A stretch of 64,000 bases of DNA from Pseudomonadota bacterium (GTDB taxonomy: Bacteria > Desulfobacterota > Binatia > Binatales > Binataceae), in assembly GCA_021324755.1 (NCBI GenBank), contig JAJPIL010000014.1, positions 434,001 through 498,000 on the forward strand, read 5' to 3'. Below are positions 1-64,000 of the stretch, piece after piece. Below the pieces are notes generated by a model. That model searched no databases, was not told the DNA's origin, and saw only the letters and a program-made list of their open reading frames with translations. Each line of letters opens with the position of its first letter. Within the stretch, counting starts at the first letter, position 1. A program made the position numbers and the translations under genes.

Positions 1-1
1 G

Positions 2-907
2 CGCCAGGTAGAGGAGCTTCGCCAGCAGCGTGAAGTTTTGGCGCAGGAAGTGGGGATTATCTCACGTCGGCTTACCGATAGCGAGGCCTTGATACGGCGG
101 TTTGAGCAACAGAAGATGGAGCTCGAATTGAAGCGCGAGCGAACTTCGGCGCTTACAGACGAGCTCAAGCGGGCGTTTGCCGAGCGATTCAAGGTTAGTT
201 TCGATGATTCGCGACAGGAGCTCACCCAATCGTTGGAGGGCCGCGAGCCCGAGGCCGACGCGCGCCGCCTGAACGAGCTTCAGGCACAGCTCGAGCGGCT
301 TGGTGCGGTCAATCTAGAGGCCGAGGAGGATGCCGCGCAACTTTCTGCACGGGCTGAAACCTTACGTAGCGAACGGGACGATCTGGTAAAGGCTGCCGAT
401 GACCTCAGGAAAACGATTGAAAAACTTAACCGAGAGGCGGCGCGCCGCTTCGAGACAACCTTCGACGCTGTGGCGAGCAATTTTGCCCAAATCGTCCCGA
501 AACTTCTTGACGGTGGCAAAGGGCGCCTCGAGCTGGCCAGAGGCGTTGATGAGCAAGAAGACGACGGGTTGCAGGTTCTGGTCCAGCCGCCAGGCAAGCG
601 AGTCAAAGAACTAAGCCTTTTGTCTGGTGGGGAGAAGGCGCTAAGCGCTCTAGCGCTGATTCTTTCGTTGTTTCTGATCAATCCTAGCCCGTTTTGCCTT
701 CTTGACGAGGTTGACGCACCCCTTGACGAACGCAGCTTACAGGCATTTACCGGTCTTCTAGGCGACTTAAAAGACAAGTCGCAGTTTGTGCTGGTTACGC
801 ACAACCAAACGACGATGCGTGAGGCCGACCAGATTTATGGCGTGACGATGGCTGAGCCAGGAGTTTCGCAGGTGCTTTCCGTAAGGCTTGCCGAAACTGC
901 CGCGTAA
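2..907 (+). CDS. smc: Chromosome segregation protein SMC, C-terminal part (5' end outside window)
   Basis: This is the last ~301 residues of SMC, the condensin ATPase that organises and segregates the chromosome. The reading frame is open from base 2, so the gene enters from the left edge. The first half is charged coiled coil. The C-terminal ATPase lobe carries the ABC signature LSGGEKALSALAL (around residues 210-222) and a Walker B/D-loop CLLDEVDAPLDE, followed by the switch histidine in VLVTHNQTT. SMC upstream of ftsY is a common arrangement in deltaproteobacteria-like genomes. The family call is secure; hinge and N-terminal Walker A are not visible here. Confidence 0.95.
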   Translation, partial: RQVEELRQQREVLAQEVGIISRRLTDSEALIRRFEQQKMELELKRERTSALTDELKRAFAERFKVSFDDSRQELTQSLEGREPEADARRLNELQAQLERLGAVNLEAEEDAAQLSARAETLRSERDDLVKAADDLRKTIEKLNREAARRFETTFDAVASNFAQIVPKLLDGGKGRLELARGVDEQEDDGLQVLVQPPGKRVKELSLLSGGEKALSALALILSLFLINPSPFCLLDEVDAPLDERSLQAFTGLLGDLKDKSQFVLVTHNQTTMREADQIYGVTMAEPGVSQVLSVRLAETAA

Positions 908-1212
908 TCCGAAATTGCACCATAAGACCGCGCTCAACTCTTCAGCATGAGCACGGCGACAACGTTCGGCATCGACGCAAAGGCAACACTCAAGCTAAAG
1001 TAAGACTCGGCCCGGACGGAGCCAAGGCAAGCCCTTGTCCTTAGCGCCTTACGGGTTCGAGTGAATATATGCCTTTGGCCATTTTGTTAAACTTCGAGGG
1101 CTGATATATCGTATTTGTCTACTCTAGAAGCGTAACGAAGAGTTGGCTGCTTTTTGGGCGTAAGCCTTTGACGGCTTGGACGTCGCACCACTAAAAGCGT
1201 GGGGATTGGAAA
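908..1212. other. 305-bp gap between smc and ftsY
   Basis: No credible ORF. The stretch probably carries the ftsY promoter, but I cannot name a -35/-10 pair with confidence. A short region near 1008-1035 looks superficially like the SRP RNA tip but lacks its invariant core. Confidence 0.5.
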
Positions 1213-2823
1213 GTGTCGCTTAACGTGTTGAGCAATCCTCAAGATATTCAGCCCTTGGTAAACCTTGTCGTTTCAGTAATTACCTTTTTAGGGGCGGTTT
1301 TTGTTTCAGTGCTGGTGATCGCCGCGCAACGCAAAAGGCGGCGCCGCTTAAAGGCGTTTGTATCTGAAGCCGACAAGCTACAACGTGAGCCTGCCAAAAT
1401 CAGCCAAGCTCAAGCCGAGCAACTCTCTTTCGATCGCAGCGGCTCGTCTGCTTCAACCAGTGCCGCGGAGCAGGTGCCCGAGAGGGGGCTGCCGGAAAGC
1501 TCATCTCAAACTCAGCTCGAGGCTCACGAAGCTGAGTCGTCGGCGCGATCTTTTCCGGATGGTTCAGCCGAGGAACGATCTTGGTCTGATAGTTCAATAG
1601 GCGATCGGCATGATGCAGCGTATGAGAAACCGCCTGCGCCCATAGCAAGTACACCACGAGATGGTGCGCCGCCGCTCGAGAAAGAAACGGCTTCGGACGT
1701 CACTGAGGAAGCTTCGAGATCGGCCGGCTCAGCTGAACTTCCTGAATCGCCAAAAGCGGTGGATACCATTGCAACCGCAGCCGCGACGACGGCTACCACC
1801 GCACCGTCAGGGCCAGGGCTTGATGCGCAAGTCGGCTCCACACCGGAGGAGAGTCAGGAGCGGACCTCGGCATGGGTTAGCGCCTCACGGCGAATCGTGC
1901 TTGGGCTTCGCCGGACGCGAGAGCGGTTGCTTTCCCGCCTGAAAGCGGCTTTTTTGAGCAGCAAGAAAGTCGACCAGATCTGCGAGAGCTTGGAAGAGGC
2001 ACTTATTGAGGCTGACGTCGGCGTCGAGACGAGCGTTAAACTGATAGAGGCCGTTCGGGCACAAGTTAAAGGCGTGGCCGACCCGCAGAGCGTCCGCCAA
2101 GTGCTCAGGGGCGAGATGCTGAAAGTACTGAGATCAGTAGAGCGGGCACCCCAAAGTGTCGAACGGTCGCCCTTTGTCGCGCTGTTAGTTGGCGTCAACG
2201 GCGTCGGTAAAACTACGACGGTTGCCAAGCTTGCCGCGTATTTCAAAGCCCAGGGGAAAACGGTAATTGTCGGCGCTGGCGACACGTTTCGGGCTGCCGC
2301 AATTGACCAGCTCGAAGTTTGGTGTAGCCGCGTCGGAGTCCCGCTGATCAAGCATCAGCAAGGCGCAGACCCAGCTGCGGTTGCCTTCGATACGGTCAAG
2401 GCAGCCGCAGCACGCAAGGTCGACGTAGCGCTCATCGACACGGCCGGCAGGCTTCAGACCAAAACCAACTTGATGGAAGAGCTGAAAAAAGTGGTGCGCG
2501 TTATCGGGCGCGAGATTCAAGGAGCGCCCCACGAGATATGGCTCGTGCTCGACGCTACGACCGGTCAGAACGCATTGAGTCAGGCCAAACTGTTTTCCCA
2601 GGCCGTGCCGGTCTCGGGCGTAATATTGGCAAAGCTCGACAGCAGCGCAAAAGGTGGGGTTGCTTTTGCTGTCGCCGAGCGTTTGGGGCTCCCTATTCGC
2701 TTTGTCGGGCTGGGCGAAGGCTTGGAAGATTTGCAACCGTTCGATCCCGAAGAGTTTGTCGACGGTTTGCTCGAGGAGGAAACAGCAGAAGTCGAGGCGA
2801 CGGTCAGTGCGTTGTCCGCATGA
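1213..2823 (+). CDS. ftsY: Signal recognition particle receptor FtsY
   Basis: SRP receptor GTPase that docks SRP-ribosome complexes at the membrane. An N-terminal hydrophobic segment (about residues 14-38) ends in a run of basic residues and is a predicted anchor. It is followed by a ~180-residue acidic, low-complexity A domain and then the NG domain. G1 is GVNGVGKTT (about 327-335), the FtsY/Ffh insertion box follows with GDTFRAAA, G3 is DTAGR (about 409) and the specificity motif is AKLD (about 473). The start is GTG. The 536-residue length and true transmembrane segment resemble long, membrane-anchored FtsY forms. Ffh is excluded because there is no M domain. Confidence 0.95.
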   Translation: MSLNVLSNPQDIQPLVNLVVSVITFLGAVFVSVLVIAAQRKRRRRLKAFVSEADKLQREPAKISQAQAEQLSFDRSGSSASTSAAEQVPERGLPESSSQTQLEAHEAESSARSFPDGSAEERSWSDSSIGDRHDAAYEKPPAPIASTPRDGAPPLEKETASDVTEEASRSAGSAELPESPKAVDTIATAAATTATTAPSGPGLDAQVGSTPEESQERTSAWVSASRRIVLGLRRTRERLLSRLKAAFLSSKKVDQICESLEEALIEADVGVETSVKLIEAVRAQVKGVADPQSVRQVLRGEMLKVLRSVERAPQSVERSPFVALLVGVNGVGKTTTVAKLAAYFKAQGKTVIVGAGDTFRAAAIDQLEVWCSRVGVPLIKHQQGADPAAVAFDTVKAAAARKVDVALIDTAGRLQTKTNLMEELKKVVRVIGREIQGAPHEIWLVLDATTGQNALSQAKLFSQAVPVSGVILAKLDSSAKGGVAFAVAERLGLPIRFVGLGEGLEDLQPFDPEEFVDGLLEEETAEVEATVSALSA

Positions 2824-2867
2824 TCTTCGCGTATAGCTAAAATGTAGACCAAAGAGGCGGAAGTGGT

Positions 2868-3101
2868 GTGACGATGACGCTCGATAGTCTTGACCAGCTA
2901 GACCATCGGATAGAGATGCTGCTTGCGCGGCTCAACAAACTCCAGAAGGAGAACGAAATTATCGCTGCAAAGCTCGAAGACGCTAATGCTCGAATAAAAC
3001 AGTTAGAGAGCGAGTTAGACGAGCGAAACCACGAGAAGAGCGAAATCAAGGGCCGGATTGAGAAATTGCTTGCACGTTTCGACCACCTTGATTTGAGCTA
3101 A
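2868..3101 (+). CDS. zapB: Small coiled-coil protein, ZapB-like cell division factor
   Basis: A 77-residue, almost wholly charged heptad-repeat protein with no catalytic motif. Size, composition and position directly upstream of zapA fit ZapB-like proteins, which bridge ZapA/FtsZ rings to other division factors. The start is GTG at 2868, with an in-frame ATG two codons later (2874) as an alternative; a GAGG-type ribosome site precedes it. It lies 44 bp after ftsY and 49 bp before zapA, so the three may be co-transcribed. Because any short coiled coil would look like this, the assignment leans on context. Confidence 0.7.
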   Translation: MTMTLDSLDQLDHRIEMLLARLNKLQKENEIIAAKLEDANARIKQLESELDERNHEKSEIKGRIEKLLARFDHLDLS

Positions 3102-3150
3102 AATAAATATAGTTCGGTGGCGGCGCGGAGCGAGACAAAAGGGAAAAGCA

Positions 3151-3453
3151 GTGAAACGGGTCGCCGTACAGATATTGGGTCAGACGCTGACTGTAGCCAG
3201 CGACGCAGACGAAGAGTGGATTAAGACGCTGGCTGAGAACATCGACCAAAGGATGCGTGAGGTTCAGAGCAAGGGGCGAACCGTGGTCTCGCTGAGCGCT
3301 GCTATTGCCGTTGCGCTAAACCTGGCCGACGAATTGGAACGACTCAAACGCGAGCATGAGGCGCTTGTTAGGCGAATCGCGTCTTTAAATCAGAAGCTAG
3401 CAGGCTCGTTGCAGCTGGCCGAGTCGGCCGAGGGCGCAGATGTTTGTACTTAA
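3151..3453 (+). CDS. zapA: Cell division protein ZapA
   Basis: A 100-residue FtsZ-ring stabiliser. The N-terminal half has the ZapA beta-alpha head (VQILGQTLTVASDADEEW, then an RMREV helix). The middle has the conserved hydrophobic stretch VSLSAAIAVALNLADEL, and the C-terminal part is a coiled coil used for tetramerisation. The start is GTG. It is followed by the probable 6S RNA and 5-formyl-THF cyclo-ligase, the same zapA-ssrS-ygfA order known from many proteobacteria. Confidence 0.92.
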   Translation: MKRVAVQILGQTLTVASDADEEWIKTLAENIDQRMREVQSKGRTVVSLSAAIAVALNLADELERLKREHEALVRRIASLNQKLAGSLQLAESAEGADVCT

Positions 3454-3454
3454 A

Positions 3455-3472
3455 CGTCAGGGGTATCTGACG
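3455..3472 (+). other. Hairpin immediately after zapA
   Basis: Perfect inverted repeat CGTCAG/CTGACG with a 6-nt loop (3461-3466), starting one base after the zapA stop. No T-run follows, so it is not a canonical terminator. It may mark the mRNA end or a processing point upstream of the 6S RNA. Confidence 0.4.
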
Positions 3473-3480
3473 AGTCTCGT

Positions 3481-3716
3481 GAGCGGTGGGGTGCAGGCAA
3501 GTCTACTTGGAAATACTTTCTCGGCTAAAAAGTAAACAGTCCGGCCCTGCTTTTGGTTTCGACAAGAGCGCACTTTTTAACTAGTTTTGGGGCTGTTTTT
3601 GTAGGTTTTCGTGATGTCGCCTTGCGTGGCTCAAAGCTGGCCGAAAACCCGTTCGCAAGTGGGATCGAGTAGCTGTCGTTTTCAAGTCGAAGAGAGATGC
3701 GCCTGCCCCTGCCACA
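3481..3716 (+). ncRNA. ssrS: Probable 6S RNA
   Basis: There is no ORF between zapA and the cyclo-ligase gene, the classical 6S RNA locus, and the stretch folds as a long rod. The closing stem pairs 3485-3498 with 3701-3713: 13 pairs including two G-U, with one bulged T. A second stem pairs 3505-3513 with 3679-3687 (nine pairs, one G-U). Inner stems pair 3542-3546 with 3639-3643 and 3549-3555 with 3632-3637, with one bulge. The unpaired sides between these helices would form the large open bubble that mimics a melted promoter. 6S RNA sequesters sigma70 RNA polymerase in stationary phase. The roughly 230-nt length is somewhat above the usual 180-200. Exact ends are not determined; pairing was read by eye. 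Confidence 0.72.
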
Positions 3717-3730
3717 GATAGTTCTGTGGC
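3711..3730 (+). promoter_or_regulatory. Hairpin overlapping the cyclo-ligase start codon
   Basis: GCCACAG (3711-3717) and CTGTGGC (3724-3730) form a perfect 7-bp stem with a 6-nt loop. The right arm covers the GTG start at 3726. The left arm begins inside the 3' strand of the 6S closing stem, so the two structures compete. It could be a 6S 3'-end structure or a translational gate. Confidence 0.45.
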
Positions 3731-4328
3731 GGAAAGAAAGCGACTGCTGAGAAAAATTTTCACTGGCGCGCGGTCTCGGTTACCTGTCGATCGTACGCGT
3801 GCCCTGTCAGAGTTAATCTCGCAGCGGTTAGTTGCGCTGTCCTTTTTCTCAGAAGCAAGGGATATCGTGCTCTACGCCGCAACTGCTGGGGAGGTTCTTA
3901 CCGATAGGATTTTCCGCGAAGCGCTAGCTCAGGGAAAACGCATCTTCTTTCCACGAGCCGACCGCCAGCGCAAAAAGCTTTATCTCGCTCAGGTGAGCGA
4001 CCTCACGCAGCTCAAGCCCGGTTCTTATGGAGTGATGGAGCCGGACCAAGGCCCGTTTATCGAGGCTGGCGACCTTGGTAATGCTTTAGTTTGCGTCCCG
4101 GGCGTGGCTTTTGCCAAGGACGGGATGAGGCTTGGCTTCGGCAAGGGATATTATGACCGCTTTTTGGCGGAACTGAACGACGGAGTGGTCAGCGTGGGTC
4201 TGGCGTTCGCTTTCCAACTGCTGGATCGTTTACCGCACGACCCGTCTGACCAATACGTGAATTTTGTCGTGACTGAATATTCAGTTCATCCAGGGAAACC
4301 GTTGTTCTCGAAGCCTTGGATGAGCTGA
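3726..4328 (+). CDS. 5-formyltetrahydrofolate cyclo-ligase
   Basis: Converts 5-formyl-THF to 5,10-methenyl-THF with ATP, salvaging an inactive folate. The 200-residue protein has the N-terminal K-x-x-L-R-K motif (KRLLRKI), the central LYAATAGEVLT strand-turn, and the family hallmark LGFGKGYYDRFL near residues 138-149 (nucleotide-binding loop). The GTG start gives the expected N-terminus, but no clear Shine-Dalgarno precedes it and the codon lies in a hairpin arm. It follows the 6S RNA as in other bacteria, where 6S and this gene (ygfA/fau) are often processed from one transcript. Confidence 0.93.
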   Translation: MAERKRLLRKIFTGARSRLPVDRTRALSELISQRLVALSFFSEARDIVLYAATAGEVLTDRIFREALAQGKRIFFPRADRQRKKLYLAQVSDLTQLKPGSYGVMEPDQGPFIEAGDLGNALVCVPGVAFAKDGMRLGFGKGYYDRFLAELNDGVVSVGLAFAFQLLDRLPHDPSDQYVNFVVTEYSVHPGKPLFSKPWMS

Positions 4329-4347
4329 CCTCGGATCGAGGAGGTGA

Positions 4348-5916
4348 ATGTACGTGCAATGGTGGATCGCGCTGTTGGTTGGATTTTTGATGGGAGCCGC
4401 GGGTTTATGGACCGCGCTGTGGATTCGCTCGAAAAGGCAAATTAGGAGGTTCGAACAGGCTCAACAAGAGGCGCAAGCGTTAGTCAAGGAGGCAGAAGCT
4501 AAGAGCGAGCTTACGATTAAGGGTGCCGAGATTAGGGCCAAAGAGATGCTGGCCGAAGCTCGCGCCGAGGCCGAAAAGCAGTTCAATCAGATAAGGCGCG
4601 AGCTGGCAAGTCTTGAGAACAAACTGCAAGAACGTGAAGGCGCGCTTGAAAAGCGGATAGAGGCTTTCGAGCGCAGAGAGATTGAGCTGGCACGCCGCGA
4701 GCAGGCGCTTCGCGAGCGCGAGGCGAGTCTTGCCGCAAAGGAAAAAGAACGAGAGCGGCTGATCGAAGAAGTGCGGCTTAAGCTTGAATCTGTGGCGGGA
4801 CTAACCGCGCAGCAGGCAAAGCGTCTGCTAATGGACGAGATGATAGAGCAGGCGCGCCACGAGGCTGCCAAGCATATCCGAATCATTGAGGAGGAAGCCC
4901 GCGAGGAAGCTGACCGACGCGCCAAGCGGATAATGGCTATTGCGATCGAACGGCTAGCTGGCGACTTTGTCGCCGAGCGGACCGTCTCGGCGATCACCTT
5001 GCCCTCAGAGGACATGAAGGGGCGAATTATCGGGCGTGAAGGGCGCAATATTCGCGCGATCGAAGCTCTGACCGGAGTTGACATTATCGTGGACGACACC
5101 CCTGAGACTGTCGTTATTTCCTGCCATAACCCCATCCGGCGAGAGATCGCGCGCCTGGCGCTCGAGCGCTTGATTTCCGACGGCCGTATTCATCCGAGCC
5201 GGATCGAAGAGGTCGTCCGAAAGGCCGAACAGGACGTCGAAGCCTCGGTGCGCGAAGCCGGGCAAAGAGCGCTTATCGAGCTCGGCATCCACGGTGTTCA
5301 TCCCGAACTGGTCAAGCTTTTGGGGATGCTAAAATACCGCTACAGTTACGGCCAGAATGCGCTTGCCCACTCGATTGAAACCGCTTTTATTTGCGGAGCG
5401 ATGGCGGCCGAACTCGGACTTAACGAGAAGCAGGCCCGCCGTGCCGGTCTTTTGCATGACATAGGGAAAGCGCTTAGCCATGAAATCGAAGGGTCACATG
5501 CATTAATCGGCGCCGAGATAGCTCGCAAGTACGGAGAATCTGCTAAGATAGTCAACGCTATCGCCGCGCATCACGAGGAGGTCAAAGCCGAGACGATCTT
5601 GGCGCCGCTCGTCGATGCGGCAGACGCGTTGTCGGCCGCTAGACCCGGGGCTCGCCGTGAGACGATCGAGAGCTACGTGAAGCGAGTCGAGGAGCTTGAA
5701 CAGATCGCCAAGTCGTTCCCTGGGGTGGAGAAGTGTTTCGCGATGCAAGCGGGCCGAGAACTACGTATTATGGTTGAACCGAGTAAAGTCTCGGACGAAG
5801 AAAGTGTCGTTTTGGCGCGGGAGGTTGCCCGCAGGATCGAGAACGAGATGACTTATCCGGGACAGATTCGGGTGACCGTGATTCGCGAAACACGCGCCAG
5901 CGAGATAGCGCGATAG
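4348..5916 (+). CDS. rny: Ribonuclease Y
   Basis: Membrane-tethered endoribonuclease that starts mRNA turnover. One N-terminal transmembrane helix (about residues 5-25) is followed by a long Glu/Lys/Arg-rich coiled coil to about residue 200. Next come a KH domain with the GRIIGREGRNIRAIE loop and an HD domain with the metal-binding pair in GLLHDIGKA plus a later AAHHEE motif. The 522-residue length is typical. A strong GAGGAGGTGA site lies only 1-2 nt before the ATG at 4348, so the GTG at 4354, two codons later, may be the real start. Confidence 0.96.
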   Translation: MYVQWWIALLVGFLMGAAGLWTALWIRSKRQIRRFEQAQQEAQALVKEAEAKSELTIKGAEIRAKEMLAEARAEAEKQFNQIRRELASLENKLQEREGALEKRIEAFERREIELARREQALREREASLAAKEKERERLIEEVRLKLESVAGLTAQQAKRLLMDEMIEQARHEAAKHIRIIEEEAREEADRRAKRIMAIAIERLAGDFVAERTVSAITLPSEDMKGRIIGREGRNIRAIEALTGVDIIVDDTPETVVISCHNPIRREIARLALERLISDGRIHPSRIEEVVRKAEQDVEASVREAGQRALIELGIHGVHPELVKLLGMLKYRYSYGQNALAHSIETAFICGAMAAELGLNEKQARRAGLLHDIGKALSHEIEGSHALIGAEIARKYGESAKIVNAIAAHHEEVKAETILAPLVDAADALSAARPGARRETIESYVKRVEELEQIAKSFPGVEKCFAMQAGRELRIMVEPSKVSDEESVVLAREVARRIENEMTYPGQIRVTVIRETRASEIAR

Positions 5917-6022
5917 CGAGCTTTTAGGGCTGCCCTTGCGGGCGAAAATCGCTCGCTTGGTCGGCCAGAGCGGCTTTGGCTGAAGGGCGTTGGCTGATTA
6001 CAGCGAAGATGGTTGAGTAGTC

Positions 6023-6568
6023 GTGGTTCGGTCGGTACTAGAAGCTCTCGCGGAGACGGTTGAGCTCGAGCGTCGGACGATGGCGCTTTATGCGCGGTTT
6101 AGCCAGATTTTTTCCGACGACCCGAAAATCAGGGAATTTTGGTTCGAGATGGCGCGCGACGAGGCGAGACACGTCGGCGCGCTCGAACTCGTCGCAACGT
6201 TGTTGCGCCTGCGCGGGGTGGACGAGAACACGAGCATCGACGTGGTCGCCTTTGATCGAGCTGCGGTCGAGCGCTTGAAAACGCGCCTCGAGGAGGCAGC
6301 GCGCGAGAGCCAAGATTCGCTGCCGATCCAGCGCGCACTTGAGATCGCGGTCGAGATCGAAGAAACAGAGCTTGAGGATGTGGTCGGTCGCCTGCTCAAG
6401 TCCGTGCAGCAGGGCGACGAGTACGAGCGATGCCAGCGGCTTTTGGTTCACGACCTGGGAAATTTGAGTTACATGATTGAACGCTACTGCGATAACGCCG
6501 CGTTGCTCCAAAGGTGTGATGCCCTGGTCAACAAGCACGCTGAGGCGCTAAGCCAGTTCGAGCGCTGA
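6023..6568 (+). CDS. Ferritin-like / rubrerythrin-type four-helix protein
   Basis: A 181-residue, mostly helical protein with a diiron-type carboxylate pattern. Helix 1 carries ELERRTMALY, helix 2 EMARDEARHVGALE (the ExxH-like E-x-x-R-H), helix 3 EIEETELE and helix 4 a histidine in LVHDLGNLS. This fits ferritin-like/rubrerythrin domains, which store iron or reduce peroxides. There is no C-terminal rubredoxin CxxC domain, so classic rubrerythrin is excluded. The start is GTG with a weak ribosome site. It stands alone, 105 bp before the phnM-like gene on the same strand. Substrate is unknown. Confidence 0.75.
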   Translation: MVRSVLEALAETVELERRTMALYARFSQIFSDDPKIREFWFEMARDEARHVGALELVATLLRLRGVDENTSIDVVAFDRAAVERLKTRLEEAARESQDSLPIQRALEIAVEIEETELEDVVGRLLKSVQQGDEYERCQRLLVHDLGNLSYMIERYCDNAALLQRCDALVNKHAEALSQFER

Positions 6569-6673
6569 GCCTTGCATTTGTCGGCAACCGCGCACTTTCC
6601 CTCAAGCCGGACCGCGCGAACCGTGCGCCGCGAACTTCGCAGGCTTCGTGTGCGGCCGGATGAAGTTTAAAGC

Positions 6674-7846
6674 GTGAAGGTTCTTTTTACCGGCGCAAAG
6701 GTCGTGTTGCCCGACCTTGTTGCCGATAAGGTCGGCGTACTGGTCGAAAACGGCATCATCGCTGCACTCGATCCCCATCCAACGCCCAAAGCCAAAGAGC
6801 TCGACCTAAAAGGCCAGCTTCTTCTTCCAGGCGCGGTAGATCTTCACTGTGACGCGGTGGAAAAAGAAATCGAGCCGCGCCCGGGTGCGCGTTTTCCTTT
6901 GGAATTTGCCGTAGCGCAAACAGAATTGCGCTTTGTGGCGGCCGGAATTACGGTTGCGTTCCACGCGATCTCGTTCGCGGGTGCCGAGCTGGGGTTGCGC
7001 AACCCCTGTGTAGCAGCCGAAGTGGCTAGAGTACTGCGACAGCGGCGTCCCCTCAGCGTCATCGATAATCGCGTGCACGCAAGGTATGAGCTCACCGATG
7101 AAGAAGGGCTTGGGATAATTCGACGCCTTGCGCAGAAGGGCTGGGTGGACATGGTTTCCTTGATGGACCATTCGCCCGGGCGCGGCCAGTTCAAGACCGA
7201 GGAGGCGTACAAGCGCTACCTTATCGAGACGTACCACAAGACGGAATCGGAGGTTAGCGCTCTGCTTGCTCGCAAAAGGCAGCTCACTCGTGGATCGGAA
7301 GCCCGTGCCTGGGAGATAGTTTCGATTGCCCGCGAAGCAAAAATTCCGCTCGCGTCACATGACGTTGACGACGTGGAGCAAGTGAGAAGATTGGCTGCGA
7401 TGGGGGTTAGGATCGCGGAGTTTCCAGTTACGATAGAAGCAGCGCAAGCGGCGATAAAGGCCGGCCTTGTGACGGTCTTCGGCGCGCCAAATATCTTGCG
7501 CGGCGGCTCCCATTTTGGTTCGCTAAGGGCTCTTGAGGCTGTCAGGCAGGGAGTTGCGGACTGCTTTTGCTCCGACTATAGCCCGGCCAGTATGCTTCCC
7601 GCTGCACTCAGTCTTCCTGCGCGAGCCGGGATGGCTTTGCACGAAGCGATTCGCTTAATCAGCGCTAATCCGGCGCGTACGGTGGGTCTTACGGACCGGG
7701 GCGAAATAGCAGTAGGTAAGCGAGCCGACTTGATTGCGGTGGACAGAAGTACTTGGCCTCCGCGAGTCACGGGCGTTTGGGTCGAGGGTCGGCTAGTTTA
7801 TAGCTTGCTCGGCTTTGAGCCCGCTGGTGGCAAACCCGAACATTGA
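6674..7846 (+). CDS. phnM: PhnM-like amidohydrolase (alpha-D-ribose 1-methylphosphonate 5-triphosphate diphosphatase family)
   Basis: Amidohydrolase-superfamily protein of 390 residues. The first metal site is in VDLHCDAVEKEIEPRPG (PhnM shows a D-x-H-x-D...E..PRPG pattern). Later family signatures are MDHSPGRGQF, ASHDVDD, FGAPNILRGGSHFG and CSDYSPASMLPAAL, and the C-terminal rim reads DRGEIAVGKRADLIAVD. In the carbon-phosphorus lyase pathway PhnM removes diphosphate from the ribose methylphosphonate triphosphate intermediate. None of phnG-L or phnJ lies in this window, so the gene is an orphan and its substrate may differ. The start is GTG. Confidence 0.82.
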   Translation: MKVLFTGAKVVLPDLVADKVGVLVENGIIAALDPHPTPKAKELDLKGQLLLPGAVDLHCDAVEKEIEPRPGARFPLEFAVAQTELRFVAAGITVAFHAISFAGAELGLRNPCVAAEVARVLRQRRPLSVIDNRVHARYELTDEEGLGIIRRLAQKGWVDMVSLMDHSPGRGQFKTEEAYKRYLIETYHKTESEVSALLARKRQLTRGSEARAWEIVSIAREAKIPLASHDVDDVEQVRRLAAMGVRIAEFPVTIEAAQAAIKAGLVTVFGAPNILRGGSHFGSLRALEAVRQGVADCFCSDYSPASMLPAALSLPARAGMALHEAIRLISANPARTVGLTDRGEIAVGKRADLIAVDRSTWPPRVTGVWVEGRLVYSLLGFEPAGGKPEH

Positions 7847-7992
7847 GTTTTCGGGAATTTTTCCGGGTCTTGTCCACAAAATTGAGGAAACTGACAACGT
7901 CTTGTAAAACTTTAGGCACACGCTGTTCACGTCGACAGCGGTTGACCCAGCGCTTAGGCTTGGGCAGTCTATAGAAGGGTGGATGTAAAGGC

Positions 7993-8068
7993 TGAGGAGT
8001 CGGCTAATTGGCAAGCCACCTGACTCTGGATCAGGCTAATGGAGGTTCGAGTCCTCCCTCCTCAGCCA
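7993..8068 (+). tRNA. tRNA-Gln (anticodon CTG)
   Basis: A complete 76-nt cloverleaf. Acceptor TGAGGAG pairs with CTCCTCA, the anticodon stem CCTGA/TCAGG encloses a 7-nt loop with CTG, and the T stem GGAGG/CCTCC carries TTCGAGT. CCA is encoded at 8066-8068. Confidence 0.96.
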
Positions 8069-8087
8069 AAAAGGAAGCTTGCCGCAT

Positions 8088-8159
8088 GGTCCCATCGTCT
8101 AGCGGTTAGGACACCGGCCTCTCACGTCGGTAACGCGGGTTCGAGTCCCGCTGGGACCA
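8088..8159 (+). tRNA. tRNA-Glu (anticodon CTC)
   Basis: Acceptor GGTCCCA pairs with TGGGACC, the anticodon stem CCGGC/GTCGG (one G-U) holds loop CTCTCAC with anticodon CTC, and the T arm is GCGGG-TTCGAGT-CCCGC. CCA is not encoded, unlike the neighbouring tRNA-Gln 19 bp upstream; the two are probably one transcript. Confidence 0.95.
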
Positions 8160-8518
8160 TTTATTGCCAACTTTTCGCGCTGACCGCCTGACTCCAGGCG
8201 GTGCAAGCAAACGCGCGAAAACTGGCCAGCAGCGGAAAAGCTCTCTCAAGAAAGCTAACAAGGCGGTATCCGCTCTTCTTTTACCTGCTGGCTTCAAAGT
8301 TTCGCACAAGGGATTACCACCAGCCGCCTCTCGTAGCTGATCTAAGCTTGCGCCTTCCTAACGCTTTTTCTCGCCGCTTGGTCAAGCCATTCTACTAGCT
8401 GCATGAGCCACTCTGCTTCCTTTGGCCACCAGCTAAGTCTCTTTCGGCAAAGCGCTAATTTCTACAGAGAATCGCGCGCTCCTGGCAAAGGGGCGCAACG
8501 CGGGAATCGGTTTACTAC
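8160..8518. other. 359-bp gap between tRNA-Glu and nuoN
   Basis: Holds the hairpin at 8183-8202 and no supportable gene. ORFs here overlap the tRNA or have no family-like features. Transcripts from the tRNAs (plus) and nuo (minus) converge in this gap. Confidence 0.5.
8183..8202. terminator. Perfect 8-bp hairpin downstream of the tRNA pair
   Basis: ACCGCCTG (8183-8190) and CAGGCGGT (8195-8202) with a 4-nt loop form a strong GC stem 24 nt past the tRNA-Glu end. No U-tract follows on either strand, so it is a possible but non-canonical transcript end for the tRNA unit. Confidence 0.4.
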
Positions 8519-10012
8519 TTATTTGGTTTGGAGAGCGGCGGTGGCCGGTCTTAAGACTTGTTCGGCTGAGGCGTAGGCGGCAGAGCTGGCCGAGATGTAT
8601 GGATGTGGCAGTAATCCGATAATTACCGTGGCTAGGGCCGCGACGGCCAACGCGAAAAGAAGCGTTGGCTGACGCGTTTGGGCTTGCCTTTCGGCGCCCT
8701 CGCGCATATACATCGCGACGATTACGCGAGCGTAGTAATACGCGGAGACTACACTGTTGAGAGTAGCGATTATGACAAGCCAGACGTATCGCGACTCAAG
8801 CGCGACCGAAAAAATGTAGAACTTGCCCACAAAACCAGCCAACGGCGGCATCCCCATCAGCGACAACATGAACAAGGCCATTGCGGCCGCTAGCATCGGG
8901 TGATTGCGCGCAAGACCGCTCAAATCGTCCAGTTTGGTGCCGGACTGTTGCGCCTGTTCGACCGCGACTAGCACGGCGAAAGCTCCAAGGTTCGCGAAGG
9001 CGTAGCCCAACAAGTAATAGAGCAGAGCCGGCCCGACTTCCGAGCGTCCCGCGGTCATACCGACCAGGATATAGCCAGCGTGAGCGATCGCCGAATAAGC
9101 GAGCATCCGCTTGATGTTTTCTTGAGCGAGAGCGGCAAGATTCCCCACAGTCATGCTGAGCGCAGCCAGCGCCCACAAAACCCCGGACCATTGAGCGTGC
9201 AACGGAGCTAGATAAATTAGCAGTACTCGAATAAAACCGGCAAAAGCACCTAGCTTGATGCCCACAGCCATGAGCGCCGTCACCGAGGTCGGTGCTCCTT
9301 CGTAAGCGTCAGGCGTCCAAACATGGAACGGCGCGGCGGCAACCTTGAAGCCAAAGCCGACTAAGATTAGGCCCAGGCCAAGCAACACGAAAGGACTTAA
9401 AGCGATGCTGTGCTTGCGCACCATCTGAGCCACGGCCTCGAGCTTTATAGAACCGGTTGCGCCGTACAGAAGAGCTATGCCGTACAGGAGGAAACCCGTA
9501 GAAAACGCGCCGAGCAAAAAGTATTTCAACCCAGCTTCGCTCGATTTCGGGTCACGCTGTGCCATTGCGGCCATCACATAAGCCGAGATCGACATAGTCT
9601 CCAAGCCAAGAAACATAACTATCAGATCTCCGGCTCCGGCCATCAGCATCATCCCCGTGGTTGCGAAAAGAAGTAAGGCATAGTACTCGGTTGCGGGCAG
9701 TCCGAGCGCGGCAACGTAATCGAACGAAAAAAGCACCACGACAGCCGAGCAAACGGGGATAAGCAGGTAGAAGAAGGCAGTGTAGTCGTCGATAATGAGC
9801 GAGCCACCAAAGGTCACGATATGATCTCCCGAGGCTGCAAGCGAAGCGATCGCTGCCGCTACAAGGCCGGTCAGAGCAATCCAACCTACGCTTTCGCTCT
9901 CGTCTTCGGAAAGGCCGCTGCCAACGAGCATCGTCACCACAGCTGTTAGCGCGACAATTCCCGGAGCGAGGACTGAACGCCAGGACAGAATAAGTGGACC
10001 TAAAGCTTGCAT
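8519..10012 (-). CDS. nuoN: NADH-quinone oxidoreductase subunit N
   Basis: Antiporter-like, proton-pumping membrane subunit of complex I (497 residues, about 14 predicted helices). The proton-translocation helix region KVAAAPFHVWTPDAYEGAP and the helix with KRMLAYSAIAHAGYI are the usual Nuo L/M/N signatures with key lysines. It is the last gene of the nuo operon here, 5 nt after nuoM, and no terminator with a T-run is evident beyond it. Confidence 0.95.
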   Translation of the reverse strand: MQALGPLILSWRSVLAPGIVALTAVVTMLVGSGLSEDESESVGWIALTGLVAAAIASLAASGDHIVTFGGSLIIDDYTAFFYLLIPVCSAVVVLFSFDYVAALGLPATEYYALLLFATTGMMLMAGAGDLIVMFLGLETMSISAYVMAAMAQRDPKSSEAGLKYFLLGAFSTGFLLYGIALLYGATGSIKLEAVAQMVRKHSIALSPFVLLGLGLILVGFGFKVAAAPFHVWTPDAYEGAPTSVTALMAVGIKLGAFAGFIRVLLIYLAPLHAQWSGVLWALAALSMTVGNLAALAQENIKRMLAYSAIAHAGYILVGMTAGRSEVGPALLYYLLGYAFANLGAFAVLVAVEQAQQSGTKLDDLSGLARNHPMLAAAMALFMLSLMGMPPLAGFVGKFYIFSVALESRYVWLVIIATLNSVVSAYYYARVIVAMYMREGAERQAQTRQPTLLFALAVAALATVIIGLLPHPYISASSAAYASAEQVLRPATAALQTK

Positions 10013-10017
10013 GTGAC

Positions 10018-11571
10018 CTATTCCCTTGCCGCCACTCCACTTGGCGACGATCTTTTTGGATTCTCGTGTGGAAGGGAATCGAGCTGGGCTGGGGCGCTGT
10101 ACACGTGAGCGAGAAGCGCTACCAGAGACGGTTCGACTCGCCGCAAAACGGGAGTGGGGAAGATGCCGAGCACGAGAATTAGCGCCACCAGCGGAACCAT
10201 CGGCGCCAGTTCTTTGCGATTTAGATCGAGCGCTCTCCGTTTATAACTTTCGGGAGCAGCTCCAAACATCGCCCGCTCATAGGCTCGAAGCATATAAACC
10301 GCGCTCAGGATCAGCCCAAGCGCGCCAACAGCCGCAGCCTGCCAAAGCTTTAAGTACGCGCCTATCAACACAAGAAATTCGCCGACAAAGCCGTCCAATC
10401 CGGGCAAGCCGACCGAAGATAGCATCGCCACCATAAATGTCGCCGCCATCAAGGGCGCCAGTCGCCAGAGTCCGCCGAGCTCGAGCAGGTTCTGCGTACC
10501 GTACTTCAGACGAATTAGACCGGTTAGCGCGAAGAGAGCGCTGGTGGCAAAACCGTGCGTTATTAGTTGATAGACCGTGCCGTCCACACCGTAGCGATTT
10601 AGCGCAAACAAGCCCAAAACCATGAAGCCGGCGTGACTTATCGAGGCGTACGACAGCAGCCGTTTGAGGTCGGATTGCGCAAGCGCTAACAGCCCGCCGT
10701 ATAAGATTCCTATCACCGCCAGGGCCACGAATAGCGGAGTGGCTTGTTGCGCCACTGTGGGGAACAGAGGTATCGCGAAGCGCAAGAACGCGTATACGCC
10801 CATCTGAAACATGGCACCAGCAAGGAGCATCGAGCCTGAGGCGGGAGCTTCGCTGTATGCGTCGGGCAGCCACGAATGAAACGGCCAGATAGGGATCTTT
10901 ACCCCAAAGCCCAAGGCGAACGCCGCAAACAGCCATCGCGCTTCGCTTTTACTAAACGTGAGCTGGTAGAGAGTCGGAAGGTCGAAAGTTATCGCACCAA
11001 GCTGTTTGCGCGCCGCAAGCCCCAGGTAGATTATTCCCACCAGCATCAGAAGCGAGCCAAGCAGCGTATAAAGTACGAATTTGAAAGCCGCGTAAACGCG
11101 CCGCTCGGAGCCCCAGATTCCGATGATGAAATAGGCAGGGATCAGCACGAGCTCCCAGAACACGTAAAACAAGAACAAGTCGATCGCGAGCAAAGTGCCT
11201 AGCATCCCCGTCTCCAGAGTGAGAACAAAAAAGCAAAACTCGCGTGCGCGACGCCGAATATCGCCACAGCCGGCGTACAACAGTGCCACGGAAACGAGCA
11301 GTGCAACGACAGCGACCAAAAAGGCGCTTATTCCGTCCACGCCGACGTGGTAGGAGATGCCGAACTGGGGAATCCAGCTGTAATGCTCGGTGAACTGAAA
11401 GCCGTTGTTATCGGGGTTGAAGACCGCAAGCAGGTAAAAACCCAGAGCCAGCGGCAACAGCGAAAAGAGGAAGGATACCGACCAGACAATGCTCTCATCC
11501 GCCAAAAGCGCTATCGTAATAGCGCCGACAAGGGGCGTGAAAATTATTAAGGAAAGAAGGTTGTCTGCCAT
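10018..11571 (-). CDS. nuoM: NADH-quinone oxidoreductase subunit M
   Basis: A 517-residue antiporter-like subunit of complex I. Visible signatures are FYVFWELVLIPAYFIIG with the essential glutamate of helix 5, VKIPIWPFHSWLPDAYSEAP with lysine and histidine on the proton path, and LKRLLSYASISHAGF. About 14 transmembrane helices are apparent. It sits between nuoL and nuoN with 5-6 nt spacing. The C-terminal ~35 residues are hydrophilic and unremarkable. Confidence 0.95.
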   Translation of the reverse strand: MADNLLSLIIFTPLVGAITIALLADESIVWSVSFLFSLLPLALGFYLLAVFNPDNNGFQFTEHYSWIPQFGISYHVGVDGISAFLVAVVALLVSVALLYAGCGDIRRRAREFCFFVLTLETGMLGTLLAIDLFLFYVFWELVLIPAYFIIGIWGSERRVYAAFKFVLYTLLGSLLMLVGIIYLGLAARKQLGAITFDLPTLYQLTFSKSEARWLFAAFALGFGVKIPIWPFHSWLPDAYSEAPASGSMLLAGAMFQMGVYAFLRFAIPLFPTVAQQATPLFVALAVIGILYGGLLALAQSDLKRLLSYASISHAGFMVLGLFALNRYGVDGTVYQLITHGFATSALFALTGLIRLKYGTQNLLELGGLWRLAPLMAATFMVAMLSSVGLPGLDGFVGEFLVLIGAYLKLWQAAAVGALGLILSAVYMLRAYERAMFGAAPESYKRRALDLNRKELAPMVPLVALILVLGIFPTPVLRRVEPSLVALLAHVYSAPAQLDSLPHENPKRSSPSGVAARE

Positions 11572-11577
11572 TATCCT

Positions 11578-13503
11578 TTAGTGCCTAAGAGCGCTCAGCA
11601 AGTAGTAGCCGACAATCAAAAGCACGCCGCCAAGGTAAATCAACACGTAGTGTTGTACGTTGCCGGTCTCGACGCGACGAACCGCCGTAGCACCACCCTG
11701 CACCGCCTCACCGGTACCGTCTACCACCGCGTCGATCGCGAGCGAATCGACGTTGCGTCCTAGAATTGCGCTGGACAAGAAGAGAACTGGACGGGTAATC
11801 AAGAAATCGTAGAGCTCATCGACGTAGTATTTGCTCCACAGCAGGCGATAAAGGCCTTGAGCCCAAGCCGCTAGTCGCTCGGGCAGCGTGGGAATCACGA
11901 CGTAGCCAATCAGCGCTAGGATAATTCCGATAAAAGTCACACCTGAAGTTATCGCAGAAAGCAGCATAACGGCTTGCGCGGGGGCAGCGCTCACGCGCCC
12001 GGTGATCGGCGCGAGAAACGCGCCGATCTGGTTACCCCACAACACTCCCTCGGGAAGGCCTATCAAGCCGCCAAACACTGAAAGTGCGGCAAGCACCACC
12101 AAAGGCATAGCCATTACAAAAGGTGGTTCATGGACTTCGGCGAAACGCTCTTCGCTAAGCCGCGGCTTGCCATAGAATGTCAGAAAGAAAAGCCGGAACA
12201 TATAGAGACCGGTCAAACCGGCTGTGACCACTGCGATGAGCCAGAGCGTCTTATGCCCAGAGGTGTAGGCTGCCTGCAGAATTTCATCCTTCGAGAAAAA
12301 TCCCGAAAAACCCGGCACGGCGCTGATCGCGAGCGTCCCGGCAAGCATCGCGGCATGTGTGAGAGGCATCCGTCTGCGTAGCCCTCCCATTCGATTCATA
12401 TCCTGCTCGCCGCCAAGCGCATGGATTACAGAGCCGGCGCCTAAAAACAGCAGCGCTTTGAAGAACGCATGCGTAACGACGTGGAAGATCGCCGCACCAA
12501 AAGCGCCTACACCGGCGCCCAGAAACATGTAACCAATTTGACTAATAGTTGAGTAGGCTAGTACGCGCTTGATATCTGACTGAGCAAGGGCGATCGTTGC
12601 TGCAAAGAAAGCGGTCACCGTGCCAATTGTCGCAACCGCTTCCATCGTGCTTGGGCTGAGCGCGAATAAAAAATTGAGGCGCGCCACCACGTACACACCC
12701 GCTGTTACCATCGTGGCGGCGTGGATAAGAGCGCTCACCGGCGTCGGACCAACCATCGCGTCGGGTAACCAGACGTAGAGCGGAATTTGCGCGGACTTAC
12801 CGGTCGCCCCGAAAAAGAGAAGTAGACAGGCAATCGTTGCGATCGCCGGGCTTATCAGCCCTGCGCGTTCGCGCATCTCGGCAAAGTCTAAAGTCCATAG
12901 CCCGTGCGAGGCGAACGCCGAAAACAAGACAAATATCCCGAGTAAGAAGCCCACGTCTCCGATTCGGTTTACGACAAAAGCCTTCCGCCCGTTGAAAGCA
13001 AACAGCGGATTGTCGTACCAAAAGGCGATTAGCAAGTAGGAGCAGAGCCCGACGCCCTCCCATCCGACGAACATCAGAAGCAAGTTGCCCGCTAGTACCA
13101 GCAGCAGCATCGAAAAGGTAAACAGGTTCATGTAGGCGAAATAGCGGGCGAAATCGGGGTCCTCGCCCATGTACCCGCACGAATAGATATGGATTAGGCA
13201 TCCCACGCCGCTCACCACAAGGCTCATCACTGCGGCGAGGGCGTCAAAACGCAGAAGCACGTCTAAGCGCAGCGGTCCGGCATATATCCATGGTCCCAAC
13301 TGCGCTTGCAGACAACTCCCCGGCGGCATCGTCGCGAGCTTGACCGTAGCCCACACTGAAAGCGCAAACGCGATCGCAACTACGCCGACACTCACCGTGT
13401 TCACTGCGCTGCGCCCGAGGCGATAGCCGAAAAAAAGATTGAACGCTACGCCGATCGCTGGCATGAGCAAAAGCAGGTTGAGCGCGGGGAACTCGACTAT
13501 CAT
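11578..13503 (-). CDS. nuoL: NADH-quinone oxidoreductase subunit L
   Basis: The largest antiporter-like complex I subunit (641 residues). The core holds FVGWEGVGLCSYLLIAFWY, SAQIPLYVWLPDAMVGPTPVS and IKRVLAYSTISQIGYM. The C-terminal part contains the long amphipathic lateral helix and a final membrane anchor (YVLIYLGGVLLIVGYYLL) that distinguish NuoL from NuoM/N. Spacing to nuoK is 7 nt. Length and motifs are complete. Confidence 0.96.
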   Translation of the reverse strand: MIVEFPALNLLLLMPAIGVAFNLFFGYRLGRSAVNTVSVGVVAIAFALSVWATVKLATMPPGSCLQAQLGPWIYAGPLRLDVLLRFDALAAVMSLVVSGVGCLIHIYSCGYMGEDPDFARYFAYMNLFTFSMLLLVLAGNLLLMFVGWEGVGLCSYLLIAFWYDNPLFAFNGRKAFVVNRIGDVGFLLGIFVLFSAFASHGLWTLDFAEMRERAGLISPAIATIACLLLFFGATGKSAQIPLYVWLPDAMVGPTPVSALIHAATMVTAGVYVVARLNFLFALSPSTMEAVATIGTVTAFFAATIALAQSDIKRVLAYSTISQIGYMFLGAGVGAFGAAIFHVVTHAFFKALLFLGAGSVIHALGGEQDMNRMGGLRRRMPLTHAAMLAGTLAISAVPGFSGFFSKDEILQAAYTSGHKTLWLIAVVTAGLTGLYMFRLFFLTFYGKPRLSEERFAEVHEPPFVMAMPLVVLAALSVFGGLIGLPEGVLWGNQIGAFLAPITGRVSAAPAQAVMLLSAITSGVTFIGIILALIGYVVIPTLPERLAAWAQGLYRLLWSKYYVDELYDFLITRPVLFLSSAILGRNVDSLAIDAVVDGTGEAVQGGATAVRRVETGNVQHYVLIYLGGVLLIVGYYLLSALRH

Positions 13504-13510
13504 GGACTCT

Positions 13511-13813
13511 CTACCACCGTAACAAATTAAATTCGTCGGCGTTGACCGTTAGGCGATTACGAAAAGCGGCCAAAATTATGCCCAGCCCAACGGCTGCCTC
13601 GACACCGGCCACGATCATCACAAAGAACACGATCACCTGTCCGTCCGCCGAACCCATCGCGCGTCCGAGCGCGATGAACGTTAGATTAACAGCATTGAGC
13701 ATCAGCTCGATGGACATGAACACAACGATAAGGTTGCGCCGGATCAAAACGCCAACCGTCCCAATGGCGAACAGCAGCGCGCCGAGCCCAAGGTAGTAGT
13801 TAATTGGTGTCAT
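13511..13813 (-). CDS. nuoK: NADH-quinone oxidoreductase subunit K
   Basis: A 100-residue, three-helix complex I subunit with two membrane glutamates in the expected helices (VVFMSIELMLNAVNLTF; IVAGVEAAVGLGI). The ATG at 13813 gives the usual family length. An upstream in-frame TTG at 13840 would add nine residues and begin directly after nuoJ's stop. A GAAGGA-like site lies about 13 nt before the ATG. Confidence 0.94.
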   Translation of the reverse strand: MTPINYYLGLGALLFAIGTVGVLIRRNLIVVFMSIELMLNAVNLTFIALGRAMGSADGQVIVFFVMIVAGVEAAVGLGIILAAFRNRLTVNADEFNLLRW

Positions 13814-13840
13814 CGCGATAACTTTTTCCTTCTGTGTCAA

Positions 13841-14380
13841 CTAGGTTTGCGGCTTGGCGCTTAGCGTTGGAGGCCGGTTGGCCAGCCTTGGGGAAGGCCA
13901 CCTGCGGGCTACCGCAACCACTCCCACCACCGCGACCAACAGCAATAACGAGGTTACCTCGAACGCGATTAAGTAGTTGCCGAAAATCAGGCCGGCAAGC
14001 TGAGCCATCGAACCATAGTCAGAATTCACGGTTTGCTGGGACATGTGGGTACGTGTCAAAAACGCGGTGAGTTCGCCTACCAGAGCAGCAGCGCCCACCG
14101 CCGCCAGAAGCTTGATACCAAGTCGTCCTGACTCTTCGGGATCGCGCTCGAGGTTGAGCAGCCAAATGACGAAGAGAAACAAAACCACTATGGCGCCGAC
14201 GTATACGATTGCTTGAAGCAGGCCGACTGCCAGCGCATCCAGCCCGATCATCAACGCCGCGACGCAAAGCAAAGTCACGATCAGAGCAAGCAAGCTATGC
14301 ACGGGGCTTCTCTGAAGAATAACGCCCAGAGCTGAAATCACAGCGAGGGTGGCGAAAAAAGCAAATATTCCAAGCGGCAT
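13841..14380 (-). CDS. nuoJ: NADH-quinone oxidoreductase subunit J
   Basis: A five-helix complex I subunit. The conserved third helix with VGLLQAIVYVGAIVVLFLF is clear; it undergoes the pi-bulge rearrangement during turnover. The chosen ATG at 14380 overlaps the nuoH stop in a TGATG junction and yields 179 residues. The frame stays open ~27 codons further upstream, but that part lies inside nuoH. No nuoI gene lies between nuoH and nuoJ, where it normally is. Confidence 0.92.
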   Translation of the reverse strand: MPLGIFAFFATLAVISALGVILQRSPVHSLLALIVTLLCVAALMIGLDALAVGLLQAIVYVGAIVVLFLFVIWLLNLERDPEESGRLGIKLLAAVGAAALVGELTAFLTRTHMSQQTVNSDYGSMAQLAGLIFGNYLIAFEVTSLLLLVAVVGVVAVARRWPSPRLANRPPTLSAKPQT

Positions 14381-15495
14381 CAAACACTTCCTCCCACCGC
14401 CACTATGGCGACCGCGGTCACCATCAGGTTGACAAGCCCCAGCGGTAGCAGGCCTTTCCAACCCAACGTCATCAACTGATCATACCGAAACCGTGGCAAA
14501 GTCCAACGAATCAGGATCTGGAGCCAACAGAAAAAAACCACCTTTATGCCGAAGGCGACGAAACCCAGAAGCGCAACTACTGGATTGGACAGCGGCAGCC
14601 ACGTTCCGCCTGGGAGATGAAAACCGTCGCTCTGCAAGTAAGGAACTTGCCATCCACCGAAAAATAACGTGCTTATGAGCGCCGAGACGAGCACTATTTC
14701 GGCAAAATCGGCCAGCATGAAAGCAGCCTGCTTGCCGCCTGAGTACTCGGTAAAGTACCCAGCGACCAGCTCCGATTCTCCTTCGGGCAAGTCGAAGGGA
14801 ATGCGTCTTGACTCCGCGATGCCAGCGACTAGTAGCAACAAGAAACCCAGCGGCTGGTATACGATACCCCATTTGGGTAGCCACCCGAACCAGGTTCCGC
14901 TCTGTGCACGGCATATCTCCTGCAAATCGAGCGTACCGTACACCATCACCACTGCGATTATCGAAAGCCCCATCGTAAGCTCATACGAGATAAGCTGCGC
15001 GCTGGCCCGCACGCTTCCTAGCAAAGCCCATCGATTATTCGAGGCCCACCCGCCGAGCGCGGCTCCGTACACGCCAAGGCCCAGCGCTGCCAGAATATAT
15101 AGGATGCCAGCCGTGAGCGGGCAGACCACAAGCTCGATCTGATGCGAACCTACGATCAAGCGGTCGCCAAATGGAATCGGGGCGAAGCTTATCAAAACCG
15201 GAAACAGCGCTAAAAATGGAGCAAGTGTGTAGAGGAACTTGTCAGCTCGATCTGGCACAAAGTCTTCTTTGGTAAAAATCTTCAACGGGTCGGCTATGAA
15301 GGTGTTGATGATCCCCAAATTGGGCAGACCAAGGCGCCGACCTATGCCGAACAAACCTGCTCGGTTCGCCCCTATCCGGTCCTGAATCAGGGCACTGCCC
15401 TTGCGCTCGAACCACAGGAGCACCGCCGATAGGTTCAGTACCAGCAGAACCACAAATATCGCCTTGATCGCGCTGATAATGAGATCAATCAGCAC
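14380..15495 (-). CDS. nuoH: NADH-quinone oxidoreductase subunit H
   Basis: A 371-residue heel subunit of complex I that forms much of the quinone chamber. Signatures seen are FERKGSALIQDRIGANRAG near the N-terminus, KIFTKEDFVPDRADK in the first loop, SYELTMGLSII, and the loop RIPFDLPEGESELVAGY with its glutamates. The start is GTG, and the first 11 nt overlap the 3' end of nuoE. nuoE directly before nuoH is unusual. Confidence 0.95.
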   Translation of the reverse strand: MLIDLIISAIKAIFVVLLVLNLSAVLLWFERKGSALIQDRIGANRAGLFGIGRRLGLPNLGIINTFIADPLKIFTKEDFVPDRADKFLYTLAPFLALFPVLISFAPIPFGDRLIVGSHQIELVVCPLTAGILYILAALGLGVYGAALGGWASNNRWALLGSVRASAQLISYELTMGLSIIAVVMVYGTLDLQEICRAQSGTWFGWLPKWGIVYQPLGFLLLLVAGIAESRRIPFDLPEGESELVAGYFTEYSGGKQAAFMLADFAEIVLVSALISTLFFGGWQVPYLQSDGFHLPGGTWLPLSNPVVALLGFVAFGIKVVFFCWLQILIRWTLPRFRYDQLMTLGWKGLLPLGLVNLMVTAVAIVAVGGSV

Positions 15496-15988
15496 GGCGC
15501 GCTAGCTCCTCGATTAGTTTTAAGACCGATTCGACCGTTAGATTTTCAATGTAGGCATCTTGGTTCAGCTGAAGCATCGGTGCTGTTGCACACGACGCCA
15601 GACACTCGACGGTCTCGAGCGAGAACATGCCGTCGGGCGTCGTCTCATGGTTGTCGATACCTAGCCTGTTTTTTATCGCCGCAACAATTTCGTCTGCGCC
15701 CCGCAGCCTGCATGGCAAGTTGGTGCAGACGGCTAGATGCCACTTTCCGACAGGTTTGCGATGGAACATCTCGTAGAACGTCACAACCGCGTGCACGTGT
15801 GAAGTCGGTAGGTCGAGCAATCGGGCGACATATTCCTCGACTGCTGGACTTATCCATCCAAATTCGCGCATCGCAAGCCATAGCGTCGGAAGCAAGGCGG
15901 CTCGGCGCGTCGGATATCGACTCAGCGTTTGCTTGAACTCCTCGAGCGTAGCCTCCGAAAACTGCGGCGCAGGCGTAGAGTCCTTCAT
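15485..15988 (-). CDS. nuoE: NADH-quinone oxidoreductase subunit E (24-kDa, [2Fe-2S])
   Basis: A thioredoxin-fold subunit that holds the N1a cluster. The four ligands are visible as CTNLPC (C-x4-C) and CLASC (C-x3-C) some 35 residues later. The N-terminal helical bundle has the typical RRAALLPTLWLAMREFGW and VVTFYEMF segments. At 167 residues it is full length. Its usual partners nuoF and nuoG are absent here. It heads this transcript, with a gene-free region upstream that should hold the promoter. Confidence 0.94.
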   Translation of the reverse strand: MKDSTPAPQFSEATLEEFKQTLSRYPTRRAALLPTLWLAMREFGWISPAVEEYVARLLDLPTSHVHAVVTFYEMFHRKPVGKWHLAVCTNLPCRLRGADEIVAAIKNRLGIDNHETTPDGMFSLETVECLASCATAPMLQLNQDAYIENLTVESVLKLIEELARRAD

Positions 15989-16762
15989 GGTGATCTCACA
16001 AAAGGTTCCTTATTGCAACTTTGGTTCACAACCAGGCTCGTTCGCCGTTCGATTTTCGGCAACCTGACCGAGCTGCAGATCTCGATTCAAGAACCGGCGA
16101 CGAGCAGGATTATGAACGATGCTTTAAATCGAGCAGCTCCAACGTTAGCAAATATGATAGAACACAACCGGCGGCGATGCACGTAGAGTGTTGTGGTTCA
16201 ACCGCATTTGCTGCTCGTCGTAACTAGTAGTTGCCAACTTGCGCAACTACGTTTCTGGGCAAATCGGCTGTTGCTTTTGCTAAGCACGATAGCTCGTTTC
16301 GTCCCCTTCGAGGGTCAATCGTACTTCGGGGCTCTTAGCTGTACCGAGTCGATGGTCAGGCAAAGCTACCCTGGATGAAAGACGAGAACTCTCTGCCCTT
16401 ATTCGTGCGCAGGTCTAAGGCTGCTCTAACTCAATTGGAAGCACGTACGCGAAGATGTCCGGCGACTCAATGTTCCTGCTTTCCTTATTGAGCTTTTTAA
16501 CTACAACGATGCCTTGGGCTTTAGACGCTTGGAGTTGATTTTTTTTGAGTTAAAAATCGGGCCGCAATAGCACGACTAGTATCTTGTGCGTCTTCCAGCC
16601 AACGGAGCAGTAAGAAAAAAGGTATTCGGCGACGCAGTGTCGTGCTCGAGTAACCAACGTAAACTTAAAGGAAGTTCGCCTTGTGTTCGATTTCTTGCCG
16701 CGGCTATCTTTGTGTTAGACTTTTTGCGCTAAAGCGGTCAAAGCTAATACCGAGGCGTCTTT
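15989..16762. other. 774-bp gap between nuoE and the GFA-family gene
   Basis: A divergent intergenic region that probably holds the nuo promoter (minus) and the promoter of the downstream gene (plus). It contains the hairpin at 16227-16250. No ORF has family-like features. A small RNA cannot be excluded. Confidence 0.5.
16227..16250. other. Perfect 8-bp inverted repeat
   Basis: GTAGTTGC (16227-16234) and GCAACTAC (16243-16250) flank an 8-nt loop. It lies about 240 bp upstream of nuoE in the divergent gap. Operator, transcript-end and chance all remain possible. Confidence 0.35.
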
Positions 16763-17143
16763 ATGGTGGTACGCGGAGGATGCCATTGCGGGGCAATTGC
16801 CTTCGAAGTTGAAGGGCATCCGGATGAAGTCGAGCTGTGCAATTGCTCGATATGTACAATGAAGGGCTACCTCCATTGGATCGTCGAGCCAAGCAGGTTT
16901 CGCCTTTTGCGGGGCGGGGAGAAACTTCTTGTTTATACGTTCAACACGCACACGGCAAAACATTACTTCTGCTCTACGTGCGGGGTGGCACCGTTCTACA
17001 TCCCTCGTTCGGACCCTGACAAAATCGATGTCAACGTGCGGTGCGTTGAAGGGGTCGATCTAGGTGGACTTAAAATTGTCGAGTTTGACGGGCGAAATTG
17101 GGAAGAGGCTTTCGCGCACAGGCGCGCTAAGGTAAGTCGGTAG
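16763..17143 (+). CDS. GFA/CENP-V domain zinc protein
   Basis: A 126-residue protein of the glutathione-dependent formaldehyde-activating (GFA) family. Cysteine ligands occur in the diagnostic order: GCHCGAIAFE at the N-terminus, CNCSIC around residue 31, and YFCSTCGVAPFY around residues 74-85; together they bind two zincs. The family includes S-hydroxymethyl-glutathione-related enzymes, but most members are uncharacterised. The ATG at 16763 is preceded by GAGG at good spacing. It is a lone gene between divergent nuo and gpsA. Confidence 0.88.
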   Translation: MVVRGGCHCGAIAFEVEGHPDEVELCNCSICTMKGYLHWIVEPSRFRLLRGGEKLLVYTFNTHTAKHYFCSTCGVAPFYIPRSDPDKIDVNVRCVEGVDLGGLKIVEFDGRNWEEAFAHRRAKVSR

Positions 17144-17757
17144 CGGGATGCGCTCGAGGTGCAAGTGGAACTCGGTGGAGCGCAAAGTAGCTCTGGGAGG
17201 CGGATAGTTTCTGAGCTAGACCGGGTCTTAAGGCTTGCAGACGAAAGATCCAGATGACTCGGTCTTGAGCCTGAAGCCTTTGAAGTTGAAGTTTTCGACA
17301 GCCCAACGGTTCGCTTGGGCTAGCGCAGAATCAGGAAGAAGTTCGCCCGAGTCTGCTCAAAAATTGGAGCTGAGCTTGTGGTTGAGTCGCAGGAAAAAAA
17401 TTGAATCAGCCGAGCACAGTTGGGCGAGGCGAACAGTGGGATGGACGTCGGTTTTGGATGGGATGCAAGGCAAGCGGTCAAGCTCTCGCGCGCCGAGTCA
17501 TCAAGGCTTTATAGGCGGCTTAGATGGTCTCACGAAGTGTGCCGTTTTGATGAAGTGAAGTTTGAGCTTGGCTGACCCGCCTTGCCTCGGGTTTTATCTG
17601 GAAAGCTTAGCCCGCCCTACTCAAAACTTTTGTCGTAAAGTTCGATGATTCCGCGTACACCGAAGTATCGCTGTTCAATCGACAGGTGGGGTGCGATTCA
17701 ACCTTTGCAGATGTCGCAACGCTCGAGGCGACGGTCAGTCGGCGTGAGAGGCACCTT
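17144..17757. other. 614-bp gap before gpsA
   Basis: A TTG-started frame of 107 codons (17235-17558) has no family-like features and I do not call it a gene. The last 72 bp are an optional N-terminal extension of gpsA if the GTG at 17686 is used. Confidence 0.5.
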
Positions 17758-18780
17758 TTGGCAGCGGACTTACTTGACAGCCGAATAGCTATTTTAGGAG
17801 CCGGTGCGTGGGGAACCGCGTTGGCGGTTGTGCTTGCTACGCACGGCCGGCGGGTCGTGCTTTGCGTGCGACGGACCTCACAGCTTGTAGAGTTGAGCAC
17901 GAAGCTCGAAAACCCTGCGTACTTGCCCGGAGTGCGCCTGCCCCAGGAACTCGAGCTTACGGGGCAATGGGCGCAAGCGGTGGCTTCGGCAGACGTCGTC
18001 GTCCTTGCTGTGCCATCTAATTTCGCGCGGCAAGCTTTCGCACGCGTTGCCGATTCCTTGAGACCCGACGCGGTCGTGATTAGCGCGGTCAAAGGAATCG
18101 AAGACGGTTCGCTACGCACGATGAGCGAGATGTTGGCCGAGTTCGTGCGTGATAAATCTCAATTGGCGGCGCTTTCGGGCCCGGGGTTCGCGCTGGAGAT
18201 CGCGCGCGGCCAGCCCGCGGCGCTGGTTGCGGCATCCTATGACGAAGGCACTGCCATGTTGGTTCAACGCCTGTTCGCCGTGGGCTCGCTGCGCATATAT
18301 CGCAGTCAAGACGTTGTGGGAGTTGAAATCGGCGGAGTGGTAAAAAACGTGATCGCTATCGCCGCCGGCATTTGCGACGGTCTCGAGCTGGGGCTCAGTG
18401 CGCGGGCTGCGCTTATCACGCGCGGCGTGGCCGAGATGATGAGGCTTGGAGTTGCGATGGGAGCGCGCAGCGAAACGCTGGCCGGACTTGCGGGGCTTGG
18501 CGACCTGGTGCTTACCTGTACGGGCGACCTTTCGCGCAACCGAAGCTTCGGGATTCTCCTGGCCCGCCAAGAGCAGACAGCGCGCCGGGCAATGGAGCGC
18601 CAAGAAGGGCCAGTTGCGGAGGGAATCACAAATGCGCTCAAGGTCAGAGCTCTGGCTGCGCGCTATAACGTCGAGATGCCGATCGTGGAAGCCGTATCGC
18701 GATGCCTTTATGACGGTGAGAGTCCCGCCGCAATGGTGCAGGCGTTGCTGCGTCGCAAGCTAAAGGCCGAATTTTACTGA
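17758..18780 (+). CDS. gpsA: Glycerol-3-phosphate dehydrogenase [NAD(P)+]
   Basis: Reduces dihydroxyacetone phosphate to sn-glycerol 3-phosphate for phospholipid synthesis. The Rossmann motif ILGAGAWGTALA opens the protein, VVLAVPSNFARQA and SAVKGIEDG follow, and the catalytic lysine lies in EIGGVVKNVIAIAAG. The C-terminal helical domain ends with EGITNALKVRALAA and VEAVSRCLYDGESP. I chose the TTG at 17758 because AGAGG precedes it by six bases and it gives 340 residues, the family norm. An in-frame GTG at 17686 would add 24 residues of unlikely sequence. Confidence 0.93.
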   Translation: MAADLLDSRIAILGAGAWGTALAVVLATHGRRVVLCVRRTSQLVELSTKLENPAYLPGVRLPQELELTGQWAQAVASADVVVLAVPSNFARQAFARVADSLRPDAVVISAVKGIEDGSLRTMSEMLAEFVRDKSQLAALSGPGFALEIARGQPAALVAASYDEGTAMLVQRLFAVGSLRIYRSQDVVGVEIGGVVKNVIAIAAGICDGLELGLSARAALITRGVAEMMRLGVAMGARSETLAGLAGLGDLVLTCTGDLSRNRSFGILLARQEQTARRAMERQEGPVAEGITNALKVRALAARYNVEMPIVEAVSRCLYDGESPAAMVQALLRRKLKAEFY

Positions 18781-18871
18781 GAGCAAAAGCAGCGCGATAA
18801 TAACTCGCGAGGAAAGGAATTATTTGGTGGAATTATTGGGGAAACAATTCACGGCGTTCGAGAAAAAACCA

Positions 18872-18887
18872 GGCCAGCTTTCTGGCC
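18872..18887 (+). promoter_or_regulatory. Hairpin in the leader of the small zinc-knuckle gene
   Basis: GGCCAG (18872-18877) and CTGGCC (18882-18887) with loop CTTT form a tight stem about 38 nt before the start codon. No T-run follows on the plus strand. It could end the gpsA transcript or stabilise or regulate the next mRNA. Confidence 0.4.
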
Positions 18888-18924
18888 GCATGACAGTTAA
18901 ATTTCTCGACCGGGGTGAACGATA

Positions 18925-19152
18925 GTGGCTGGAAAAGGTCCTTGCAGAGCCGAAGGTTGCACGCGCGAGGCTATCGCTAAGCATTATTGCCGCAAGCATT
19001 ATCGCCTGTGGAAGCGGGGTGAGATGCCCAAGCCGCGCTATAAGACATGTACGCACGAAAATTGCCATAAACCCCGCTTCAAAGGCAGCTTGTGTGAACA
19101 GCATTGGCTGGCAGCTCACAGCAAGGCGGGCACGGAAACCAAAGCAGCATAA
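18925..19152 (+). CDS. Small twin zinc-knuckle protein, function unknown
   Basis: A 75-residue basic protein with two copies of the same metal-binding spacing, C-x4-C-x9-C-x2-H. Ligands are C7, C12, C22, H25 and C42, C47, C57, H60, with an aromatic residue after each histidine. A GGGGTGA ribosome site precedes the GTG start. This pattern suggests two small zinc fingers, perhaps nucleic-acid binding. I do not recognise a named family with certainty, although similar modules occur in small bacterial and phage HNH-associated proteins. It is monocistronic: hairpin upstream, terminator-like element just after the stop. Confidence 0.75.
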   Translation: MAGKGPCRAEGCTREAIAKHYCRKHYRLWKRGEMPKPRYKTCTHENCHKPRFKGSLCEQHWLAAHSKAGTETKAA

Positions 19153-19187
19153 CAAAAGGCAGGCCGCCTTTGCCTTGCCTGGTTTTG
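19153..19187. terminator. Terminator-like hairpin after the small zinc-knuckle gene
   Basis: Starts at the stop codon. CAAAAGGCAGGC pairs with GCCTTGCCTGGTTTTG apart from small bulges, leaving a ~6-nt loop. The A-rich left arm and TTTT on the right make it plausible as a bidirectional terminator. Confidence 0.55.
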
Positions 19188-19264
19188 TGCGCCTCGAGCC
19201 CGGATACTCGTTCAGAGTGGCCTTCTTTTCGCTCGAGAATTCTAATCAGCGAGGGACGTAGCGC

Positions 19265-20071
19265 GTGGCAGAAGTAACTAACTTGATCGTTGCCGGCGCG
19301 GCTGGGCGCATGGGACGGACGCTCGTCGCACTAATATCGAAGGAACCATCGCTCAAGCTCGTCGGTGCCCTTGAAGCAGCGGGCCATCCTGCTCTAGGGC
19401 AGGACGCCGGCGAGCTTTGCGGTGTTGGGAGGCTAGGTGTAACGCTTGCCGCGGACTATAAGTCGCTTGCCCGACCCGATACCGTAACATTGGACTTTAC
19501 GAACGCCCAAGCCGCGATGGAACATCTGGAAGTGGCTGTTCAGAATAGTGCTGCGATTGTGGTCGGCTCGACCGGTTTTACTCCCGAAATGGAGGCACGA
19601 ATTCGCGAAATCGGACCTCGCACGCGAACGCTGGTTGCGCCAAACATGAGCGTCGGGGTAAACGTCCTGCTGAAGATAGTGGCTGAAGTCGCCGCTATGC
19701 TGTCCGACTTCGATGCCGAAATAGTCGAGCTTCATCATCGCACTAAAATCGACGCCCCCAGCGGTACGGCGCTGGCTCTGGGACGGGCGATCGCGCAAGC
19801 GCGCGGTTTCGAACTAAAAGATAGCGCCGTATTCGGTCGCCAAGGACAAACCGGAGAGCGACCAAAGGAAAAAATCGGCATTTTCGCGCTTCGGGCAGGA
19901 GATGCGGTCGGCGACCATACGGTGATTTTCGGCGGTGCCGGAGAACGTCTCGAGCTGACTCATCGTATGCAGAGCCGCGAATGCTTGGCGCGTGGCGCGC
20001 TCAGGGCGGCACGATGGTTAGCGGGGCAAAAGCCGGGACTCTATTCGATGCAAGACGTGCTAGGCTTTTAA
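19265..20071 (+). CDS. dapB: 4-hydroxy-tetrahydrodipicolinate reductase
   Basis: NAD(P)H-dependent step of lysine/meso-diaminopimelate synthesis. It shows the nucleotide motif VAGAAGRMGRTL, the VVGSTGFTPE and NMSVGVNVLL loops, the catalytic block ELHHRTKIDAPSGTAL (His-His and Lys) and the C-terminal HRMQSRECLARGALRAARWL. Length 268 is typical. The start is GTG. With dapL at 32.9 kb it indicates the aminotransferase variant of the DAP pathway, although the two genes are not adjacent. It converges with ctaG. Confidence 0.96.
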   Translation: MAEVTNLIVAGAAGRMGRTLVALISKEPSLKLVGALEAAGHPALGQDAGELCGVGRLGVTLAADYKSLARPDTVTLDFTNAQAAMEHLEVAVQNSAAIVVGSTGFTPEMEARIREIGPRTRTLVAPNMSVGVNVLLKIVAEVAAMLSDFDAEIVELHHRTKIDAPSGTALALGRAIAQARGFELKDSAVFGRQGQTGERPKEKIGIFALRAGDAVGDHTVIFGGAGERLELTHRMQSRECLARGALRAARWLAGQKPGLYSMQDVLGF

Positions 20072-20077
20072 AGCCTA
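20061..20077. other. Inverted repeat spanning the dapB stop codon
   Basis: TAGGCTTT (20061-20068) and AAAGCCTA (20070-20077) form a perfect palindrome centred on the dapB stop codon (20069-20071). It lies between convergent dapB and ctaG. It has no T-run after the stem in either direction and is a weak candidate for a shared transcript end. Confidence 0.35.
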
Positions 20078-20141
20078 AAAGCAATTCTCAGCAATTAGCA
20101 GCGCACTTTTGCCGTGTCGCTGCCGTCGAGTAACCGCGATT

Positions 20142-20966
20142 TTATGCGCGAGCTTTTGCGGGTTGGCTACCGTTATCGCTGAGGATAACGGGCTGGTCAC
20201 GGTCGTCGCGTCTTGCCCAGCGATAGAAAATGATCGTAAACACCGCCGTCATGTAAAAGCCGGCGCCGACCCACATAAAAAGGCCGCCCAATATCTGGTC
20301 AGCTAAAGGGCTCAAACCGAAGGGATGTGGGGTCGAAGTTGCGTAATAGGGGTAGATGACGGTTTCGGCGAGCGACACAGGCGCTGCCACTGAGGCCATC
20401 GGAATAAGCTGAAGGAACAAGTAAAGCATCTGCGCCGGATAGGACAGGCGCGGCAGCTCCGGTAACGGACTTAGTAATGGCCACCACGTAATGACACCGG
20501 TGACGATAAGTCCAAGATGCATCGCCACATGAAAGGCCTCGTTACGGCACATTAAATCGAACACCTTCGGTACGTGGAGCACTACCAGCAGAGCGTTGTA
20601 TAGGACAAAAGCAACTATAGGATTAGTTACGACCTTTGCCAGCTGTCGCAAAAAAGGCGGCCGAACCAAAGGCCGCAGCATCCAGCCCGGCGTGCCAAGT
20701 AAAAACAGCGGCGGAAAGACTAATCCGAGGATCAGATGCTGGCTCATGTGAGCAGTAAACGAGCGCTCGTCAGCAAGCCGCTCCACGGGACCGGACAAGG
20801 CGAACAGGAGGGAAGCGAGCGCGGCGGCGAAGCTTGCAACCTGGCCCCTGCTAACCGGTTTTTTGAGTACACGGGCGGCAATAATATACGCCGCCGCTAA
20901 AAGCGCAACGCCAAGGGGAACGCTCGGATGTTCGAAAAGCTCTGAAGACACGGAACTTCGGGTCAC
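20142..20966 (-). CDS. ctaG: CtaG-type cytochrome c oxidase assembly protein (caa3_CtaG family)
   Basis: A 274-residue polytopic membrane protein with about seven helices. Conserved family features include HMSQHLILGLVFPPLFLLG, LYNALLVVLHVPKVFD and GVITWWPLLSP, with several membrane histidines that could handle copper or heme. CtaG of the caa3 type supports maturation of the oxidase. It overlaps the subunit IV gene by 4 nt and is the last gene of the act-cta operon. It is not the soluble Cox11-type CtaG. Confidence 0.88.
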   Translation of the reverse strand: MTRSSVSSELFEHPSVPLGVALLAAAYIIAARVLKKPVSRGQVASFAAALASLLFALSGPVERLADERSFTAHMSQHLILGLVFPPLFLLGTPGWMLRPLVRPPFLRQLAKVVTNPIVAFVLYNALLVVLHVPKVFDLMCRNEAFHVAMHLGLIVTGVITWWPLLSPLPELPRLSYPAQMLYLFLQLIPMASVAAPVSLAETVIYPYYATSTPHPFGLSPLADQILGGLFMWVGAGFYMTAVFTIIFYRWARRDDRDQPVILSDNGSQPAKARA

Positions 20967-21310
20967 GCCGTTGGCGGAGACCCCATAAAGTAAGCAATTA
21001 GTATCATCAACGCGATAACTATAAAGCCGGCCAGCGCAAGCAACGGACCAAAAATACCGGTGTAAGCTAAATGGTCGTATTTGAGGTGCATGTAAAACAT
21101 CACAACGAGCGCAAACTTAGCCCCTGACAAGACAAGCAATATCGGAATAAGTACGGGCTGGAGCGACGGCACATAAAAGGCCCAGATCTCAAGAATAGTC
21201 AGGACCGTTAAAACGCCCGCAACTTCGAGATACGCCTTGATTGTGCCACGCGGAACCTCTTCGTGGGCGTGAACAGGTTCGGCGGGCGATGCAGTTGGGT
21301 TGTTGCTCAT
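20963..21310 (-). CDS. ctaF: Cytochrome c oxidase subunit IV (prokaryotic type)
   Basis: A 115-residue protein with three predicted transmembrane helices, including the family-typical FALVVMFYMHLKYD segment. It is an accessory subunit of caa3-type oxidases. The start overlaps the end of ctaDE by 4 nt and the stop overlaps ctaG by 4 nt, indicating translational coupling. Confidence 0.88.
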   Translation of the reverse strand: MSNNPTASPAEPVHAHEEVPRGTIKAYLEVAGVLTVLTILEIWAFYVPSLQPVLIPILLVLSGAKFALVVMFYMHLKYDHLAYTGIFGPLLALAGFIVIALMILIAYFMGSPPTA

Positions 21311-23757
21311 GCTCCTGTCACCTTATCCATCAGGTACACGAGGCTAAAGATTACGATCCAAACGATGTCAACGAAATGCCAGTAGAGTCCTCCGAATTCG
21401 ACGGCCAGGGCGCGCTTTTTGGGCACCATATCCTTGAAGGAAGCGAAGGCTAAGGTTAAAAGCCAAATCACGCCCAGCAGCACGTGCAGCCCGTGGAAGC
21501 CGACAAGTGTATAAAACGTCTGGCCAAACAGGTTGTGCTGAAGGGTAACCCCTTCGTGGTAGAACTTGTTGAACTCGTACGCCTGACCGCCGAGGAAGAT
21601 ACAGCCTAGTCCGGCGGTGGCAAAAAGCCAATTCCGTCCAGCTTTGATGTCGCCTCGCTCGAAACCAGCTAGCGCAAGAACCATCAGAAGACTGCTCATG
21701 AGCAGCACGAAGGTGCTGAAAGAGGTAAGCGGTATTTCGAGAATCTCCTTGGCGGTCGGGCCGATAAGGTCCCGTCCTTTATACGCCATGTAAGTTCCAA
21801 TAAGCGAGGCAAAGAACAGAGATTCTGACCCGATGAAAGTCCACATACCCACTTTGCGGCTATCGAGCGGATAGATGTCGTCGCCTCGCTCTTTGCTTGG
21901 ATGCTCGCCGTAGGTCGGATACTCGAAGCCGATCCCGACAATGGCGAGATAAACAATTAACAGGCCGACCAAAGTGATTCGCAACCACGCCACGGCGCCG
22001 ATTCCGCACAGAGCCAGGCCCGCGGCAAGAAGAATCGGGAACATCGAGGGTGCTGGCACGTGGATGTGAGGCACGTGGCCTGCCTCGTGTTCAGCCGCAA
22101 CCTCGGGCACTTTGTGTCCGGGGTTGTTGCCGTACTTCATCTCCCAGAAGGCGTCCTTGCTGTGCACGTGTGGAATCTCTGCAAAGTTATACACCGGCGG
22201 CGGCGAAGGGATTGACCACTCGAGTGTTCTGCCGTCCCATGGATCGGCTGGTGCTTCTGGGCCGCGAGTGAGCGACTCGACCATGGCAATAAGCAGGAAC
22301 AGAATGCCGGTTGCCATGACAAAAGCACCGATGGTGCAGAACATGTTCCAGAAGTCCCAATGGAGCCCGGCACCGTAGGTGTAGATTCGCCGCGGCATTC
22401 CGCCCAAACCCAAAAAGTGCATCGGGAAGAAAGTCATGTTGAAGCCGATGCAGGTAAGCCAAAAGTTGATCCTGCCGAGCTTCTCATTCATCATTCGGCC
22501 CGTCATTTTGGGCCACCAGTAGTAGAGACCCGCCAAAAAGGCGAACAGCGAACCGCCGCCGAGCACGTAATGGAAATGGGCTACGATGAAGTACGAGCCG
22601 GTTTGCTGAAGGTCGATTGGCGGTTGCGCGTGCATCACGCCGGTTAGCCCACCCAGCGTAAACTGCACGACAAAGGCCAGCGCGTAGAGGAAAGACGTCG
22701 TCCAGACGAAATTGCCGCGCCAAAGTGTGGCGACCCAGCTGTACACTTTTATGCCGGTCGGGATCGCGATCGCCATCGTGCTAAGCGCGAACGCAGCGTC
22801 AGCGATCGGGCCCATTCCGGTAGCGAACATATGGTGGCCCCACACGCCGTACGAGATAAAGCCGATAAGCGCAGTCGCGTAAGCCATCGCCGCGTAGCCA
22901 AACAGCGGCTTGCGCGAAAAGCACGGGATCACCTCGGAAATTATGCCGAATGCGGGCAGCGCCAGAATGTAGACCTCGGGATGGCCAAAAAGCCAAAACA
23001 GATGCTGCCACAGAATCGGCGTGGCGCCGGCCACTGTCGAGTAAAAATGAGTTCCCAGGAAGCGATCCATCACCAGGAAAACGAGCCCGACGGTAAGTGG
23101 CGGAAAGGCAACGAGCACGAGCACGGAGGCAACCAGGATGTTCCAGACGAAGATCGGCATGCGCATGAAAGTCATGCCGGGGGCGCGCATGTTGACAATG
23201 GTCACGAAAAAGTTAAGCGCGCCGAGAATCGAGGAAATCCCAAGAATCAGCAGACCGATGGCCCAGAAATCTTCTCGGCTTCCAGGAGTGAAAAAGCGCT
23301 CGGTCAAGTTGGCGTATCCGAACCATCCCGCGTCTGGCAGGCCGCCGAAAAGAAAGCTCGAATACATAAAGAGCGCGCCAAAAAGAAAGATCCAGTAGCT
23401 TAAAGCATTGAGGCGCGGGAAAGCGACGTCTCGCGCCCCAATCTGAAGGGGCATAGCGATGTTGCCAAAAAAGCCCAGCCCAAGCGGCATGATGACCAGA
23501 AAGATCATCGTCGTGCCGTGCATCGTGAAAAACTGGTTATAGAGGTCGGCGCTCAAGAAGTGGTTGTTGGGCTGGGCAAGCTGGATACGCATCGCAAGGG
23601 CTTCGAAGCCAGCAAGGCCCATAAAAGCCAAGGACGTAAGCCCATACATCACGCCGATCCGCTTGTGATCGACGGTCACGAGCCAACTGAGGAGCCCACC
23701 TTCAGTGAGGTAATTTTCGCGCGCTTTGACTACTTCTTTCGGTACGGCAACTGCCAT
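21307..23757 (-). CDS. ctaD-ctaE: Fused cytochrome c oxidase subunits I and III
   Basis: An 816-residue fusion. Residues ~1-560 are subunit I of an A-type heme-copper oxidase: heme-ligand histidine in FTMHGTTMIFLV, the CuB His-Tyr pair in FGHPEVYILALP, two CuB histidines in GVWGHHMFATG, and heme ligands in VAHFHYVLGG. After a membrane-spanning linker, residues ~610-816 are subunit III, with FIGSESLFFASLIGTY, GFHGLHVLLGVIWLL and YWHFVDIVWIVIF. I/III fusions are known, for example in Thermus caa3. It reduces oxygen to water with proton pumping. It starts 12 nt after the ctaC stop. Confidence 0.95.
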   Translation of the reverse strand: MAVAVPKEVVKARENYLTEGGLLSWLVTVDHKRIGVMYGLTSLAFMGLAGFEALAMRIQLAQPNNHFLSADLYNQFFTMHGTTMIFLVIMPLGLGFFGNIAMPLQIGARDVAFPRLNALSYWIFLFGALFMYSSFLFGGLPDAGWFGYANLTERFFTPGSREDFWAIGLLILGISSILGALNFFVTIVNMRAPGMTFMRMPIFVWNILVASVLVLVAFPPLTVGLVFLVMDRFLGTHFYSTVAGATPILWQHLFWLFGHPEVYILALPAFGIISEVIPCFSRKPLFGYAAMAYATALIGFISYGVWGHHMFATGMGPIADAAFALSTMAIAIPTGIKVYSWVATLWRGNFVWTTSFLYALAFVVQFTLGGLTGVMHAQPPIDLQQTGSYFIVAHFHYVLGGGSLFAFLAGLYYWWPKMTGRMMNEKLGRINFWLTCIGFNMTFFPMHFLGLGGMPRRIYTYGAGLHWDFWNMFCTIGAFVMATGILFLLIAMVESLTRGPEAPADPWDGRTLEWSIPSPPPVYNFAEIPHVHSKDAFWEMKYGNNPGHKVPEVAAEHEAGHVPHIHVPAPSMFPILLAAGLALCGIGAVAWLRITLVGLLIVYLAIVGIGFEYPTYGEHPSKERGDDIYPLDSRKVGMWTFIGSESLFFASLIGTYMAYKGRDLIGPTAKEILEIPLTSFSTFVLLMSSLLMVLALAGFERGDIKAGRNWLFATAGLGCIFLGGQAYEFNKFYHEGVTLQHNLFGQTFYTLVGFHGLHVLLGVIWLLTLAFASFKDMVPKKRALAVEFGGLYWHFVDIVWIVIFSLVYLMDKVTGA

Positions 23758-23769
23758 CTTGCGATCTCC

Positions 23770-24795
23770 CTACTTAAGGCTCTCCAAGTAAGCTACCAAA
23801 TAATCGATCTGCACCGGATCTAGTCCAAGCGCCGGCATCTGAGCTCCGGGCTTCACCTCTTCAGGGTTCCTTATCCATTTAGCCATATTTTCCGGAGTGT
23901 TTGAAAGTATCGAGCCGGCCAACGTCTGATGCGACCCGATATGACTTAGGTTGGGCCCGATATAGCCTTTCGAAACGCCCTCGATCGTGTGGCATGTCAC
24001 GCAAGGAGCCGCCGCGAACACCGCCGCACCGGCTTCCACTTTCGGATCGTTGCCGGCTGCGGTAGCGGGGGCAGATTGCTGCTGCTTTACCCAGGCTGCG
24101 AAGTTCTCGGGCGTGTCCACGTAAACTCTAAAGCGCATATTGGCGTGAGAGAGCCCGCAGTACTGGGTGCATTCGCCATAATATTCACCAGGCTTTTCAG
24201 GCGTCAGCACGATGTGGTTGACGTGACCCGGAATGGCGTCGCGTTTGCCGCCGAGCTGAGGCGCCCAAAAGCCGTGGATGACGTCGGCGGACTCGAGATC
24301 GAAGTAAACTGTGCGCCCGGCGGGTATATGCAGTTCATCGGGCGTGGTTAGATGGTATTCCGGGTACTGGAATTCCCACCACCACTGATGGCCGATTACG
24401 CGCACGCGCAGTGCTCCCGGAGGCGGTGTTGGTGGTTGGTTTTGAAAGGTAAGTCGAATCGTCGGGATTGCCATCGAAATGAGAATTAACGCGGGCGTGA
24501 TCGTCCACGCTGCCTCGAGCCAGCTCGTTCCTTCGACGTGCTCTTGCTCTTGCGGTCCGGTGCGTGGGGTCAGCCAGAACAACGCCAGCACCATGGGGAC
24601 GAGGACGGTGAGCAAGATGATGCAGTCCCAGATGAACGTATAGCGAAACAGCCTGTAGGAATCGCGCGCGAAGTCGGAGCGAATGATAAAAGTCGACAGC
24701 GGCCCGTTAAACACCTCACAGCCAGCTAAACAAGCAGCGCTCAAACCGGCAAGAATTGCTGAGCGAAGGCAGCCTAATGATGCTTTCAGCTTCAT
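23770..24795 (-). CDS. ctaC: Cytochrome c oxidase subunit II with fused cytochrome c domain (caa3 type)
   Basis: A 341-residue subunit II. The N-terminus looks like a lipoprotein signal ending LAGC, followed by two transmembrane helices. The CuA cupredoxin domain carries VIGHQWWWEFQYPE and the ligand loop CTQYCGLSHANM. A C-terminal c-type heme domain has CVTCH and a methionine ligand candidate in GAQMPALG. The heme domain lets the oxidase take electrons directly from the adjacent Alternative Complex III. It overlaps actF by 4 nt. Confidence 0.95.
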   Translation of the reverse strand: MKLKASLGCLRSAILAGLSAACLAGCEVFNGPLSTFIIRSDFARDSYRLFRYTFIWDCIILLTVLVPMVLALFWLTPRTGPQEQEHVEGTSWLEAAWTITPALILISMAIPTIRLTFQNQPPTPPPGALRVRVIGHQWWWEFQYPEYHLTTPDELHIPAGRTVYFDLESADVIHGFWAPQLGGKRDAIPGHVNHIVLTPEKPGEYYGECTQYCGLSHANMRFRVYVDTPENFAAWVKQQQSAPATAAGNDPKVEAGAAVFAAAPCVTCHTIEGVSKGYIGPNLSHIGSHQTLAGSILSNTPENMAKWIRNPEEVKPGAQMPALGLDPVQIDYLVAYLESLK

Positions 24796-25982
24796 CCCGC
24801 CACCTCCCTAGCGCCTTCGGTTTCCACGACCGAAGCGTTGGCGGCCTCGATTAAACGCGCGAAGCCTTCTCTGGTGCAAAGTCGGAATAGTCCGTAGAAG
24901 CCCAAAGTAACCAGCGCTTCGACCCAGCCGAACGGAATTTCATGCGGCGAGAGCGAAGGCGTAACGAGCACGTATAGTTCGAGCCAGATACCAATCATGC
25001 CCAAAAAAGACACCGTGGCGAGAATTTTTGGGTTTTGCTTGGGCTTTTTCCCCAGCAGAGTCAAAAACGGTATGACCCAAACCAATATCACTGTCGCCCA
25101 TCCAGGAATTGCCCACGGAAGGCGCCGATAGCGCGGTACCACGAAAAACGTTTCTTGTGGCAGGTGGGCATACCAGATCGCTAGAAATTGAGCGTAGCTC
25201 AGGTAGACCCAAAAGATGGAGAAAGCGAAAATCAGTTTGCCTATATCGTGGCGGAGCTGGGGACTGGCCAAAAGGCTATTCGGCGGTACCCGATTGAGCA
25301 TCCGCACGGCGACAAATCCCATCGCGGCAAGCGCAAGCCAAAAGGCGCTCTCAAAATAGTAGACTCCAAAAAGGGTGCTGTACCACCGAGGCGAGAGCGA
25401 CATTATCAGATCGAACGCGATTACCGAGTAGACGGCGGCATACGAAATGGCGAGGGTTGGCGCTAGACGTCTTATCGCTTTAGGCGGAAGCTCGATCTCG
25501 CTTGGCGAGTTGACCCATTGTTGAGTCTCGGCGGAACGGGAGGCGCGCACGAACAGGTAGCTCAGAAACGTCATCCAGGCCAACCCGATCCCGTCGCGAG
25601 CGAACAAAAATGGTACGTTAAGCCACGGCGTAAGCCGAGGTATGGGATGGGTGACCCAAGGGAAGATAACTTCGCGGCCGAGAAAAAGCAGCCAAAACAA
25701 TATGAAACCGGGCAGGATAAAACCAGAAAAAGCCTCTGCTAGGCGATAGGCAATCGCTCCACCCCAGCGGCCCTGGGCGAGATAGAACGCTGCCGAAGCG
25801 ACCACTCCGCCCTGAGCCAGCCCCATCCAAAACAGAAGATTTACCAAAAACGCCTCCCATGCGCGCGCACTCTGGCCCACGGCGAGGGCGAGCAGAAAGG
25901 CAGCCGCCCCGACCACCGCTGCGCCGGCCCAACGGGGAGTGGAACTGCTGAAGTCTTCTACGGGATATCGCTCGGCGCTCAT
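24792..25982 (-). CDS. actF: Alternative Complex III subunit ActF
   Basis: A 396-residue integral membrane protein with about ten helices, homologous to ActC/NrfD-like proteins. It has the typical VNLLFWMGLAQGGVVASAAFYL stretch (a split NrfD motif) and RDGIGLAWMTFLSYL. ActF forms half of the quinol-oxidising membrane module of ACIII. It overlaps actE and ctaC by 4 nt each, so ACIII and the oxidase are translated from one mRNA. Confidence 0.9.
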   Translation of the reverse strand: MSAERYPVEDFSSSTPRWAGAAVVGAAAFLLALAVGQSARAWEAFLVNLLFWMGLAQGGVVASAAFYLAQGRWGGAIAYRLAEAFSGFILPGFILFWLLFLGREVIFPWVTHPIPRLTPWLNVPFLFARDGIGLAWMTFLSYLFVRASRSAETQQWVNSPSEIELPPKAIRRLAPTLAISYAAVYSVIAFDLIMSLSPRWYSTLFGVYYFESAFWLALAAMGFVAVRMLNRVPPNSLLASPQLRHDIGKLIFAFSIFWVYLSYAQFLAIWYAHLPQETFFVVPRYRRLPWAIPGWATVILVWVIPFLTLLGKKPKQNPKILATVSFLGMIGIWLELYVLVTPSLSPHEIPFGWVEALVTLGFYGLFRLCTREGFARLIEAANASVVETEGAREVAG

Positions 25983-26536
25983 TTTTGCCCCACCTGCTCC
26001 GGACTCTTACCGCCAGCTAAATAACGTATATAAAGCACCACTTGCCAACGTTCGGTTGGCGTCATCGCGTCAGCATAAGAAGGCATCACCAGTCCCCCGT
26101 CGCGAATCGTACCGTAAATATAACCATCGGTTTGGAAGCTAGCCGAAGTCACCAGATTTGCAGGCGGGAGGGTGAGCCAGTAAGCTACCGGCCCGTCTCC
26201 CTTGCCGGTCGTACCGTGACACACAGCGCAGTAAGTCTCGTACAGCTCTTTTCCATGGGCGAGGTTTTCCTCGCTCGGTTTAAGCGGATTATGAAGCGAT
26301 TTTGCGGCCTCTACCCGCGTCTGGGGAAGTTCTCCATTTTTGGTCGGTAGCGCCTCGGACGGCATCACGCGGGGCGCTACTTCGAGCGGCTTGACCGAGG
26401 GCGAGCGGAACATGTCAATGCTCCAGGGGAACGCGTATACCGTAAGCGGCACAAGCATCAGTCCCAAGGCAAGCGCAACTACGGAGGCCAGATCGACAGG
26501 CGAGTCGTACAGGCGCTGCCTTTTCGCGAGCTTCAT
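25979..26536 (-). CDS. actE: Alternative Complex III subunit ActE, mono-heme cytochrome c
   Basis: A membrane-anchored cytochrome c with one N-terminal helix (about residues 15-35) and a single CAVCHG heme site near the middle, with a methionine ligand candidate in GGLVMPSYADAM. ActE carries electrons from ActA toward the oxidase. I chose the ATG at 26536, which has a GAGG site 4-5 nt before it and follows the actD stop by 10 nt. The frame remains open 10 codons further, into actD. Confidence 0.9.
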   Translation of the reverse strand: MKLAKRQRLYDSPVDLASVVALALGLMLVPLTVYAFPWSIDMFRSPSVKPLEVAPRVMPSEALPTKNGELPQTRVEAAKSLHNPLKPSEENLAHGKELYETYCAVCHGTTGKGDGPVAYWLTLPPANLVTSASFQTDGYIYGTIRDGGLVMPSYADAMTPTERWQVVLYIRYLAGGKSPEQVGQK

Positions 26537-26546
26537 GAGACCTCGA

Positions 26547-27065
26547 CTACCCCTGCACGCTCTCACTGGTTACCTCCTCTGCGCCTGCTTCTCGAAGAAT
26601 CGCCTCGACTCGTTCTGCCTCGGCTGCCTCGCAAGTCACGACAACGCCAAAGCGGTCGCTTGCGAACTTGGGCGAGTAGCCAGACACTGGTTCAAAACGC
26701 GGAAATCTGGCGTTGACCAAAAATCCGGTTACTCCGCAAAGAGCACCGAACAAAATCAGAAGCTCGAACATGATCACGACGTACGGTGTGATCGAAGCAA
26801 GAGGCATCCCGCCAACATGATGGGGATACGTGAAAGAGGTCCCGACGGTCAAAGCGAAGCCCGTGAGAACCCCGGATATACCGCCACAGAGCACCCATGC
26901 CCTTACCGGACTTCGTTTAAGCTGCATCGCCTCGCTAATCCTCTCGCTCGGAAAAGGCACAAAAGCGGTCACTTTACCTATGTTGAGATGGCGCAGCTTC
27001 TCGATTGACGCTGCGCATTGCTCTTCGTCAGCGAAGCTTCCCACTATGCGAATTATCTCACTCAT
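26547..27065 (-). CDS. actD: Alternative Complex III subunit ActD (DUF3341)
   Basis: A 172-residue protein: an N-terminal soluble ferredoxin-like half (IVGSFADEEQCAASIEKL opens it), then two transmembrane helices around residues 65-125, and a short soluble tail. ActD is a structural subunit clamping the membrane part of ACIII. It carries no cofactor motif. The start overlaps the actC stop by 4 nt. Confidence 0.9.
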   Translation of the reverse strand: MSEIIRIVGSFADEEQCAASIEKLRHLNIGKVTAFVPFPSERISEAMQLKRSPVRAWVLCGGISGVLTGFALTVGTSFTYPHHVGGMPLASITPYVVIMFELLILFGALCGVTGFLVNARFPRFEPVSGYSPKFASDRFGVVVTCEAAEAERVEAILREAGAEEVTSESVQG

Positions 27066-28450
27066 GCCGCCTTAGCTTGTTCCTGTCTGATAGCTTTCTT
27101 TAGCCACACAACGCCTTCCTTGACTTCCGTCATAGAGATGACCGGGAGGTGGCGTGAAAAGAGCGTAAACCACATCAAAAACCACCCAAAGCTGCCCACA
27201 GTGATAGTTATTTCGGTGAGCGAAGGTCTGTACAGCTGCCACTGTGACGGCATGAAGTTGGTCGACAGCGAGACCGCGATGATAACGAAGCGTTCCAGCC
27301 ACATCCCGATATTGACGCAGATCGATATGATGAACAGAAGCGGAAGATTGGTACGTATGCGGGGCGAGAAGAGGAAAAGCGGAATTATGCAGTTACATAG
27401 TACCATCAGCCAGAACAGATGGCCGTACGGGCCAAAAGCGCGCATGTAGAAAGTCGTCTTCTCGAACGGGTCGCCGCTGTACCACGCCATGAAGGCTTCG
27501 ACGATGTAGGCGTAAGTGACGATGATCGAGGTGAGTAGAACTACCTTGGCAAGGTTGTCAAAATGCCACAACGTGAGCACGCGCTCGAGCTTGAGCCAGC
27601 GGCGCATCGGGATAAGCAGCGTTATGACCATCGCCAGTCCGGAGAAAATGGCTCCCGCCACAAAGTAAGGCGGAAAGATCGTGGAATGCCATCCCGGAAG
27701 CTGCGACATGGCAAAGTCCCAAGACACCACGCTGTGCACCGACAGAACCAGCGGCGTTGCCAGCCCCGCGAGCAGTAAGTACACCATCGAGAAGTGGCGC
27801 CACTGCTCCTCGGTGCCTTGCCATCCAAGAGAAAAGATGGCGTAAAATTTTCGCCGCCATCCCGTGCTCGCCTCGCGCGCCACGGCTGCGTCCGGCACCA
27901 TCCCCATCAGCAGGAACAAAATGCTGACCGTAAGATAGGTGCTGACCGCGAAGAAGTCCCAGACCAGGGGCGAGCGAAAGTTCGGCTGCAGCCATCGCTC
28001 ATTGGGGTAAGGCGCAAGCCAATAGAAGAACCATGGTCGGCCTAAGTGAATCACAGGGAAAAGTCCTGCGGTGAACACTCCGAAAACCGTCATCGCTTCT
28101 GCGGCTCGATACACCGCCGTCCGCCAACGGCTACGGAACAAATAAAGAATTGCCGAGATGAGCGTGCCACAATGGGCAATTCCGACCCAAAAGACGAAGT
28201 TCGTGATGTAGGTCGCCCACATCTCGGGCATCTGCAGGCCAGTCACGCCTAAGCCCGTGTAGATCTGGCGAATCCAAGCAGCTGCGCCAGCTACTACCAG
28301 TGCAGCAAGAAAGGCGACCCCGTACCAATAGATCCGACCGGGCGGTTGAAGCAGACGAAGAGCTTCTTGGTCGACCTCGGCATAAGTCACTTCTACCGGC
28401 AGCTGTTCTCTGCCGGCTACGGGATAAGCTGCTTCCGGAGTTCGTGCCAT
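27062..28450 (-). CDS. actC: Alternative Complex III subunit ActC (NrfD/PsrC family)
   Basis: A 462-residue membrane protein with about ten helices, including NFVFWVGIAHCGTLISAILY, the NrfD-family signature containing the conserved histidine near the quinol site, and VSWDFAMSQLPGWHSTIFPPYFVAGAIF. ActC oxidises menaquinol or ubiquinol and may move protons through half-channels. Its start directly follows the actB stop. Confidence 0.93.
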   Translation of the reverse strand: MARTPEAAYPVAGREQLPVEVTYAEVDQEALRLLQPPGRIYWYGVAFLAALVVAGAAAWIRQIYTGLGVTGLQMPEMWATYITNFVFWVGIAHCGTLISAILYLFRSRWRTAVYRAAEAMTVFGVFTAGLFPVIHLGRPWFFYWLAPYPNERWLQPNFRSPLVWDFFAVSTYLTVSILFLLMGMVPDAAVAREASTGWRRKFYAIFSLGWQGTEEQWRHFSMVYLLLAGLATPLVLSVHSVVSWDFAMSQLPGWHSTIFPPYFVAGAIFSGLAMVITLLIPMRRWLKLERVLTLWHFDNLAKVVLLTSIIVTYAYIVEAFMAWYSGDPFEKTTFYMRAFGPYGHLFWLMVLCNCIIPLFLFSPRIRTNLPLLFIISICVNIGMWLERFVIIAVSLSTNFMPSQWQLYRPSLTEITITVGSFGWFLMWFTLFSRHLPVISMTEVKEGVVWLKKAIRQEQAKAA

Positions 28451-31369
28451 TTACCCTTCTCCGCGTTCCCGATAAATGCTGCGCAAGTAAACGATGGCCG
28501 GTTGGGTATTCAGATATTGGTCCAGCGCCCGATAGTTCCGCAGCGCGTGTTCCTTGCGCCGGCGCATCATTGCGCTGTTTTCGTCCTTGATGTCGCCAAA
28601 CGTAATCGCTTTAGCGGGACAAGACTGGGCGCAGGCCGGCACGATCGCCCCGTCAGTAAGGCGCTGCTGCCCGGTAAGGTCCTGCATCTCGGCAAATCGT
28701 ATACGTTGGATGCAGAACGTACACTTCTCCATTACGCCAGCCCCGCGCACAGTCACGTCGGGATTTAGCTGAAGCTGTAGTGGATGGGGCCATGAGGGCG
28801 CAAACCAGTTAAAGCGGCGGACTTTATAAGGACAGTTATTCGAGCAGTAGCGAGTACCGATACAACGATTGTAAATCTGGCCGTTGAGCCCTTCTTCGGT
28901 ATGATACGCCGCAAACACGGGGCATACCGGTTCGCAGGGCGCCTGCCCACATTGCTGACACAGCATCGGCATCTTGAGCATCAGCGGCCCTTTGCCCTCC
29001 TCGGGCCAATAACGCTCGATCCGGATCCACGACATTATCCGGCTATGCGCCACCCCTTCCTTGCCGACAAAGGGGATGTTGTTTTCGGCATAACACGCCG
29101 CTACGCAAGCGCTACAGCCAGTGCAAGCGTTGAGGTCGATCGTCATGCCCCACTGATGCTTCGGATACTGGTAGGGCTCGAACATATTGTACGGCTCGGG
29201 ATACGGTTCTTCTTCTTGTGGGACGATACCGCGCTCGAGCTGTTCAAGACTTATCGTTTCGACGATCGGCCGACCCATCATGTCGCCCCCACTCAGAGGA
29301 CTGACAAGTTGGTAGCGCTCCTGGGTGGGGCGAAGTTGCGCTGCCGTCACAAAGCGCCCGGCAGGAAGCGCCTGCCACGGGTTTGCGCCGCGGCCCACCG
29401 CGTAACGACCGTACGCGGTGTGGCCCTGACCGATAGGTATCGCGACCGCCTGAGGATGAATTCGGGACGACAGGTGAGCGGCCAGCGCGATCCGTCCGCT
29501 CTTAGTTACAACTTCTACTACCCGACCCTCGTCGATGTCGAGCCGTTTGGCGGTTTCAGGATGGATTTCGAGCCAGTTGTCCCAAACTATCTGTGAGACC
29601 GGCTCGGGTATCTCTTGAAGCCATGGCTTGTCGGCACCGCGGCCGTCGTAAAGGAAAATGTGCGGAAAACACGTAAGCGCAAAGGAATCGTCGGCCAAGA
29701 CCTGCGGCTTTGGCGGTTCGCCCAAGGTGCTGACGTTTACGGTAACGGATGCGACTTTGGGCTCGACGTAGACGCCGCCCTCGCTTAGCGCTTTCGTCCA
29801 GAACTGATCGAACGGAACTGCGGGCGCGACTTGGTTTTGCACGTCACGCCAAGTAGCTTTGAGCGCCTCGAGACTGTTTTTCCACGGCGCGGCAGACGGC
29901 GTGGGTGAGGACTGTGCGATACAGTCGAGTAAAAGATCGCCTAGGGCGCGGCTATCGAAAACGCGACGAGTCACCGGCTGTCGAAGCCGCATCACTCCGG
30001 GCCTGGGCGAAACGTCGTCCCAGGCTTCTAGCGGATGGTCTATTGGCAATAACAAGTGGGCAAATTCGGCGGTTTCATCGGGTACGCCACCGGCCCACAC
30101 CACGAATTTTACGCGCTTGAGAGCCTCGGCTACGCCAACCTCGGGCGGTATCGTGAAGACCGGGTTTACCTGGCTTACGAACAGAACGTCGATCGCCCCC
30201 TCGCGCATCGCTTTGACGGCGTCTGTTACTTCGCTCCACGTGCTTACCCGTGTCAGTTCAGGGGCGTCGATAAACTTCATCGTGACTCCGAGGTTGCCGG
30301 TGGCCGCATTAAGCAGCATCGCCGCCATCTGGCCGACTTCGTCGTCAGCTCCCGCCAGCGCCACTGCGCTCTTGGCCTGTGCGAGCTGTTTGGCAATCTT
30401 GCGAATGGCCTCCGCGCTGATGCCCGCCTGTTGAGCGATCGCATCGGGGCCGAAGTTCGCGGTCAATTGACGTAAAACATTCGGGTCAAGCCCGCTCTCA
30501 GGACGAACTAGCCCTTGCTCGACCACCGCGTTCAGCACTGCCATCGCAACCGCACCCTCTGTACCAGGGCGCACCGAAAGCCACTGGTCGCAATTGGCTG
30601 CGGTCAAATTCAAACGCGGGCCCACATAAACGGCAAAACCCATCGTCGTCTTGCCGTCGGTTTTGCGCGGCGCGCGGAAAGATGCGTACTGGCGGGTGTA
30701 CTCGACGGGAGACAGCCACGTTTCCAGAAAGTCGGCACCGAAAGAGACCAGCACTTCGGCAGCGTCGAGTTGATATACCGGTTTATCAGACCGCCCAAAA
30801 CAGCGCTGAGCGGCCTCGGTGATCGCTTGATAGCTAATTGGCTCGTACGCCACCAGTCGCTGCGAGTTATACGCTTTGAGCCAGGCTTCGGTAATTTTGC
30901 GCAGCGTCGGACCCTGAGGCGGACCGAAAAACAGCACCCTATCTTTGCCCGCTGATGCTGCTGCCTTGAGTTGAGAAATAAGCTGAGCCATCGCGCTCTG
31001 CCAGCTTATCGGGCTGCTTCGACCATCGCCTGAGCGCGTCCGTGGGGCAGCAAGCCGGTCAGGATTGTACAGTCCTTGCAAAGCGGCCTGGCCGCGCGCA
31101 CATAACGAGCCCCCTCCGATCGGGTCGAGCGGATTGCCTTCGAGCTTTATGACCCGTCCCTCGCGGTTGCGGGCGATCATTCCACAACCGGCTGGGCATT
31201 CAGCGCACGTCGTAGCGTAAAACGTAGGAAGACCTGGCGTTACGTTTTCGTCCGGGACGACGTAAGGTACAAGATGGCGAGCGGCCGGCTGACAGCCCGG
31301 GATCGCAGCGGCTGCTCCAGTGGCAGCCGCAAGCTTCAAAAACGAGCGCCTGGAGACTTTCTGATCCAT
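28451..31369 (-). CDS. actB: Alternative Complex III subunit ActB (iron-sulfur, molybdopterin-oxidoreductase-like)
   Basis: A 972-residue fusion. A twin-arginine signal (SRRSFLKLAAATGAAAA) opens it, then a CISM A-subunit-like half follows. The C-terminal half is ferredoxin-like, with ligand sets CTGCSACVAAC, CQQCGQAPCEPVC, CIGTRYCSNNCPYK and CTFCIQRI...CAQSCPAKA, enough for four clusters. ACIII ActB normally lacks a molybdenum cofactor. Here the N-terminal half still shows C-x2-C-x3-C (CAECPAGC) plus a later cysteine in LCARGQ, as in cluster-binding molybdoenzymes. It lies 26 nt after actA. Confidence 0.93.
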   Translation of the reverse strand: MDQKVSRRSFLKLAAATGAAAAIPGCQPAARHLVPYVVPDENVTPGLPTFYATTCAECPAGCGMIARNREGRVIKLEGNPLDPIGGGSLCARGQAALQGLYNPDRLAAPRTRSGDGRSSPISWQSAMAQLISQLKAAASAGKDRVLFFGPPQGPTLRKITEAWLKAYNSQRLVAYEPISYQAITEAAQRCFGRSDKPVYQLDAAEVLVSFGADFLETWLSPVEYTRQYASFRAPRKTDGKTTMGFAVYVGPRLNLTAANCDQWLSVRPGTEGAVAMAVLNAVVEQGLVRPESGLDPNVLRQLTANFGPDAIAQQAGISAEAIRKIAKQLAQAKSAVALAGADDEVGQMAAMLLNAATGNLGVTMKFIDAPELTRVSTWSEVTDAVKAMREGAIDVLFVSQVNPVFTIPPEVGVAEALKRVKFVVWAGGVPDETAEFAHLLLPIDHPLEAWDDVSPRPGVMRLRQPVTRRVFDSRALGDLLLDCIAQSSPTPSAAPWKNSLEALKATWRDVQNQVAPAVPFDQFWTKALSEGGVYVEPKVASVTVNVSTLGEPPKPQVLADDSFALTCFPHIFLYDGRGADKPWLQEIPEPVSQIVWDNWLEIHPETAKRLDIDEGRVVEVVTKSGRIALAAHLSSRIHPQAVAIPIGQGHTAYGRYAVGRGANPWQALPAGRFVTAAQLRPTQERYQLVSPLSGGDMMGRPIVETISLEQLERGIVPQEEEPYPEPYNMFEPYQYPKHQWGMTIDLNACTGCSACVAACYAENNIPFVGKEGVAHSRIMSWIRIERYWPEEGKGPLMLKMPMLCQQCGQAPCEPVCPVFAAYHTEEGLNGQIYNRCIGTRYCSNNCPYKVRRFNWFAPSWPHPLQLQLNPDVTVRGAGVMEKCTFCIQRIRFAEMQDLTGQQRLTDGAIVPACAQSCPAKAITFGDIKDENSAMMRRRKEHALRNYRALDQYLNTQPAIVYLRSIYRERGEG

Positions 31370-31394
31370 GCTTTCCTCTAGAGCGCGGAAATAA

Positions 31395-31910
31395 TCAGTA
31401 ATGGCACGTTACGCAGTCGGTACTTGCTCTTTTCTGCGCATGACAATTCAGACAGAAGCCCATATTGATTTCGTATACTGGGACAACCCGATCCATCGTC
31501 TCAACAGGACCATGGCAGCTTTGGCATGCTATGCCTGCGTGAATATGCGGAAAATGGGCAAAGCGAACGAAATCGGGCAGCGTGTACACACGGTTCCAAC
31601 GAATCTCGAGAGGCGCGCCCTTGTGGTCTGTCCAAGGTCGCGTAACCGGTGTCAAAGCGCCTTTTTGCGCAAGCGTGCCATGACAACCGATACAGCGCTG
31701 CACTGGTGGGACGCCAGAGGTAGGCGAGCGGCGCGCGTACTCGTGGCAGTATTGGCACGGAATGTGATGGAGACCGGCATGTATACGATGACTAAACGGA
31801 ATAGGTTGAACCACGTCCGGGCGCGGTAACCACGGCTTTTGAGATACCGCTGCGGTACCCACCGCTCCCACTACGAGCACCACCGCAATTGCAATAATTG
31901 TTCTTCTCAT
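31395..31910 (-). CDS. actA: Alternative Complex III subunit ActA, pentaheme cytochrome c
   Basis: A 171-residue cytochrome with one N-terminal membrane helix or signal and five CxxCH heme sites: CQYCH, CIGCH, CQSCH, CLNCH and CVTCH. Extra histidines (for example HRIHAGLHH and HFPHIHAG) can serve as sixth ligands. ActA passes electrons through its heme chain to ActE or the oxidase. It is the first gene of the minus-strand act-cta operon; the promoter should lie within 31911-32854. Confidence 0.93.
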   Translation of the reverse strand: MRRTIIAIAVVLVVGAVGTAAVSQKPWLPRPDVVQPIPFSHRIHAGLHHIPCQYCHEYARRSPTSGVPPVQRCIGCHGTLAQKGALTPVTRPWTDHKGAPLEIRWNRVYTLPDFVRFAHFPHIHAGIACQSCHGPVETMDRVVPVYEINMGFCLNCHAQKRASTDCVTCHY

Positions 31911-32571
31911 CGGCGCGTCAAATTACGGCGCAAATTAACCACTCCACACATAGCCGCGTCGGTTCGAAACGTAAAGTCCGATACCTTCCCGCTGTTCAAC
32001 GCTAAAAGACTAGAAGCACCCGAAAATTATTCGAGCTATCCCTTCAAGGTGCTTTTCGTGCTGTCTGGTACGGTAGAGCTACCGCACCGAAGGCCCCGCA
32101 TTCTTGCTTCGCGCTACGCCTTGGTTGTCTCGAAAGTCCCTAGCCAGATCGCGCTCGCGACCTCGCTAGCCGGACACCGTCACGGCACAGCGACGACACA
32201 TCATGGGGACATATCCTGCCGCATCGTTCTGATGCTCGCTCGAATTCTCAACCCGATATGCGGCAGATAATTATCGAATGAACATTTGTCATAGCCGGCA
32301 CGCGGAGGCAACAGTTTGAACAGATTTTTTGCGTTTCCAACTAGGGTCTGGGCAGCACAAGTCGACGGTCGAAGATTTTGGGGCAGTTGCGTGCCTCCGT
32401 GCACTGAGCTTTCAACTGAATGACACATCGATGCTAATTAATGCAAATACGTGTAATTTATGGCAATTGTAACAGGCAAGAGCCGGTGCAAAGCCCCCTC
32501 TCGAAAAAACACGTTGACCGCTTGTCGGTCCGCAAGGGCGCTCTTCTGTAAACGAAGCTTTAACATTTATT

Positions 32572-32584
32572 AAGAATTATTCTT
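32572..32584. promoter_or_regulatory. AT-rich inverted repeat upstream of dapL
   Basis: AAGAAT (32572-32577) and ATTCTT (32579-32584) around one T, inside the most AT-rich part of this gap. The form suits an operator for a dimeric repressor, but no regulator can be named. Confidence 0.3.
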
Positions 32585-32596
32585 GTTCGACTTGCT

Positions 32597-32770
32597 TTGA
32601 GCACCGGCCTGATCCTTCCGTCCGAGACGCGGGGCGCGGTTCCTGGCGGGAGTGCTACGGACGTTGAGGCATACTTTGGTAGAGCGGTAGACCCACAGAG
32701 GGCGAGAGCGAAGGCGTATCGTACCGCGTTAAAGGCTACTCGGCGAAGGTTGGCGAGCGAGTTGGATTAG
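32597..32770 (+). other. Possible 57-residue ORF, ending in TAG, in frame with dapL
   Basis: A TTG-started frame of 57 codons, rich in Arg/Ala and with a VEAYFGRAVDPQRARAKAYR stretch that looks protein-like. It ends with TAG at 32768-32770. The same frame is then open for 28 more codons straight into the dapL GTG at 32855. I see no ribosome site and recognise no family. It could be a small protein, a nonsense-broken gene remnant or chance. Confidence 0.2.
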
Positions 32771-32854
32771 CAGCGACATCCAGATAACTTCCAGTATTGG
32801 GCCCGAGTATGGTATTTAAGGCGGCAGCTCGAGCTGGAGGAGCGCCGGAAGTCC

Positions 32855-34021
32855 GTGGAGATTTCAATCGCGTCGCGCATCAGAAACCTTCCGCCATACC
32901 TTTTTGCGGATCTCGACCGGGCCAGACGTGAGGTTCAGGCCAGGGGCGTGGATGTCATTAGCATGGGGATCGGCGACCCGGATTTGCCCACCCCTCGGTT
33001 TATCGTCGAGGCGCTTAAGCGGGCTGCTGATGACCCGAAAGTCTATCGTTATCCCGATTATCAGGGTTCTTCACGGTTTCGCTGTGCTGCCGCGAGATGG
33101 TACGAGCGGCGTTTCGGCGTTCGCTTCGACCCAGAACGTGAGGTTTGCGCGCTTATCGGCTCGAAGGAAGGAATCGCCAACTTCTCGCTCGCAGTGGTTG
33201 AGCCGGGAGACGTCGTGTTGATTCCTGACCCCGGCTATCCTGTTTATCAGGCGGGGTGTGTGTTCGCAGGTGGTACTCCTTATTACCTACCTTTGCGTAA
33301 GGAAAATGGCTTTACGCCCGACTTTGGCGCAATTCCTCCAGAGGTTTTGCGACGGGCAAAGCTCTTGTGGCTCAACTATCCGAATAATCCTACAGCGGCC
33401 AGTGTCGAGCTCGACTTTTTTGCCGAAGCGGTGCGTTTTTGCTTAAAGCACCAGATAATTCTCGCGCATGATGCCGCCTACTCGGAAATAACGTACGACG
33501 GCTACCGGTCGCCCAGCGTGTTTCAGGTTCCAGAGGCACGCCAGTGCGCAATTGAATTTCACTCGTTGTCGAAGACGTTTTCGATGACGGGATGGCGTTT
33601 GGGTTTCGCACTTGGCAACGTCGAGCTCGTGGATGCGCTGGGCAAGGTAAAGACCAACGTTGATTCGGGCGTGTTCGAGGCGGTGCAAGAGGCAGGCGTG
33701 GTAGCACTCGACGCTTACCCGAGCAGCGTCAAAGAGACGTGCGAAATTTACCGGTCGCGTCTTGAGATGCTAGTTCCGGCCCTTAAACGGCTTGGACTTG
33801 AGTGTGAAAGGCCGCGAGCAACCTTTTATGTTTGGGCCGCTGTACCTGAGGGCTATACGTCGGTTTCTTTGGCGCTCAAGTTTCTTGAGCAGGCAGGCGT
33901 GGTGGTGACGCCAGGTTCGGGCTTCGGCCGCTGTGGCGAAGGCTTTGTGCGCTTTTCGATTACGGTGCCTACTGAACGTATTGAAGAGGCAGTGCGCCGC
34001 ATAGAAGCACTTAAGCTTTGA
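32855..34021 (+). CDS. dapL: LL-diaminopimelate aminotransferase
   Basis: PLP-dependent class I/II aminotransferase that converts tetrahydrodipicolinate to LL-diaminopimelate in one step, bypassing DapD/C/E. The N-terminus RIRNLPPYLFADLD and MGIGDPDLPTPRFI are typical of DapL. The PLP lysine is in HSLSKTFSMTGWRLG, with NYPNNPT and HDAAYSE supplying cofactor contacts. Length is 388. The GTG start gives the conserved family N-terminus. It opens a three-gene unit with folK 10 nt downstream. Other class I aminotransferases are the main alternative. Confidence 0.9.
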   Translation: MEISIASRIRNLPPYLFADLDRARREVQARGVDVISMGIGDPDLPTPRFIVEALKRAADDPKVYRYPDYQGSSRFRCAAARWYERRFGVRFDPEREVCALIGSKEGIANFSLAVVEPGDVVLIPDPGYPVYQAGCVFAGGTPYYLPLRKENGFTPDFGAIPPEVLRRAKLLWLNYPNNPTAASVELDFFAEAVRFCLKHQIILAHDAAYSEITYDGYRSPSVFQVPEARQCAIEFHSLSKTFSMTGWRLGFALGNVELVDALGKVKTNVDSGVFEAVQEAGVVALDAYPSSVKETCEIYRSRLEMLVPALKRLGLECERPRATFYVWAAVPEGYTSVSLALKFLEQAGVVVTPGSGFGRCGEGFVRFSITVPTERIEEAVRRIEALKL

Positions 34022-34031
34022 GCAAGTTAGG

Positions 34032-34589
34032 ATGCCCCACAGGGCTTTTATCGGTATCGGAACTAATCTAGGTGACAGGTTGGCTAACTATCGAGAAGCC
34101 CTGAAGCGAATCGATAGCCTGCCACATACTCGTATCGTGCGGCAGTCGTCGATCTACGAAACCGATCCAGTTGGCGAAGATGTCAAGCGTCCGTTCCTCA
34201 ACGGTGTGGTCGAAATTGAAACCGAGTTCGACGCGCTTACATTGCTCAGGCGCCTGATGGCGATCGAGCGGGCGATGGGGCGCGATCGGATGCGCGAACG
34301 CAAGCGGGCGCGACGCGGACAGGACCGGTCGAGGGTGATAGACTTAGACATTCTGTTTTTTAATCGTGAGACGCTCGAGAGCGCCAAGCTTACGCTTCCT
34401 CATCCGCGCCTGCACGAGCGCCGGTTCGTGCTGATGCCGTTGAGCGAGCTTGCGCCCGCGTTTATTCATCCCAAACTTGGAGTATCAGTCTCCGAGCTTT
34501 TGGCGGGGCTTTCCTCGCCTCACCGCGTAAGGCTGATGCGAGCTGATACCCTAGAGGCAAAGCCGCGACGACAGGAGGTCGCCAATTGA
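34032..34589 (+). CDS. folK: 2-amino-4-hydroxy-6-hydroxymethyldihydropteridine pyrophosphokinase
   Basis: HPPK of folate synthesis transfers pyrophosphate from ATP to the pterin alcohol. Hallmarks are [11 protein letters not shown] at the start, [20 protein letters not shown], and the active-site stretch [12 protein letters not shown] followed by [16 protein letters not shown]. Length is 185. It lies 10 nt after dapL and its stop overlaps the transaldolase start (TGATG). Confidence 0.96.
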
Positions 34590-35239
34590 TGAAGCTTTTC
34601 CTAGATAGCGCAGATGTCAACGAAGTTAGACAGGCAGCCGAATGGGGTCTGATCGAAGGAGTTACGACAAATCCGAGTCTGCTGGCCAAAACGGGCCAGC
34701 CCTACCAAACCGTACTGCGCGAAATCTGTAGCCTTGTCGACGGCCCGGTAAGCTGCGAGGTTGTCGCGACCAGCGCCGAGGCGATGTTGGAGGAAGGCGA
34801 AAAGCTTGCCCAATTGCACCCCAACATTGTGGTCAAATGCCCAGTCGTAGTTGAAGGGCTTAAAGCGACGCGGGCCCTCAGTCGGCGCGGCATAAAGGTA
34901 AACGTAACGCTCGTATTCACCCCGTTGCAGGCGCTGCTAGCGGCTAAGTGCGGCGCCGCGTACGTGTCGCCCTTTGTCGGACGCCTAGACGATATCGGTC
35001 AGGACGGCCTTGCGATGGTGGCGCAAACTGTGCGCATTTTTGCCAACTACAAATTTCCTACCGAAATTCTTGTCGCTTCGGTCCGCAGCCCGTCTCATCT
35101 GGTGCGGGCTGCAGAAGTGGGTGCTCACATCGCCACCGTTCCCTTTAACGTGTTGCGCCAAATTTTGCACCATCCGCTCACCGATATCGGACTTGAGCGC
35201 TTTCTGTCGGATTGGCGCGCTTCCCGCCAAAAAATCTAA
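34589..35239 (+). CDS. tal: Transaldolase / fructose-6-phosphate aldolase-like protein
   Basis: A TIM-barrel aldolase of the short (about 216-residue) TalC/MipB group. Signatures are [30 protein letters not shown], the Schiff-base lysine in [15 protein letters not shown], and [12 protein letters not shown]. It acts in the non-oxidative pentose phosphate pathway. An AGGAGG lies 10 nt before the ATG at 34589; an in-frame TTG one codon earlier is the alternative start. Transaldolase and F6P aldolase activity cannot be told apart by eye. Confidence 0.92.
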
Positions 35240-35670
35240 TTCAAATAGCGAGCAAGGCGTTTAGCCGAACATTCGTTCGGGCATGTAGGCGTGCCGCTAG
35301 CCCGCAAGATTGGTGCTCTTTGTCTCTCGCAACGCCGGCTTTCGCTCTACAACGAATGATGAGCAGAAGGTTTTTTGGGTCGGCGCTGAGCGCTTAAGTG
35401 GCTTTTCAGATGGCGCGTAGGTATGCGACGGTATGGGTGCCTCGGCCATCTACCGTATTGCCAAGCACGGCATTATGGGCACTCGGGCGCGAATACTTGA
35501 AAGGCTCAAGAACCGTCGACGTTTATGTTGGTGAACTTTTAGGTTGCAAAACTTCCCCCAAGAGCCAGCGCGCCACGCCCAAACTTTTACCTGCAAAGCT
35601 TCTTTTCTGCTGGAAGCTCGAGTAGCGCATATATGAGGCTAGATTGCGGTTTTTGGGAATCGCACGCCCG
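35240..35670. other. 431-bp gap between tal and the peroxiredoxin gene
   Basis: A convergent intergenic region with the palindrome at 35265-35280 and no supportable gene. Confidence 0.5.
35265..35280. promoter_or_regulatory. Palindrome CCGAAC-N4-GTTCGG resembling a LexA (Cheo-type) box
   Basis: Perfect 6-bp inverted repeat with 4-nt spacer, 25 bp after the tal stop. The inner CGAAC-N4-GTTCG equals the SOS box of Gram-positive-type LexA. No gene starts just downstream, so a simple hairpin near the tal transcript end is equally likely. Confidence 0.35.
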
Positions 35671-36240
35671 TCAGACAGGATTTCTCCTCAACCATTCGAT
35701 AACTTCCTCGGCATTTTTGTCGGGTGGGAAAACTGGATAAAAGACCTTCTCTATCTTGCCGTCGCGGACGATTATGGTCAGGCGCTTGACGTAGCTCTTA
35801 CCCTCGACCTCAAAAGTCGGCAGGCGCAAGGCGCGACAGAATCGAAATTCGCTGTCGCTTAAGACCTCGAATGGCAAATGCAAGCGCTCGGCCATTTCGC
35901 GCTGGTACTCGGTTGTCTGGGTGCTAAGTCCGAACACGTGGGCACCGAGAGCGGTGAGCTCCTGGTAGTGGTCCCGAAAGGCGCACGTCTGCGGCGTGCA
36001 GCCGCGAGCACCAGGAATTTCGTCCCAGCCTTGGGGCAGCGGTTGCCCGGGGACGCCAGTCATTGGGTAGCAGTAAATTACCGTGCGAGGTCCAGGAAGT
36101 GAAGCGAGATTGACTAAGCGTCCGGCTGTGGAGGTAAGCGTAATAGGGGGCATTGCCATGCCTTCGAGATGGCGGCATGCGCCGTCATCCTGGGGCCGCG
36201 GCAGGTTTGGTGGCAACGGAAACGGCATTTGCTCTGACAT
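35671..36240 (-). CDS. Peroxiredoxin, AhpC/TSA superfamily (PrxQ-like active site)
   Basis: A 189-residue thioredoxin-fold peroxidase. The active site reads GCTPQTCAFRDHY: a C-x4-C pair in the PrxQ manner, the first cysteine likely peroxidatic and the second resolving. Between the usual YP-x-TG strand end (YCYPMTGVPG) and this motif there is an insertion of about 15 residues ending in PGAR. The rest of the fold (VFGLSTQTTEYQREMAERL, FEVLSD, RLTIIVRDGKIEKVFYPV) is typical. It detoxifies peroxides. It is a lone gene, convergent with tal. Confidence 0.88.
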   Translation of the reverse strand: MSEQMPFPLPPNLPRPQDDGACRHLEGMAMPPITLTSTAGRLVNLASLPGPRTVIYCYPMTGVPGQPLPQGWDEIPGARGCTPQTCAFRDHYQELTALGAHVFGLSTQTTEYQREMAERLHLPFEVLSDSEFRFCRALRLPTFEVEGKSYVKRLTIIVRDGKIEKVFYPVFPPDKNAEEVIEWLRRNPV

Positions 36241-36843
36241 ATTTTTTTATCCCTTCTTGCTCGTTCGACCTCGATGGCGCAACGGCAGCGTGCACGATCG
36301 ACGATTTATCTTAGCGCAAGCGCCATCTAGGGTTCAGCTCTATTGTTGTGCCCGATTATCTTTTCACATAAATATCACTGACTTGAGCGCCTGTTTTATC
36401 GTCATGTACGATTAAAGCGCAGTCGTAACGCGTGGACTTCCCCTGACAGTTTTAGAGTGATCCGTCAGGAAGCCTTTCGCGGAAGCTCGAAAAAACCCAA
36501 CGCTGCGTGGCGTTTTTTGACATGGTGTCTAGCGCTGCGCTGGGTCATGTTCGATTGCGGGCGTAGAACGATTTGGGTTTTCGATCACTGCGACACGTTT
36601 TTTATGGGCTCCGATGTTCGGTTTCGCGCGGCGTGCTTGGGAAGCCTGGTAGAGAAACGTATAAAGTAAGAGGCTGAGCTTTGTCGGTTTGACGGCGGTT
36701 TTCGCTATTTGGGCCGATTATTCGAGATAAAGCCGATGTGTGTCTTTTGGTGTTTTGCTAACAACTGCAGCCGCCACCTAAGCGACGCAAGGAGGAAACT
36801 TTCTAGCAAACCATCCTGCTGAGAAGGGCGACCATCGAACTTT
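36241..36843. other. 603-bp gap between the peroxiredoxin gene and sdhC
   Basis: A divergent region expected to hold both promoters. It contains a CCTGAC/GTCAGG inverted repeat (36442-36447 with 36464-36469) and a terminator-like element at 36490-36518. No ORF is convincing. Confidence 0.5.
36490..36518. terminator. Orphan terminator-like hairpin flanked by A and T runs
   Basis: AACGC (36499-36503) and GCGTT (36510-36514) with a 6-nt loop, preceded by AAAAA and followed by TTTT. No annotated gene reads toward it from either side, which hints at an unannotated short transcript in this gap. The stem is only 5 bp. Confidence 0.35.
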
Positions 36844-37554
36844 ATGAAGACTTCGCGTGTTTCTAGCGCCAATCCGCTGGTGATGTTGTGGAATTCGGTG
36901 ATCGGGAAAAAGATCGTTATGGCCGTGACGGGCGCGGTCCTGGTGCTTTTCGTGATCGCGCATATGCTGGGAAATCTCAAAGTCTACGGCGGCCAACAGA
37001 CCATGAACGCGTACGCGCGGTTTCTCAGAGAGATGGGGTGGCCGATTCTAGGCCATGAAGAAGGCCTGTGGGCGGTGCGAATTATACTTTTGGTGTGCGT
37101 GGTGCTTCACGTCACGGCGGCCACTCAATTAACTCGCTTGAGCTGGCAGGCTCGTCCCCAGGAGTACCACGAGTGGAAAGGCCTTGCATCGACTTTCGCT
37201 TCTCGCACAATGCGATGGGGCGGCGTGCTGCTGCTTGTTTTTATCGTGTTTCACATCTTGCACATGACGTTCGGCGTCGTCGGTTTTTCGCCCGGCCAGT
37301 TCAAGCATCTTGCGGTGTATCAGAACGTGGTGGCTGGATTTTCCGTATGGCCGGTTTCCTTGTTTTACATCGTCGCAATGGTGGCTTTGGGACTGCATCT
37401 CGACCACGGCATCTGGAGCGCGATTCAGACTCTCGGCTTTAACTCCGGGCGCAACGAGCACGTACTCAAGCTCGTTTCGCGCGCAATAGCCGTGATCGTG
37501 GTCTTGGGCTTTATTTCGGTTCCTGTCTCTGTGATGGTAGGCTGGGTGCGCTAG
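36844..37554 (+). CDS. sdhC: Succinate dehydrogenase cytochrome b558-type subunit
   Basis: A 236-residue, five-helix diheme membrane anchor typical of type-B succinate:quinone oxidoreductases. Membrane histidines that can ligate the hemes occur in [46 protein letters not shown] and [15 protein letters not shown]. It passes electrons between SdhB and menaquinone or ubiquinone. It heads sdhC-sdhA-sdhB. Type-B enzymes of this kind occur in epsilon/deltaproteobacteria, Bacteroidetes and Bacillus. Confidence 0.93.
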
Positions 37555-37565
37555 GAGAAGCGATC

Positions 37566-39476
37566 GTGTTGGACGCAAGGATTCCGTCTGGTCCGCTCGA
37601 GCAGAAGTGGGAGAAGTGTCGGTTTGAGATGCAACTGGTGAGCCCCGCCAACCGGCGCAAGTACACGATAATCGTCGTCGGTGCGGGTTTGGCGGGAGCT
37701 TCGGCCGCGGCTACGCTCGGACAGCAGGGCTACCGCGTGCACTGTTTTTCCTACCACGATACGCCGCGTCGAGCTCATTCGATCGCGGCTCAAGGCGGAA
37801 TCAACGCCGCCAAAAATTACCGCAATGACGGCGACAGCGTGTACCGGTTGTTTTACGACACGATCAAAGGCGGTGATTTCCGCTCGCGCGAGGCAAACGT
37901 ATACCGGCTTGCCGAACTAAGTCTCAATATTATCGATCAGTGCGTCGCCCAAGGAGTGCCATTCGCGCGCGAGTACGGAGGGCTGCTCGACACGCGTTCG
38001 TTCGGCGGCGTGCAGGTGCAACGTACTTTTTACGCGCGCGGCCAGACGGGGCAGCAGCTTTTGTTGGGCGCGTATCAGGCTTTGCAGGAGCAAATCGCGG
38101 CAGGAACCGTGACGATGCATACGCGCACCGAGATGCTCGACCTGGTGCTGATCGGAGGTCGCGTGCGGGGAATCATCACGCGCGATCTGCTGACCGGGGC
38201 GATCGATGCCCATGTGGCCGATGCGGTCGTGCTCGCCACTGGCGGCTACTCCAACGTTTTCTATCTTTCCACTAATGCCAAGGCGTCCAATTGCACCGCG
38301 ATCTGGCGCGCCTATCGGCGCGGCGCTCTGTTTGCTAACCCCTGTTTCACCCAAATCCATCCGACCTGTATTCCCCAGAGTAGCGAACATCAGTCCAAAC
38401 TTACGCTGATGTCGGAATCGTTACGCAACGACGGGCGGGTATGGGTGCCGAAAAAGAAAGGCGATACGAGGCCACCGAACGATATCCCCGAAGACGAGCG
38501 CGACTACTTTCTCGAGCGCCGGTATCCAAGGTTCGGTAATCTCGTGCCGCGGGATCTCGCCTCGCGAGCCGCCAAGGAAGTATGTGACGAAGGCCGAGGC
38601 GTGGGTCCGCAAGGCCGCGGCGTGTATCTGGATTTCGCCGACGCGATCAAACGCATGGGTGTGGAGGAGGTGCGCGAAAAATACGGCAACATCTTCGACA
38701 TGTACGAAAAGATCACCGGCGAAGACGCCTACAAGGTGCCGATGCGGATTTATCCCGCACCCCACTACACGATGGGTGGACTTTGGGTGGACTACCATCT
38801 GATGTCAAATCTACCGGGCCTTTTCGTCGCGGGAGAGGCTAACTTCTCCGATCATGGCGCCAACCGGCTAGGCGCTAGCGCTTTGATGCAGGGGCTGGCG
38901 GACGGGTATTTTATATTGCCCGCCACGATTCCAAACTATCTGGCGACGAACTCGCTCGAGCCGGTCAGTGTTTCCCATCCCGCCTTCTCCCAGGCCAAGG
39001 CCGAAGTCGCCGAGCGTCTGCAGAAGCTTCTCAAGATTCGCGGTAGGCGCTCGCCTGACTCGTTCCATCGAGAGCTCGGCAAGCTGATGTGGGACAAATG
39101 CGGGATGACGCGCTCCGCACAGAGCCTGCGCGAGGCACTTGCCAGATTGCCCGAGCTTCGCCAGGAGTTCTGGGAAAACTTGGCTTTGGTCGGCACCGGC
39201 GAGGAATTGAACCAGTCGCTCGAGAAGGCAAATCGCGTCTCGGACTTTTTGGAGCTGGCCGAGCTGATGTGTATCGATGCGCTCCATCGCGAAGAATCCT
39301 GCGGCTGCCATTTCCGAATCGAAAGCCAGACGCCCGACGAAGAAGCCAAGCGCGACGACGAGCGCTTCTGTTACGTCGCGGCGTGGGAATGGAAGGGGCC
39401 GGACCGCGCGCCCGAGTTGCACAAGGAACCTTTGACGTTCGAATACGTTCACCTCACCCAGAGGAGCTATAAGTAG
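37566..39476 (+). CDS. sdhA: Succinate dehydrogenase / fumarate reductase flavoprotein subunit
   Basis: A 636-residue catalytic subunit with covalent FAD. It shows [14 protein letters not shown] (dinucleotide fold), [14 protein letters not shown] with the FAD-linking histidine, the substrate region [11 protein letters not shown], and [20 protein letters not shown]. The N-terminal [14 protein letters not shown] stretch is characteristic of type-B enzymes and supports the GTG start at 37566. It interconverts succinate and fumarate. It lies 11 nt after sdhC and 2 nt before sdhB. Confidence 0.95.
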
Positions 39477-39478
39477 GC

Positions 39479-40252
39479 ATGAAATTCACGCTCCGCATCT
39501 GGCGGCAGAAAAGTCGCGAAGCCCCAGGCAAATTCGTAACCTACCAGGTGGACGGAATCACGCCAGATATGTCCTTCCTGGAGATGCTAGACGTTCTAAA
39601 CGAGGAGCTTCTCGCACGTGGCGAAGATCCTGTGGCCTTCGAGCACGATTGTCGCGAAGGGATCTGCGGCTCGTGCGGGTTTTTGATTAACGGCTTGGCG
39701 CACGGTGGGCGGCGCGGCACCACAGTTTGCCAGCTGTCGATGCGGTTTTTCAAAGATGGCGAGACGCTCACCCTCGAGCCGTGGCGCGCCCGCGCCTTCC
39801 CGGTCGTGCGCGACCTGATTGTCGACCGCTCGGCCTTCGACCGGATTATTCAGGCGGGCGGGTTTATCTCTGCTCCCGTGGGAAGCGCTCCCGACGCCAA
39901 CGCGATTTTAGTGCCGAAAGATATAGCCGACACGGCGTTCGAAGCCGCCGCCTGTATCGGATGCGGAGCTTGCGTAGCTGCCTGTCCGAATGCTTCTGCG
40001 ATGCTCTTTACGGCTGCAAAGCTGGTCCACCTCAACGTCCTTCCCCAAGGACAACCTCAACGCTACCAGCGGACGCTAAATATGGTTGCCGCAATGGAAG
40101 CCGAAGGGTTCGGCAGTTGTACGAATCATGGCGAGTGCGCCGCAGTTTGCCCCAAGGAGATTCCGCTCGAGTTCATCGGACGGATGAATCGCGACCTGCG
40201 ACGAGCTATCTTTAGACGCCGTTTCGAGCGCTGGCGTGATGCCACACAGTAG
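39479..40252 (+). CDS. sdhB: Succinate dehydrogenase / fumarate reductase iron-sulfur subunit
   Basis: A 257-residue electron-transfer subunit. The [2Fe-2S] loop is [10 protein letters not shown] plus a later cysteine in TTVCQLS. The C-terminal half has [15 protein letters not shown] for [4Fe-4S] and [15 protein letters not shown] completing the [3Fe-4S]/[4Fe-4S] sets. The N-terminal [10 protein letters not shown] opening matches type-B enzymes. It is the last gene of the sdh operon. Confidence 0.95.
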
Positions 40253-40628
40253 CTAGCACGGATAAGACAAACAGTCGCACGAGGAAGCCGTTTTGCTTGT
40301 GTCTTATGGCGCGAAAAAGCTATCTCGCAGCCGTCATCTGCTGCTTTGAGCGTTGCAAAAACTTGCTTTGAGCTGAACCCAGCGCCATAAGCTTCTTCGC
40401 GCATCGATTGAAACGTAACCGAGAGCAAACGCGTCCACCTAACGCCGCTCATTGACGAGACGAATTCACACTGAACACTCTCGCCTGCTTCGAGAAAGGT
40501 CTGCGGCGCTCGACGAACGTCTAACCGGCTACCGGACTTCTCGACCTACGGTGTTGCGAGTAAGTCTCAGGCCGCTTTGGTTCAGTGGGTTTGGCTTTTC
40601 GCAAAGGCGGTTCCTGCCTTGTAAGGGG
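40253..40628. other. 376-bp convergent gap between sdhB and ispG
   Basis: Contains an inverted repeat, ATAAGACA (40262-40269) with TGTCTTAT (40300-40307), just after sdhB, and a direct repeat TGCTTTGAGC at 40342-40351 and 40364-40373. No gene is supported. The first repeat may end the sdh mRNA but lacks a T-tract. Confidence 0.45.
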
Positions 40629-41783
40629 CTAACTTGCCTGAGAACTCTCGCTCATTTCGGCGATGAGGCGATCTAGCTCGACCTTGAGGCGTGGCAGAAC
40701 TTCGTCGTAACTAAAGGTGCCCAGTTTTTGGCTCTTGCGTTTAAGATTGACCGTAGTAGGACCGCACCAAAGCCCTAGGTCGGCGTCGTCCGTCTCGCCC
40801 GGGCCATTGACGCGGCATCCCATGACCGCGATCGTTAGGCGATATTTTGAGGCATACGCTGCCAATTCCTTGACCTGCTGAGCGAGCTCGACAAACCGCT
40901 CGTTCTCGACCCGGGAGCACGAGGGGCACGCAATTATGTTGAGGCCGGTGCCGAAGTCGGGCACCGAGATAAAGCGACCCGCTGCGACATCACGCAGGAT
41001 CTCGTAGCCGACAAGCACCTCCTCATGTTTTCGCTCGTAAGGTAGCGTGAGCGACACTCGGATCGTATCGCCAATCCCTTGCGCGAGCAGTTTTTCGAAC
41101 GCCAAACGCGTCTTGATAATTCCGTCCGGCGGCAGCCCCGCCTCGGTCACTCCCAGATGCAGCGGTACGTCTGGACGGCGTGCTGCGAAGCGGCGATTTG
41201 CCTCGACAACCTTAAACGGGTCGGAGTCCTTGAGCGATACTACAAAGCGAGTAAAACCGAGCTCGTCGAGTAGCTCGCAATGGTAGGCGGCAGATTCTAC
41301 AAGAGCGGTTAGCTGGTCGCCTGGGTAGCGCCTTAGAAAATCTGGCGCGATCGACCCGCAGTTGACGCCGACTCTTATCGCCAAGTCGTGCTCGCGTGCT
41401 ACCTCCACGAGCCATTTGACCTTGTCTTTTATCGATTTGGCTTTTTCGATGTGATGGAGATGGCCGGGATTGTAACGAATCTTATCGACGTAAGGGCCAA
41501 CTTTGTCGGCTATGCGGTAGTTTTCCTGAAGGTCGACCGACAGTACGATTCCCGGACACTGTGCGCGTATCTCGCGCAGCGCGCTTACCTCTTTCTCGTT
41601 GTCAAGGGCGATCCGAACGATTCCAGCGCCGGCGTTGGCTAGCTGATGGACCTGGCGCACGGTTGCGTCGATGTCGGTGGTGCGTGTGGCGCACATCGAT
41701 TGCACTACCACCGGAAATTGACCACCAATTTTAAGTCCTCCGACGTCGACAACTCGCGTTGAACGTTTGTGAATCTCCTGCAT
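40629..41783 (-). CDS. ispG: 4-hydroxy-3-methylbut-2-enyl diphosphate synthase
   Basis: The [4Fe-4S] enzyme of the MEP isoprenoid pathway. The TIM-barrel half starts [19 protein letters not shown] and has [13 protein letters not shown]. Cluster ligands are the pair in [12 protein letters not shown] and a third cysteine in [19 protein letters not shown] chose the ATG at 41783, which has GAGG at 7 nt spacing and gives 384 residues; a TTG six codons upstream is possible. It shows that isoprenoids are made by the MEP route. Confidence 0.95.
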
Positions 41784-41842
41784 CTTAAAGTCCTCGGGCA
41801 AATTCGATTTTCAAAAGCCTTGAGGCACTGCCGCAAAAGTCT

Positions 41843-42184
41843 CTACTTCTGCGGCTGAGTGTCCTCTTCGTACACTCCGAGCGCTATACAGCCGTGCGAA
41901 AAAGCAGCTCCCGCCCTCATGACCATCGCAACGAACACCGCTTCGGCTAGCTCTTCTTCGGTGGCACCGTGCTGCTTGGCTCGCCGCGTATGATCCTCGA
42001 TACACCACGGGCACTGCGTGATGTGAGCCGCAACGACCGCCATCAGCTGCTTGGTTTTAGCCGACAAGGCGCCATCTTTGAAGATGTCCTTGCTCCACTG
42101 AAGAAAACCCTTCAGCAGCTCAGGTTTAAGCTCGCGCAGCCGTCGCAAGTGTTTGATGTTACTTGCGTCGTAAAAGTTTTCCAC
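41843..42184 (-). CDS. Carboxymuconolactone decarboxylase family protein (AhpD-like)
   Basis: A 113-residue helical protein with the AhpD-type redox motif CPWCIEDHTRRA (C-x-x-C followed by a histidine) near residue 55 and the conserved EELAEAVFVAMVMRAGAAF helix. AhpD-like proteins act as peroxidase or thiol-disulfide partners. The start was moved to the GTG at 42184, which has GGGAGG 7 nt upstream; a longer in-frame start 16 codons earlier looks worse. It lies 59 nt upstream of ispG and may be co-transcribed with it. Confidence 0.88.
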   Translation of the reverse strand: MENFYDASNIKHLRRLRELKPELLKGFLQWSKDIFKDGALSAKTKQLMAVVAAHITQCPWCIEDHTRRAKQHGATEEELAEAVFVAMVMRAGAAFSHGCIALGVYEEDTQPQK

Positions 42185-42268
42185 TCTTCGCCTCCCGTCC
42201 AGCAAATCGGATTTTGCCCGGCCACGACGCATTCAGTAGAAGAGTTGCGCCGTGGCTTATTGTTTGAG

Positions 42269-42766
42269 CTATAAGACGGTTTGTTTCAAAACCTCCTCAG
42301 CCCGTTTTGCTCTGAAGGCGGCAAGACGCTCGCGCACCTCGGGGCGGCGCCCAGCTACGATCGCCGCTGCAAACAGAGCGGCGTTTGCCGCGCCTGCCTT
42401 CCCGATTGCCATCGTGGCTACGGGGACGCCACGGGGCATCTGAACAATTGCCAGCAACGCATCTAGACCTTTCAATTCGGTCGTTGGGATAGGGACACCG
42501 ATCACGGGCAGCAGCGTTTTTGCCGCTACTACTCCGGGCAGGTGGGCTGCGCCACCGGCGCCGGCTATGATTACCTCGAGCCCCCGCTCGGCTGCCTTAG
42601 CTGCATATTCGAGCGTGAGGTCTGGCGTGCGATGGGCGGATAGCACACGCACTTCGTAAGGTATGTCAAACTCCTTTAAGATTTCGCAGGCAGCGGACAT
42701 ATATTCGTAGTCGCTTTTGCTGCCCATGATGATACCGACTAGTGGAGAAGGGGCAGATTCCACCAT
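42269..42766 (-). CDS. purE: N5-carboxyaminoimidazole ribonucleotide mutase
   Basis: Class I PurE of purine synthesis converts N5-CAIR to CAIR. Hallmarks are [13 protein letters not shown] (phosphate site), [16 protein letters not shown] with the active histidine, [14 protein letters not shown] and PVIGVPIPT. Length 165 is normal. No purK neighbour is present. It is probably the first gene of a short minus-strand unit. Confidence 0.96.
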
Positions 42767-42912
42767 GTTATCGTTAGTTTCCTCCAGGGATTTTTAGCGT
42801 CTTTCGATTCCGGGCATCACCCGTCAAAGCTCGTAAACGTAGCAGACGATGCGATTCTTTTCCATTTGTAGCTTAGCCGCCCTTGGTACGTTGAGCAAAC
42901 TATAACATTGTT

Positions 42913-43773
42913 TTATATATTTTTGAGCAAAGTTACTAAGGCGGTTAAATCGTCGTCGCTATAATATTCGATTTCAATTCGCCCGGGGCGCCTGCCGCGT
43001 CCACTGAAAATACGGACGCGTCGCTTAAGCGCTTGCTCGAGCTCCTCCACGAGAGTGTTAAGGTTGGCGTCAGGGGAGCGCACGCTTTTATTAGCAGGAC
43101 GAGCTGCGCGCACCAGTGCTTCAGTTTTGCGTGCCGTCAAGTTTTCGGCAGCGATCTTGAGGGCCAGTTTAATTTGGGCCTCTTGGCTATCCAGGGCGAG
43201 CAGTGGCCGAGCCTGGCCGGCCGTCAGTTCGCCGCGCTCGAGCATTTCGATGATTTGCGCCGGCAAATCGAGCAACCGAATCGAATTGGTAACGTATGGG
43301 CGACTCTTACCGATTCGGCGAGCGATGGCGTCGTGAGAGAGCCCGAATTCTCGGTTCAACCTCAGAAGAGCGCGCGCTTCGTCGATAGGACGCAGTTCCT
43401 CGCGCGCGAGGTTCTCGACCAAGGATAGTTCCAGAGCGCTTCGGTCGTCGAGTTCGCGAACGATCGCCGGGATACGTGTCAGCCCGGCCATTCGAGCCGC
43501 TCGCAAGCGTCTTTCGCCTGCAATTAGCTCGTAGGGCTGGTTAGGTTGTGTCTGGCGGACGATGACAGGCTCGACAATTCCCTGGCTTCGGATAGATTCG
43601 GCAAGCTCTTCGAGCGTCTCGGCGTCAAAGTGCGTGCGGGGTTGAAACCGTGAAGGGACGACCTGGTCGATCGGAATTTCTCGAATCGAGCCGGCCTCTA
43701 AACGGACGGATTCGCCAGCATCGTTTGCGGTTATCAGGGCTTCGATTCCGCGACCTAATGGTTTTCTGGCCAT
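42913..43773 (-). CDS. parB: Chromosome partitioning protein ParB
   Basis: A 286-residue CTP-dependent DNA clamp that loads at parS. The N-terminal domain has PRTHFDAETLEELAESI and the CTP-binding box GERRLRAARMAGL with ENLAREELRPIDEA. A central helix-turn-helix (HDAIARRIGKSRPYVTN) reads parS. The C-terminal dimerisation part ends in a basic RIFSGRGRRPGRIEI stretch. It lies 79 nt after parA; a parS lies upstream of parA at 44809. Confidence 0.95.
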   Translation of the reverse strand: MARKPLGRGIEALITANDAGESVRLEAGSIREIPIDQVVPSRFQPRTHFDAETLEELAESIRSQGIVEPVIVRQTQPNQPYELIAGERRLRAARMAGLTRIPAIVRELDDRSALELSLVENLAREELRPIDEARALLRLNREFGLSHDAIARRIGKSRPYVTNSIRLLDLPAQIIEMLERGELTAGQARPLLALDSQEAQIKLALKIAAENLTARKTEALVRAARPANKSVRSPDANLNTLVEELEQALKRRVRIFSGRGRRPGRIEIEYYSDDDLTALVTLLKNI

Positions 43774-43852
43774 TGCGATCGTTCCCGAAAATGTACTGTG
43801 TAGTGCAGGGCGTAATAGCTAGTGCATAAAAGGCTTAATTGCCCTCGGACAG

Positions 43853-44662
43853 TCAAGGCCTGTCTGTGCGGTTTTGAGCTTTATAAGCGTGTCGCTGAGC
43901 TATTTCCAAAGCGAGCGCCCGGTAGCTTTGGGCGCCGGCGGACTTACTTTCGTAGTCCAGTACGGACAGCCCGTGGCTTGGGCTTTCGGAAATTCTGACG
44001 TTGCGCGGAATTACGCTGGCAAAGACTCGGTCGGGGAAATGTTGGCGCACTTCTTGCGCTACTTCGTGGCTCAGACGATTGCGCGAGTCGAACATGGTTA
44101 GCAGAATTCCTTCGATCTCCAATTGAGGATTGAGCGAGGCTTTGACCCGGCTAATCGTCTTCATAAGCGCGCTCAAGCCTTCGAGCGCGTAGTATTCGCA
44201 CTGTATCGGGATCAGCACCGAACCAGCCGCCACCAAGGCGTTAAGGGTGAGCAAGCCTAGCGACGGTGGCGTATCGATGAAGACGTAGTCGAATTGAGGC
44301 GAGACGGGAGCAAGAACGTGGGCCAGTCGGAATTCGCGACGTTCCATCGTTACGAGCTCGATTTCTGCTCCGACGAGGTTTGCGCCAGCGGGAGCTAGGA
44401 AAAGTGAGCCGGACACAGGACGGATAATTTCCGAAAGCGGAACCTGTTCGATAAGCGCCTCGTAGGTGGTCATGCCGGCTTTGGTCCAAGAAGCTCGCGC
44501 TTGAGCGTCGGCAATGAGCCCTGAGGTGGCGTTGGCCTGGGGATCGAAGTCAACCAAAAGCACTCGCTTGTTCAGCTCAGCAAGGGCGGCGGCGAGGTTG
44601 GTCGCTGTGGCAGTTTTACCAACGCCTCCTTTCTGGTTTGCGATCGTAATTATCTGGGGCAA
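43853..44662 (-). CDS. parA: Chromosome partitioning ATPase ParA (Soj)
   Basis: A 269-residue deviant Walker ATPase. KGGVGKTATATNLAAAL contains the signature lysine, VLLVDFDPQANATSGL is Walker A', and FIDTPPSLGLLTLNAL is the Walker B region. It binds DNA nonspecifically when ATP-bound and moves ParB-parS complexes. A 25-bp tandem duplication lies directly upstream of its start. Confidence 0.96.
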   Translation of the reverse strand: MPQIITIANQKGGVGKTATATNLAAALAELNKRVLLVDFDPQANATSGLIADAQARASWTKAGMTTYEALIEQVPLSEIIRPVSGSLFLAPAGANLVGAEIELVTMERREFRLAHVLAPVSPQFDYVFIDTPPSLGLLTLNALVAAGSVLIPIQCEYYALEGLSALMKTISRVKASLNPQLEIEGILLTMFDSRNRLSHEVAQEVRQHFPDRVFASVIPRNVRISESPSHGLSVLDYESKSAGAQSYRALALEIAQRHAYKAQNRTDRP

Positions 44663-44678
44663 GGTGTCAGGTCTCCTT

Positions 44679-44728
44679 TAAGTCAGCTTGGTGCCGTAGC
44701 GCGTAAGTCAGCTTGGTGCCGTAGCGCG
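44679..44728. repeat. Perfect 25-bp tandem duplication upstream of parA
   Basis: Two identical, adjacent copies (44679-44703 and 44704-44728) of a unit beginning TAAGTCAGCTTGG and ending GTAGCGCG. It starts 17 bp upstream of the parA start codon, in the leader or promoter zone. It looks like a recent duplication or a two-copy operator. Confidence 0.9.
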
Positions 44729-44808
44729 TTGCTTCGGTAATGCCGGGTTGTGGGAGTATCACAGCCAATTGAAAGACGTCGACGCGCCATGAGTCCGGGC
44801 CGACCGAC

Positions 44809-44822
44809 GTTTCACGTGAAAC
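44809..44822. promoter_or_regulatory. parS: parS centromere site
   Basis: GTTTCACGTGAAAC is the perfect 14-bp core of the bacterial parS palindrome. The flanking bases (C and T) differ from the consensus T/A, so 14 of 16 match. It lies between parA and rsmG, 55 bp beyond the 3' end of rsmG. ParB nucleates here. Confidence 0.93.
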
Positions 44823-44876
44823 TTTACGGCTTCGCTTCTGCCAAAACTTGCTCCTCGCGCGGTCCGCCTCGCCAAT

Positions 44877-45638
44877 TTAACCATCTGCCAAAAGCTTCTC
44901 CTCGCGCTCGATCCTCTCAAAATATACCAGAGCCCGCTCCCGTAAAACTGGCGCAATTCCGTTGCCACGACGCTCTTGCTCCCTCGCCCATCCGCTTTTC
45001 ACCGCATAGCGCTTGATGCCATGAATTCGAAACGCTTCGTTCTGCGTAAGATTGATCTCCCTTGCCTGACGAGCGCTGGCATAAAAAATCGCGTGAGCGG
45101 AGGGCTTTAGTATCGAGGCCGAAAGCGTAAAAAAATCGGCCACGGGGCCGACCGCACGCCCCAGGGCGAGGTCGAAACAGCCCTCACTTTCACTTTCAGA
45201 AAACGGAAGCTTGCGCTCTTCCACCCGGACATTTTTAAGTCCAAGTTCAACAACGACTATCCGTAAAAAGCCCGCGCGCTTTCGCCGCGGCTCGAACAAC
45301 ACAAAGTGAGCGTCGCAAGCGCTGGCTAATACCACGCCGGGAAAACCAGCGCCGCTACCGATATCCGCGATCCGACCGCCGGCCTCAAAATAAGGCCGCG
45401 GCGAACTTCCCTGAAGCTCGAACCCAAGCGGTGCAAGACAATCGACGATGTGAAAAACAACCGCTTCAGGATCGGTCGGCCGCGATACGAGGCTAAACCG
45501 GCTGCCCCAACTTGCCAGAAGCTCCCCATAGCGGCCCATTCTGCTAAAGAACAGCTGCGCTAAAGAAAGCCACGGCCAGGTGCGCTCAATCTCTTTCTCG
45601 AGCAAGCCGACGACTGCGGTTTCAACGGTACTGCCCAT
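44877..45638 (-). CDS. rsmG: 16S rRNA (guanine527-N7)-methyltransferase
   Basis: SAM-dependent methyltransferase acting on 16S rRNA G527. The SAM loop is IADIGSGAGFPGVVLA (about residues 90-105). VRVEERKLPF and DLALGRAVGPVADFF follow in the usual places. At 253 residues it is slightly long at both ends. It lies 31 nt after mnmG and before parA, the classical gidA-gidB-soj order near bacterial origins. Confidence 0.93.
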   Translation of the reverse strand: MGSTVETAVVGLLEKEIERTWPWLSLAQLFFSRMGRYGELLASWGSRFSLVSRPTDPEAVVFHIVDCLAPLGFELQGSSPRPYFEAGGRIADIGSGAGFPGVVLASACDAHFVLFEPRRKRAGFLRIVVVELGLKNVRVEERKLPFSESESEGCFDLALGRAVGPVADFFTLSASILKPSAHAIFYASARQAREINLTQNEAFRIHGIKRYAVKSGWAREQERRGNGIAPVLRERALVYFERIEREEKLLADG

Positions 45639-45669
45639 ACCTACAAGCGCCAGCCGAAAACTGACGCTT

Positions 45670-47595
45670 TTAAAAATCGGCCGTTGGCGTTTCCTCGACC
45701 GAGGCTAGGCTCTCGGCAACCGTCCTCGAGCGTGAGCGGCTTTTCAAGTACACGGCCAGAATCGAGATTGCGGCCGGAGTTATACCAGGAAGTCGCGCCG
45801 CTTGGCCCAGAGAACGTGGTCGAATTCGAGAAAGGCGCTCCCGAACCTCACTCGAAAGCCCCCCGATCGAGCCGTAGTCAATATCGTCTGGAATGGGCGT
45901 CTCCTCCAGCCGGCGAAAACGGGCGACGTTCTCGGTTTCTCGCTTTATATAGCCCTCGTACTTGACCTCGATTTCCAGCTCCGCCACTTCGTCTTGAGTC
46001 AAGCTCGGCGTAAGTCCCGCCATCTGCACGACCGCCTCATAAGTAACCTCGGGCCGGCGCAACAGCTCGATCGCCCGTACCGGCTGACGAATGGGGGCAG
46101 AGCCCAAGCTTGCAAGCTTGGCCTGGACGAAATCGCTGCAGAACACGGTAACTTCGCTAAGTCTTTTTATCTCCTTCGCCACGGCCTCGGTTTTGGCCCG
46201 AATACGCTCAGAGACCTCGCCGCCCAAAAGGCCGAGTTGTTCGGCGTAATGTCCAAGGCGTCTGTCGGCGTTGTCTTCGCGGAGCAAAAGTCGGTACTCT
46301 GCCCGTGAGGTGAACATCCGATACGGCTCGCCGCCGATTCCACGGGTAACCAAATCGTCAATGAGCACGCCGATGTAGGCTTCGTCACGGCGTAGGATCA
46401 GAGGCTCCTGCCCACGCAGCTTGAGGACAGCGTTGATTCCCGCAATCAAACCTTGGGCAGCCGCTTCCTCGTAGCCCGTGGTGCCGTTGATCTGACCGGC
46501 GAAAAACAGGTTTTTCACGAGCTTCGTCTCGAGCGAGGGCTTTAGCTGCGTAGGGTCGCAAAAGTCGTATTCAATCGCATAACCTGGGCGCATTATTTCC
46601 GCTTGCTCGAGCCCAGGGATCGAACGGACCATCGCAAGCTGCACGTCGAGCGGCAAACTGGTCGAGAGCCCGTTCGGGTAGACCTCGACCGTGTCACGCC
46701 CCTCAGGTTCAAGAAAGATGTGGTGGCGTTCTTTGTCGGGAAAACGGGCTATCTTGTCTTCGATCGAAGGACAGTAGCGCGGCCCCCGACTTTTAATCGC
46801 TCCCGAGTACATGGGTGAGCGAGTTAGGTTTGCCCGGATAATCTCATGAGTGCGCTCTGTGGTGTAGGTCAGATAGCAAGGGATCTGCGGCTGAGTAATC
46901 GTTTGCGTGCGAAAGGAGAAAGCAGGTGGTGGATCGTCGCCGTGTTGAATCTCGAGCCGCGAGTAGTCAATCGTGCGCCCGTCAAGCCGCGGGCAGGTGC
47001 CGGTCTTGAGCCTTCCTACGACGAAGCCGAGTGACCTTAGATGGTCGCTCAAGCCCATCGCAGCGAAGTCTCCGGCCCGTCCCGCCGAGTAGTTTTTATC
47101 GCCGATATGTACGAGGCCCTTGAGAAAGGTTCCGGTCGTCAGGACTACCGCGCGAGCGTAAAATTCCTCCCCGATCTGCGTCTCAACGCCTACTACCGCA
47201 CCGTTGCGAACAATCAGGCGTTCCACGCTTGCCTGCCGCACCGTAAGGTTAGGCGTTCGCTCCACTACGCGCTTCATCCTCGCGCGGTAGGCGGCCTTGT
47301 CCGCCTGAGCCCGGCGTGCCCGCACCGCGGGCCCCTTACGCGTATTAAGGAAGCGAAACTGTATTCCGGTCTCGTCGATCGCCAAGGCCATCTCGCCGCC
47401 GAGCGCGTCTATTTCGCGCACGAGATGCCCTTTGCCGATTCCTCCAATAGCCGGGTTACACGACATCTGTCCAATATGGTCGAGGTTAAGGGTCAGCATC
47501 AGGGTTTTTTCACCCATCCTGGCGGCCGCCAGCGCGGCTTCAATTCCCGCGTGACCTGCCCCGACGACAATGACGCTATAGTCGAACGTGCTCAT
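45670..47595 (-). CDS. mnmG: tRNA uridine 5-carboxymethylaminomethyl modification enzyme MnmG
   Basis: FAD-dependent subunit that, with MnmE, makes cmnm5U34 in tRNAs. It shows [21 protein letters not shown] (FAD fold), [31 protein letters not shown], the catalytic region with [14 protein letters not shown], and [19 protein letters not shown]. Length 641 is normal. It is read from the same strand as mnmE, 208 bp downstream of it. Confidence 0.97.
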
Positions 47596-47803
47596 TTTAC
47601 GTTTATCTCGTTATAAACAGAACAATGTTTGATTTGTTGCAAATAGCCAAAACGCCCTCGATGCAAAAGCCTTTTGTTCTAATCGCTCGATAGTACCTTT
47701 TGACTCGTGTAGCCAGCAAAATTGACCGTCTAATTTAAGCAAACCGCAGCCTAGGACCAGTATCGAGAAGAAAACTCTGGCCGACGGTTCGGCCCGCAGA
47801 CCC

Positions 47804-49189
47804 TCATTTGCCGATACAGAACTCGCTAAAGATAGCGTCCAAGACGTCCTCGGACGTCACTTCGCCGGTGATACTCGCCAGTGCCTCTGCGGCTCCGGTT
47901 ATATCGACCGTCACGATCTCCGGCGGCATACGCTTCTGTAATGCGCGCTTTGCGCTTTTGAGTCGGTCGAGTGCCCGCGCCAGCGCTACGCGGTGTCGTT
48001 CGCGCGAAATAGCGATTTTCTCTCCGCTTACTTCCCCGTGAAGCCTTGCAAGTCCCTCGGCCAGGGTTGTGCGGAGTTGCTCAAGACCGTCGCCGCGTAC
48101 CGCGGAAAGTTCGACTACTGCGTCGGTGAAGCCCAAAGCGCGCAGCGAATCAGGTGTAAGAAGTCGTGGCAAGTCGGCCTTATTTAGGACGCCAATCGCC
48201 GGACGTCCAGCGCACAGCGAAACGACCTCGCGGTCTGCTTGTTCGAGCGGTGCCGAGGCGTCGAAGACGGCCAAGATTACGTCGGCTGTGCCAGCGTTGC
48301 GACGGGCAAGCTCGATACCTATACGCTCGACCGTCTCCTCCGTATCTCGAATTCCCGCTCCATCCTGTAATACTACCTGAAAGCCGCCAATTTGGATCGT
48401 ATCCTCGATGAGGTCGCGCGTGGTGCCTGGAATCGGGGTCACGATCGCTCTCTGCGTCCCCAAAAGTAGGTTCATCAAACTTGACTTGCCGACATTAGGC
48501 TTACCTACGATAGCGACCCGGACGCCCGAGCGAACGAGCTTGCCTCGGTTGAAGCTGTCGTGCAGCGCTTCAATGTCGGCAAGCAGTAGGTCGATTCTCT
48601 GGATGACTTCTGCGTCGCTTGCGAAGTCAATGTCCTCGTCACTGAAGTCGATTTGGGCTTCGAGCTGGACGCGAATGTCGATCAGCTGTTTTCGTAAAGT
48701 TCGAACCTTGTTGCTCAAAAGCCCGTTCAGCTGGGCTAAGGCCTGGGCCAGGGCGTTTTCGCTCGAAGCGTTGACCAGGTCCGCTATCGCTTCCGCCTCG
48801 GTAAGGTCGATCCGCCCGTTGAGGAAAGCCCTGCGCGTAAACTCCCCAGGATTGGCCATCCGCGCTCCCGCGGCCAGTGCGGCGGCTATCACGCGCCGCA
48901 CGATAAAGGTGCCGCCGTGACAATGCAGCTCGGCGACGTCTTCCCCAGTAAAACTTTTCGGTGCCGGCATCATCACGGCAAGCGCCCGATCCAGCAGCGC
49001 CCCGCTTGGTTCGCGAATTTCGCCCAAATAGAGCTGTCGGTACCGAAGCTTGCGCGCATACAGCGGGCGCCATAGTTTATGCAGGATTGTGAAGGCGTCC
49101 GGACCTGACAGCCGAACGATCGCGACCGCTGCCGGGGCCAGGGACGTGGCTGGTGCTACAATCGTGTCGTTGATCAATTCCATCGGCAA
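47804..49189 (-). CDS. mnmE: tRNA modification GTPase MnmE
   Basis: A 461-residue partner of MnmG. The N-terminal tetrahydrofolate-binding domain starts NDTIVAPATSLAPAAVAIVR and includes ELHCHGGTFIVRRV and GEFTRRAFLNGRIDLTEAEA. A Ras-like G domain is inserted, with GKPNVGKSSLMN, the DGAGIRDT switch and NKAD. The C-terminus FCIGK is the usual catalytic ending. The start may be the first or third codon. It is transcribed divergently from rnpA/rpmH. Confidence 0.97.
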   Translation of the reverse strand: MPMELINDTIVAPATSLAPAAVAIVRLSGPDAFTILHKLWRPLYARKLRYRQLYLGEIREPSGALLDRALAVMMPAPKSFTGEDVAELHCHGGTFIVRRVIAAALAAGARMANPGEFTRRAFLNGRIDLTEAEAIADLVNASSENALAQALAQLNGLLSNKVRTLRKQLIDIRVQLEAQIDFSDEDIDFASDAEVIQRIDLLLADIEALHDSFNRGKLVRSGVRVAIVGKPNVGKSSLMNLLLGTQRAIVTPIPGTTRDLIEDTIQIGGFQVVLQDGAGIRDTEETVERIGIELARRNAGTADVILAVFDASAPLEQADREVVSLCAGRPAIGVLNKADLPRLLTPDSLRALGFTDAVVELSAVRGDGLEQLRTTLAEGLARLHGEVSGEKIAISRERHRVALARALDRLKSAKRALQKRMPPEIVTVDITGAAEALASITGEVTSEDVLDAIFSEFCIGK

Positions 49190-49416
49190 GGAGACAACGG
49201 GTAGCGCTGTTGTGCGTTGGAAACAGAAGTTTCAGCCCGACACAATCGATCTTATGACGTTTCCTGACACATAATGTAATCTTAGGGCGTAAAGTAGACC
49301 GAAGACCAGGGCAAGAGCGTTATTCGACTTGCCGGCTTGGAGCGCATATGCTTCCATGATTCGGGCAAGCGCCGTTTGAGCCGGCTTCTCGGCAACGGGG
49401 TCATGCATCGATTTGA

Positions 49417-50010
49417 ATGAGCAGCCTCAAGGTTGCGGCACTAGAGAAAAGAAAAGCAAATCTCGGTATTCACGCAAGAAACTATGAAGAGAACTTATCA
49501 GCCGAGCAATGTTCGCCGCAAAAGGACTCATGGCTTTCGTGCCAGGATGGCAACTCCGGGTGGGCGCAAGGTACTCAAGCGCCGACGAGCCAAGGGTCGC
49601 CATCGCCTGACGGTGACAATTCCGCCAAAGCAGCCCGGGTAATCTCTACGCCTGACGCAAGCTTCGGCAAACGCCATCGGCTTCGCCGACGCCGCGATTT
49701 TCTGGCGGTCCAGCGCGAAGGCGTGAAGTTGCGAACACAACATTTCCTGCTCGAGATGGTCGCCGATTTCGCCGACGAGGGTCCCAAACTTGGGCTTACT
49801 GTGTCGCGGCGGGTCGGCAAACCTGTAGTTCGCAACCGCCTGAAGCGACGTCTTCGAGAGTGCTTTCGACTTACGCTAAAGCACATGTTACCCGAGCGCG
49901 CGGCTTTAGTAGTAGTGGCCCATGCAGATGCTGGAGCGCTCGATTTCGCGACTATCAATGCGGAACTTACTGCGGGTGTCCGACGGCTGTTGCGCAAAAG
50001 TCGACTCTAG
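49417..50010 (+). CDS. rnpA: Ribonuclease P protein component, with rpmH nested in its 5' part
   Basis: The C-terminal ~120 residues are clear Rnp[19 protein letters not shown], then [26 protein letters not shown] (the RNR-like core) and [13 protein letters not shown]. It helps the catalytic RNA mature tRNA 5' ends. The only canonical in-frame start before the conserved part is the ATG at 49417, which gives 197 residues and puts the whole rpmH gene (49484-49642, +1 frame) inside. No ATG, GTG or TTG occurs in frame between it and the conserved domain; only ATT (49468) and one ATC are near-cognate. The N-terminal ~75 residues read as an overprint of rpmH. Confidence 0.88.
49484..49642 (+). CDS. 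rpmH: 50S ribosomal protein L34
   Basis: Translating from the ATG at 49484 gives a 52-residue basic protein opening [20 protein letters not shown], then [19 protein letters not shown], the unmistakable L34 sequence. It carries about eight extra residues at the C-terminus compared with the common 44-residue form. It lies wholly within rnpA in another frame. No strong Shine-Dalgarno is seen upstream. It starts 294 bp from divergent mnmE, so the shared promoter region is short. Confidence 0.95.
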
Positions 50011-50326
50011 CGGTTGTGCCGAGATTTCGGTTGTCGCCAAGGCGTGCTCGAGCGTCGTCGCAAAGCAGCTTGCCGCCGCTTTTGCTTTGTTTCTTCGTGC
50101 ATATCGCTTGTTTATATCGCCCGCTCTTGCCGTGTTGTTCGGTCCGGCGTGCAGGTTTGAACCCAGCTGTGCCGAGTACGCACGCCAAGCCCTGCTGACG
50201 CATGGACTTGTTCGCGGATCGGCTCTGGCCGCAAAGCGCCTGCTACGCTGCCGCCCGGGTGGTGGCTGGGGGTACGATCCCGTGCCGCCGTCGAATTCGC
50301 GCTTGAACTGGAACCGGATGAGGTAA
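49976..50326 (+). CDS. yidD: Membrane protein insertion efficiency factor YidD
   Basis: A short amphipathic protein that assists YidC-dependent insertion. The diagnostic block runs [15 protein letters not shown], then [11 protein letters not shown] and [16 protein letters not shown]. The start is unresolved: the frame is open from 49922, with ATG at 49958, GTG at 49976 and TTG at 50087 (79 residues, near the usual size). All but the last overlap the rnpA 3' end. It lies 7 nt before yidC. Confidence 0.88.
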
Positions 50327-50333
50327 AAATCTC

Positions 50334-52019
50334 TTGGAAAGCCGAGCATTAATCGCGTTGATGATTTCTTTGCTTGTGCTCCTAGCGTACGAGGAGCTCG
50401 TGGTCAGGCGTTTTTTCCCGCCGCCTTCAGGGCAGCAGACGTCGGCTCGAGCTTCGCGCGCGTCCGCGACGCCGACCGCAGCGCCCTCTGTATCTACTCC
50501 AATCGCTGTGACCACGCCACGCCTGGCTTTTGCGCCGTTGGCCGGTTCCGCGCAGACTGGCGAATCGGCTGAACGGACGGTCGAGATTGACGCGCCTATC
50601 TTTCGGTGCCGTTTGACGACCATCGGTGCCCGCCTTTCGAGCTTCCAGCTTCTGGACTATCGTGCTACCGCAGCGCCTGCGAGCCCTCCTCTGGATTTGA
50701 TTCGTCGTTCACAAAATGGCACTTATCCTTTCGGGTTGGCTTTCAGACAAGGCGATAAGGTGGAAGACGATTCGAGGGTTGCCTATCAAACTCAAGCGCC
50801 TGCCAGGATTGTTCTCAAACGCGGCTCGACCGCAGAAATAAGTTTCAGCGCATCTACGCCCGACGGACTTAAGCTTAGCAAGGTATTCAGTTTTTCAGCA
50901 GACAGCTACGCTTTTTGGCTGAACGTGAAGGTGGAGGGCGTGGCAGGCAAGGCCGACGCGCTCGGACTTGAGCTCAGCCAGGAGATGGGTGCGCTTGAGG
51001 GCTATCGCAACTCGCCGACGGTTGAAGCCGAGGTGAACGGTAAGACGCTGGTAGAGGCCGAGAACACGCTGGCCAGTGGTGTAGCTCCGGTAACGGGCGC
51101 GATAACATACGCGGGCTTCGGCGACCGGTACTTTCTCTCCGTGGTTATGCCCAAACGGCCCTCTCAGGGAACGCTCGAGATGGGGCTTAACGGCGGGCAG
51201 GCGCTGGCGCTGCTTTGGTTTCCGTTGGATTCGCAAGCCGCGATACAGGCGCAATTTCTTGCCTACTTAGGGCCTAAAAAGCTCGACATACTCGAGGCTG
51301 TCGACCCGCACCTTCGCGACTCGATCAACTTCGGATGGGCGGCGATGATCGCAGTGCCGTTCGTCCACGCGTTGAACTTCTTCCATCGCTTTGCGCCAAA
51401 TTATGGGGTTGATATCATCCTACTGACGATCGCTATCCGGCTGTTGCTGCTCCCTGTCTCGTTGCGCAGCCAGCGCTCGATGATGAAGATGCAGCGGCTT
51501 GCGCCGCAGATCGAGCGTCTGCGCGAAAAGTACAAAGACGACCACGAGCGGCTCAACCGGGAAATGATGGACCTGTACCGGCGCAATCACGTAAATCCGC
51601 TCGGCGGATGCTTGCCGACACTACTCCAGTTGCCAATCTTTATCGGTCTTTATGAGGCTTTACTGAACGCGGTGGAATTGCGTCATGCGCCCTTTATTCT
51701 GTGGATTCGCGACCTTTCCGCTCCGGAATGTTTGAGCATACCGCACATGCCCAAGTTGCCGTTCACCGATTGTGCAGGTATTCCTGTGCTGGTGCTGCTT
51801 ATGGGCTTGAGCGCGTTTATCCAGCAAAAAATGTCGCCTCAGCCGGTCGACCCTAGCCAGCAGCGTATGATGATGTGGATGCCTCTGGTCTTTACGCTTC
51901 TGTTCTTGAATTTTCCCTCGGGACTTACGCTTTACTATTTGTTTACGAATTTGCTTGGGATGTTACAGCAGTACGTTATTAATCGGGAATTCAAACAGCT
52001 TGCTCCGGTTGCTCAATGA
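50334..52019 (+). CDS. yidC: Membrane protein insertase YidC
   Basis: A 561-residue insertase of the Gram-negative type. There is an N-terminal membrane helix (residues ~5-20), a low-complexity linker, a large periplasmic beta domain (about 85-340), then the conserved five-helix core. Core signatures are NYGVDIILLTIAIRLLLLPV, the positively charged hairpin SLRSQRSMMKMQRLAPQIE, NPLGGCLPTLLQLPIFIGLY and LNFPSGLTLYYLFTNLLG. The start is TTG with GAGG upstream. Its stop overlaps jag by 4 nt. Confidence 0.96.
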   Translation: MESRALIALMISLLVLLAYEELVVRRFFPPPSGQQTSARASRASATPTAAPSVSTPIAVTTPRLAFAPLAGSAQTGESAERTVEIDAPIFRCRLTTIGARLSSFQLLDYRATAAPASPPLDLIRRSQNGTYPFGLAFRQGDKVEDDSRVAYQTQAPARIVLKRGSTAEISFSASTPDGLKLSKVFSFSADSYAFWLNVKVEGVAGKADALGLELSQEMGALEGYRNSPTVEAEVNGKTLVEAENTLASGVAPVTGAITYAGFGDRYFLSVVMPKRPSQGTLEMGLNGGQALALLWFPLDSQAAIQAQFLAYLGPKKLDILEAVDPHLRDSINFGWAAMIAVPFVHALNFFHRFAPNYGVDIILLTIAIRLLLLPVSLRSQRSMMKMQRLAPQIERLREKYKDDHERLNREMMDLYRRNHVNPLGGCLPTLLQLPIFIGLYEALLNAVELRHAPFILWIRDLSAPECLSIPHMPKLPFTDCAGIPVLVLLMGLSAFIQQKMSPQPVDPSQQRMMMWMPLVFTLLFLNFPSGLTLYYLFTNLLGMLQQYVINREFKQLAPVAQ

Positions 52020-52951
52020 CGAACGAGATGAATTCTGTAGAAGTAACTGCTCCTTCGCTCGACGAGGCGGTTCGCCAGGCACTCGAAAGCCTCGGTGCTC
52101 AAGAAGACGACGTTGTAATTGAGATCTTAAGCACCCCGCGGTCCGGTCTTTTGGGCCTCGGCTCACGGCCTGCCAAAGTGCGCGTTACTCGCAAGGCGCC
52201 GTTTGACGTCCAAACGGGCGTGATAGCGCCCTCTGCCGCGGCGACAGCTGGGACTGAGGCTGCGGCAAAGGCTGACTCGATGCCGGCGGCAACGACTTTG
52301 GCACAACCCGGTGTCTCTGGGGCGGGTGCGGAGTCGCTGTCTGAACAAGCTCAGCATACAGCGCACGCCGGACAGGCTGCGCCATCCGAGCCAGCCGAGG
52401 AGCCAAAGGCTGCACCCCAGACGGCGCAAAAATCGCTTGAGGAGCAGCTGCAAGAGGCAGTCGCGATTATTCGCGAAACCATGCAGCTCATGGGGGAGAC
52501 GGTCGAGATATCGAGTAGAATTGTAGAGCCGCAGGATGGGGATACAGCGGCGATCGAAGTAGACTTAAAAGGCGAGAACTCCGGGCTTCTGATCGGAAGG
52601 CGTGGACAGACGCTCGAGGCTTTGGAGTATATCGTAAACCGCATCCTGGCGCGCCGAATCGAGAACGCTGTGCCTGTCTTGCTCGACGTCGAGTCGTATA
52701 ACGCGCGGCGCAGCCAGCGCCTGCAGCGTCTTGCGCTATCGTTGGGCGAGAAGGTTAAGCGCCAGCGAAAGGCGCTGCGGCTAAAGCCGATGTCCCCGCG
52801 CGAGCGGCGCGTGGTCCATATGGCGTTGCGCGACGACCCGTTGGTGACCACGGAATCGACCGGTGCGGGTTACTTGCGCGCGATAAAGATTCTTCCGGTA
52901 GATAGCGCTAGCAAGGCAACAGACACCGCCCAAAAGCGCGGCCGAAGCTAA
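52016..52951 (+). CDS. jag: Jag/KhpB family RNA-binding protein
   Basis: A 311-residue three-domain protein: Jag_N (about residues 5-60, SLDEAVRQALESLG and SGLLGLGSRPAKVRV), an Ala/Pro/Gln-rich linker, a KH domain with LLIGRRGQTLEALEYIVNR, and an R3H domain ending SPRERRVVHMALRDDP. Homologues bind RNA and affect cell division and envelope genes. It ends the rpmH-rnpA-yidD-yidC-jag cluster. In many genomes mnmE follows; here it is divergent instead. Confidence 0.94.
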   Translation: MTNEMNSVEVTAPSLDEAVRQALESLGAQEDDVVIEILSTPRSGLLGLGSRPAKVRVTRKAPFDVQTGVIAPSAAATAGTEAAAKADSMPAATTLAQPGVSGAGAESLSEQAQHTAHAGQAAPSEPAEEPKAAPQTAQKSLEEQLQEAVAIIRETMQLMGETVEISSRIVEPQDGDTAAIEVDLKGENSGLLIGRRGQTLEALEYIVNRILARRIENAVPVLLDVESYNARRSQRLQRLALSLGEKVKRQRKALRLKPMSPRERRVVHMALRDDPLVTTESTGAGYLRAIKILPVDSASKATDTAQKRGRS

Positions 52952-53144
52952 GCGCGTCGGCGGCGAAGGACTGTCGCCCGAACATCGCCAGTATTTGTTG
53001 TTCTTGTGCGCCAGCGCCGTCCAAGGCTAAGGCGCAAAAAAGCGCTAGCGGGTTACGTTTGTGCGCTCGTGGGTGCGCTTATCGCTTACCGCCACGACGC
53101 TGCTTGCGTCGGGCTCATCCTGCTCGCCCGGTCAGGATCGTCCC

Positions 53145-54320
53145 CTAGTGGTGGTGATGCCGGTGGTGGAGGTCGGGAAGATGGTCGTGGGTGTGAACCA
53201 TCGGCAGATGGCGGTGCCAATGCGAATGCGGCTCCCGGAGCGAGGGCAGTCCGACGTGGTCGTGCTGATGATGTATGTCGTGGGTGTGCGGGTGCTCGTG
53301 GATGAGCTCTTCGTGGACGTGCTCATGGACGTGTCGATGGCGCATCATCAGCGCCAGTCCACCGGCCGTGACAAGCCCTGCGCAAAGCTCGGAGAATCTT
53401 AACCATTCGCCATTAATCGGGCCAGCCATCAAAGCGCCGACGAAAGGCGCGGTCGCGAATACCGTGGCCTGCCTGGCCGCGCCGATATACCTCAAAGCGT
53501 AGACGTACAATACCACACTTGCACCGTAACAGGTCGCGCCGATACCCAGGGCGCCAATGCACAGATGAGCCGGCGGCATCGCCAGGCCTATCGTGCGAGT
53601 AAGAATCAGGCTGAACAAGCCTGCCGCGAGCGTTTTCACGCGGGCAACCGCCAATGGGTTACGCGTCGACAGGCACTGCGTGAGATTGTTATCGATCGCC
53701 CACAACATCGCCGCCGCGGCAAGTTTTAGCGCGGCAAGCACGCTGCCCGTAACCGTCGCGCCTGAATTAACGCTAAGTAGGCTACTGCCCACAAGTACGA
53801 GCGCAGCGCCTAGAAGCTCTTGCCCCTCGAGACGATCGCGAAACAGAACGGCTGCGAGCATCACAGTGAAAGGCGCTTCTAGGTTTAGCATCAACGAGGC
53901 GGACGCGGCAGATAGGTGCTTAAGACCCGATAGCATCAGAACGGGAGCTAGTACCCCTCCAAACAATACCACGCCAGCCATCAGGTAAGCGTCTTCGAAT
54001 CTGAGGTCGACTTCTCGTGACGTGCTGTCGCGTTTGCTGCAAACCTTCTGCAGGACGCTTATCACCGACAGGATCGCCCCAGCGCCCAAATAAAATAGCG
54101 ACGACAACACGAGTGGCGTGCTCTGTGGTAGGACCAGCTTGGCCAATGGCGCGCTAAGTCCGAAAAGGACCGCCGCCAGAAGTCCGAGAACAATGCCTCG
54201 ACTCCTGTGCCGGTCGTCGTGTTGTGCGCACTCACCTGGAAGTGGCACCAAGGGCGTCTCGCCACTCCCGTTTTTCGACGCGAGGTTAAGAAGATTTTCG
54301 TCAGTTCGAGACTTTTCCAT
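53145..54320 (-). CDS. DMT/EamA-family transporter with histidine-rich C-terminal tail
   Basis: A 391-residue protein. After a 40-residue polar start, ten predicted helices form two EamA repeats (GIVLGLLAAVLFGLSAPLAK opens the first; SASLMLNLEAPFTVMLAAVL is a typical EamA helix). The last ~67 residues are a soluble tail with about 26 histidines, including HHRHHHH at the very end. Such tails often bind nickel, zinc or cobalt, so metal export or metal-sensitive transport is an inference. The gene starts 13 nt after the MFS gene and is co-oriented with it. Substrate is unknown. Confidence 0.85.
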   Translation of the reverse strand: MEKSRTDENLLNLASKNGSGETPLVPLPGECAQHDDRHRSRGIVLGLLAAVLFGLSAPLAKLVLPQSTPLVLSSLFYLGAGAILSVISVLQKVCSKRDSTSREVDLRFEDAYLMAGVVLFGGVLAPVLMLSGLKHLSAASASLMLNLEAPFTVMLAAVLFRDRLEGQELLGAALVLVGSSLLSVNSGATVTGSVLAALKLAAAAMLWAIDNNLTQCLSTRNPLAVARVKTLAAGLFSLILTRTIGLAMPPAHLCIGALGIGATCYGASVVLYVYALRYIGAARQATVFATAPFVGALMAGPINGEWLRFSELCAGLVTAGGLALMMRHRHVHEHVHEELIHEHPHTHDIHHQHDHVGLPSLREPHSHWHRHLPMVHTHDHLPDLHHRHHHH

Positions 54321-54333
54321 TTCGGACGCAGCT

Positions 54334-55548
54334 TCAACTCAGTGCCATCATGACTGCCGCCCCGAAACTTGTCAGCGCGCTGTAGGCAAAAGCGGTCTTG
54401 GCGCCGACTTTGGTCCACAACAAGCCGACCAAAAAACTGGAGACCAGATCGCCAAGGCCGTTAGTTGCGGCTAGAACTCCAAAGCCCGTGCCGCGCACGG
54501 CGGCTGGGGCGAGCTCTGCCGCGATTGCGCTTTCCAGAGTTTCTTGCGCGGCCATAACCGTGCCAGCAAGTGCAAAAAGCAACAGGAGCCAGCTTAGTCT
54601 TGCTGGAGCAAACGCAAAGCCCATCGCCGTTACGGCGTTGAGGCCGTAACATAAGGCAAGCATCCTTCGGCGCGAGAAGCGATCCCCCAGCGCTCCTAAG
54701 GGGAAGCTCATCAGCGCATGGACCGCGTTATGGACGGCGTAAAGAAAAATCGCGGTAGTCATCGCGCCGCTCGTGCCGCCCATCAGCATGGCTGCTCTCA
54801 TAACGAGCATGCTGTGGGCAAAATCGCCGATTCCAAAAAGCCCAACTGCGAAAAGAAACCGCCGAAACACCGCTGGAACCGCCTCTTGCCACGGCCGCGG
54901 CGAGATCTTTTGCCCGCGCTCATGGCGGCGCGGCTCGTCTACCGCAAGCAAGAAGCACGCGCCAGCCAGAATGCCCGGAATCGCGGTAATAAGAAAAAGC
55001 GTCTGCAGGCTTAAATACTCGAGCGCAACCATCGCAACCAGCGGCCCCATCACCGCCCCGAGCGTGTCTGCTGCGCGGTGAAGGCCGAAGGCTTTCCCCA
55101 TGTCGGGGCCAGGCGTGGAATCCGCGAGCATCGCGTCGCGCGCAGGTCCGCGGATACCTCGGCTAAACCATCCCACGGTGCGCGCTACCAGCAGCTCTGT
55201 CCACGAACGCGCAAGCGAAAAAAGCCCGGTCGACACGCCTGTGATAAAATAGCCAGCGCTCGCTGCGAGATGGCGTATCTCGACCCTGTCCGCCACCCTG
55301 CCTCCCATAACCTTGGCCATCGTCGAAGCGCCGTCCGACACGCCTTCGATGATCCCTAGCGCCGCAGGCGAAGCTCCCAAAGTGATTAGAAAAAGCGGCA
55401 GCGCAGCGGTGGCCATCTCATGCCCCAGGTCGGAAAGCAAACTAGAAAGGCTCATGGCCAGCAAATTTCGGCTGAGCCATCGCGCGCGGACAGCGGCAGC
55501 CTCGGATGAAGCGGGACGAAGCTTTCGCAATACGCTTAGGAGAAGCAT
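54334..55548 (-). CDS. Major facilitator superfamily transporter
   Basis: A 404-residue protein with about 12 helices. The MFS loop 2-3 motif is GRVADRVEIR, with its counterpart GALGDRFSRRRMLAL between helices 8 and 9. RTVGWFSRGIRGPARDAMLAD lies in the motif-B region. No substrate-specific feature is visible. It is the first gene of a two-gene unit with the His-tailed DMT transporter, so a shared substrate or stress role, possibly metal, is plausible but unproven. Confidence 0.88.
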   Translation of the reverse strand: MLLLSVLRKLRPASSEAAAVRARWLSRNLLAMSLSSLLSDLGHEMATAALPLFLITLGASPAALGIIEGVSDGASTMAKVMGGRVADRVEIRHLAASAGYFITGVSTGLFSLARSWTELLVARTVGWFSRGIRGPARDAMLADSTPGPDMGKAFGLHRAADTLGAVMGPLVAMVALEYLSLQTLFLITAIPGILAGACFLLAVDEPRRHERGQKISPRPWQEAVPAVFRRFLFAVGLFGIGDFAHSMLVMRAAMLMGGTSGAMTTAIFLYAVHNAVHALMSFPLGALGDRFSRRRMLALCYGLNAVTAMGFAFAPARLSWLLLLFALAGTVMAAQETLESAIAAELAPAAVRGTGFGVLAATNGLGDLVSSFLVGLLWTKVGAKTAFAYSALTSFGAAVMMALS

Positions 55549-55658
55549 CTTTTCAACGACGACTGGACTGCATAGGTGTAGGCGAACTTCGCCGAATTGC
55601 TGATATTATTCACATTTAAACATTGTAAAGCGTGAAGATGTCTGCGGCGACGTCGAAG

Positions 55659-56138
55659 CTACGTCGTCTCGAGCCGTTTCGCCGGCGGGCGCATCGCGTA
55701 TATCCGCGTAAGCTTTACTTCGAATTCGACCACGTAGCGCTCTTTTCCCGAACGGCCCGGTCGCGCTGGTCTTCGGCTTCCAGGAACCTCTGCCGCTCGT
55801 CCGTAAATGATCACTACCGCGCCTCGATTGTCCCAGGTCGTAAAGGCGACCCGGGGATTGGTGTGTAGGTCGCTACGCCGCACCGCGTTCTCGTACACAA
55901 ACACGCGCAGGCTCGCACCCTTAAGCCGCGCATGCACCGGCGCAATATGCGGTTGCCCATTTGTCCCAACCGTCGCCATCGCGACTAGCGAAACATTGCG
56001 CCAAAATTCTTGCAGCTCCTGGGCTGTCATCTGCCGCTCAGGATATGCGACAGAATCGGCAACTGCGGGCGTCGCCGTTCTGACACTTTTTTCAATTAAA
56101 CTGTCAATCGCCTCTAAATTGATTTCGTCTGCCTTCAT
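55659..56138 (-). CDS. Pyridoxamine 5'-phosphate oxidase-family (FMN split-barrel) protein
   Basis: A 159-residue protein from the ATG at 56138. The split barrel is visible in VSLVAMATVGTNGQPHIAPV, LRVFVYENAVRRSDLHTNPRV and FTTWDNRGAVVIIYGRAAEV; the last part ends in a KLTRIYAM strand. It probably binds FMN or F420; substrate unknown. The frame is open 45 codons further upstream without a clear ribosome site, so longer forms are possible. It lies 110 bp downstream of the MFS gene's start region, on the same strand. Confidence 0.8.
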   Translation of the reverse strand: MKADEINLEAIDSLIEKSVRTATPAVADSVAYPERQMTAQELQEFWRNVSLVAMATVGTNGQPHIAPVHARLKGASLRVFVYENAVRRSDLHTNPRVAFTTWDNRGAVVIIYGRAAEVPGSRRPARPGRSGKERYVVEFEVKLTRIYAMRPPAKRLETT

Positions 56139-56461
56139 GATATTCGCAGTACCCTTACGCCTCATCGCGCCGGGCAAAAGTCTCGTTCGGATTCTCCTAT
56201 AAAAGTCGCCAGCTTTCCATCTAACAATAGGTTGCCCGTGTGGCGGAAGCTCGGTCCCGACCGAGCCCGGCAAAACCTCAAGTGATGTTGCGCAGGCAAG
56301 CGCGCTGTCGGTTTATGCTAAAACAGTCCTTACGCCGGATTGGCTGTGCGGTGTCGCACCCAGCCGCCCGCCGGTATACGCTATAAAAAGACTTTAAGCG
56401 ATCGGGACCGATGCGTAAGCCTGTCGGGGAGGTTCGATCGCGAGTCGTTAGGATTGTCATC
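56139..56461. other. 323-bp divergent gap before the crotonase-fold gene
   Basis: Likely promoter region for both neighbours. In-frame extensions of both genes enter it (to 56273 on minus, from 56411 on plus) but lack ribosome sites. Nothing else is recognised. Confidence 0.45.
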
Positions 56462-57262
56462 ATGAGCGGTACAGACGAAAAATCTCCTGTGCTCGAGCGC
56501 CGCGAGCCGCCATTAGGGTGGATCTTGCTGAATCGGCCAGAGGTTCGCAACGCACTTGACCTGCGTACCTGGAGGCAACTCGCGCAAAGCTTCGCCTCGC
56601 TGGAAGCCGATCCCCAGATACGCGTGATCATAATTCGCGGTGTCACGGCTGAGGCGTTCGTCGCCGGTGCGGACATTTCAGAGTTTCCGCGGCTTCGAAG
56701 CAACCCTGAGCAGGCGCGCGAATACGAAAAGGCACCCGGCCGCGTAGTTGAAGCGCTGATACGGTCGGCTAAGCCCGTGATCGCGATGATATCCGGGTTC
56801 TGTCTGGGTGGCGGCGTGCAACTTGCGTTGGCGTGCGATGTTAAGTTCGCTGCTCGCAAAACGCGATTCGGCATTCCGGCCGCGCGCTTAGGGCTTGCGT
56901 ACCCGCCGCAGGCCGTGCGCATGCTGGTCACGACGGTCGGGGCCGCCCACGCGCGCGATATCTTGTTGTCGGGTCGCCAGTTCGATGCCGATGAGGCGCT
57001 GGCGATGGGGCTGATAAATCGGGTGTTCGAGCCTGAAGTTTTGGAGGCGGAAACGCGCAACTATGCGCTTGCGCTGGCGCGCAATGCCCCGCTGAGCATC
57101 GCTGCGGCGAAAGCAGCCGTTGCCTACGCGTGCGGACTGGAAGGTGCGGCGGACGCGGCTGAGGTCGAGAACATGATGTGGCGAAGCTTCGACAGTCAGG
57201 ATTATCAGGAAGGCGTGCGGGCCTTTCTGGAAAAGCGCGCTCCTAACTTTGTTGGCAAGTGA
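56462..57262 (+). CDS. Enoyl-CoA hydratase/isomerase (crotonase) family protein lacking the hydratase glutamates
   Basis: A 266-residue crotonase fold: GWILLNRPEVRNALD, oxyanion-hole segments FVAGADISEF and GFCLGGGVQLALACD. The two catalytic glutamates of true hydratases are replaced: Q stands where E is expected after GGG, and alanine in GIPAARLGLAYPP. The tyrosine in LGLAY sits where methylmalonyl-CoA decarboxylase (YgfG/ScpB) has its active tyrosine. The gene lies upstream of propionyl-CoA carboxylase and mutase genes, so an acyl-CoA decarboxylase or other crotonase activity is plausible. The ATG at 56462 has AGGA 8 nt upstream. Confidence 0.85.
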   Translation: MSGTDEKSPVLERREPPLGWILLNRPEVRNALDLRTWRQLAQSFASLEADPQIRVIIIRGVTAEAFVAGADISEFPRLRSNPEQAREYEKAPGRVVEALIRSAKPVIAMISGFCLGGGVQLALACDVKFAARKTRFGIPAARLGLAYPPQAVRMLVTTVGAAHARDILLSGRQFDADEALAMGLINRVFEPEVLEAETRNYALALARNAPLSIAAAKAAVAYACGLEGAADAAEVENMMWRSFDSQDYQEGVRAFLEKRAPNFVGK

Positions 57263-57799
57263 ATGAGAGCGCGGAAAATCTGGGCACGAGCTTGTGGCGC
57301 TTTTGCTTGGCCGCGCCCGAATTTTCTCGTTGCAGGGCCCAGCCAGGCGATGCCTGTTCTATGCCTACTGCTGGTTTTATCGAGTTTGGTGGGGTGCGCC
57401 GATCCTCGTTATTGGGTGGACGTGGTCGGTCCCAATAACGTGATTCGCGCTAGGGTCAGCGTGGAGATTGCGAATACTCCGGAGCAGCGCACTTTAGGGC
57501 TGATGTATAGGCACACGCTGGCTGAAGATGCCGGGATGTTGTTCGTGTTTAAGGCGCCGGCGCGTGTGAGCTTCTGGATGAAGAACACGCTTATTCCGCT
57601 CGATATTATTTTTGCCGACGCCGACGGCAAGATCATAGGCATCGTGCGTAACGCCGAACCACTTTCGGAGCGATGGTTGAGCGTGGATGGGCTTTCGAAG
57701 TACGTGCTCGAGGTCAACGCAGGATTTTGTGCGCGGCACGGTATCGTACCTGGCGACAGATTAGAGTTCGCCGGCTTTAAGCCCGAAGCTCAAAGTTGA
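57263..57799 (+). CDS. DUF192 family lipoprotein
   Basis: A 178-residue protein starting directly at the upstream stop codon. A hydrophobic stretch with the lipobox LSSLVGC (cysteine near residue 45) suggests a lipoprotein. The DUF192 domain follows, with ARVSVEIANTPEQRTLGLMY, GMLFVF, VSFWMKNTLIPLDIIF and the C-terminal YVLEVNAGFCARHGI. Function is unknown. The ATG at 57350 would give a shorter signal lacking positive charges, so I keep the long form. It is probably co-transcribed with the crotonase-like gene. Confidence 0.85.
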   Translation: MRARKIWARACGAFAWPRPNFLVAGPSQAMPVLCLLLVLSSLVGCADPRYWVDVVGPNNVIRARVSVEIANTPEQRTLGLMYRHTLAEDAGMLFVFKAPARVSFWMKNTLIPLDIIFADADGKIIGIVRNAEPLSERWLSVDGLSKYVLEVNAGFCARHGIVPGDRLEFAGFKPEAQS

Positions 57800-58019
57800 C
57801 GATTTTTAAAGCGAATTGGCTTAAGCTTGCGGCGATTGTTAGTAGTGGTGTTTAAAATTTGGGGGCTAATTGCTGCGACCGGCTCGACGAACCCAGTTCG
57901 GGTCGACGACTTCGAGCTGGTCTCAGTGGCGTCGTGGGTACACGATCGATCTTAGCTGCACCCGTGTTTGCTATACCTCTACTTGGCGATTTTGAAGATG
58001 AGGATTCGGAAAGGGGCTT

Positions 58020-59570
58020 ATGGGACTTAAAGAGAACATAGAGCGGATGGAGGAACTCTCGCGGCTTGCGGAAGCGGGAGGCGGCAAAGAGCGGCTGGAG
58101 CGTCAACGTCAGGCGGGCAAAATGACCGCTCGGGAGCGGATCGAGTATTTGCTCGATCCCAATACGTTTGTTGAGCTCGATAAGTTCAAAACCCACCGAT
58201 GCTCGGACTTCGGCATGGACAAGCGCAAAATTCCTGGCGACGGCGTGGTTACGGGCTATGGCCGGATTGACGGTCGACAGGTTTTCGTCTTCTCGCAAGA
58301 CTTCACCGTCTTTGGCGGCAGCTTGTCTGGAGCGTTTGCCGAAAAGGTATGCAAGATAATGGACCTTGCGATGAAGACAGGGTGTCCCGTGATCGGGCTC
58401 AACGATTCGGGTGGAGCGCGAATTCAGGAAGGCGTGGTTTCGCTTGCCGGCTATGCCGAGATCTTTTTGCGCAATACGCTTGCTTCAGGCGTTATTCCCC
58501 AGATCTCGGTCATAATGGGTCCGTGCGCGGGCGGTGCAGTTTACTCGCCGGCGATTACCGACTTCATTCTGATGGTGCGTAACACCTCCTATATGTTTAT
58601 CACGGGCCCCGACGTGATTCGGGCCACCACGCACGAGGAAGTTTCGATGGAAGAGCTGGGTGGCGCAGACACCCATTCCACGCGCTCTGGTGTGTGTCAC
58701 CTCGAAGCTGACGATGATCGCTCGGCCTTGTCGATGGTGCGCGAGCTTCTGTCCTTCATACCATCGAACAACGTCGAAGACCCGCCCTTTAAGTTCAGCG
58801 GCGACGATCCCGAGCGGCGCGATCCCCAGCTTGACTCGATCGTTCCCGAAAATCCGAACAAACCGTACGACATCAGGGAGATAATCCATCGCGTGGTCGA
58901 CGACGGCTACTTTTTCGAACTTCAAAAATACTATGCCCAAAACATCGTAATCGGCTTTGCGCGCTTGGGCGGATACGCCGTGGGAGTTGTGGGTAATCAA
59001 CCCGCGGTGTTGGCCGGCTGTTTGGATATCGATGCCTCGGTCAAGGCGGCGCGCTTCGTTCGTTTCTGCGACTGCTTCAACATTCCGATTGTCACCTTTG
59101 TCGACGTCCCAGGCTTTTTACCAGGCACGGCCCAGGAGTTCGGCGGCATCATCAAGCACGGCGCCAAGCTTCTTTACGCTTATTGTGAAGCCACGGTCCC
59201 CAAGGTCACCGTCATTACCCGCAAAGCGTACGGGGGAGCCTACGACGTGATGTCATCGAAACACATTCGCGGCGATTTTAATTTCGCCTACCCGACGGCG
59301 GAGATCGCGGTGATGGGGCCCGAGGGAGCCGTTAACATCATCTTTCGCAACGAGATCGAGCGCGCCAAAGACCCCGAGGCCGAGCGCGCACGTCTGGTCG
59401 AAGAGTATCGGCGGACGTTCGCCAATCCGTTCAAAGCGGCCGAGCTTGGCTATATCGACGAGGTGATAATGCCGCGCGATACAAGGCCGCGGCTTATCAC
59501 AGCGCTTAGGGCACTTGAAAACAAGCGCGACAAGAATCCGCCGCGCAAACACGGTAATATTCCGCTTTAG
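58020..59570 (+). CDS. pccB: Acyl-CoA carboxyltransferase, probably propionyl-CoA carboxylase beta subunit
   Basis: A 516-residue carboxyltransferase. It has the N-terminal [14 protein letters not shown] helix, [19 protein letters not shown], the acyl-CoA pocket [37 protein letters not shown], and the C-terminal biotin-side domain with [22 protein letters not shown] and [10 protein letters not shown]. It transfers carboxyl from biotin to propionyl-CoA. Gene context (biotin carboxylase, biotin carrier, methylmalonyl-CoA mutase) supports propionyl- over acetyl-CoA; acetyl/propionyl dual specificity is possible. Confidence 0.93.
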
Positions 59571-59664
59571 AGCGCTTGCGGCGTATCGACGAAGGCGGGC
59601 ATGTGTCTGAGCGGATGGGTTGCGCGGATTGAATAGCTGGTCTGATTCACGAGGGATAAGGTCG

Positions 59665-61185
59665 ATGTTTAAGCGCATACTGATCGCCAACCGCGGCGAG
59701 ATTGCGGTAAGAGTGATTCGCGCCTGTAGGGAGTTGGGAATCGAGGCGGTTGCGGTTTACTCCGAGGCTGACCGCAGCGCCTTGCACGTCCGCGAAGCAG
59801 ATCTTGCAGTGCCAATCGGGCCTGCCCCTGCGGCTGAAAGCTACCTGAGAATCGACCGGATAATCGATGCGGCCAAAAGGACCGGAGCCGAGGCGATTCA
59901 TCCGGGCTATGGCTTTCTTGCCGAAAACGCAGAGTTTGCTCGTGCCGCGGCCAGGGCAGGAGTGAAATTTATCGGGCCAAGCCCCGAGGCGATCGAAAAA
60001 ATGGGCGACAAGGTCGAGGCGCGCAAGCTGATGCAAGCGGCGGGCGTGCCAGTAACGCCCGGTTCTCCAGACACGTTAGAAAGCGAGGAAGAAGTGCGTG
60101 CCTATGTAAAGAAGCTCGGCCTTCCGGTTTTGCTCAAGGCTGCGGCAGGGGGCGGCGGCAAAGGTATGCGCCTTATCGAGCAAGAAAAAGACATCCCGGA
60201 AGCCGTGCGCCGCGTGGTGAGCGAGGCCAAGGCCTCCTTTGGGGACGGGCGCTTTTATCTGGAAAAGTTTCTTCGTCGGCCCCGCCATATAGAGGTGCAA
60301 GTGTTCGCCGATACTTTCGGCAACACCGTGCATCTGGGCGAACGCGAGTGCTCAATCCAGCGACGCCATCAAAAACTAGTCGAAGAGTCGCCGTCGCCAT
60401 TCCTTACGCCGGAGATGCGCGAGCGGATGGGAGAAGTCGCGGTGCGGGCGGCCAAGGCGGTCGGCTATGTCGGCGCTGGCACGATAGAGTTTTTGGTCGA
60501 CGCTGAGCGCAACTTTTATTTCATGGAGATGAACACGCGAATCCAAGTAGAGCATCCGGTGACCGAAATGGTTACCGGCTTCGATCTGGTGAAAGCTCAA
60601 ATCGAAGTCGCTGCAGGGCGGCCGCTGCCTTTTACCCAGCGCGACATAAGTCAGCGGGGATGGGCTATCGAGTGCAGGATTTACGCCGAGGACCCGGCCA
60701 ACGGATTTGCCGCGGCGCCGGGACAGATCAGCTGGCTTAAAGCGCCAGAAGGGCCCGGCGTGCGTCACGATTGCGGCGTGTACGCTGGCGGTGAAGTCTC
60801 AAACTACTACGACCCGCTCATCTCAAAGCTGCTCGTATGGGGCCGAGACCGCTCCGAGGCGCTCGCCCGGATGCGTCGGGCGCTGGATGAGTTCGAAATC
60901 GCTGGCACCCTGACCACTAACCTCGACTTCCATCGCTGGCTATTGCGCCATCCGCGCTTTATCGCTGGCGATATCGATACCCACTTTCTCGACCAGGAGT
61001 ACCGGCCTAGCGTGCTTGCGAGCTCGTCAAAACTCGACGATCCCGTCGAGCTCGCGGCGGTTTTAGCCGCGGCCTGGAGCAGCGAATATGCCGTTGCGCG
61101 GCACGATGGAGTCGGCGGCGGAAAAACTGACCGGGCGGGATCGATGTGGAAGATGGCGGGCCGGTTCGAGCTGATGCGCCCGTAG
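59665..61185 (+). CDS. pccA: Biotin carboxylase subunit of acyl-CoA carboxylase
   Basis: A 506-residue ATP-grasp biotin carboxylase. It shows FKRILIANRGEIAVRVIRAC, HPGYGFLAENAEFA, the glycine-rich loop KAAAGGGGKGMRL, ERECSIQRRHQKLVEESPS and FMEMNTRIQVEHPVTEMVTG with catalytic residues. The C-terminal extension after the BC domain lacks a biotin site, which is supplied by the next gene. The ATG at 59665 follows GAGG; a longer frame from 59620 is unlikely. It carboxylates biotin with bicarbonate and ATP. Confidence 0.94.
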   Translation: MFKRILIANRGEIAVRVIRACRELGIEAVAVYSEADRSALHVREADLAVPIGPAPAAESYLRIDRIIDAAKRTGAEAIHPGYGFLAENAEFARAAARAGVKFIGPSPEAIEKMGDKVEARKLMQAAGVPVTPGSPDTLESEEEVRAYVKKLGLPVLLKAAAGGGGKGMRLIEQEKDIPEAVRRVVSEAKASFGDGRFYLEKFLRRPRHIEVQVFADTFGNTVHLGERECSIQRRHQKLVEESPSPFLTPEMRERMGEVAVRAAKAVGYVGAGTIEFLVDAERNFYFMEMNTRIQVEHPVTEMVTGFDLVKAQIEVAAGRPLPFTQRDISQRGWAIECRIYAEDPANGFAAAPGQISWLKAPEGPGVRHDCGVYAGGEVSNYYDPLISKLLVWGRDRSEALARMRRALDEFEIAGTLTTNLDFHRWLLRHPRFIAGDIDTHFLDQEYRPSVLASSSKLDDPVELAAVLAAAWSSEYAVARHDGVGGGKTDRAGSMWKMAGRFELMRP

Positions 61186-61202
61186 ATCAGCGGAGGTAGA
61201 AG

Positions 61203-61700
61203 GTGCGCTATTTCGTTTCGGTGGACGGCACAGAACACGAGTTGGTGGTGGAAAGCGTCAAGGGCAACGAGGTCGTTCTGACACTTGGTGAGCGACGTTT
61301 CGAAGCATCGGTGATAAACGTGGCGCCAAACGCGTTTTCGGTGCTGGTCGACGGCCGCTCATTTGACCTTCTGGTAAGCCGCGTCGGTCGGGAGCTCATT
61401 GTTTCTTCGCGCAATGGGTCGAGGCGCGTAAGCTTTGCCAGCGCTCGCGGCGCGTCGCGCGGTGCCGCCGTCGGTGCCGGTGCGGGTCGACTCGAACTTC
61501 GAGCGATGATGCCAGGACGAGTGGTGGACGTGATGGTTGCACCCGGCGACGAGGTCGAGGCTGAGCAGGGAATCGTCGTGATCGAGGCGATGAAGATGGA
61601 AAACGAAGTCAAAACCCCGAAAACCGGAAAAGTGCTCGAGGTACGCGTGCGCCAAGGTCAAACCGTGGAGAAGGGAGACCTTCTTGCGGTAATTGAGTAA
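61203..61700 (+). CDS. Biotin carboxyl carrier protein of acyl-CoA carboxylase
   Basis: A 165-residue protein with an N-terminal linker beta domain and a C-terminal biotinyl domain. The biotin lysine is in the canonical EAMKMENEV motif (near residue 136). It shuttles carboxybiotin between the biotin carboxylase and the carboxyltransferase. The start is GTG with GGAGGTAGAAG upstream. It lies 17 nt after pccA and 21 nt before mutA. Confidence 0.94.
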   Translation: MRYFVSVDGTEHELVVESVKGNEVVLTLGERRFEASVINVAPNAFSVLVDGRSFDLLVSRVGRELIVSSRNGSRRVSFASARGASRGAAVGAGAGRLELRAMMPGRVVDVMVAPGDEVEAEQGIVVIEAMKMENEVKTPKTGKVLEVRVRQGQTVEKGDLLAVIE

Positions 61701-61721
61701 TCGTTCGAGGCGGTCAAGACA

Positions 61722-63401
61722 ATGCGTTATGCACAAGAGCAAAAGCAGCCTAATTCGCAGAACCCGCGTGACAAAGCGCCTTCGACTAGCGTAGGTGAAA
61801 GCCGCGCAGGCGAGCGGCCCTCTCGGTTCGTCACCACCTCGGGGATTGAGATAAAGCGTCTGTACGAGCCGGCTGATTTGGCCGAGTTCGATTACTGGCG
61901 CGAGCTCGGCGAGCCGGGCCGGTTTCCCTTCACGCGGGGTGTCTATCCCACCATGTACCGCGGACGTCTGTGGACGATGCGTCAGTACGCGGGTTTCGGT
62001 ACCGCCGAGGAGTCGAACCGTCGCTATCGCTATCTTTTCGAGCGCGGGCAGACGGGACTCTCTATCGCTTTCGACCTGCCGACACAAATGGGGCGCGACA
62101 GCGACCATCCGATGGCGCGGGGCGAGGTCGGGCGTGTGGGCGTAGCGATCAGTTCGCTGCCCGATATGGAAGTGTTGCTGGACAGTTTGCCTCTCGACAA
62201 GATCTCCACTTCGATGACGATCAACGCCACCGCACCGATTCTGCTTGCGCTCTATTTGGTGGTGGCGGAGCGCCGAGGTGTCCCGTGGAACAAGCTTAGC
62301 GGTACGACCCAGAACGACATTCTCAAGGAGTACATCGCACGCGGCACTTATATCTATCCTCCGCGGCCTTCGATGCGTTTGGTTACAGACGTTATTGCGT
62401 TTACGAGCCGCGAAGTTCCCCATTGGAACCCGATTTCGATCTCCGGCTATCACATGCGCGAGGCGGGCGCGACCGCGGCGCAGGAGCTGGCCTTTACGCT
62501 GGCCAACGCGATCGCGTACGTCGAGGCGGCGATCGAAGCCGGTCTTGAAGTGGATCAGTTCGCGGGCAGACTTTCGTTTTTCTTCAACGTCGACAATAAC
62601 TTTTTCGAGGAGATCGCTAAGTTTCGGGCGGCGCGCCGGATGTGGGCCCGAATCATGAAGGAACGCTTCGGCGCGCGCGAGGAGCGCTCGATGGCGCTCA
62701 GGTTCCATGCGCAAACCTCCGGAGCGTCGTTAACGGCCCAGCAGATCGACAATAATGTGGTGCGAGTTGCGCTTCAGGCGCTGGCTGCCGTCTTAGGCGG
62801 CACTCAGTCGCTCCATACCAACAGCAAGGACGAAGCGTTGGCCCTGCCGACCGAAGAAAGCGCCCTTCTCGCTTTGCGCACTCAGCAGATAATCGCCTAC
62901 GAATCTGGAGTCGCCGATACGGTCGACCCGCTTGCGGGCTCTTATTTCGTCGAAAAGCTCACCAACGAGCTCGAGCTGCGGGCTCAGGAATACATAGCCA
63001 AAATCGACGACCTCGGCGGCGCGATCGCGGCGATCGAAAGCGGCTATATTCAGCGTGAAATTCACGAGGCTGCTTATCGCTACCAATGTCAGATCGAGCG
63101 GCGCGAGCGAATTATCGTGGGCGTCAACGAGTTTGTTAGCGGAACGTACGAAGTGCCCGAAATCCTGCGCGTGGACCCAGAACTCGAAGAGAAGCAAAAA
63201 CGCCGCCTTGCGGAGCTTCGGGCACAGCGCGACAACGCCTCGGTCAAGCGCGCGCTGGAGAAGGTCGAACAGGTGGCGCGCGACGGAGGTAATCTGATGG
63301 TGCCGATTCTCGATGCCGTGCGGGCGCTGGCGACTTTGGGCGAGATCTCGGACGCAATGCGGCGGGTGTTCGGCGAGTACCGTCCCGCGAGCGAGTTTTA
63401 A
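61722..63401 (+). CDS. mutA: Methylmalonyl-CoA mutase large subunit (catalytic barrel only)
   Basis: A 559-residue acyl-CoA mutase TIM barrel. Key pieces are [86 protein letters not shown] and [16 protein letters not shown]. The arginine in IARGTYI corresponds to the carboxylate-binding Arg of methylmalonyl-CoA mutases rather than the Gln of isobutyryl-CoA mutases. No cobalamin-binding (DxHxxG) domain is present, so a separate small subunit is needed and is not in this window. It converts (R)-methylmalonyl-CoA to succinyl-CoA. Confidence 0.92.
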
Positions 63402-64000
63402 TAAAATCTGCCACTTAAGTTGCCTTAAATGCTGCTTTAGCCTCGACCAGAGCCTTAGGTCTTTTGGTGGGCAACGCAGCGTAAACGCTTGTCTGGTCTA
63501 GAAAGGCTTGCCCTGCCAGTTACGCAATTCTCCGTGCCGGTATGCGAAAAAACACGCTCGAGCTACTCGGAGTATGACGTGTTGCTGCCCCAAGAGGCGG
63601 GCGCTAGTTTTTAGCAGGCTAGGATGGAGCTCGGCTGCGAGGGATAAATTTGTTCTACTTTGTTCAGTGAATGGCTTGCAGGCGCGAAATTGCCTGGTAA
63701 TTTTTGGTTTTGAATAGTGTAGGTTGGTGTGGTTTTAGGCGCCTGCTGGTAACTGGGCAGCATCCGTGTTGGTAGACTTCAATCGCCGCTGCGAGACGAT
63801 CTTGTATCGTTTACGTAGGTTTCGTTTATATTTTAGTTTTAAATTTTGCCTAAGCTAGATTGCTTTACATGGCGTAGCGACTTATCGTGACTGCCAGCTG
63901 AGCAGATTTTCTAACTATCGTTTTTTCGAGGTGGGCGTTAACGATGGGGCCGAAGCCAACGGGCTGCTTCCTAACCAAGGGTGTGGGAAAGCATAGAGAA
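63402..64000. other. 599-bp gene-free stretch to the right edge
   Basis: Nothing recognised. Short frames have no family-like features and base composition becomes more AT-rich toward 63.8 kb, as in a promoter region for a gene beyond the edge. Confidence 0.5.

Follow-up and report, generated by a model that had tools for sequence, protein, structure and literature searches.

The locus

The locus lies within a 64-kb window, the whole stretch of DNA that was analysed, and consists of two adjoining transporter genes on the minus strand (Table 1). The reading frames of both the EamA and the MFS protein are intact and bear out the initial annotation in that the EamA protein ends in 67 residues containing 26 histidines (counted by eye; the last 75 residues hold the same number), with the MFS gene lying 13 nt upstream. 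Given that distance, co-transcription of the pair is likely. Sites resembling promoters (three, compared with 1.4, sd 1.2, in shuffled sequences) or terminators (five, compared with 4.5) are not clearly above chance. Beyond the gene for a pyridoxamine 5'-phosphate oxidase (PNPOx) type protein lies an enoyl-CoA hydratase-like frame running in the opposite direction, while a Jag-like gene converges on the pair from the EamA side, both of these names being readings of the frames. Most homologue alignments begin only at residues 23-44 of the EamA protein, and its true start may be further downstream.

Table 1. Coordinates of features in the window and at related loci
Feature	Position	Strand	Details
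EamA/DMT transporter, CnrT type by similarity	53145..54320	minus	391 aa; His tail after ten membrane helices (predicted); Pfam EamA 1.8e-26
C-terminal His tail	53148..53348	minus	67 aa, 26 His; predicted cytosolic; from translation, alignments and model
Tail unit 1	53256..53333	minus	26 aa, residues 330-355; H.H.H.H....H.H.H..D.HH.H.H
Tail unit 2	53151..53228	minus	26 aa, residues 365-390; same pattern
Gap between EamA and MFS genes	54321-54333		13 nt; same strand on both sides
MFS transporter	54334..55548	minus	404 aa; His tail lacking; clade frequently preceded by fluoride riboswitches, none found here; Pfam MFS_1 1.3e-40
Pyridoxamine 5'-phosphate oxidase family gene (F420-type)	55659..56273	minus	110 nt upstream of MFS
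MFS remnant in genome G015	L107 7700-8130		N-terminal part only; directly before an intact tailed EamA gene
Clade MFS genes downstream of a riboswitch	L159 4640-7903; L133 1282-2673; L154-L158; L164; L166		riboswitch on same strand

Relationship of the EamA protein to CnrT

Matches of the EamA protein in plasmid records include genes annotated as cnrT, nickel diffusion facilitator, from Cupriavidus metallidurans. In a single pairwise comparison with CnrT the identity was 41% over 338 aa (E 1e-53), the alignment running through the tail. The cnrT copy on pMOL28 is the last gene of cnrYXHCBAT. In the parts of the literature available to us, cnrT is counted as a DMT member (PMC7019866), its product is called an inner membrane exporter (PMC9045368), and Ni(II) export is attributed to 'DmeF, CnrT, and CnrCBA' (PMC11647595). 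The protein described here and CnrT of C. metallidurans CH34 both combine a DMT/EamA body with a double-unit His tail. Unlike cnrT, the present gene does not adjoin cnrCBA or cnrYXH and is preceded by an MFS gene of another kind; its product is also longer at the N-terminus by roughly 20-40 residues, which the homologue alignments mostly leave uncovered.

The AlphaFold2 model of the protein contains ten membrane helices, with a mean pLDDT of 87.5 over the chain, and matches the structures of DMT carriers, best of all VIA (Z 27.0, rmsd 2.8 over 273). Other fold matches are LicB, sugar-nucleotide carriers and 5i20, which we take to be YddG. When solved structures were searched by sequence, LicB was the sole match (E 0.002), and NCBIfam gave sub-threshold resemblances to amino-acid and other DMTs. 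Alignment of the window protein with its relatives shows that the membrane part of the CnrT-type proteins has invariant residues of its own. No relatives were found in the viral contigs searched. By these sequence comparisons, the EamA protein is of the CnrT type, sharing its tail.

A duplicated module in the tail

The tail is built from a 26-residue unit present twice, mostly at a spacing of 35 residues, and in the window protein all 12 template positions are matched in both copies. Among 82 sequences (the window, 80 further loci described below and CnrT), both units are exact in 71, with D or N accepted at the D position. At least ten of the 12 positions are matched in both units of 77 of the 82 tails and in none of 24600 shuffled versions of them; the template was itself derived from these 82 tail sequences and the two-unit definition is our own. 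No description of the double unit in the CnrT tail was found in those portions of the literature that were available.

Two strands per unit are present in the AlphaFold2 model, residues 331-336 pairing with 339-345 and 365-371 with 374-379, and the same strands are obtained when the tail is modelled without the membrane part (mean pLDDT 72.4, pTM 0.43). Each unit is predicted, with middling model confidence, to form a β-hairpin. If the turn comprises the two residues between the strands, the histidines at unit positions 1, 3 and 5 would lie opposite those at positions 16, 14 and 12, all on a single side of the hairpin.

The initial annotation had placed the tail in either the cytosol or the periplasm. 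With ten helices, and with a mean of 10.4 Lys and Arg residues in the loops on the tail side compared to 2.0 on the other (77 sequences, helix ends being those of the window model), the positive-inside rule favours the cytosol and speaks against the periplasm. The tail would then be a cytosolic, duplicated 26-residue module in which each hairpin would carry histidines on one face, an arrangement by which it would bind cytosolic metal. The bound metal might be fed to the ten-helix carrier, or the tail might gate that carrier.

Distribution of the tail

Matches to the EamA protein were present in 20 of 57 related genomes, its own included. The alignment of the 19 full-length homologues, one from the window and 18 from other genomes, extends across the tail, where 17 columns are entirely His; two contig-end pieces, L018 and L021 of genome G024, were left out of this alignment. 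The largest departure from the tail pattern is seen in L016, which has 18 His in its last 75 residues, and the other departures are single.

Relatives were sought more widely by a contig scan whose search patterns came from two segments of the membrane part and none from the tail, and the best 80 of at least 553 were kept. All 80 have the tail, with 21 to 27 His each, one of them (L069) with a frayed end; since the 80 were picked by full-length score, a choice favouring tailed proteins, this is no proof against untailed cousins. Their record labels include Proteobacteria, Cyanobacteria, Actinobacteria, Gemmatimonadetes, Verrucomicrobia and others, together with one archaeal MAG. Across 37 aligned tails, 21 columns are entirely His. 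Of the 80 loci, 76 went into the larger alignment together with the window sequence; CnrT and near-duplicates were not included. The 80 loci and the related genomes overlap as samples, L022, L023, L025 and L080 probably corresponding to genomes G016, G020, G017 and G009, respectively.

A profile of the tail matched in 12 of 297 phylum genomes. Eleven of these matches lie on an EamA body, as judged by BLASTP; the twelfth is cut by the end of the sequence, with the remaining part EamA-like by eye. At E 0.001, the tail was not seen on non-EamA kinds of protein in these 297 genomes. Comparison of the tail alone with plasmids by tblastn gave no match, an uninformative result with low-complexity masking on.

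Recurrence in the 19 full-length related homologues and in all 80 further loci argues that the spacing in the tail is not due to chance. The tail is therefore retained in orthologues, so that the refutation which the initial annotation had tied to its absence does not apply, but the notion that it is unusual on EamA permeases is not supported: on present alignments it marks the CnrT type and is not an oddity for an EamA protein.

Neighbours of the tailed EamA genes

Genes for RND proteins homologous to CnrA occur near 29 of the 80 relatives, within flanks of up to 10 kb, this being a raw count. At nine of these 29 loci, of which three are near-identical, the RND gene shares the strand of the EamA gene and has its midpoint 1.9-2.7 kb upstream of it. 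The RND homologues are 22 to 64% identical to CnrA, and the four below 26.5% may be general RND pumps. RND genes are common, with a TIGR00914 match in all 57 related genomes.

Immediate neighbours belong to scattered families: ACR_tran (RND) is found upstream at 2/75 loci and downstream at 1/75, while cation-efflux genes (2/75) and metal-sensing repressors (2/75) also occur upstream. This census covers, on each side, 75 of 78 loci, 78 of the 80 having a called neighbour on that side. Genes were called by a crude longest-frame rule that in its first form missed the EamA gene itself at 17 of 80 loci and that was later run with the EamA gene fixed beforehand. Between RND pump and EamA gene, four Aquabacterium/Burkholderiales loci encode a protein of 128-131 aa with, by reading, a lipoprotein-like start; it was dropped as a general partner, being found only in L029, its near-duplicates L031 and L032, and L033.

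Homologues of CnrA, CnrB, CnrC, CnrX, CnrH and NccA were absent from the 64-kb window at E 1e-3, and the EamA gene here is thus not part of a cnr determinant (cnrYXHCBAT), having no CnrCBA pump, CnrX or CnrH homologues nearby. Its genome yields at least 14 RND matches; among those listed, the closest one that shares its contig lies about 190 kb from it, and the others are on different contigs. A search of the same genome for a true NiFe hydrogenase yielded nothing beyond a partial hit on a complex-I-like protein. High nickel demand is accordingly not supported, and that line of explanation was dropped.

The MFS gene and conservation of the pair

The MFS nickel carriers NreB and NrsD have a histidine-rich C-terminus and were cited for it in the initial annotation. 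The window MFS shares the MFS superfamily with NreB (encoded in nccCBA nreB on pMOL30) but lacks a His tail, and BLASTP gave no significant similarity to the MFS encoded beside nccA on pMOL30 (best E 0.038), so that its identification as NreB was rejected. This pMOL30 protein, described in its record only as 'MFS transporter', is NreB according to the available parts of two papers (PMC7019866, PMC7060636). The sequence taken as NreB also ends without a His-rich C-terminus. A different MFS on pMOL30 is 36% identical to the window protein. At E 1e-30 the window MFS was matched in 14 of the 57 genomes, its own included. A related MFS, split between two overlapping frames, immediately follows mcr-5.1 on a plasmid of E. 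coli (L105 4911-6145).

Conserved linkage with the His-tailed EamA gene was not found, and its lack is one of the two outcomes that, on the terms of the initial annotation, refute the proposed unit. Only one of the 18 full-length EamA homologues in other related genomes has an intact MFS gene alongside, and one other has a remnant; these are in two genomes, G027 and G015, of one other genus of the family. The gene order PNPOx-MFS-EamA is the same in both as in the window. The G027 MFS is 67% identical to that of the window, while that of G015 is an N-terminal remnant of about 100 residues, matching residues 24-103 before a stop, beside an intact EamA gene with its tail. Four genomes (G013, G016, G017 and G031) have both genes on different contigs. 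Across 35 genomes of the family, the His-tailed EamA is present in 14, a close MFS (at least 55% identity) in 9 and both in 6 (Fisher p 0.068, or 0.116 without the genome of the window; the distant MFS of G024, at 35%, and the G015 remnant were scored as absent), so that the presence of one gene is not clearly correlated with that of the other. Further afield, a related MFS was found at just one of the 80 other EamA loci, L043, where it is 2.8 kb away and falls in another clade of the MFS tree; both flanks reach at least 9 kb in 44 of these loci and at least 3 kb in 55. The adjacency looks local to a few related genomes.

An MFS clade associated with fluoride riboswitches

Descent of the MFS was examined in a tree of 39 rows, which took in 20 extra places, the best 20 after its own in the search of 297 genomes. 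The window MFS falls among 17 rows (16 loci) that split from the other 22 with support of 100/100, and the inner nine rows of this clade are likewise supported at 100/100 (root by midpoint). A fluoride riboswitch (RF01734) is present at 10 of the 16 clade loci, and at nine it lies upstream on the MFS strand within the stretch examined. At L104, a long branch of unsure placement, it is on the divergent crcB side. Two of the nine, L155 and L157, are near-identical and count as one independent case. No riboswitch was found at six clade loci, namely those of the window, G027, G008 (near a contig end), G255 and the two rows from plasmids, L103 and L105. Among the 22 rows across the main split, one (L168) has a riboswitch, again upstream on the MFS strand; the flank is only about 1.5 kb in four of the 22, and some are on short contigs.

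In genomes G013, G016, G031, G033 and G017 the MFS gene comes after a same-strand run of frames that starts at a riboswitch approximately 5.1-5.2 kb upstream and that contains HEAT-repeat and dynamin-like genes, with, in G016, a phosphoesterase as well (Pfam). The run in G023 consists of riboswitch, DUF190-CBS, CrcB and MFS, and in G046 the riboswitch ends no more than 161 nt before the MFS gene. The link of the clade to fluoride is drawn from gene position at the nine loci. Nothing naming this MFS clade in fluoride operons was found in the parts of the literature that could be searched.

The window MFS belongs to the same clade as these riboswitch-led genes and is approximately 40-67% identical to members from related genomes, but no riboswitch was found upstream of it. 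Rfam models revealed none over 50-58 kb of the window, and a tailored model with filters off gave at best 4.3 bits over 53-57 kb. Since none was found upstream, the window MFS is placed with the fluoride-associated genes by descent and not as a fluoride-regulated gene. An inverted repeat before the MFS gene (55581-55593), considered as a possible first stem of a riboswitch, scored 1.8 bits, has no like repeat in G027 or G015, and was rejected. Nor was a riboswitch found near the tailed EamA genes, whether in the window, at the 80 loci or at another 18, where the top score was 15.4 bits (E 0.25). The 80 loci were scanned with the tailored model R1 only, which was built from riboswitches of the MFS loci and which recovered the Rfam-level riboswitches of L164, L166 and L168 outside its training.

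Interpretation

Similarity to CnrT, tail included, together with the CnrA-like pump genes near 29 of the 80 relatives, makes a metal carrier the most plausible identity for the EamA protein; that part of the initial annotation stands. Specifically, we propose, with a probability of about 0.74, that it is a CnrT-type DMT exporter moving Ni(II), and perhaps Co(II), from the cytosol across the inner membrane. The substrate assignment depends on one characterised relative at 41% identity, and both metal and direction follow from that resemblance. Points against this reading are the lack of a nearby RND pump gene in the window, the lack of a clear NiFe hydrogenase in its genome, the commonness of RND genes in general and their rarity as immediate neighbours of the relatives. 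It is doubtful, if still credible, that the protein exports Co, Zn, Cu or Fe in place of Ni, with the tail serving to buffer divalent metals in general. Binding of several metals is a property of His tails, cation-efflux genes and metal-sensing repressors are found upstream of a few relatives, and the broad range of identity of the neighbouring RND proteins to CnrA suggests that substrates may vary; against this, the sole relative named and described in the accessible parts of the literature is the Ni(II) exporter CnrT. We consider it very improbable that the tail is a cytosolic metal store only, on a membrane part that transports a usual DMT substrate, for instance an amino acid. The weak NCBIfam resemblances and the fold matches to LicB, YddG (5i20, so taken) and sugar-nucleotide carriers would suit such a protein, but the tail was found on a single kind of body, the membrane part is marked by invariant residues of its own, and the role of CnrT, as given in the portions of publications available, is that of an exporter.

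The other part of the initial annotation, a new metal-handling unit made up of both genes, fared worse. That the two genes work together as a metal unit confined to this lineage is improbable. The short same-strand gap, the identical gene order in G027 and the co-occurrence in six of 35 family genomes are in its favour. These have to be set against the G015 locus, where an intact tailed EamA gene accompanies a mere MFS remnant, the four genomes with the genes on separate contigs, the lack of a related MFS at 79 of the 80 other loci and an MFS clade that points to fluoride rather than metals. Instead, since the EamA protein is by alignment a CnrT relative with a widely shared tail and the MFS belongs to a group often found in fluoride-response operons, the pairing is probably accidental. 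The two genes bear the marks of different stress responses, one of nickel/cobalt export and the other, by descent, of the response to fluoride. The MFS would be a separate module from a clade frequent in fluoride operons, and its adjacency to the EamA gene would not need any shared function. A bolder proposal, which we regard as a long shot, is that the clade comprises undescribed fluoride-stress transporters and that its member here left a fluoride operon and became tied to a CnrT-type exporter, forming a unit for metal ions disturbed by fluoride. The gene positions at the nine loci back the first half of this proposal, whereas the functional tie is poorly supported.

With the CnrT-type exporter as the preferred reading, a widespread group whose members are often labelled just 'DMT family transporter' in plasmid records becomes assignable to a known nickel exporter, and the tail is so exactly recognisable that many annotations could be sharpened. 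The duplicated module, if it folds into the predicted hairpins, offers a concrete object for asking what a cytosolic His tail contributes to a metal exporter. The MFS clade behind fluoride riboswitches is, for its part, a candidate for a new component of the fluoride response.

Two further fluoride riboswitches were observed away from these genes. The genome of the window has one on contig 3 (L161), near a complex-I-like cluster with NuoCD/NuoL-like genes, and G027 has one on contig 40 (L162), near a NuoCD/NuoL-like membrane complex and beside CrcB and DUF190-CBS genes. Formate hydrogen lyase is named as a common fluoride-riboswitch enzyme in the part of a review that was available to us.
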